Source of the DNA: an uncultured Pirellulaceae bacterium
GTDB taxonomy: Bacteria > Planctomycetota > Planctomycetia > Pirellulales > Pirellulaceae
Direction of reading: 5' to 3'
Length of the DNA stretch: 33,206 bases
Assembly: GCA_938003615.1 (NCBI GenBank)
Contig: CALKXO010000300.1
Span: forward strand, 1-33,206
In this document: in pieces, positions 1-33,206 of the stretch
How positions within the stretch are numbered: position 1 is the stretch's first letter
Layout of the letters: each line of letters starts with the position of its first letter
Translations under genes and position numbers: made by a program
The notes under the pieces: generated by a model
Told to the model about the DNA's origin: nothing
Databases searched by the model: none
What the model saw: the letters and a program-made list of their open reading frames with translations, nothing else

Positions 1-50
1 GGAGTTCACTTACTCCAAGCGTGCTGGAGTTCACGTACTCCAAGCGTGAC
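1..50. repeat. Two tandem 25-bp imperfect repeats (GGAGTTCAC[T/G]TACTCCAAGCGTG[CT/AC]), truncated by the window edge
   Basis: Direct reading: ggagttcacttactccaagcgtgct followed by ggagttcacgtactccaagcgtgac. Each unit contains a GGAGT...ACTCC dyad. Confidence 0.8.
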
Positions 51-79
51 GATCGACGGTTCGAAACACAAATCTGTCT

Positions 80-1870
80 TTAGCGTCTGACTGAACTTTG
101 AAATGGTCGGCGAACGCCTGATTGCGATTGTTCCCGGAAACGGGCGAGATCAAATGCGCGTTCGGTGCGCTCTTGGGGTGAGAGTTTCTCTAGATACTCG
201 ACCAATTGGTGGCTGGGGTTGTCGATCGTAATCGTCTTGGCCGGTTTGAGGTCATCCTTGGAACGTACGATAATCAACACCTCACGTTCATAGTCCACTA
301 GGTTACTCTTGGCAGCGTTTGAAGATGCGGATCCCAATGAGACCAGCGTCGAATTGCCTCGGTCAGTCGAACGACCTCGGGCCGGTGGAAACTTTGGACT
401 AATCGCAAAATCGGAACTTTCAGGTTGTCGCGGTGGCAACTGTAGCTGTTCGGAAGGAAGCTGTTTAGGACGTGGTGCGTTTGGGCGGTTGGGCTGAAAC
501 TGCGATGGCGGTTGAGGCGCGTCCAACGTGGCGGGGCTCAATACGTTGCTGTTGGACCTCAACGGTGACGGGGACGCCATCGCCAGTGCAGTGTCAGGCT
601 CAAACAGGTGGTCCAATTTTACTTTTGCCAATTGCCAGTAAATGGTGTCCAGTGCGGTATAGATTCCTTCGTCGACATCAATCACTGCCGCGTTACAGAC
701 GCCAATGATTTGTCCGCTGGATGTGAACAGGCCGCCACCGCTGCGGCCGTCTACGGGGCGTCCGTAAATGTCGTACTTGATCGCCCCATCGTAAGACGCT
801 CTGTTTTTGATTTGCGTACGTCGAATCGTAGGATTCTCCCCGTGATCGCACCCAATGGAAAACGCTTTGTCACCCTTGGCCACTTTGGCTTTACGGGAGG
901 CGACTTCTACCGCTTGCATTGGGCGACCTTCGGTTTTGATCACCACCAACGCAATGTCCCGCGCTTCGGCGTCGTAGAAAATAAGTTCGCCACTACCGAC
1001 TTGGGGAGTGGGTTGATCAAATCCATAGTGAGCTTGAATGATGCCGGTTCCTTCGGAGTCGCGAAACACATGTCCGCACGTCATGACCAGGCTCTCGTTA
1101 TTGTGGGAGTGAATCACGGTGCCTGTGGCATAAGAGATTCCTTCGGGATCTTCAACCTGCAGTTTTACGGTGGCCGCCATTGCTCTGGATTCGGCTGCAT
1201 TGGCGGGGCGCGTGGTGCCTTGATGCATCGTTGGCGAGCGAAATGGACTGTCGGTTAGCGCGGTGTTTGCCCCGTATTTGGCGAGTTTTTTTGTGCCGAC
1301 CGGCTGTTTGGCGGTTTGTTTGGCTGGTTGAACTCGCGCGGCGAATGAATTCGCAGACGGCGATTTAACCACTGGCGACTGTGAGCGCGCAACCGGCGAA
1401 GGCGACTGGGGGCGATAGTTGATTGTCTTGAACCAGCCCAGTAATTCATCGTGACTGATCATGCCTTCGCGCCGGCCGACAGCGCGTTGCCCTTGGACCA
1501 GCACGACGGTCGGTGTCCGGGAGATCTGAAAATGCTGCGTCCACTTGGGTTGTTCGCGCGCGTTGATCGTTGTGGTTGGGTATCCGGCGGCAGCCAACTT
1601 TTCGATGCTTGGCTTAACCACTTCGCAGGGGGCGCAACCATCACTGGTGAAGAAATACAGGTGTGCCTGCTGGCCTGAATCTGATTGGGCGTTTGCTGTC
1701 TTCGCACCGTTGCCAATCGATTGGCCGATCATCAGCAACAGGCAAAACATTAACCGCCGGACTAGTGTTATACTGGATGGGCGATCGAGTCGAATTTGAT
1801 CGGCAGTTAGCCCCGTATTGGTCTTTCGCATCCCCGTCCCTCCATGGATTGGGCGTCTGTTTTGTGTCAT
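80..1870 (-). CDS. Secreted thioredoxin-like domain fused to trypsin-like serine protease, with Pro-rich C-terminal region
   Basis: 596-aa ORF. Hydrophobic N-terminal signal-like segment (LMFCLLLMIGQSIGNGAKTANAQ), CxxC motif in DGCAPCEVVKP with cis-Pro-like RTPTVVLV, then a triad-like VMTCGHVF (His), EARDIALVVI (Asp), DGRSGGGLF (Ser). The exact start codon is uncertain. Confidence 0.8.
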   Translation of the reverse strand: MTQNRRPIHGGTGMRKTNTGLTADQIRLDRPSSITLVRRLMFCLLLMIGQSIGNGAKTANAQSDSGQQAHLYFFTSDGCAPCEVVKPSIEKLAAAGYPTTTINAREQPKWTQHFQISRTPTVVLVQGQRAVGRREGMISHDELLGWFKTINYRPQSPSPVARSQSPVVKSPSANSFAARVQPAKQTAKQPVGTKKLAKYGANTALTDSPFRSPTMHQGTTRPANAAESRAMAATVKLQVEDPEGISYATGTVIHSHNNESLVMTCGHVFRDSEGTGIIQAHYGFDQPTPQVGSGELIFYDAEARDIALVVIKTEGRPMQAVEVASRKAKVAKGDKAFSIGCDHGENPTIRRTQIKNRASYDGAIKYDIYGRPVDGRSGGGLFTSSGQIIGVCNAAVIDVDEGIYTALDTIYWQLAKVKLDHLFEPDTALAMASPSPLRSNSNVLSPATLDAPQPPSQFQPNRPNAPRPKQLPSEQLQLPPRQPESSDFAISPKFPPARGRSTDRGNSTLVSLGSASSNAAKSNLVDYEREVLIIVRSKDDLKPAKTITIDNPSHQLVEYLEKLSPQERTERAFDLARFREQSQSGVRRPFQSSVRR

Positions 1871-2028
1871 CGGGCGTTCACTTTTCGCGAAAGTGTGCTC
1901 GGTAGGTGGCTGACAGCGATTGGATAACCAGATCCGTCTGGTTCTCTGTTTTGAGCGGTCAGCATTCGATTTCAGCGGTTGCCGAAACGACGCGCGAAAA
2001 AAGGGTAATATCTTGTTACCTTTTCCTC

Positions 2029-2089
2029 GAATTCGTGATTAATGAATTTGCGTAAAATGATTTTGCATAAATTGAATTTTCGCAAAATT
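2029..2089. repeat. Four degenerate 15-16 bp AT-rich tandem units upstream of nfeD-like gene
   Basis: Units GAATTCGTGATTAAT / GAATTTGCGTAAAAT / GATTTTGCATAAATT / GAATTTTCGCAAAATT read directly. Confidence 0.6.
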
Positions 2090-2133
2090 AATTTCCTTAA
2101 CGATTAGAATGAAAACACCGTAAAACGAGAACC

Positions 2134-3699
2134 TTGATCTTGAATAAAACCGGCATGCTAGCGAACGTCGCTCAGATCGCGTATTTCCTTGCGCATTGTG
2201 TCGTAGCTGTGACGTTATTTCTTTTCTGTGGCGAGTTACTGGCAGTTCCGTTGCTGGCGGAAATCGATTCTGTTCCCGACGCGCGACAACCGCGCCCGGA
2301 AACGATTTCGAAGATCGCGGTTATCGAATTTAGGGGCGAGATCACATTCGAGAGTGGAAGCTATTTTCGAAATCGCTTCCGGGCAGCCAAGGCGGCACGA
2401 TGCGATTTGTTGATGATCGACATCGATAGTCCGGGCGGTCTCAAGACCGAGAGTCTTGAGATAGCGCGGTTGATACGTGATTGCGATTGGGCCTACACGG
2501 TGGTGTTTGTAAAAGACCAAGCGATCAGTGGCGGCGCGTTGATTTCGCTGGGCTGTGACGAATTGCATATTTCCCCCAACGCGCGGTTCGGTGACATTGG
2601 CGAAATCGCTTTTGACCCAGAGGCGTGGGCGTTCCGCTTGATCGAGCCAAAGGTTGAGTCGTTTTTGTCACGTGACGCGCGCGATCTGGCCGAATCCAAG
2701 GGGCGTGCTCCGGAACTGGCTGAATCGATGGTGGACAAAGACGTGCTGGTCTACACAAGGGATTCCGAGGCCACTGGCGAGGCAGAATTCACTACCGTCC
2801 GGTCCGACAGTAAGGAACTTCCGGGCGCCCCATGGCAAGCCGTTCCCGAAGCGGGGGCCGAGCGGTTCTTGACCCTTAGCGGAGCAAGGGCCAAGCAGTT
2901 GGGAATCGCTCAGCGGTTTGCGACCACACGGAAGGAAGTCATCGATTCTTTTCCCGGCGGTGCCAAAAGTGATGTGAAGGTCTACTCCCACAAAACGTCT
3001 GATCACGTCGCCTATATTTTGAATTACCCTTTTGTGACGGGATTGATCTTAGTGATCGGGTTGGTGGCTCTTTATTTTGAACTGGCCGCCCCCGGTACGA
3101 TGGTGGGTGGGCTGATTGCGTGTTTGTGTGCGGCGCTGTTCTTTTGGAGTCATTTTGCCGGCGGGACTGCTGGGTGGATGGAAGTGATTCTGTTCGTAGC
3201 GGGCCTCGCATTCATCGCGGCGGAGTTGTTTATCATTCCGGGCTTCGGCGTTGCCGGGCTTGGCGGCATCGTGTTGCTGACCGCCAGCGTGATTCTCGCC
3301 AGCCAAAGATTTGTCGTTCCCGAGACGTCGCTGGATTGGAATCAAATGCTTAGCAACATCGTGATGTTGGTAATCGCCGGGTTCGCTTTTTTTATTGCGG
3401 CGTTTTTTATTACCAGCCGCATGGGGAGTCTGCCGCTATTCAGTCGGATGGTGTTGTCGACCGATAGAGAGGGCCAAGTTGCCGCCGGTGCGGTGGAATT
3501 GACGGCGAGTGTGCCAGTGGAAATCGGTGCCGTTGGCGTAGCGGATTCGCTACTTAGACCTGCCGGACGAGCGTCATTCAATGGGCGTTCGTTTGACGTC
3601 ATCAGCGATGGCTCTTTCGTCGATGCGGGAACGGCGGTTAAGGTGATCAAGGTTTTCGGAAATGTCATTACCGTTTCGGAAGTGCGTGAATCGAGTTAG
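2134..3699 (+). CDS. NfeD-family membrane-bound protein (ClpP-like protease domain + TM region + C-terminal NfeD/OB domain)
   Basis: 521-aa ORF with TTG start. IDSPGGLKTESLEIARLI, DQAISGGALISLGCDELHISPNARFGDIGEI, multiple TM segments, and a C-terminal NfeD-like GREGQVAAGAVELTASVPVEIG...GRSFDVISDGSFVDAGTAVKVIKVFGNVITVSE pattern. Confidence 0.85.
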   Translation: MILNKTGMLANVAQIAYFLAHCVVAVTLFLFCGELLAVPLLAEIDSVPDARQPRPETISKIAVIEFRGEITFESGSYFRNRFRAAKAARCDLLMIDIDSPGGLKTESLEIARLIRDCDWAYTVVFVKDQAISGGALISLGCDELHISPNARFGDIGEIAFDPEAWAFRLIEPKVESFLSRDARDLAESKGRAPELAESMVDKDVLVYTRDSEATGEAEFTTVRSDSKELPGAPWQAVPEAGAERFLTLSGARAKQLGIAQRFATTRKEVIDSFPGGAKSDVKVYSHKTSDHVAYILNYPFVTGLILVIGLVALYFELAAPGTMVGGLIACLCAALFFWSHFAGGTAGWMEVILFVAGLAFIAAELFIIPGFGVAGLGGIVLLTASVILASQRFVVPETSLDWNQMLSNIVMLVIAGFAFFIAAFFITSRMGSLPLFSRMVLSTDREGQVAAGAVELTASVPVEIGAVGVADSLLRPAGRASFNGRSFDVISDGSFVDAGTAVKVIKVFGNVITVSEVRESS

Positions 3700-3768
3700 A
3701 TCGTGAATCGAATTAGTCGGCGCCACAACCAAATACCAAGCAGAAACTGAATATTAAGGAACCAAGTT

Positions 3769-4383
3769 TTGAAAGAATTCTCTTTGACACTGGGAACGAA
3801 CAATGCCAAAAAGCGCAAGGAGCTAGAGCGTTTGCTGTCGCCTTATCCGATTAAGCTGAGGAGCCTGGCGGATATTCCGGAATCGATCGAGGTGGAGGAA
3901 ACTGGAACAACGTTTGAAGAAAATGCGATTCTTAAAGCTCGAGAACAGGCGCTTCATCTAAATTGTTGGGTGTTGGGGGAGGACAGCGGCATTAGTGTCG
4001 AAGCATTAGACGGCGCTCCGGGTGTCTATTCGGCTCGGTTTTCCGGTCCGGAGGCGACCGACGCCACCAACAACGCGCTGCTGTTGGAAAAACTCGTTGA
4101 TGTTCCGATGGCCAAACGGACAGCGTGGTACACCTGCCACATGGCGCTGTCGGATCCGGAAGGCAACATCCATATCAACTGTCAGGATCGATGTTACGGA
4201 CAAATTCTAAAGAAGGAAATTGGGACTGGCGGATTCGGTTATGATCCGATGTTTTTATTACCCGAGTACAACATGACCTTCGGTGAACTTGGAGACACCG
4301 TAAAGTCGATTCTTAGCCACCGCGCCCGAGCGAATCGAAAATTCGTTCCAAAGTTGCTTGCGTTGATTGAAAAACTGGCGTGA
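3769..4383 (+). CDS. rdgB: Non-canonical purine NTP pyrophosphatase, RdgB/HAM1 family
   Basis: 204 aa. LTLGTNNAKKRKELERLL, VEETGTTFEENAILKA, GEDSGISVEALDGAPGVYSARFSG, and GTGGFGYDPMFLLPEYNMTFGEL are characteristic of HAM1. TTG start. Confidence 0.93.
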   Translation: MKEFSLTLGTNNAKKRKELERLLSPYPIKLRSLADIPESIEVEETGTTFEENAILKAREQALHLNCWVLGEDSGISVEALDGAPGVYSARFSGPEATDATNNALLLEKLVDVPMAKRTAWYTCHMALSDPEGNIHINCQDRCYGQILKKEIGTGGFGYDPMFLLPEYNMTFGELGDTVKSILSHRARANRKFVPKLLALIEKLA

Positions 4384-4632
4384 TTTTTTCACAGACAAGT
4401 TCACGCGTTGGGAGGATTGTGGCGTGCGGCAAGGGTTGTTCTGACTCACGTGTTTCTTTCTTTTGCGGGGAGGCGATTGATCGTCGCGGAATTTCATCGA
4501 TCGTCATAATAAACGATTGTTGTACCTCATTCAAAAAGACTCGCCGACTGCAACCACGATCGCTTCAACTGGGTATAATCAGATGGCGATTCTGGGTTCT
4601 GGAGGAATCGCTCCCTCACTCTTGAGACTTTC

Positions 4633-7600
4633 ATGATGGACTTCGGTTGGACAATTGGATTCGATAGGCCGTGGCTGCTGTTGTTGCTGCTTGTGCTGCC
4701 ACCGATGATCTATCTGAGCCTAACGTCGCTCGCTGGCTTGGGACCGTGGCGGAAACTGTGCGCGATTGGTTTGCGGTGCCTTTGCGTAGGCTTGATCGTT
4801 TTTTCGCTGGCTCAAATGAAGTGGCAACGCAAAACGGATCGCCTAACGGTGCTCTATCTATTGGACCAGAGTGCCAGTATCACGCCTGCCAACCGGAAAC
4901 TGATGCTTGATTACGCCTTTCGGCAGGTCAAACAACATCGTCGCAAGCAGCAGGAAGACAACGCGGGCGTCATCGTCTTCGGAACCAACGCGCGAATTGA
5001 ATCGGCGCCGTTTGATGGCGACCTGCCTCTGACCAATCGTTTGGAATCGGTAGATCGGCTGAACAACGGTGGAACATCGATCGAATCGGCGCTGAAGATC
5101 GCGCAGGCAGCTTTCCCCGAAGGGACTGCGGGACGCGTTGTGATTGTCTCCGACGGAAATGAAAACGTGGGTGATGCATTAGGGGTGGCCCGCGCAATGG
5201 CTCAAGACGGAATCGGCATTGATGTCGTTCCGGTCGAACTTCTGGCACGGCAAGACGTCTCGGTGGATAAGGTTGATGTGCCAGCGGACATTCGCAAGGG
5301 CCAGAGTTTTCCGATCCGCGTCGTGCTGACCAATAAATCAACGCCAACCGATGAGAATCCTGACGGCACGATTACTGGGCAACTGTCGGTGACGAACAAC
5401 GTCGTCAGCATGAACTCCCAAGACGGATTGCTCAGCCAGCAAGTCACGCTCAAGCCGGGTAAGAATATTTTTTCGTTCGATCACAAACTCGAGCGGTCGG
5501 CGATGTACACGTTGACCGCCGAGTTTGAGCCGGAAGTGTCTACGGCTGACATGATCAGCGAAAACAATCAGGCGTCGGCGTTCACGCATGTGCGAGGCAA
5601 AGGCAAGGTGCTGTTGATTGAAGACGCTTACTACAAAAATGAGTTTGGCCATTTGGTCAGTCAGCTCATGAAGAATGAGATCGAAGTCGAGGTGCGGAAC
5701 ACGGACCGGCTGTTTGAGTCTTCGGCGGATCTACTTCAGTACGATTCAGTAATCCTCGCCAACGTCGCCAAAGCGACCGGCGATGACACGGCTCAGGGCG
5801 ATGTAAAATCGTTCTCAGACGCTCAAGTAAGAATGTTGGTGGATAACTGCGAGCACTTCGGTTGTGGGATCCTGATGCTCGGCGGCGATCGAGCCTTCGG
5901 TGCCGGTGGTTGGTCCAACTCGCTGTTAGAGAAGGCGATGCCTGTCGATTTCCAGATCAAGAACAACAAAATTAATGCCGTCGGTGCGCTCGCCATGATG
6001 ATGCACGCCTGCGAGATGCCGCGCGGCAACCACTGGCAGATCAAGGTTGCCGAAGAGGCGATCCAAGTCCTAGGGCCGATGGATCATTGTGGGATCGTGG
6101 ACTGGGCTGATTTCAATGGCAAACCCAAATGGCTGTGGCGGTTTGATAAACGCCATGGCGGGATTGATCGGGTCTTCGGCAATCGCCGGAAGATGTTGGG
6201 CTTGGTCAATCGCATGAACACTGGCGACATGATGGATTTTAATACGCCAATGCGGACGATGTTGGTCGGTTTTGACAAGGTCGATGCGGCGATGAAGCAT
6301 GCGATCATCATTAGCGACGGTGATCCTACGCCGCCAACGAATAAATTACTTAGCGAGTTCGTTAAACGAAAAATTAAGATTTCGACCTGTGCGATTGGAA
6401 CGCATGGGCCTGCCGGCAGCACGCCGTTGAGAAGAATCGCCAACGTGACAGGCGGCAAGTATTACGTCGTCAATAAGGCATCGGCATTGCCACGGATTTA
6501 CCAACGGGAGGCGCGACGTGTCGCCAAGCCCGTGATTTACGAATCGAAACAGGGGATTTCGGCGGTCCCCGTTTCCTCGATGGCCAACCATGAGATCCTC
6601 AAAGGGATCGACGTAAACACGCTGCCCCCGTTTCTGGGATACGTAATGACGACGATCAAGTCCAGTGGTTTAGTCGAGCGACTGGCGATGACTTCCAGCC
6701 CCAGCAAAGCTGGTACCGAAGACAACCGCACGCTGCTGGCAACCTGGCGGTATGGCAATGGACGGACGATTTGCTTCACCAGCGATGCCGGACTGCGATG
6801 GACCAATTCTTGGGTGGATGACAGCCGCTACGATCAACTGTTTACGCAAATGGTCAGGTACTCAATGCGGCCGGTGACCAAAGACGCAAATTTTTCGATC
6901 GCGACCGATTACAGGAACGGCAAAGCGCGGATTACAGTGACGGCACTGGATGACAAAGAAGAGTTTCTCAATTTTTTGGACATGCATGGTTCGGGAATTC
7001 AGGGCGCTGAATCGACAGACCTTCAATTTTCGCAAGTTGGGCCGGGACGCTATGTTGCCGTTCAGGATATTCCCAAGCAAGGCGACTGGTTGTTCACCAT
7101 TTTCCCTGGCAAGGGATATCAACGGTTGATGACGGGGGTCAGCGTGCCATATTCGAAAGAGTATTCTGACCGACAGTCTAATTTCGCGTTATTGAAATCG
7201 ATGGCGCGGCTGGAACCAACCGGTGGCGAGGCCGGTACGTTGTCGCAAGTCTCGTTGGCACCGCGTGCGATGAACGAGTTACTGGCGATGAACACGTTTC
7301 GCCCCACGCTCTCTTCATCGATCAGCATTCAGGATGTCTGGCCGTGGCTGGTATTGCTGTGCGGCACCGTTTTTCTAGCGGATGTCTTTGTCAGGCGCGT
7401 TGCGATCTCATTCGATTGGGTAGGCGTACTATGGCGTAAGGCGATTGCCAAATTTACTGGCGGTGCGGTCGAAGAAAAACCGTCTAGCATGTCGCGTCTG
7501 CAATCGAGGAAAGCGCAAATCGAAAAAGAGATTGAAACGCGCCGCAGTAACGTTCGGTTTGCTCCGGATGAGCCCGCAGATAATGCTTCGGGAAAATCTG

Positions 7601-7776
7601 GAAAGCAACAACTGGAAGACGTGATTGCCAGCGAGATTGAAAAAACACCGACGGCGCTGCCGAAACCGTCGGAGAACAAATTGGCGGCAGATGATGAATC
7701 AAGTTACACGTCGCGCTTGTTGGAGGCGAAAAGAAAGGCTCGCCAGCAACATGATCGACGAGACGACGGAGGATAG
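4633..7776 (+). CDS. Large membrane VWA-domain protein with internal glutamine-amidotransferase-like segment (BatA/DUF1355-type)
   Basis: 1047 aa. N-terminal TM helices, MIDAS-like LLDQSAS, RVVIVSDGNENVGD, GATase-like GCGILMLGGDRAFGAGGWSNSLLEKAMPVDF, second IIISDGDPTPPT segment, late TM helix (WPWLVLLCGTVFLADVFV), and a charged cytoplasmic tail. Confidence 0.8.
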   Translation: MMDFGWTIGFDRPWLLLLLLVLPPMIYLSLTSLAGLGPWRKLCAIGLRCLCVGLIVFSLAQMKWQRKTDRLTVLYLLDQSASITPANRKLMLDYAFRQVKQHRRKQQEDNAGVIVFGTNARIESAPFDGDLPLTNRLESVDRLNNGGTSIESALKIAQAAFPEGTAGRVVIVSDGNENVGDALGVARAMAQDGIGIDVVPVELLARQDVSVDKVDVPADIRKGQSFPIRVVLTNKSTPTDENPDGTITGQLSVTNNVVSMNSQDGLLSQQVTLKPGKNIFSFDHKLERSAMYTLTAEFEPEVSTADMISENNQASAFTHVRGKGKVLLIEDAYYKNEFGHLVSQLMKNEIEVEVRNTDRLFESSADLLQYDSVILANVAKATGDDTAQGDVKSFSDAQVRMLVDNCEHFGCGILMLGGDRAFGAGGWSNSLLEKAMPVDFQIKNNKINAVGALAMMMHACEMPRGNHWQIKVAEEAIQVLGPMDHCGIVDWADFNGKPKWLWRFDKRHGGIDRVFGNRRKMLGLVNRMNTGDMMDFNTPMRTMLVGFDKVDAAMKHAIIISDGDPTPPTNKLLSEFVKRKIKISTCAIGTHGPAGSTPLRRIANVTGGKYYVVNKASALPRIYQREARRVAKPVIYESKQGISAVPVSSMANHEILKGIDVNTLPPFLGYVMTTIKSSGLVERLAMTSSPSKAGTEDNRTLLATWRYGNGRTICFTSDAGLRWTNSWVDDSRYDQLFTQMVRYSMRPVTKDANFSIATDYRNGKARITVTALDDKEEFLNFLDMHGSGIQGAESTDLQFSQVGPGRYVAVQDIPKQGDWLFTIFPGKGYQRLMTGVSVPYSKEYSDRQSNFALLKSMARLEPTGGEAGTLSQVSLAPRAMNELLAMNTFRPTLSSSISIQDVWPWLVLLCGTVFLADVFVRRVAISFDWVGVLWRKAIAKFTGGAVEEKPSSMSRLQSRKAQIEKEIETRRSNVRFAPDEPADNASGKSGKQQLEDVIASEIEKTPTALPKPSENKLAADDESSYTSRLLEAKRKARQQHDRRDDGG

Positions 7777-7879
7777 GTTGTGCCGCCGTGGCGGATCATC
7801 TGGCAGAGATGAAATTTCACGATCTGTCGCGGCGGAAAAGCTTATCCCTTTCAACATTCAACAGAAAAGTCAAAAAACG

Positions 7880-8884
7880 ATGAGTGACACAAGCGATTTT
7901 ACTCGGCAGGCAGCCGAGTTTCGTGAGCGCTACAATGCGGTCAAAGATGAGGTTGGCAAAGTGATTGTTGGTCATGAGGAAATCGTGCATGGCGTACTGA
8001 CATGCATGATGATTGGCGGCCACTGTCTGTTGGAGGGAGCGCCCGGGTTGGGAAAAACGCTGCTGGTGTCGACACTGTCTAAAGCGCTCTCACTTGATTC
8101 GAACCGTATTCAGTTTACGCCGGACTTAATGCCAGCAGATATTCTGGGAACCAATATGGTCGCCGAATCGGCCGATGGCAAACGTGAATTTCAATTTCAA
8201 AAAGGGCCAATCTTCACTCAGATTTGCTTAGCGGATGAAATCAATCGGGCAACACCAAAAACACAATCGGCGATGCTCGAAACGATGCAGGAAGGCACGG
8301 TTACCGTCGCCGGCACGTGTTATGAATTAAAGAAGCCGTTTTTTGTCTTGGCCACACAAAATCCAATCGAACAAGAGGGAACGTACCCGCTGCCTGAGGC
8401 GCAGTTGGACCGTTTCCTGTTTAAGCTGATCGTTGGCTATTCCGGGCGCGAAGAATTGGCCACGATCCTCGACCGAACGACCAAGGGGATCAAAATCGAG
8501 GCAAGTCCGGTGATGGATGGCTCGGAAATACTCAAGTGGCAAGCGCTTGTGCGTGAGGTGATTTTGGCCGATCACATTCGCGACTACATTGTCCGGTTGA
8601 CGCTCTCGACTCATGCGGGAGGGGACCTCGCGTCGCCGGTTGCCAACCAGTATCTACGTTGGGGTGCCAGTCCTCGTGGAGCCCAAGCGATCGTTTTAGC
8701 GGCGAAGGTGCGGGCGCTGTTGGAAGGAAGGTTCAATGTTGCGTTTGAAGATGTGCGGCGCGTGTTCCTGCCGGCGATGCGACATCGAGTCGTGCTGAAT
8801 TTCGAGGCGCAAGCCGAATCGATTGAAGCGGACCAAGTCCTGATGGAGACCCTCGACGCGGTGCTGCAGAAAGTGGATGCCTAA
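7880..8884 (+). CDS. MoxR-family AAA+ ATPase
   Basis: The ORF track opens at 7625, but the homologous part starts at ATG 7880 (MSDTSDFTRQAAEFRERY). Walker A GAPGLGKT, ADEINRATPKTQSAMLE, FVLATQNPIEQEGTYPLPEAQLDRFLF are hallmark MoxR motifs. Confidence 0.95.
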   Translation: MSDTSDFTRQAAEFRERYNAVKDEVGKVIVGHEEIVHGVLTCMMIGGHCLLEGAPGLGKTLLVSTLSKALSLDSNRIQFTPDLMPADILGTNMVAESADGKREFQFQKGPIFTQICLADEINRATPKTQSAMLETMQEGTVTVAGTCYELKKPFFVLATQNPIEQEGTYPLPEAQLDRFLFKLIVGYSGREELATILDRTTKGIKIEASPVMDGSEILKWQALVREVILADHIRDYIVRLTLSTHAGGDLASPVANQYLRWGASPRGAQAIVLAAKVRALLEGRFNVAFEDVRRVFLPAMRHRVVLNFEAQAESIEADQVLMETLDAVLQKVDA

Positions 8885-8919
8885 AGAAAGTTCAGGAACG
8901 CGCCTGAATGCAGCGCTAT

Positions 8920-8979
8920 GTGGCACGATTCTCCGTGTCGTTATTCGCCTCAACAGCACGACTCCGACGGTCGTGCCAC
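8920..8979. repeat. Imperfect inverted repeat (GTGGCACGA...TCGTGCCAC) between MoxR and DUF58 genes
   Basis: gtggcacgattctccgtgtcgt...acgactccgacggtcgtgccac; the outer 9 bp are perfectly complementary. Confidence 0.6.
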
Positions 8980-9000
8980 TCTTACCCAACTAAAACTTAA

Positions 9001-9915
9001 ATGTCACAAACGCCTCTCTCGCAAAACACCGCCGCTGAGCAAACATTGCTCAGCCCCCAACTGCTTGCCAAGCTCGAGCATATGGAGTTGATCAGTCGCA
9101 AGATCTTCCGTGGCCGAATGAAAGGTGAACGCAAAAGTCGTCGGCGTGGACAAAGCGTTGAGTTCGCTGACTTTCGCAACTACGTGGCTGGCGATGACTT
9201 GCGTTTCATCGATTGGAACATGTACGCGCGGTTGGACAAACTGTTCTTGAAACTGTTCTTGGAGGAAGAAGACCTGCACTTCTATTCTCTGATTGATGTG
9301 AGCGATTCGATGAAGTTTGGATCGCCTTCGAAATTTGAATACGCCAAGCAACTGGCTGCCGCTCTGGGATACATTGGGCTGTGTCGCACCGATCGCGTAA
9401 AAATAGAACCACTGGACGGCAAACGTTCCACAAGTGCCCCCGTGTTTCGTGGCCGCAAAAACCTTTGGCCAATGATTCAGTATTTGCAAGGGGTAGCGTC
9501 GGGCGGCAACGTGTCGCTTACCGAAGCCGTTAAGTCGTTTTGTTTGCGGAATTCGGGCAAGGGGATCGTGGTCCTGATTACTGACCTGATGGACAAACAG
9601 GGATACGAGGAAGCGCTGAAGTATCTTGTGGCTCAGGAGATGGACATCTATCTGATTCACGTACTGTCCCAAGAAGAAATCGATCCCGAGATCGCGGGTG
9701 ACTTGCGATTGATTGACTGTGAGGATCAAGACGTGGCGGAGGTCAGTGTCAGCCAGCGTTTGCTGGACCGCTACCGCAGCACGTTGGCTCAGTTCATCGG
9801 CCAGGCGCGCGATTTCAGTTCTAAACGCGGCATCGTCTATACCATGACCAGCACGGAGCGATCGGTTGATCGATTAGTATCGCGGTACCTCAGGCAACGA
9901 GGGCTGGTGCGATGA
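9001..9915 (+). CDS. DUF58 domain protein
   Basis: 304 aa. GERKSRRRGQSVEFADFRNYVAGDDLRFIDWNMYARLDKLFLKLFLEEEDLHFYSLIDVSDSM is a typical DUF58 signature. Confidence 0.93.
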   Translation: MSQTPLSQNTAAEQTLLSPQLLAKLEHMELISRKIFRGRMKGERKSRRRGQSVEFADFRNYVAGDDLRFIDWNMYARLDKLFLKLFLEEEDLHFYSLIDVSDSMKFGSPSKFEYAKQLAAALGYIGLCRTDRVKIEPLDGKRSTSAPVFRGRKNLWPMIQYLQGVASGGNVSLTEAVKSFCLRNSGKGIVVLITDLMDKQGYEEALKYLVAQEMDIYLIHVLSQEEIDPEIAGDLRLIDCEDQDVAEVSVSQRLLDRYRSTLAQFIGQARDFSSKRGIVYTMTSTERSVDRLVSRYLRQRGLVR

Positions 9916-11915
9916 ATTTTGTTTGGAACACGTTGCCATGGTGGGGCTGGCTGACGCTGTTGGCTGTGCCGCCGCTGATTTTTCTGCTGTACTTTTTGAA
10001 ACTGCGTCGCAGTCCGGTCGAAGTGCCCAGTACGTGGCTGTGGGCAAAGGCGATTGAGGATATGCACGTCAACAGTCTGTGGCAACGGCTGCGAAAAAAT
10101 CTGTTGATGTTGTTACAGATTTTGTTTGCATTGTTGTTGCTGGCGACCTGTCTGCGCCCTGGTTGTGACGGCACCGATCTAGCTGGGCAGCGGTACATCT
10201 TTTTGATCGATAACTCGGCCAGCATGTCGGCGACCGATACGCCGTCGGGTGTCAGCCGTCTGGAGTACGCTAAACAGGAGATCCGCAAGGCAATTTCTCA
10301 GATGCAATCTGATACATCGATGATGTTGATCAGTTTTTCGGACCAGGCGAATGTCGTCCAGTCGTACACACGCAACAAAGGCGAGGCGCTGATTCGCTTG
10401 GACTCCATTGGACAAACCGAGCGGTCAAGTGATTTGAACGAGGCGCTTGTCGCTGCGGCCGGTTTGGCCAATCCCGGACGCACCAGCGACAAGGAAAGTT
10501 CTATCGATGTGCAAGTCGCAGAGGCACTCGACGCGGTGCTGATGATCTACAGCGATGGTGGAGTAAGGAAAGTACCGCGTTTCGCTCCGGGGAAGCTATC
10601 GCCAGAATACCATGCCGTCGGCAGCGTCGATGATCCACCGACGAATGTTGGCATCGTTGCATTTTCTATCAGTGAGCCGGCTGAAAACGGGGCAGCGCAG
10701 GTTTTTGCGAGGTTGCAGAATTCTGACGATCAGAGCCAGAGCATCAGTGTTTCACTGTTTGTCGACAATCAGTTGCAGGATGCGGAGGCCCGTATTGAGA
10801 TCGATGCGGGGCAAACGAAAAGTGTGAGCTTTGACCTCCCGAGTGTCTTGGTCAGCGCCGAGACCCCTGTTGCGGTGCGGCTGAAGATTGATCAAGACGA
10901 CATTTACCTGCAAGACAATCAGGCTTTTAGCGTACTGAACCCACCTGGTAAATCTAATGTTTTGGTCGTCAGCCGCGACAATCCATATTTCAAGTTTGCT
11001 TGTTCAACTGAGTTGATTCGGAAACAGGCGAAGGTTGATTTTCAGGATTGGGACTACCTGACGACGGAAGAGTATTTGGAAAAATCGGTGCTGGGAGACT
11101 ACGACCTAGCGATATTCGAAGGGATTGTCCCCGATTTGATGCCGCGCTGTAATACTTTGGTGCTGGGCGCGCTGCCGAAATCGGACTGGAAGTCTGTTGG
11201 AGAAAACTCTCCTACACCGATTTTCGATTTCGACTCGTCACATCCGTTGCTCACAGCGGTGCAAATGGGCAGCGTGACGATCATCAATAGCGATAATTTG
11301 GAGGGGCCAAAAGGTAGTCTCTCGTTGATTGAGGCGAGCGATGGCCCCATCGGCGTGCTTGCCCCGCGCGAGGGATACCTTGATTTCGTATTAGGTTTCT
11401 CAATCGTTGAAATTAGCAACGATGGCGACGCAGTCATTAATTCCGACTGGCCGAAAAAATTGAGCTTTCCGATCTTCGTTCAGAACGTGATCGCCAATCT
11501 TGGTGGCGCATCCCGATTCACCAGCGATCAAAATGTGAAACCCGGTGATCTTCTGAAGTTGAAACGAAACGATGGGGTTGAGCGATTGGAGATTGAAACT
11601 CCCGATGGCCGAAAGGAACTGGTCGAGTCTCAGAAAGAAAATTCATTTCAATTTTCGGGCACCGATCGGTCTGGAATCTATCGCGTCAGCAACGCGGAAA
11701 CGAAACAACTTCAGCGTTTGGTGCCGGTGAATTTGCTCGACGCAACCGAGAGCAATCTGACCGTCAGAGAATCGCTGGACCTCGGATACTCAGAGTACAA
11801 ACAGATCAGCACCCGAGTCCCCAGCCGCAAGGAATGGTGGCCATGGTTACTGGGAGCGGGGTTGGTCTTGTTGATGGTCGAGTGGCTAATCTACAACCGC
11901 CGAGTCTTCATTTAG
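9912..11915 (+). CDS. BatA-like N-terminal membrane domain + VWA domain protein
   Basis: 667 aa, overlaps the DUF58 stop by 4 nt (ATGA). N-terminal PPLIFLLYFLKLRRSPVEVPSTWLW, MIDAS-like FLIDNSASMSATD, C-terminal TM helix. Confidence 0.88.
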   Translation: MNFVWNTLPWWGWLTLLAVPPLIFLLYFLKLRRSPVEVPSTWLWAKAIEDMHVNSLWQRLRKNLLMLLQILFALLLLATCLRPGCDGTDLAGQRYIFLIDNSASMSATDTPSGVSRLEYAKQEIRKAISQMQSDTSMMLISFSDQANVVQSYTRNKGEALIRLDSIGQTERSSDLNEALVAAAGLANPGRTSDKESSIDVQVAEALDAVLMIYSDGGVRKVPRFAPGKLSPEYHAVGSVDDPPTNVGIVAFSISEPAENGAAQVFARLQNSDDQSQSISVSLFVDNQLQDAEARIEIDAGQTKSVSFDLPSVLVSAETPVAVRLKIDQDDIYLQDNQAFSVLNPPGKSNVLVVSRDNPYFKFACSTELIRKQAKVDFQDWDYLTTEEYLEKSVLGDYDLAIFEGIVPDLMPRCNTLVLGALPKSDWKSVGENSPTPIFDFDSSHPLLTAVQMGSVTIINSDNLEGPKGSLSLIEASDGPIGVLAPREGYLDFVLGFSIVEISNDGDAVINSDWPKKLSFPIFVQNVIANLGGASRFTSDQNVKPGDLLKLKRNDGVERLEIETPDGRKELVESQKENSFQFSGTDRSGIYRVSNAETKQLQRLVPVNLLDATESNLTVRESLDLGYSEYKQISTRVPSRKEWWPWLLGAGLVLLMVEWLIYNRRVFI

Positions 11916-11936
11916 TGCTCGCCATTTAGTGCTCGC
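11909..11936. repeat. Perfect 14-bp tandem duplication spanning a stop codon (CATTTAGTGCTCGC x2)
   Basis: catttagtgctcgc catttagtgctcgc read directly; the first copy contains the TAG of the upstream CDS. Confidence 0.9.
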
Positions 11937-11967
11937 CTTGTCTATTCCAATGCGATTTATTTGTCCG

Positions 11968-12038
11968 CGTAGCCGATCTCGCAAGAGTCTGGAAAATTTG
12001 CTCGAAAGGCAGTCCAAGGTCTGGCGACTTCGGCTACG
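11968..12038. repeat. Imperfect inverted repeat with 25-bp arms between convergent genes
   Basis: Left arm cgtagccgatctcgcaagagtctgg; right arm ccaaggtctggcgacttcggctacg. Hand count gives 19 of 25 positions pairing, with a 21-nt loop. Confidence 0.6.
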
Positions 12039-12094
12039 GAAAATCGCTGAAAAATCGCTGAGTGAGAGCACGCTCTTTACGCACCGATCAAACA

Positions 12095-13714
12095 CTATCG
12101 CATGCTCATCGGCAACACGGTGTCGAACAGTTCCTTTACTTCTGGGAACTTCTGGTCGGTGTCGCCCGTTTCGACTTTCAACTCGTAAATTCGATTCTTT
12201 AGCTTATTGAAGGTCGCTGCGTACTTCGGATCGTTGATGACGTTGTTCATTTCGTTGGGGTCGTTTTTTAAATCATACAATTCCCAATACGGTTCGGTCG
12301 TGTCCACCTTTTGTGGACTGTAGAACCAAGAATCGTCAAGCTTGCGACCGTAGAAGAAAATCAACTTAAAGTCTTTTGTACGCACGCCAAAGTGGGCCGG
12401 ATTGTCATGGTGAGCCATGTGCATCCAGTAGCGGTAGTACGACGCCGTTCGCCAATCGTCCGGCGTGTTGCCTTGCAGGTTGGCAACGAAGCTGTGCCCT
12501 TGCAATTTTTGATCAGGGGCCAGAGATGCAATTTGGTCAGTAGCTCCAGCCAATTCCAGCAGCGTCGGACAAAAGTCAACGTTATTGATAATGTCCTGGT
12601 TAACTGTCCCAGCTTTGAATTTTGCAGGATAACGCATCACGAACGGCATCCGCAACGACTCCTCATACATCCAACGTTTGTCAATGTAGTCGTGCTCGCC
12701 CAGCATAAAGCCTTGGTCAGCCGTGTAGACGATGACGGTGTTGTCTAGTTCGCCCGTGTCTTCCAAATGCTTCAACAATCGACCGACGTTGTCATCGACA
12801 CCTTTGACACAACGCAGAAACTTCTTCAGGTAACGCTGGTAAGCAACCGTCATGTACTCATCTTCTTCGAGGCTGTCATCGACGAACATGTGCATCCCCA
12901 TCCGTCGGCGCTTGTTTCGTTTGCCAACGCTAGTTCCATAAACCTCTCGACCATCGGGCCCGTGATTGACTCGGTTACGTAGGCTTTCAGGTTCCGGAAT
13001 GGTCTCGTCCTGATACAGAAAGTCATAGCGTTCCGCATTTTCAAAATTGTCATGAGGAGCTTTGAAGTGATGCATCAGGAAGAAGGGTTTGTCTTTTTGC
13101 TTACGATTCTTCAACCATTTCAGGGAGATATCGGTGATAGCGTCAGACGAGTGTTTATGTGCACGAAAAGTGTTTTTTGGCCAAGGCTTAGGACCTTGCA
13201 TGCGGAATTCCGGATTGTGATACCAACCTTGTCCCGGTAGTACGGTGTAGAAATCGAAGGTCTTGGGTTCCACTTTCAGATGCCATTTCCCAATCATCGC
13301 CGTTTCGTAACCCGCCGCTTTGATCATGCGTGGCAAATTATGTTTGCGATGCGGCAGCTCTTGGATCAGCGTATAGACGCCGTTGGTATGCGAGTACTGG
13401 CCGCTCAAAATTGTAGCGCGGCTGGGGGTGCAGATGCTGTTGGTGCAGAAACAATTGGCCAGTCGCACACCTTCTTTGGCGATGCGGTCAATGTTGGGCG
13501 TCGGGTTCAAATACGCCAAACGACTTCCGTAACATCCGACGCCGGTCGACGTGTGATCGTCGGACATGATGTAGAGGATGTTGGGCTTCTGCGCGGTATC
13601 GCTTGCCTTATCGCCCGACGCATCCTCAGCGATCGCTGAGGAGGTGACGAAGGAGAGCAAAACTAACTGTAGAAACGATAACGTAACAATGCACGACGCG
13701 CGACCAGTTTTCAT
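12095..13714 (-). CDS. Type I sulfatase (formylglycine-dependent), secreted
   Basis: 539 aa. Signal-like N-terminus, NILYIMSDDHTSTGVGCYG, CTPSR sulfatase signature (SICTPSRATILSGQYSHTNGV), MIGKWHL, YTADQGFMLGEHD. Confidence 0.95.
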   Translation of the reverse strand: MKTGRASCIVTLSFLQLVLLSFVTSSAIAEDASGDKASDTAQKPNILYIMSDDHTSTGVGCYGSRLAYLNPTPNIDRIAKEGVRLANCFCTNSICTPSRATILSGQYSHTNGVYTLIQELPHRKHNLPRMIKAAGYETAMIGKWHLKVEPKTFDFYTVLPGQGWYHNPEFRMQGPKPWPKNTFRAHKHSSDAITDISLKWLKNRKQKDKPFFLMHHFKAPHDNFENAERYDFLYQDETIPEPESLRNRVNHGPDGREVYGTSVGKRNKRRRMGMHMFVDDSLEEDEYMTVAYQRYLKKFLRCVKGVDDNVGRLLKHLEDTGELDNTVIVYTADQGFMLGEHDYIDKRWMYEESLRMPFVMRYPAKFKAGTVNQDIINNVDFCPTLLELAGATDQIASLAPDQKLQGHSFVANLQGNTPDDWRTASYYRYWMHMAHHDNPAHFGVRTKDFKLIFFYGRKLDDSWFYSPQKVDTTEPYWELYDLKNDPNEMNNVINDPKYAATFNKLKNRIYELKVETGDTDQKFPEVKELFDTVLPMSMR

Positions 13715-13914
13715 AAACCATCATCCGGGAAGAAATTGTTAACAGTGGGTTTTTCCGCAATATCTTAATTGGGCCGCGTCGACGGTGTCAAAGGCCAATC
13801 GGTAGCAGCGAGGATTTTCTCCGATATCCGTTGGGGCGTTCGTGTCTCGCAATATTGAAGCAATGTTGAGGCGTTGCACTTGGCCAATCTTTCAAGAGAT
13901 TGCATCCATTGCTC

Positions 13915-13952
13915 GCATGACGTCCTGAGCTTTGCATGACGTCTTGGGGTTT
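13915..13952. repeat. Two tandem 19-bp imperfect repeats (GCATGACGTC[C/T]TG[A/G]G[C/G]TTT)
   Basis: gcatgacgtcctgagcttt / gcatgacgtcttggggttt read directly. Confidence 0.7.
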
Positions 13953-13972
13953 GCGAGTCCGACTACGGAGAA

Positions 13973-15142
13973 TCAGCTAACTTTCACTTCGTCCAATGCG
14001 GCCTCGATCTGATCCAAGCTCGCGCCGAAGAGTGTTTGAGCCATTTGATCAAGCGACGCGCGCTCGCCTTCCATTCTGACAGTTCGGGCCGAGTGGGTGT
14101 AACTTTCGGCTGGCTTAAGCGCTAGCGCTGGACTGATCGTTTCCAGTTCGAAGAAGCCGCCTAATTTCCCGCCGGAATCGTTGGGCCCGTCGTTATAGGC
14201 ATTGATTACGTCGCCATCGAACGGATCGTCCTGGTGCTTCCACAGATTATTGGTGTATCCGGCAGGTGCTGATTCCGGCAGATTGAAATCGACGACTGCC
14301 AAAATTCCTGTTTCGGCAGTCCAGCTGCCCAGTCGCGAACAGGCGCGCGGGAAGGAGATTCCGAGCTTCGACCGGAAGTTTCCATCACCACGTAGGAATA
14401 TCAGCCCCAGCTCTTGGTCGACCTTCAACCGATCGCCAGAAAGCTTGCCAAAATAGTCTGCCGTTACGATCTGCCCCAGTTCATCGACATCGCCTTTTTT
14501 AAACGGCGCGATCAGTACCGCGTTAGGAGACGGCGGGTTCATGCACAGTGACCACAGCGCAATCAGACCTGTATCCTGTACCCAAGCTGATTCGGACGTG
14601 TTGGTGAGTTTGTTGTCCGCGACGTGCCCCACCAACCTTACGCTCTCGGGAATATCGACTTTCAAACCCTCTGCCACCGTTTCGCGCGACAGCAGTGTGA
14701 CTTTTCTCTCTAGCGAAAATTCAAACGTGAACCCGCTCATGTTCGTGACAGCGCTCTTCTTCAGATACGTCAGTGAGTCGGATTGGGTATCGATCAGCTC
14801 AAATGACTCGCTGTCGATGCAAGCAGGGGTGCGCCAGCTGGCGAAGTCCATTTTCTCAGATCCCGGTTCAAAGAAGACCGAAAACTGGCCTCCTTCTGGA
14901 GAGATCCAAATTCTGTCCTCGCCACCAAATAGGTTGATTTGGGGATCGACCATTCCTTTTTCGAAAGCATCGTAATTGATGTAGCCGTTGCTGTGCCCTT
15001 GGTCACCATTGGAGGAAGACGTCATCGTGCGGCCCTGAAGTTCAGCAACGCAAACCAGCTTGGCTCCGTCGGAATTGCTCAAGACCTGTGTTGGGTAGAA
15101 ACGGCTAATGAAGGCGAGGTCTTCTCCGAAATTATTGGGCAT
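13973..15142 (-). CDS. DUF6786-like protein of unknown function
   Basis: 389-aa ORF. GEDRIWISPEGGQFSVFFEPG, NTSESAWVQDTGLIALWSLCM, YTNNLWKHQDDPFDGDVINAYNDGPNDSGGKLGGFFELETISPALALKPAESYTHSARTVR resemble this planctomycete-enriched family from memory; not searched. Confidence 0.65.
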   Translation of the reverse strand: MPNNFGEDLAFISRFYPTQVLSNSDGAKLVCVAELQGRTMTSSSNGDQGHSNGYINYDAFEKGMVDPQINLFGGEDRIWISPEGGQFSVFFEPGSEKMDFASWRTPACIDSESFELIDTQSDSLTYLKKSAVTNMSGFTFEFSLERKVTLLSRETVAEGLKVDIPESVRLVGHVADNKLTNTSESAWVQDTGLIALWSLCMNPPSPNAVLIAPFKKGDVDELGQIVTADYFGKLSGDRLKVDQELGLIFLRGDGNFRSKLGISFPRACSRLGSWTAETGILAVVDFNLPESAPAGYTNNLWKHQDDPFDGDVINAYNDGPNDSGGKLGGFFELETISPALALKPAESYTHSARTVRMEGERASLDQMAQTLFGASLDQIEAALDEVKVS

Positions 15143-15424
15143 GGTCGGCGTTTCTGTTTGCAGGGAAAGAATTTATTTTGGGGCGGCAACCCCCATGGTT
15201 TCAAGAACTTGAGTTTATGCACATGAGTTTAGGCATGCTCATATCCGGAACAACAGGGGCGAATCTACTTTAGGATCGTAATTTGTATCGATTATAGGGA
15301 TTACTCTTGTCAGTCAATATATGCCCGAAATTTGGGATATTCGAGTCTTTCTGGAAGTCATGATTTTGCTTGTCGTGCCGGTCGATGGAAAAGCATGTAA
15401 CCATGCCTTGATTGAAATCGGCCC

Positions 15425-17365
15425 ATGACCAGAAACGCTAAAAAAACTATTTCCCCCCCCAAGGCAAATCAACTTAAGGGCAGGTTCTCGGTACTTTCGC
15501 GACTGACACTCACTGCGGTATTGCCTTGTGCGATGGTGTTGGGATGCGCGACATCGCAGCGGAACATTACGACATTCGAAACGTCTTGCACGCCTTGCCA
15601 AGAGGTGCTGCAACAGATCGAAAAGCCCCAACTTCAGTGCGACGATGGCACCGATGGAACTGAATTCATGTCAGGGCCACCTATTTCGATCGAAAGTTTT
15701 GGCGACGTTGAACCGTGGGATTTGACGTTGGACCAGTGTGTCGAAATATCGTTGGCGAACAGCAAAGTCATGCAGAAGCTTGGCGGCGTCGTGGTTGGCT
15801 CGCCGGCCGCAGCCCGAACGTTGTTTGACCAAGCGATACAAGAAACCAGCATTGGCGGCGTTGAGAATGCGCTATCCGCTTTCGACGCGCAAGTCACTTC
15901 TAGCTTCTTCTACAATCGCAGCGAACGTGCTTTCAATAACCTGTTTATTGGTGGTGGTGCTCCGCAGTTGACCAGCAACACCTCCAGCTTCCGCACCGAA
16001 CTTTCAAAACAAACGGCCACCGGAGCACGCTTTGCCGTTCGAAGCCTGATCGACTACAACCGCAACTCGTCTCCTGCGAACCTATTTGGGTCGACGTACG
16101 ACGCGGTCAACCAACTCGAATTTCGTCAGCCTTTACTGCGTGGACGCGGAACGGCCGTCAATCGCATCGCGGGGCCTAATCCTATCGCTGGTCAATACAA
16201 TGGCGTCCTGATTCGTCGAATCAACAGCGACATTTCACTATCTGATTTTCAAGCTGCGGTACGAGATCTGGTACGTGATGTGGAAAACAACTACTGGGAG
16301 CTATATTTTGCGTATCGCGACCTTGATACGAAACTGGCGGCCAGAGAGTCTTCACGCGAGACTTGGGAAAACCGAAAGTTGCGTTTTGAAAACGGATTGG
16401 GGCGCCCCGACGACGAGGCTCAGGCGCGTCAGCAGTATTTCAACTTCAATGCACAAGCGAAAAATGCATTAGCCGGAACGGCCAACGGGCAAACGGGGGT
16501 TCTTGGCACCGAACGTAACCTTCGGCGGTTGATGGGGATCAGCACCAACGAGCAACGACTGATTCGGCCTACGACAGATCCTGTGATGGCACCCGTTTCT
16601 TACGATTGGCAACAATCCCAACACAGTGCATTGGAGAATCGAATCGAACTGAATCGGCAGAAGTGGACCATTCGCCGACGTGAACTAGAACTACTGGCAG
16701 CCAAGCAACTCAACAAATGGCAATTTGATTTTGTGGGCCAATACGGATTCCGTGGCTTTGGCGACAATCTACTAGGTTCGCGCGGTCGCCCTAACGGCAG
16801 TGCGTTTTCAGATCTTGCCCAAGGCAATTTGGATGACTGGCAGCTTGGCGTTGAATTCGGAGGTGCGATTGGAAACCGCGCTGGGCACGTTGCGATTCGC
16901 AATGCGGAACTCAACCTCGTACGCGAGCGAGCGATTCTCAAGGAACAGCAGCGGCAGATCGTTCACGATCTGAGTGCGGCTTGGACGGAGGTCGATCGCT
17001 CTTTAGAAAACATGAAAACGACTTTCAATTCTCGTATTGCTGCCTTTGATGAATTGGAGCCGAAACGCAAACGTGTGGAAGAGGGACAAGATCAAGTCTT
17101 CTTCCTGTTGGACGCTCAACAGCGCACGGCGACCGCAGAAAGTTCTGTCCATCGCGCCGTGGCGGACTACAACAAGGCACTTGCCAATTACGCTTACACT
17201 TCAGGCAGCATGTTGTCCCGTTTTAACATCACCATGACCGAAGGGCCTTGGACTCAAGAGGCTCAGGCCAACGCGGTTCGCAAAGCCGATTATTGGCAGA
17301 ACCAATCCAGAGATACTTATGGCAATGATCTGCCACCGGTCAGCAGCGGGCCAGTCATGCAGTAG
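15425..17365 (+). CDS. TolC-family outer membrane efflux protein with lipoprotein-like N-terminus
   Basis: 646 aa. Lipobox-like AMVLGC, DLTLDQCVEISLANSKVMQKLG, long coiled-coil segments, QLEFRQPLLRGRGTAVN, DQVFFLLDAQQRTATAESSVHRAVADYNKALANYAYTSG. Confidence 0.88.
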   Translation: MTRNAKKTISPPKANQLKGRFSVLSRLTLTAVLPCAMVLGCATSQRNITTFETSCTPCQEVLQQIEKPQLQCDDGTDGTEFMSGPPISIESFGDVEPWDLTLDQCVEISLANSKVMQKLGGVVVGSPAAARTLFDQAIQETSIGGVENALSAFDAQVTSSFFYNRSERAFNNLFIGGGAPQLTSNTSSFRTELSKQTATGARFAVRSLIDYNRNSSPANLFGSTYDAVNQLEFRQPLLRGRGTAVNRIAGPNPIAGQYNGVLIRRINSDISLSDFQAAVRDLVRDVENNYWELYFAYRDLDTKLAARESSRETWENRKLRFENGLGRPDDEAQARQQYFNFNAQAKNALAGTANGQTGVLGTERNLRRLMGISTNEQRLIRPTTDPVMAPVSYDWQQSQHSALENRIELNRQKWTIRRRELELLAAKQLNKWQFDFVGQYGFRGFGDNLLGSRGRPNGSAFSDLAQGNLDDWQLGVEFGGAIGNRAGHVAIRNAELNLVRERAILKEQQRQIVHDLSAAWTEVDRSLENMKTTFNSRIAAFDELEPKRKRVEEGQDQVFFLLDAQQRTATAESSVHRAVADYNKALANYAYTSGSMLSRFNITMTEGPWTQEAQANAVRKADYWQNQSRDTYGNDLPPVSSGPVMQ

Positions 17366-17440
17366 TAAATAGCATTTTACCTTAGTGCCCTATTGTCGGC
17401 TTGCCGTATTCACGTCGTTCACATCGCGGCAACGAAGCCA

Positions 17441-18505
17441 CTACTTCACCGACAGTTCGACGATAACCGGAAAATGATCGCTGCCGGCCGCTTCGCCAAC
17501 CGTCCGAGAGTGGACGCAGACCGATGCCGATACAAACACATGGTCGATGGGAATGCGAAGGAGTTTCTTCTTCGCGTACCAAGTTCCGTCGTAGCCAAAT
17601 CCCTGTCGGCTGTCGCGGTATCCCGTTTGGTCTAAAAAGTCACTCAAGAATGCCGACCAAGGGACGCAATTGAAATCGCCAACCACCACGGTAGGTACGG
17701 AATCCGTCGACAAGAAGTCCCCCATCTCTTCAATTTGCTGGTTGCGAATGTCAAGGCGATTGGGGTCCATCGGCGAAAGTAGATGAGCGCCGGCAATTCT
17801 CAATGGTTTGTCGCCGATCTTCACCGTTGCGACGACAAACGGATTGTCGGTGCGCCGTTTGGCAAGTTGCAAAACGGTTTCTTTCTCGATGGGCAGCTTG
17901 CTAAAAAGAGCGATGCCGAATCCGTGCCAACGGGCTTGCTCAATCCGATAAGGATAGACTGAGTGCAGACGTTCCATTGCGGGTTGCCACTGGTTGGCAA
18001 ATTCCAACATGACAAACACATCCGGATCGTGTCGTTTGATTTCTTCGATGATCTCAGTGTGCTGACGGTTGCTGCCAAGCACATTGAACGACATGACACT
18101 GACGGTCTGAGGACTTACCCAATGGTCAGCGCTGCTGGCCGAGTAAGACGTCGGTAGGAACACCGAGACCGTCCCTATCATGGCCCATAACGTTGCGCCC
18201 AGCCAAACCGCGGCCAGCCATTTATGTTTCAAAAGGAACAGTGCCGGGGCACTAACCAGCAAAGTCATCAGGATATAGGCGCGAAAATTGCAGATCAATT
18301 CGCAAACGAGAAAGTAGCGTCCTAGCAGTGACGCGAGAAACAAGAGGATGGGCGGCAGGACGAGGCAGTACAGAAACATCCAGCCGATTGCGGCAACGAT
18401 CCTAAATCGTCGGGGCGGAGTGTCGGCGTCGACTGCAGCATTGTCAGTCGTTGGCCCGGAGTCTGTTGACAAACGTTCAGGCTTCGAAGTTTCTGTTTCG
18501 CTCAT
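17441..18505 (-). CDS. Membrane-anchored endonuclease/exonuclease/phosphatase (EEP) family protein
   Basis: 354 aa. N-terminal TM helices, then VMSFNVLGSNRQHTEIIEEIKRHDPDVFVMLE, VVVGDFNCVPWSAFLSDF, PIDHVFVS, GSDHFPVIVEL. Confidence 0.9.
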   Translation of the reverse strand: MSETETSKPERLSTDSGPTTDNAAVDADTPPRRFRIVAAIGWMFLYCLVLPPILLFLASLLGRYFLVCELICNFRAYILMTLLVSAPALFLLKHKWLAAVWLGATLWAMIGTVSVFLPTSYSASSADHWVSPQTVSVMSFNVLGSNRQHTEIIEEIKRHDPDVFVMLEFANQWQPAMERLHSVYPYRIEQARWHGFGIALFSKLPIEKETVLQLAKRRTDNPFVVATVKIGDKPLRIAGAHLLSPMDPNRLDIRNQQIEEMGDFLSTDSVPTVVVGDFNCVPWSAFLSDFLDQTGYRDSRQGFGYDGTWYAKKKLLRIPIDHVFVSASVCVHSRTVGEAAGSDHFPVIVELSVK

Positions 18506-18523
18506 CCAAACTGGATTGCCGGA

Positions 18524-19156
18524 TTAGGCAGACACTTTCCGTTGGGTTGACTGCTCGCCGGCCTCTTTCGCGGACTCGTAGAGATACGGATTGAGCGTTG
18601 GATCGTTGTACATTTTGAATTGACGGTAGGTCAGGTGCCGCTTCTTGCCTGCGAAGAGGTCGTTCACTAACTGCTGTAAAGATTTTGCAAGTTCCGATTG
18701 CTGTAACAGGCAGACATTGATCTTTTGTTGAACCGATTCGCGATGCTGTTGGTCCACGTCGTCGCGCTCAAGTTGCTCGCGTAAATGATACAGCCGCAAA
18801 GACATGATAGAAAGCCGGTCGATAGCGCTGCCGGGCGTTTCGGTGTTCAATTGAGCGTCTGAGGATGGAGAGACGGTGTGACTGGACAAAAGTTCGGCGA
18901 CTTGGTCGTCCAGTTTTTCGATCCAATCGTTTCGTTGTTGGTTAAATCGATCGATAGACCGTTTGACACGGGCGATTTCTTGATCGGATACGTCAGGGCT
19001 ACGCGCGATATCTTCCTCGTGCCATAATTGATAGTTGAACGAATGCTGCGTGCAAACCGTCGCCAACAGATCGGCGGCGTTGTTTTCGATTGGTCCTCGG
19101 TGCCATTGAGCCACGGTGTCGGTTTGCAGCTGGATGATTTGTTCGATATCAATCAT
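18524..19156 (-). CDS. DUF4254 family protein
   Basis: 210 aa. LLATVCTQHSFNYQLWHEEDIARSPDVSDQEIARVKRSIDRFNQQRNDWIEKLD is typical of DUF4254. 18 nt from the EEP gene on the same strand. Confidence 0.75.
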   Translation of the reverse strand: MIDIEQIIQLQTDTVAQWHRGPIENNAADLLATVCTQHSFNYQLWHEEDIARSPDVSDQEIARVKRSIDRFNQQRNDWIEKLDDQVAELLSSHTVSPSSDAQLNTETPGSAIDRLSIMSLRLYHLREQLERDDVDQQHRESVQQKINVCLLQQSELAKSLQQLVNDLFAGKKRHLTYRQFKMYNDPTLNPYLYESAKEAGEQSTQRKVSA

Positions 19157-19342
19157 GGTTGGTAATTGCCAAAATGCGTTTGTGGAATCCTTCCAAAGGA
19201 TGACGCATTGTAGAATTTTTGCGGCAATTGCCCCAGATCAATTTTACCAAACCCGGGACGGGTGAATCGGCAGCGCCTGCTATACAGCGACCTTCCGTCG
19301 GCCTTCAATTGGACGTGCGATTCAACGGATAAAGAAAACATC

Positions 19343-20380
19343 ATGGATGAACAAGAAGTATTGAAGCCGAACACGTTCTTTTTGGAGGTCAGTGGAGCGG
19401 GCCTTCCTGAGGTGGATGGCTTGTTTGTTCCGTCAACCGCGCCTCCTGTCGAATCTGAATCGGGGATCGTTTCGAGTCCTGGCTATTGGAATGGCAGGAT
19501 GGCTTGGGATCGCGCTGATGGCAAAGCTGCGAGAAGCCCTGCCCTGTCGTACTCCAACACTTACAAATCTTGGAGGATCTGTCGACTTGACGGGCACCTT
19601 GCGTACGATGCGACTTGCGATGAAGCCATGCCACCGACCGACCGTGAGTGGCACGTCTATAAAAAGGGAGTTGCACCTGCGCCCAAAGTGGTGCTGCATC
19701 ATTTCGACCCTCGTCAGCCCTGCCCCGCGCCCAATGTTGTCTTTGTGCTTGGCGGTCCCGGTGCCGGAAAAGGCACGATGTGCGAACTGGCTGAATCGCA
19801 GCTTGGCTGGACGCATTTATCGACTGGTGATTTGATTCGCACCGAACAGGCGAAAGGCGGCCCGACCGCTGCCGCGATCGACGCGCTATTGGCTGACGGA
19901 CAACTGGTCCCCAACGAAATTGTCGTGACGTTATTGAAAGACACGATGGAATCGATCACGCGCACCACGGGAAAGAGAAATTTTCTGCTTGATGGTTTCC
20001 CACGGTCGTTAAATAATTTGGAGGGCTGGTACGAGTGTTTTGGTCGAAGTGCGGAGCTACCAAAAATGCTGTTTTTCGAGTGTCCTTACGAAGTTCTAGA
20101 GAAACGTATTCTCGGTCGCGCGAAGTACACTGGTAGAAACGACGATAATGTCGAAAGTATCAAACTGAGGTTCGATACTTTCAAAGCTGAAACGCTACCG
20201 ACCGTTGAGCTGTTCAAGAGCAAGAACAAATGCGTGGAAGTTGACACCAGTCTGGACCGCCAAACCGTCTATGCGCTGGTGGAAAAGAATCTGGCACGTT
20301 ACACCGATGAAGCGCTCGCCGCGCAGCCGTTGACCGAACGAGCCGAAATGTTGCTAGGGCTGAGACCTTTTCCGAAGTAG
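19343..20380 (+). CDS. UMP-CMP/adenylate kinase-type nucleoside monophosphate kinase with N-terminal protist-like module
   Basis: The ORF track opens at GTG 19262; ATG 19343 (MDEQEVLKPNTFFLEVSGAG) is the likelier start. P-loop FVLGGPGAGKGTMCELAE, HLSTGDLIR, FLLDGFPRSLNNLEGW, RILGRAKYTGRNDDN are NMP-kinase motifs. Confidence 0.88.
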   Translation: MDEQEVLKPNTFFLEVSGAGLPEVDGLFVPSTAPPVESESGIVSSPGYWNGRMAWDRADGKAARSPALSYSNTYKSWRICRLDGHLAYDATCDEAMPPTDREWHVYKKGVAPAPKVVLHHFDPRQPCPAPNVVFVLGGPGAGKGTMCELAESQLGWTHLSTGDLIRTEQAKGGPTAAAIDALLADGQLVPNEIVVTLLKDTMESITRTTGKRNFLLDGFPRSLNNLEGWYECFGRSAELPKMLFFECPYEVLEKRILGRAKYTGRNDDNVESIKLRFDTFKAETLPTVELFKSKNKCVEVDTSLDRQTVYALVEKNLARYTDEALAAQPLTERAEMLLGLRPFPK

Positions 20381-20554
20381 CAATACGTTTGGTGACGGAG
20401 CCAAGTGTATCGACATAGATTTGGCAACCCCACCTTGACACTCCATTAGTGGTGTTTACCGGACTGTCATCGGGATCGCTAACAGAGGAAGAGAAATAGC
20501 TTACAAAAAAGCCATCCGTTTCAAACAGGTTTTTAAGCCGGTTTTTGTCGAGTT

Positions 20555-20576
20555 AAAATTTGGCATGCCGAATTTT
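20555..20576. promoter_or_regulatory. 22-bp near-perfect palindrome AAAATTTGGCATGCCGAATTTT (possible operator)
   Basis: Palindromic except for one mismatched pair (T/G) flanking the GGCATGCC core; intergenic, upstream of the TlpA-like gene. Confidence 0.35.
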
Positions 20577-20799
20577 GCGAAAAAAATGCAGCAAAAACGA
20601 AGTTGAAGCTTGGAGCGGGCCTAGGGCGTGGTTAACGTATTATCAAACGGACTCATGTAGATGCCGCAATGGCTTGTAGCTTGTGGCGTCGCGCTGAAGA
20701 GACTCAGCGTTCTCCACCATATCTTCACCGATGGAACTCACCGCCGATGGAACTCATCGCGGTACGGCCCCTACTTTGAAGATAGCAACAGGAATTGAA

Positions 20800-22074
20800 A
20801 TGCGCGCAGTTATTAGGATGTTTTGCGGATTCATTTTTGCTCTTACTCTCTCAACGCTTTCTCCTACGACTGCTTCAGCAGTCAACCCACTTGCCCCTCA
20901 ATCACGCGGGGCGTACACCAGTTTCCCTAGTGACCAGAACTATTCTCCGGATGGACAAAATCAGTCACCGGATCAGATGATCAACCAAGCCGACAAACTT
21001 GCCGAGCAAGGCAAGTTTAAATCGGCGCTCGCGTTGGCGACCAAAGCTTACGAGCGTGCTCAACACAACCCACGTTTTGTCATCCATTACATCGACTCTT
21101 TGACAAAGATGGTGAAACTCGAGGGAAACAAGTGGGACAAGAAATTGTTGAACGCGGGAATCAAGGCCGCGAACTCACTTCACAAGTCCAAGCTTTGCAC
21201 AGGCGAAGGTGACGCTGAACTGGCCTATCACTTTATGACTTCGTTGGGAGCACTTGGCGACGAGGTACTCAACCGCAACAAACGCATCGCTGGCCAGCTA
21301 TATTTGGCTCAAGGGAAAATCGCTCAGAACTTACGAAACAATCCGGGCTATCCCAGCCAGTCGTTGAATGTGCTTGGTGGCCCTCTAATGAATCTCGCCC
21401 GCTCCCATGCGATCAACGACGACGAGGTCTCGGCGTTGGAGACTCTTAACGAAGCATTCGAAATTGGTTTTACCGATTTTGAATCGGTTGAGATCGACAG
21501 TGCGTTCGCAAACGTGGATCAGGGCCAATTGCGTAAGTCGGTGCGTTCTCACCGGGTTGCCTATAAAAAGAAGCTGGCGCATTGGAGTCGTGAAGAGTTG
21601 GCTAGGTTTAATCAATTCCAACTCAACTTCGACGTTGCCAACGTTGACGGTGGTCGCATTAGTTCGAACGATCTCAAAGGTAAAGTTACCGTTTTGGATC
21701 TGTGGGCGACTTGGTGTGCTCCGTGTCGCGAAGGGATCCCTCACTTCGTCAAACTAGATCACGAGTACGGTTCAAACAAAGTATCGGTCATTGGTATCTC
21801 GATGGATGAGCCAAGTGATCCTGCTTCTGCAGTCGACACGGTAAAGAACTTTGCGATCGACAATGACATCGATTACAAATTGGCCGTCGGCACCGACGCG
21901 ATCAAGTCACAGATTCCTGGCCGGGTTTTGTTGCCAACGACTTTGTTTTTAGATCACCATGGAACCGTGCGATACATCGCATCAGGTTATCACGACTTCA
22001 TGCAGCTAGAAGCGCTCACCAAAGTGTTGACTGGCGAAATGAATGGAGTCGCTGACAAGACTGCCAGTCGCTAG
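20800..22074 (+). CDS. Secreted TlpA-like thioredoxin/redoxin with N-terminal helical (TPR-like) region
   Basis: The ORF track opens at 20731; ATG 20800 gives the signal peptide MRAVIRMFCGFIFALTLSTLSPTTASA. VLDLWATWCAPCREGIPHFVKL and VIGISMDEP are TlpA-like. Confidence 0.85.
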   Translation: MRAVIRMFCGFIFALTLSTLSPTTASAVNPLAPQSRGAYTSFPSDQNYSPDGQNQSPDQMINQADKLAEQGKFKSALALATKAYERAQHNPRFVIHYIDSLTKMVKLEGNKWDKKLLNAGIKAANSLHKSKLCTGEGDAELAYHFMTSLGALGDEVLNRNKRIAGQLYLAQGKIAQNLRNNPGYPSQSLNVLGGPLMNLARSHAINDDEVSALETLNEAFEIGFTDFESVEIDSAFANVDQGQLRKSVRSHRVAYKKKLAHWSREELARFNQFQLNFDVANVDGGRISSNDLKGKVTVLDLWATWCAPCREGIPHFVKLDHEYGSNKVSVIGISMDEPSDPASAVDTVKNFAIDNDIDYKLAVGTDAIKSQIPGRVLLPTTLFLDHHGTVRYIASGYHDFMQLEALTKVLTGEMNGVADKTASR

Positions 22075-22102
22075 GTTGTTCGAATTCTGATAGAGAAAAC
22101 CA

Positions 22103-22138
22103 AAAGGCCGACAGTGAAAACTGTCGGCCTTTTTTTTT
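22103..22138 (+). terminator. Rho-independent terminator
   Basis: aaaggccgacag-tgaaaa-ctgtcggccttttttttt: 12-bp perfect stem plus T tract, just after the TlpA-like CDS. Confidence 0.95.
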
Positions 22139-22313
22139 GAAGTTTGGAACTTTTCAGCAATCAAAGGCTCCGGACAGAACTGCGTCTCGGTCTCCGCTTG
22201 CGGCTGCCCTCCTTTAGAGTTATTTCACTTGCGATGCGCCAGCATATCACTCTCCCTTGGGGCGTTTTACAGTGTTTCTCTGAGCAAAAACACTAGCTCA
22301 AATTTCTCTACCT

Positions 22314-22898
22314 CTAGCCTTTCGCCTGACGAACATCCTTCAACGAGGCCTTGGCCAATGCGTCGCCCGGCGAAAGCTGTAGCGCCTCGGTGTAGTAGGC
22401 CGCCGCCTGCTCGTAGTCCCCCTTGGCACGCATCGTATTGCCCAACGCCAACTTCAGCTCTTCAAGACAACCGCTGGAACATTTATCTGCACTCAACAGC
22501 GTTTCTTGAGCGGCATTAACATCGCCTTGTTGAAGTTGCAGCGTCCCTAAAAACAAATAGCCGGTTGCATCGTCTGGATCCGATTCGATCTGTTTTTGGT
22601 AGTAGATGTTTGCTTGAGCAAAGTCCCCTTTGCCTCGATAGAGATTTCCGATCTCGCCGTAGATCGCATCCGGAGATTGCCCCTCTGGCAGCGCTTCGAT
22701 GGCCGCCTGATAGGCGCTCAGGGATTCCTCAAACCGCGACAGACCGGCTAACGCGTGGGCCTTGTCGATGATCGCCCGTACCGAACCGGGCGACAGAGCC
22801 AAATACTGATCGGCTAAGTGCACCGTGGTCGCCAGCAGGTTGCTATCACTGGCAGAAATCAACTGTTGTTGCAGCTTTTTGAGTTCGTTCTTGGACAT
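22314..22898 (-). CDS. TPR-repeat protein
   Basis: 194 aa with successive TPR-like units (GEIGNLYRGKGDFAQANIYYQKQIESDPDDATGYLFLGTLQLQQGDVNAAQETL; AKGDYEQAAAYYTEALQLSPGDALA). Confidence 0.85.
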   Translation of the reverse strand: MSKNELKKLQQQLISASDSNLLATTVHLADQYLALSPGSVRAIIDKAHALAGLSRFEESLSAYQAAIEALPEGQSPDAIYGEIGNLYRGKGDFAQANIYYQKQIESDPDDATGYLFLGTLQLQQGDVNAAQETLLSADKCSSGCLEELKLALGNTMRAKGDYEQAAAYYTEALQLSPGDALAKASLKDVRQAKG

Positions 22899-23115
22899 GC
22901 GTCTTAGATACCCTTTGGTTTTCAGCGAAATAGCGACCGTGTCAAAGTTTGCCGGTTATGCGGGTCCCAACGGTCGGCAGGACTTCAACGGTCGATCTGA
23001 TTTTACTCGTAAAGGCTAACGGTTATTCCGATTTTGCTTTTAGCGATGATAGAAACGATACTTCGGATTAATCGGCGTAGGACCAGTCATCGTCATTGGC
23101 ACCTAGGAACCCAAA

Positions 23116-25191
23116 ATGTTCGCAAGCAGACTACTACTTCCCACAACATTTGCCTTAATTCCATGGCTTAGCGCCTGCTGTTGGGGCCAAAGCTACTCAC
23201 CGTCGCAAAATGGTTACCGAGGCTCCGCCGCTGCCGCCCCGGTGGGCCAAACAGCAATGCCGCCGTTTAGCCTACCTCATCAGGCAACACGGCCGCCAAT
23301 GTTTTCAGATCAACAGGGCAATGAGTATACAGCAATGTCTCCAAACAACTGGGGGCATCCGGCGACACAAAGCCGGACATATCCCAACACCATCGATGAA
23401 ACATCATTTTCGCCCACCCCGGTAGTGGTTGTCAATCAATCGGTCGCTCCGTCTGATTCAAACCCGCAGCTGCAATCAGCCATCGCTCCGCTGACAAATA
23501 CTGGCGTGCGTGTGGCTCATAATGATCTGCCTAAATCCAGTGATACTGCGTCTCCATTCCTTCAGGCAAGCTCCGACGGCAAACAAGGTTCACGATTCAG
23601 CAACGCCCGGTACACGCGCTCGCAAGATGTCGATTCCAAAATTCCTGATTTGTCCAGCAATGAAAATGGCGATGATGTACCGTTTCCATTTACTCGAAAG
23701 AAACAATCGCAACTTCCAGACTCTGTGGGGGTACCGACAGGAAACACGTGGCTAAGCCCTGAACTGGCTGCGACGCCCGCAGTCGATGCGGTCGTGTCGA
23801 ATCAAGCGCGGTCGGTCGAAGGAGCGCGGTCGGTCGAAGGAGTTCGGTCGTCGACGATCCTTGAATCGCAGAACGAGATGTTTTCGACGGCCGTCGAGTC
23901 GGAAATTGGGATATATCCTCAGTCGCGCGATGCATCGCCAATGATTCAGTCAAACGACTCAGTGCCTCTGACCTCGATTCAACCGAGTCCGGCTTTCCAG
24001 CAGCAGGGGCAAGTCTCGAATCCGATTCAGCCATCTTTCGGATTTGATTGCCCGGCCGCTGAGGCCATGCCAACGAACGTTCGACCCCAGCCATTTGGAG
24101 CGCCGCTGCAATCGCAACAAGCCTCCCCGCGACAAACCATCCAATGGGGTGATGTGAATTATGCAAACCACTTGGATCACCAATCGCAGCGCTCACAGCC
24201 GATGCTGCCTAATTTCCGACCCGACTTGGGGCACCGAGGCGTGATGCCAACGATCCGCAATCACCCGATTCGCGACGACGGAAAAAAGTTCGATCATGAA
24301 AACAAGAAAGTCGATTACCCGCCGTTCAAGGAAATTATTGCGACAGGAAAATTCTTCTACAACGCCGAAGTGAATGCTCTTCGCCCTTCGTTCCTTGGCA
24401 ACACAGGGTTGTCGGTCGACGGAACTGGATTCTCAGAAAGCCAACCTTTCGATTTCGACACCACCTACGCACCACAGTTCAAATTCGGGTTCGAATCCAA
24501 GTACGGCCCTGGCGTGGAGTTGAGCTACTTCAATTTGTCAGCCAATTCCAATACGCTGGCGTCGACCAACGATGGCACCGGCAGCGTGGCATCGATCGCA
24601 TCGGTAACAGGGCCGGGGCGATTCTCCCGCATCGGCGCGGACAACGTTGGAGATACGCTGACGGCAAACCACTCATTTGAAATGGAGACTTTTGGACTGA
24701 ATTTCTTCAAAGAGTTGAAGTTTCCCATCTCAAGATTGAACGGAAAATTCGGTTTCATGTACGCCAACGTGGCCCAGTCGTTGCTGGTTGACGTAAATGA
24801 CGGGGTCGGAACTCCCATCGGTGGTCTGAACAATACGACTGACTTCCGCGGTTACGGGCCGCAGTTTGCGCTGGAGTACTTTCGTCCGGTCGGCCATACG
24901 CCGCTGACGCTGGTGACCAGTTTCGGTGGTAAAGGTCTCTTCGGGCGTCGCGATCAATTTGTCAATAACGACGCCGCAGGTGTGGTGCGTCGTTTTGGGG
25001 CTGACGAGTTCATTACGGTTATCGATTTTGCTGGCGGTGTTCAGATGAAGAAGATGGTCGCTGATGGACGCTACTGGACCGCCAAGGTTGGCTACGTACA
25101 TCAGACGTGGCTGGGAGGCGGAACTGCGGTCGATCCGCAGGGCGACTTCGGCATCAACGGGTTCGCGTTCGGCATCGGATATAATCGCTAG
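23116..25191 (+). CDS. Putative outer-membrane beta-barrel protein with long low-complexity Ser/Pro/Gln-rich N-terminal region
   Basis: 691 aa. Signal-like N-terminus MFASRLLLPTTFALIPWLSACCWGQ, disordered region, C-terminal Gly/aromatic-rich segments (FKFGFESKYGPGVELSYFNLSA; GYGPQFALEYFRPVG; AKVGYVHQTWLGGG; FAFGIGYNR at the terminus). Confidence 0.65.
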   Translation: MFASRLLLPTTFALIPWLSACCWGQSYSPSQNGYRGSAAAAPVGQTAMPPFSLPHQATRPPMFSDQQGNEYTAMSPNNWGHPATQSRTYPNTIDETSFSPTPVVVVNQSVAPSDSNPQLQSAIAPLTNTGVRVAHNDLPKSSDTASPFLQASSDGKQGSRFSNARYTRSQDVDSKIPDLSSNENGDDVPFPFTRKKQSQLPDSVGVPTGNTWLSPELAATPAVDAVVSNQARSVEGARSVEGVRSSTILESQNEMFSTAVESEIGIYPQSRDASPMIQSNDSVPLTSIQPSPAFQQQGQVSNPIQPSFGFDCPAAEAMPTNVRPQPFGAPLQSQQASPRQTIQWGDVNYANHLDHQSQRSQPMLPNFRPDLGHRGVMPTIRNHPIRDDGKKFDHENKKVDYPPFKEIIATGKFFYNAEVNALRPSFLGNTGLSVDGTGFSESQPFDFDTTYAPQFKFGFESKYGPGVELSYFNLSANSNTLASTNDGTGSVASIASVTGPGRFSRIGADNVGDTLTANHSFEMETFGLNFFKELKFPISRLNGKFGFMYANVAQSLLVDVNDGVGTPIGGLNNTTDFRGYGPQFALEYFRPVGHTPLTLVTSFGGKGLFGRRDQFVNNDAAGVVRRFGADEFITVIDFAGGVQMKKMVADGRYWTAKVGYVHQTWLGGGTAVDPQGDFGINGFAFGIGYNR
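23806..23841 (+). repeat. Perfect 18-bp tandem repeat encoding ARSVEG x2 in the 691-aa protein
   Basis: gcgcggtcggtcgaagga repeated twice, then partly again (gttcggtcg). Confidence 0.9.
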
Positions 25192-25371
25192 ATCCGCAGT
25201 GCTGTCCCAGGCAGGGTGGCATTAACGATTGCGCGGGATGAGCGGGCAGGAAATCTGCTTTTGCCATGGCGGCATGCAAGAAACGCGCCGGAGCGATTGA
25301 AATTGGCTGCCAGAGAATGACAATATGTTTTTCAAACCACCTTCATTTCTCTCGTAGCTCAGGATTTCCCG

Positions 25372-25749
25372 ATGGCCGATTCGTCCGCAACTCGTTCCGA
25401 TGGTTTCAACACGCCTGTTATGATCCTGCTGGTGTTGAACCTCTTGGCAACCATCGCCATGTTGGCGCATGTGGTGTACTACATTCCGGAAAGCGGCTCC
25501 AGTTCAAGCGCATCTGCCGAACCGCAACTCGTTACCAATTTGCTGGTTGACGGTGTGCGCCACATCGGAATGGGACCCAACGGGGTCGAACTGGAAATGA
25601 TGGAACTGAACGACAACACCCCTTCTGGTGCGCCACGCGTCATGCAGACGGTGACGATGAGTCAGGAAGCGTTTCTCAAGACACTGCAGCGCATGAGCCT
25701 GTTGCGTGACCGGATGGTCGAAAAAGAGCTAGTGCGTGAAGTTGAGTGA
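25372..25749 (+). CDS. Small protein with one predicted TM helix, unknown function
   Basis: 125-aa ORF; VMILLVLNLLATIAMLAHVVYYI hydrophobic segment; no shadowing larger ORF. Confidence 0.6.
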   Translation: MADSSATRSDGFNTPVMILLVLNLLATIAMLAHVVYYIPESGSSSSASAEPQLVTNLLVDGVRHIGMGPNGVELEMMELNDNTPSGAPRVMQTVTMSQEAFLKTLQRMSLLRDRMVEKELVREVE

Positions 25750-25878
25750 TTCGATTCGCGGGAACTTTGAACCACCGCGTCTGCTGAGATAGAGCCTGTT
25801 TCACTTGAAAGTTGCAAACTTGTCTTTACAATCGTTAGATCAAAAGCCTTCCCGCACGTTGCTCACTAGGATCCCGCG

Positions 25879-27837
25879 ATGACAGATTCAGATACCGGCC
25901 AAATCGACAACGTGATGCAAGAAGACAGGCTATTTCCTCCATCGGTTCAGTTTCGCAAAAATGCATCCATCGCGTCGATGGACGATTATCAGAAACTCTA
26001 TGACGCGGCCAAGAATGATCCTGATAAATTTTGGGGCGACACGGCGAAAGAGGAACTGCACTGGTTTGAACCTTTTGGCACCGTCTGCAAACACGATGGC
26101 AGCCAGGTCGAGTGGTTCGTTGGTGGCAAAACGAACATCTCTTATAACTGTCTCGACGCAAACATCGAGGCTGGCAACGGCGACCGGATCGCGATCATCT
26201 GGGAGGGCGAACCGGGCGATACGCTAACGTTGACCTACCGGCAACTGCACGCCGAGGTCTGCAAGTTTTCTAACGCGCTCAAAGGTCTGGGCGTTGGCCT
26301 TGGTGATGTGGTTTCGATCTATATGCCGATGACGCCGGAACTTGCGATCGCGATGCTGGCCTGTACGCGCATCGGAGCGATTCACTCGGTGGTTTTTGCT
26401 GGGTTCTCTGCCGAAGCGATTGCTGACCGAAACAACGACGCATCTGCAAAAGTGCAGATCACCAGCGACGGACTTTTTCGCCGTGGTAAAACGTTGCCGC
26501 TCAAAGAGACCGTGGACGCGGCGCTTGAGAAATCGCCAACCGTTGAGTGTTGTATTGTTTTGCGGCGCGCTAAAAATGATGTCAATATGAAAGAAGGCCG
26601 TGATCATTGGTGGCACGAACTGATGGCGGATGCCCCAGCCGACTGCCCCGCCCTGCCCTTGGACAGCGAGACGACTTCATTCATCCTCTACACTAGCGGC
26701 TCGACTGGAAAACCAAAAGGCATTCGGCATACGACCGCCGGCTACAATCTTTGGACCAAGAAGACCTTTCAGTGGGTGTTCGATTGGAAACCGGAGGACG
26801 TTTACTGGTGTACGGCCGATTGTGGCTGGATCACTGGACACAGTTACGTTGTTTACGGTCCGATGAGCAATGGTGCCACTTGCATGATGTACGAGGGAGC
26901 GCCAAACCATCCGGAGCCGAATCGGTTTTGGGACATTGTAGAACGCCATAAAGTGACGATTCTGTATACGGCACCGACGGCGATTCGCGCCTTCGTAAAA
27001 TGGGGCGACGAGCACATCGACAAGCACGATATCAGTAGTCTGAGATTGTTGGGAACCGTCGGCGAAGGAATCAATCCCGATACGTGGATTTGGTACCACG
27101 AAAAAATCGGCGGCGATAAGTGTCCGATCGTCGATACTTGGTGGCAGACGGAAACCGGGGGCATCATGATGAGTCCGCTTCCGGGAGCGACGGCGACCAA
27201 GCCCGGAAGTTGTACGTTGCCGCTTCCCGGAGTGGTGCCGGTGATCATCGATGAATCACTGAAACCTGTCGAAAAGAATCATGGCGGTATGCTGTGTGTT
27301 TCCCAGCCGTGGCCAGGCATGTTGCGCGGCATCTGGGGAGACGACGCACGGTTTGAAGAGCAATATTGGAAAACGTTCCCGGGGAATTACCTGACCGGCG
27401 ACAATGCGCGCATCGATGACGACGGTTACTATTGGATCATGGGGCGAATCGATGACGTGATCAACGTTTCGGGCCATCGGTTGAGCACCATCGAGGTTGA
27501 AAGTGCATTGGTCTCTCACGAAAATGTGGCCGAATGTGCTGCCGTCGGTAGACCACACGATCTAAAGGGGCAAGCGATTTGTGTGTTTGTTACGGCTAAG
27601 GATGCAGATGCCGGAGATGAGCTTCGAGATGAATTGCGATTACACGTACGAAAAGAGATTGGTGCGTTGGCGGTTCCAGATGACATTCGTTTCACCGATG
27701 CCCTGCCAAAGACACGCAGCGGGAAAATCATGAGGCGGCTACTACGCGACGTGGCTGCCGGTCGCCAAGCTGCCGGAGATGTAAGTACGTTGGAAGATCT
27801 CAGCGTACTGGCCAAATTAAGCGAGGATCAGAAATAG
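25879..27837 (+). CDS. acs: Acetyl-CoA synthetase (AMP-forming)
   Basis: 652 aa. [75 protein letters not shown]. Confidence 0.97.
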
Positions 27838-27838
27838 C

Positions 27839-28210
27839 ATGATCGCAGAAAATAGTGAGCCGGGTGATCTGCCGGACGATGACTTCGACAAAAAATCAGA
27901 TGACGATTCCTTGGACGATTCCTTGGTGGAGGGCCAGTACGAGGATGAGGAATTTGAGGACGAAATCTATGAAGATCAGCCGAGTCCAGAAGAGAGAGAG
28001 ATTCTTGGACCAGCCAAGAAGCGGCGAAGAATGTTCTGCGGGAACTGTAACCGCATGGAGACCCACCGTCGTGCCCATCGTAAGTCTTGGTTCGACTCTT
28101 ATGTGACGGGGATGACTTTCGGTTTGAACCGTATTTTTGGCCCATTTAAGTGCACGTGTTGCGGGTTCAATCGTTGGATCATCAAGATCACGCGCGACGG
28201 TCTCAAATAA
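27839..28210 (+). CDS. Small acidic protein with C-terminal zinc-ribbon-like CxxC...CxxC motif
   Basis: 123 aa, starts 1 nt after the acs stop. Acidic N-terminus (DDDFDKKSDDDSLDDSLVEGQYEDEEFEDEIYEDQ), then FCGNCNRMETHRRAHRK...FKCTCCGFNRW. Confidence 0.65.
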   Translation: MIAENSEPGDLPDDDFDKKSDDDSLDDSLVEGQYEDEEFEDEIYEDQPSPEEREILGPAKKRRRMFCGNCNRMETHRRAHRKSWFDSYVTGMTFGLNRIFGPFKCTCCGFNRWIIKITRDGLK

Positions 28211-28297
28211 CGTTGTGCTAGCGAGTTTCGATTCAGGTTGTCAAAGCCGGGTGATACTGGCAGACTTTCAAACTTAATTAGGCGCAAGTGCGGTCCA

Positions 28298-29236
28298 ATG
28301 ACGGAGATTGGCTGCTTGGCCAGTGATTTCATCAGGGACGATGTTATGGGTAAACGCATTCCGCTCTCCAACGGCCGCCGTTTGATCGACGATGTGATTC
28401 ACATCTCCAACAAGATGCCAATGGCCGCGTTTTCCGCCGATTGGGATGTCGCTCAGATCTCGAAACTGCGCCGTATGACGCGGCCCAAGATTTCTTGGAA
28501 CGTTCTGATGATGAAGGCGCACGCGATCGTGTGCCAGCAACGACCGGAACTCAGACAATGCTACGTTCGGTTCCCGTGGGCTCACTTGTACCAGCACCAC
28601 CAAAACGTCTGCATGATGACCATCGGACGTGAGCACCAAGGCGAGGAGCGTTTGTTCTTTGCTCGTTTTAACGAACCTGACAATCAGACCTTGGTCGAAC
28701 TTCAGGAGCAGTACGACAAATATCGAAAAGACCCGATCGAGGACATCAAACAGTTCCGGCACCAGATTAATTTTGCAAGGTGTCCGCAATTCGTTCGCCG
28801 GTTTGGTTGGTGGGTGCTGTTCAACATGTGGCCCCAAAAACGCGCCAGTCATATGGGAACCTTTGGGATGAGCATCTCGGGGTACAAGGGTGCTAGAGCC
28901 AACGGGCATTTAGGCTTTAACGCCACGATTCTTGGAACCGATCCGACACCCAAGAAAGGAATGGCGCACATGGTGCTGACTTTTGATCACAATATTCTCG
29001 ACGGTGCTCCGGCCATTGAAGTGTTCATGGAAAGCCGCCGTATGTTGGTAACCGCCGTCGCCAAAGAACTGGCTAACATGGCGGGCGTCAACCAAAACAC
29101 ACTTGAGCCACTCTCTCCAGAAGAGATCGAGAAGATCAAAATCAACTTCGAAGCGCAAAAGCAGCAACGTGAGGCCGAGAAAAAGCTTAGCCGCAAGGAG
29201 AAACGCGCGTTGACCGAGGCCCGCAACGCGGCATGA
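28298..29236 (+). CDS. 2-oxoacid dehydrogenase E2-type acyltransferase catalytic domain, without a lipoyl domain
   Basis: The ORF track opens at 28238; ATG 28298 or ATG 28346 is likelier. ISNKMPMAAFSADWDVAQI and LTFDHNILDGAPAIEVF match the E2/CAT HxxxDG active-site pattern. No lipoyl or E3-binding segment in the ORF. Confidence 0.72.
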   Translation: MTEIGCLASDFIRDDVMGKRIPLSNGRRLIDDVIHISNKMPMAAFSADWDVAQISKLRRMTRPKISWNVLMMKAHAIVCQQRPELRQCYVRFPWAHLYQHHQNVCMMTIGREHQGEERLFFARFNEPDNQTLVELQEQYDKYRKDPIEDIKQFRHQINFARCPQFVRRFGWWVLFNMWPQKRASHMGTFGMSISGYKGARANGHLGFNATILGTDPTPKKGMAHMVLTFDHNILDGAPAIEVFMESRRMLVTAVAKELANMAGVNQNTLEPLSPEEIEKIKINFEAQKQQREAEKKLSRKEKRALTEARNAA

Positions 29237-29306
29237 CCTCCCAAATTTGTCGCTTCTCCAACCTCGCCGCTTCTCCAACCTTCGCCCCCGCCCAAACGCG
29301 CGTTGG

Positions 29307-32018
29307 CTAACTGCAAAACTGTCGAATACATTCGTAAAGTTGCTCGGGTGTCTGCGCCGAACGCAAGTCCGCGAGGCATTGGTCGTTGAGCGCCATCCGG
29401 GAAAGTTGCGATAGGATTTCCAGATGGACCTGCCGATCGGCAGGAGGTCCCATCGTGAAGAAACAAATATCGACCTTGGCTCCGTTGGGGGCACCAAAAT
29501 TGACTTCATTTGCAAGCGTGTAAACGGCTATTGTCGAACTGCCCGTTGGAGCGCGAGACAACGTCGCGTGCGGCATCGCGATGCCATTGCCGACCGAAGT
29601 AACTTGCATCTGTTCACGCTCCCATAAGGCCGTACTAATGATCAGCGGGCTGATTCTATCATCAAACTCTCCCGCCATTTCCTCGGTCGCGAGTCGGAAC
29701 AGCTCTTCTTTCTTTTGAACCTTGACCTTGGTTTTAATGGAATCTACCGAGATGTACTTCATCAGGTCAAAGTCACTTTTGGAGTCGCGATGAACGACGT
29801 CGAACGCATCGTGAGTTTGTTCGCTGGGCGTCTTCAACCACAGCACGCTGCAAGCACTGTTGCGCGTCAGCAGATCTTTCTCGGTGCCGAAAAGCCGTGT
29901 CGAAAAAGTACGCGGTGGCGGAGCGCCCATCACCAGTAGGTCAAATCTTTCAGTCGCTTTTTCAATGGCAGACATTTCGCTGGCACCAGCGAGCTGGACC
30001 ATCTCGGTCTTGTTCACGCAGAGATCGCGCAGCTGATCAACATAGTCAACTTTCGCCTGGACGTTTATCGGCTCCTCGTTCTCATTCACGAAACAAATGA
30101 AACTCAAATCAGCGTTGTAGATGTCAGCCAGATGGTCAGCAGTCGTGACCACCAATGAGTCATGCGGTCCCGGTTCGGCAAACACCATGATCTTGCGGAT
30201 GTAGCGCACGCCAGCGTCCTTGAACACGGCAAGATTGCACGGAAGATGATCTTGAAGCCAGCCAAGTTGATTTTGGAAGGTGATTCCTTTGGTACGTCGC
30301 GACGCGGACTCCATCACCACCCACTCGCAGTGCAATCGATCCGCAACGTTGTGGATCGTCTTGACGACGTCGTGAGAAACCGTGGTGTTGTACTCTAAAT
30401 TCACGTCTTCTTCCTCGGCCATCACATGGATGCGGCGGCTGAGAGCAATCGAAAGATGATCCTCTTCAAGGACGTCAGACAAAAGCAGCTGCTCCGGAAC
30501 TTCGGTCACGTGCAGAACTTCAAGCTTACGATGGTGAGCAAGGGCGGCTCCCATTTCGACTAGCGTCTCGGGAGAACGTTCACTACCGAACAGCGGAACC
30601 ACAACGGCGGCTTCGCCGGGCAGTTCATCATCTAGATCGTGCGGCGCTTCGTCGTCGACTTCTTCTTTTCCTGCTCCAACGAGATCGGTACGTCGCCCCA
30701 TTCGCCCAACCACGCCCAAACGTGATGTTTGATGGCGACCATAAGCCAGATAGGACGCTCCGCCGATAAGACAAATGCCCGTGATTGCAATCAGACTCGT
30801 CAGTCCCATCGACCACAACAAGATGGCACCAGTCAGAATACCAATGATTTGAATAATCGGATAAAACGGAGCTCGAAATTTTGGTTGATACCAAGTCGCA
30901 GCACTCTCGCGTAACACGATGACCGTTCCGCAAATAAACATGAAGGCCACAATCATAAATGCGCTGGCCAGTTTCGCGATATTCTCAATCGGGAGAAACA
31001 AAATGCTGATCGCCATCGTCACAGCAGTTAGCAAAATACACCAGACAGGTGTTTTGAAGTTCTCGTTGATCTCATGGAGCTTTTCAGGCAATAGCTGATC
31101 GCGGCTCATCGCAAAAGGAAACCTTGAAGCCGCTAGTAAACCTGCTACGGACATCGAAGTCATCGTCAAGACGGCAAACACGGCTGCGATGTAGCCAACA
31201 ACCGGCCCGCCGAGAATCGTAGCCATGGTATAGATCGGATGTAAGTCGGGTTCGTAGCTTCCGTCAGTCTTATTGTAGCCGCTCAGCTCTGTGTGAGGCA
31301 CGTTGGCAACCAAGACGAACACCACAAAGACGTAGATGCACATCACAAGGATCCACGATATCAAAATGCCTAGCGGCAGATTGCGCTCGGGATTTTTGAC
31401 CTCTTCTGCGATGGCAGCGACTTTGGTGACACCCGCGTAGGAAACGTAAACGAACGCGGCAGCTGCGATGAAACCGGTGGTGCCTTTTTTAAATCCATCC
31501 TCGAAATTGCTCCACTCCACCGTCGAGACACCGTACAACGACATGATGATCAGCAACACCAGCACGACACCCACGATCACTTTTTGAAGCTTACCGATGA
31601 TACTCACGCCAACGATGTTCAGCCCAGTGATACAAACCAGTAAAGCGAGTGCCACTGGTTTCTCGGGCACCACCACCAGCACCGACAGGTAAGCCGAAAA
31701 ACCGATGAGTGCAAAAGCGCTTTTTAGCAACAGAGACAGCCAGAGCCCGATTCCTGATACGGTTCCCGCCAAGGGGCCAAAGGCTCTTTCGAGATAAACG
31801 TAAGTGCCACCAGAAGTTGGCATCGCGGTGGCCAGTTCGGATTTCGACAATGCCGCGGGCAAGACGCCCAGCCCGGCGGCTAGGTAGGCCAGCCAAACCG
31901 TGGGCCCTGTTTTAGCTGCCGCTAGACCGGGAAGTACAAAAATGCCGCTCCCCAGCATCGCACTGATGCTGATCGCGACTACGGCGCTAAGGCCGATGCT
32001 TCGTTCGAGTGATTTCAT
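29307..32018 (-). CDS. APC-superfamily amino-acid permease fused to tandem USP-like domains and a C-terminal PTS EIIA (Fru/Ntr-type) domain
   Basis: 903 aa. N-terminal permease (SISAMLGSGIFVLPGLAAAKTGPTVWLAYLAAGLG), USP-like regions in the middle (HCEWVVMESASRRTKG; FDLLVMGAPPP), C-terminal EIIA-like VTSVGNGIAMPHATL with candidate phosphoacceptor His. Confidence 0.85.
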   Translation of the reverse strand: MKSLERSIGLSAVVAISISAMLGSGIFVLPGLAAAKTGPTVWLAYLAAGLGVLPAALSKSELATAMPTSGGTYVYLERAFGPLAGTVSGIGLWLSLLLKSAFALIGFSAYLSVLVVVPEKPVALALLVCITGLNIVGVSIIGKLQKVIVGVVLVLLIIMSLYGVSTVEWSNFEDGFKKGTTGFIAAAAFVYVSYAGVTKVAAIAEEVKNPERNLPLGILISWILVMCIYVFVVFVLVANVPHTELSGYNKTDGSYEPDLHPIYTMATILGGPVVGYIAAVFAVLTMTSMSVAGLLAASRFPFAMSRDQLLPEKLHEINENFKTPVWCILLTAVTMAISILFLPIENIAKLASAFMIVAFMFICGTVIVLRESAATWYQPKFRAPFYPIIQIIGILTGAILLWSMGLTSLIAITGICLIGGASYLAYGRHQTSRLGVVGRMGRRTDLVGAGKEEVDDEAPHDLDDELPGEAAVVVPLFGSERSPETLVEMGAALAHHRKLEVLHVTEVPEQLLLSDVLEEDHLSIALSRRIHVMAEEEDVNLEYNTTVSHDVVKTIHNVADRLHCEWVVMESASRRTKGITFQNQLGWLQDHLPCNLAVFKDAGVRYIRKIMVFAEPGPHDSLVVTTADHLADIYNADLSFICFVNENEEPINVQAKVDYVDQLRDLCVNKTEMVQLAGASEMSAIEKATERFDLLVMGAPPPRTFSTRLFGTEKDLLTRNSACSVLWLKTPSEQTHDAFDVVHRDSKSDFDLMKYISVDSIKTKVKVQKKEELFRLATEEMAGEFDDRISPLIISTALWEREQMQVTSVGNGIAMPHATLSRAPTGSSTIAVYTLANEVNFGAPNGAKVDICFFTMGPPADRQVHLEILSQLSRMALNDQCLADLRSAQTPEQLYECIRQFCS

Positions 32019-32136
32019 GGTTCATCCATCCGATGTCAAATGCACCCTATATGATACTGCACAATAGGGGCTGCGATGCAGGGGGGGCTCAGAACGGACC
32101 CTGCGCACAGAACAGGTGTCGCTCGCAGATTGGCAA

Positions 32137-32889
32137 CTACGGGGTAAATTTGACCCGAAACGCGTAAGCCGCTTCACAAGGTTTAAGGTCGTCGGTTGCT
32201 ACGACGAGCGCTTCGTCAGTTCGTGGCCATTTAATCTGGCATGAACCGCTGATGAACTCCAACGACGCGATTGGCCGAGATTCGTAAGGGTTGCCTTATT
32301 CCACTCAAGCCCTTTGTTGTAGTAGTACGCCATGATTTTCTTGTGTACAGGTTCGAAACCGGTTTCATCAAGTCCAAAGTCAAACCAGAGAATGTACGGT
32401 TGATACTGATCGACGATGTCAGTTGTTCGATCCCACCAATGATCGAGGAATTCTTGAGTTGGATGATCTTCGGCCGGGACTGGCTTTCCGTACAAGTCCT
32501 CAAACGCTGCATCGTTGGTGTCAAAAGTTGGGTCCCACTTGGGATAGAACTCTCGGTTCCATGCGAAGTCAGATGATAACCCGACTTTCAGGTCCTTCGT
32601 TCGCGCTTCGTCGACCAGCAAACGCATCACGTCTTTCTTTGGCCCAACATCGACGACGTTCCACGGGTGTGTTTGGAGGCATACATCGCATAGCCGTCGT
32701 GCACCTCTGCAACAGGCACGATGTATTTAGCCCCGGATTCTACGAACAGCAAAACCACTCGGGGCACTTGTACCGACTGCGGATAGAATCCAAGTCAGCT
32801 TCGTAGCGAAACTCGTCTTGAGCGTGAACTGAGCCAGCCAAGAAGGCAAAACAAAATGCAATTATAGGCATTTGTTGTTTGAAAATCAT
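32137..32889 (-). pseudogene. Decayed alpha-L-fucosidase (GH29) gene
   Basis: Pieces in different frames: MIFKQQMPIIAFCFAFLAGSVHAQDEFRYEADLDSIRSRYKCPEWF then a stop (32740-32742); ESGAKYIVPVAEVHDGYAMYASKHTR in another frame; PWNVVDVGPKKDVMRLLVDEARTKDLKVGLSSDFAWNREFYPKW...YILWFDFGLDETGFEPVHKKIMAYYYNKGLEWNK in a third; a terminal KWPRTDEALVVATDDLKPCEAAYAFRVKFTP* resembles a GH29 C-terminus. Confidence 0.82.
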
Positions 32890-33206
32890 GGTTAGTCAAA
32901 GGTAAAGAATCTGAGTAGAAACCCAGCGGTTGGGCCAAGCTGAAATGACCAGTTGTGCGGAGTGAATTTCGCCAGAAATCCTTGGCCGTTCAAAAAGTCT
33001 GGCGAATCCCTCTACAGGTCAACTCACCTCTGGAATACCACTAGGCAAATGGCATCAACGTAAAACACAGGTCTATCGTTTTAACGAGTAGGCGTCCAAG
33101 CTGTGATCCCGTTGGCGCATAGCGTCCCGTACCGCCGGATCGCGTTCAGGCGGCTTTAAGCTCTTGGTGCTCTTGGTTTGGGATTACTTTGCTGAGAATA
33201 CCTTTG

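Follow-up and report, generated by a model that had tools for sequence, protein, structure and literature searches.

A UMP-CMP-kinase-like gene with a conserved N-terminal module in an uncultured Pirellulaceae bacterium, its relatives in other bacterial phyla, and free-standing copies of the module

Within the 33,206-nucleotide stretch of DNA analysed here (the window), an uncultured Pirellulaceae bacterium carries a gene whose predicted product joins an N-terminal module to a kinase domain resembling the UMP-CMP kinases of eukaryotes. Enzymes of this class are typically eukaryotic, the bacterial counterparts being PyrH and Cmk. The reading that we prefer, and regard with some reservation as probable, is that this is an accessory, horizontally spread UMP/CMP kinase coupled to an autonomous binding or regulatory module. 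The kinase domain is predicted to convert ATP and UMP or CMP to ADP and UDP or CDP, and the fusion enzyme would work alongside the canonical Cmk of the cell. At the N-terminus, the beta-rich module of about 115 residues would be a distinct autonomous domain, most likely binding a ligand or partner, and it would modulate or localise the kinase while perhaps also having a target of its own; the bound molecule and the action on the kinase are hypothetical at this stage. We found no description of the fusion protein in the literature readable without subscription.

Gene model and kinase domain

The open reading frame called originally (19262..20380, forward strand) is present in the window, but its start had been placed 27 codons too far upstream. 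Full-length homologues (n = 80) begin at or near the position equivalent to ATG 19343, and the sequence upstream of that position is mostly unrelated among them, such that the true start is almost certainly this ATG rather than GTG 19262 and the protein has 345 rather than 372 aa (Table 1). The gene's GC content (0.53) and GC3 (0.57) are near the values of neighbouring genes and thus give no signal of recent arrival. Elsewhere in the window we observed a 903-aa protein in which an amino-acid permease is fused to a universal stress domain and to a PTS EIIA domain (29307-32018, reverse strand), a 691-aa ORF with zero Pfam matches at E<=0.001 (23116-25191, forward strand), and members of the function-unknown families DUF6786 (13973-15142, reverse strand) and DUF4254 (18524-19156, reverse strand).

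Table 1. Coordinates of the fusion gene, free-standing module genes and neighbouring helicase genes (positions without a locus prefix are those of the window)
Feature	Position	Strand	Basis
Module-UMP/CMP kinase fusion gene, 345 aa	19343..20380, stop included	+	start from 80 homologues
In-frame upstream stretch, probably untranslated	19262..19342	+	unconserved in homologues
N-terminal beta-rich module, residues 10-125	19370..19717	+	conservation, AlphaFold2 strands, free-standing homologues
UMP-CMP-type NMP kinase domain, residues 129-317	19727..20293	+	Pfam/NCBIfam, PDB, Foldseek, tree
P-loop GGPGAGKGT, residues 137-145	19751..19777	+	sequence; conservation in 62 aligned members
Asn225, putative base-reading position	20015..20017	+	alignment; invariant in 62 aligned members
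Predicted catalytic arginines R255, R259, R265, R276 and D267-D268-N269 (lid/core)	20105..20170	+	Dictyostelium alignment; invariant
Conserved C-terminal tail, residues 318-345, past the kinase fold	20294..20377	+	E332, E335, L337-G339 invariant
Free module, Nitrincola A-D6	L146:5206-5577	-	profile search
Free module, Halomonas RGIG5693	L147:5175-5546	-	profile search
Free module, Marinobacter Kmv20	L155:3835-4215	+	profile search
Free module, G829	L177:1504-1875	-	profile search
Free module, Halomonadaceae G682, genome without fused copy	L167:5344-5715	+	profile search
Free module, Halomonadaceae G690, genome without fused copy	L168:5418-5789	-	profile search
UvrD-like helicase	L054:3832-5910
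UvrD-like helicase	L067:3907-5982
UvrD-like helicase	L077:1679-3757
UvrD-like helicase	L062:11391-13034
UvrD-like helicase	L079:11231-11959

Profile comparisons placed the kinase domain, a short NMP kinase of the ADK fold of about 190 aa with its motifs intact, nearest to the UMP-CMP class. Pfam PF00406 (ADK) matched residues 135-295 (E 5e-36), and the best NCBIfam model was TIGR01359 (UMP_CMP_kin_fam; 182.7 bits over residues 132-317), followed by the AK1 type (143.9 bits) and the best bacterial-type adk model (126.6 bits). As the score lies under the curated TIGR01359 cut-off of 207.6, which no carrier in a 199-genome sample of the phylum reached, the protein is better labelled UMP-CMP-kinase-like than a curated member. 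Four family members in that sample nevertheless scored 185-193 bits with the model, whereas all other kinases there, ordinary Adk included, scored at most 149. Cmk models showed only P-loop-level similarity to the window protein (E 0.03-0.24), with PF02224 (Cmk) scoring 11.5 bits where its cut-off is 26 and falling short of a full-length match.

Structure comparisons pointed the same way. The nearest PDB structures by sequence were the Dictyostelium, yeast and human UMP-CMP kinases, and Foldseek with the full-length AlphaFold2 model (pLDDT 85.5) gave Dictyostelium UMP-CMP kinase as top match (41% identity, TM 0.83 on target) and yeast uridylate kinase as second. Over the kinase domain, likeness to Dictyostelium UMPK (1qf9/2ukd), human CMPK1 (1tev) and yeast Ura6 (1uky) amounts to about 37-41% identity and a TM (target) of 0.81-0.88, with the short lid, the P-loop and the arginine set in common. 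The window protein differs from these eukaryotic enzymes in adding the N-terminal module of about 125 residues and a C-terminal tail of 28 residues, and its family differs in being bacterial, in its long stem branch and in scoring under the TIGR01359 cut-off. Bacterial Adk has the same PF00406 fold, mostly at 25-38% identity to the window kinase, but carries Gln at the base-reading position and lacks the profile and tree affinity with UMP-CMP kinases. Bacterial Cmk (PF02224/TIGR00017) belongs to a distinct protein family, although its reaction is presumed to be the same.

Among 62 aligned members, residues R166, R221, R255, R259, R265 and R276 are invariant, the last four aligning with Dictyostelium R127, R131, R137 and R148. 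In the P-loop G137, P139, G140 and G142-T145 are invariant, G138 is conserved in at least 90% and A141 is not invariant. Invariant too is Asn225, which follows the DGFPR motif and whose equivalent is Asn in Dictyostelium and human UMP-CMP kinases, while yeast Ura6 and the adenylate kinases compared have Gln. We take this to be a base-contacting, pyrimidine-reading residue, as in the Dictyostelium structures; since yeast uridylate kinase has Gln there, Asn225 alone would not fix specificity. From such features we infer both catalysis and a preference for UMP or CMP. The original claim of a eukaryotic UMP-CMP-class kinase, as opposed to an ordinary bacterial Adk or Cmk, is supported by profile score, PDB sequence comparison, Foldseek, the tree and Asn225.

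The tree comprised 56 kinase domains and only three eukaryotic UMP-CMP kinases, which the window family joined with support of 98/89, apart from bacterial Adk, on a long stem branch of 1.35 changes per column. Approximately unbiased (AU) tests did not reject a UMP-CMP clade without the window family (p 0.33), a eukaryotic clade without it (p 0.41) or its placement on the Adk side (p 0.20). Inter-domain transfer, which had been suggested originally, therefore survives in a weaker form: we read the kinase as eukaryote-type, and its eukaryotic origin is likely but not proven, with the 98/89 grouping speaking for it and the unrejected alternatives (p 0.20-0.41) against.

Distribution and horizontal spread

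Homologues that share 72-85% identity with the window protein over its full length number at least 80 and occur in Planctomycetota, Verrucomicrobiota, Bdellovibrionota (Halobacteriovorax), Myxococcota, Gemmatimonadota, other phyla and Pseudomonadota, the last including Halomonas, Marinobacter, Nitrincola, Granulosicoccaceae and Burkholderiales; one lies on plasmid NZ_CP101744.1 of Comamonas sp. C11. The fused gene is nonetheless rare: in the window's phylum 8 of 392 genomes carry it, as do 7 of 250 genomes of the family around one Halomonas and 5 of 163 genomes around Marinobacter.

Comparison with Adk revealed that the identity of the fusion protein stays nearly flat while that of Adk tracks host relatedness. 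Marinobacter zhanjiangensis and Halomonas DQ26W share 93% identity in the fusion protein and 72% in Adk, two Halomonadaceae share 90% and 96%, and planctomycetes and gammaproteobacteria share 69-77% and 37-47%, respectively. The pattern points to horizontal spread of a slowly evolving single gene, and transfer of the gene among bacterial phyla is well supported. It holds in isolates alone, leaving aside two metagenome-assembled genomes (MAGs) with doubtful labels (loci L032 and L034): these carry near-identical genes under the labels Latescibacterota and Gemmatimonadetes, and one of the two is probably mislabelled or misbinned.

A viral source was considered and set aside. Neither the full protein nor the module alignment matched viral contigs, phages gave ordinary kinases only, and matches in BFVD were kinases up to about one domain long. 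In Adhaeretor mobilis the intact gene is preceded by a truncated copy of its first ~33 codons (L148:2880-3017), and an unrelated 145-aa ORF separates the two.

The N-terminal module, fused and alone

That the N-terminal region is a real conserved module, as first proposed, was confirmed across 81 sequences, with 43% of module positions (residues 10-125) identical in at least 98% of them against 32% of kinase positions. Mean entropy was 0.53 in the module and 0.73 in the kinase (Mann-Whitney p 0.02), and median dN/dS was 0.09 and 0.10, such that the module is at least as conserved as the kinase and more so by these measures. Many of its aromatic and charged residues are invariant (W49, W55, D56, R57, D59, W77, R78, R81, D83 and H85), and it may, much as originally proposed, resemble a V.GAG..VNG.Y...W.I...GW...AP.P-like pattern of algal and oomycete proteins. 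The first ~125 residues had no match in Pfam, NCBIfam or PADLOC and matched PHROGs at chance level only. A module profile retrieved nothing from the PDB at E<=10, and the module had no match in viral contigs, phages or plasmids other than the Comamonas one. Agrobacterium matches reaching into residues 62-130 were discounted, as they seem to be hits to Adk whose alignment runs on into an adjacent gene.

In the full-length AlphaFold2 model the module forms a beta-rich domain of good confidence. AlphaFold2 on the module alone, with a shallower alignment, gave a poor model (pLDDT 53.7), so the fold rests on the full-length model; the poor result may reflect packing on the kinase or merely alignment depth. 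A Foldseek search with the low-confidence module model (best E 0.24) was uninterpretable.

Profile searches of whole genomes revealed that the module also exists as a separate gene of about 124 codons in six genomes of the Halomonas/Marinobacter/Nitrincola group, and this free-standing occurrence is new here. The free modules stop at, or a few codons from, the same DPR position as the fused module, and together they form one clade (SH-aLRT 98) inside the proteobacterial fused modules, by which nesting the fusion was probably the earlier state and the split the derived one. Many pairs of free modules show saturation at synonymous sites, dN is 0.01-0.09 and dN/dS, where computable, is 0.02-0.08; such strong purifying selection indicates that these are functional genes. 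S40 and Y74, invariant in 81/81 fused copies, are replaced by A and F in 6/6 free modules and are, as a hypothesis, candidate kinase-contact positions. The module thus probably does something independent of the kinase; the sensory or ligand-binding role suggested originally is putative, but an autonomous function is likely given the free-standing copies. A decayed module remnant lies in G670 near a site syntenic with the Halomonas RGIG5693 copy, and the fused gene of the MAG BWSM_10 is preceded, at a distance of a few bases and in the same orientation, by a further module gene. Immediately upstream of the free module gene of G682 we noted, by eye, a macrodomain-like protein (L167:4785-5324).

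These observations invite a bolder account, which we put forward tentatively and would not yet lean on. The module might be a new autonomous regulatory or catalytic domain that entered bacteria together with a eukaryotic UMP-CMP kinase through one inter-domain transfer and then spread among marine bacteria, the two travelling as a single gene. In Halomonas/Marinobacter-type bacteria it would later have separated to become a free protein that acts in trans, either on the fused enzyme or on the cellular target that both share.

At the other extreme, the protein could be an extra salvage pyrimidine kinase whose module is a passive structural extension stabilising it. Its intact kinase motifs would suit such an enzyme, and AlphaFold2 reached a confident model of the module only when given the full-length protein, as if it were packed on the kinase. 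Yet a passive extension would hardly be expected to be more conserved than the enzyme it stabilises, nor to stand alone under strong purifying selection in six genomes, two of which have no fused copy, and we consider this explanation unlikely.

Host kinases, gene neighbours and possible roles

A separate canonical cmk, which the original prediction had named as something to look for, was found in the window's own genome (contig C398) and in 19/19 other carrier genomes, which makes the fusion kinase an additional enzyme. The idea that it replaces adk was rejected, since 19/19 other carriers have a further ADK-family gene. In the window's own genome, which is 87% complete, no PF00406 gene was found other than the fused kinase on contig C300, and adk is probably missing there through incomplete assembly.

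All-against-all gene comparison of 81 loci revealed no neighbour common to all. The high-count neighbour clusters were either frame shadows of the fusion gene or common planctomycete families such as sulfatases, and we set them aside. In three proteobacterial loci the kinase gene adjoins that of a UvrD-like helicase of about 692 aa, which lies a few kb off in two Marinobacter loci. The Comamonas plasmid locus (L085) and one Marinobacter locus (L062) have RF3 and a NUDIX hydrolase in common, and another Marinobacter locus (L064) has SulP and a cyclopropane synthase, as on the Comamonas plasmid. The island on that plasmid (L085:5773-16633) holds a SulP transporter, a universal stress protein, a DksA-like zinc finger, a cyclopropane synthase, RF3, a diguanylate cyclase and a NUDIX hydrolase, with a site-specific integrase nearby. 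Some proteobacterial neighbours (UvrD-like helicase, RF3, NUDIX, cyclopropane synthase and SulP) suggest a stress or nucleic-acid context; as the helicase, RF3 and NUDIX genes occur in few loci only, and the neighbours are not universal, we treat this as a lead and not as a system.

It is in this light that a different acceptor can be weighed, whereby the module would present or recognise a modified nucleotide, an RNA end or a small metabolite and UMP/CMP would not be the physiological substrate. A host already equipped with canonical Cmk, the unusually many aromatic and charged residues that are invariant in the module, and the RF3, UvrD-like helicase and NUDIX genes near some proteobacterial copies would all fit; the active site, however, matches that of UMP-CMP kinases down to the base-contacting Asn, and those neighbours are not universal, which leaves the proposal rather improbable in our judgement. 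An anti-phage or other conflict gene altering the nucleotide pool is scarcely credible, for although the distribution is patchy and of a single gene, and a plasmid island carries one copy close to an integrase, there is no PADLOC match, no full-length relative in phages or viruses and no defence-gene neighbour common to the loci, and the sequence evolves very slowly, unlike most conflict genes.

At least 80 members of this bacterial family bring a eukaryote-type kinase into genomes that already have Cmk, the carriers being some marine and salt-loving bacteria. The module represents a new domain family that is at least as constrained as the enzyme to which it is fused and that also exists alone. 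Strains with the fusion only, the module only, both, or neither occur inside one bacterial family and offer an experimental handle on what the module does.
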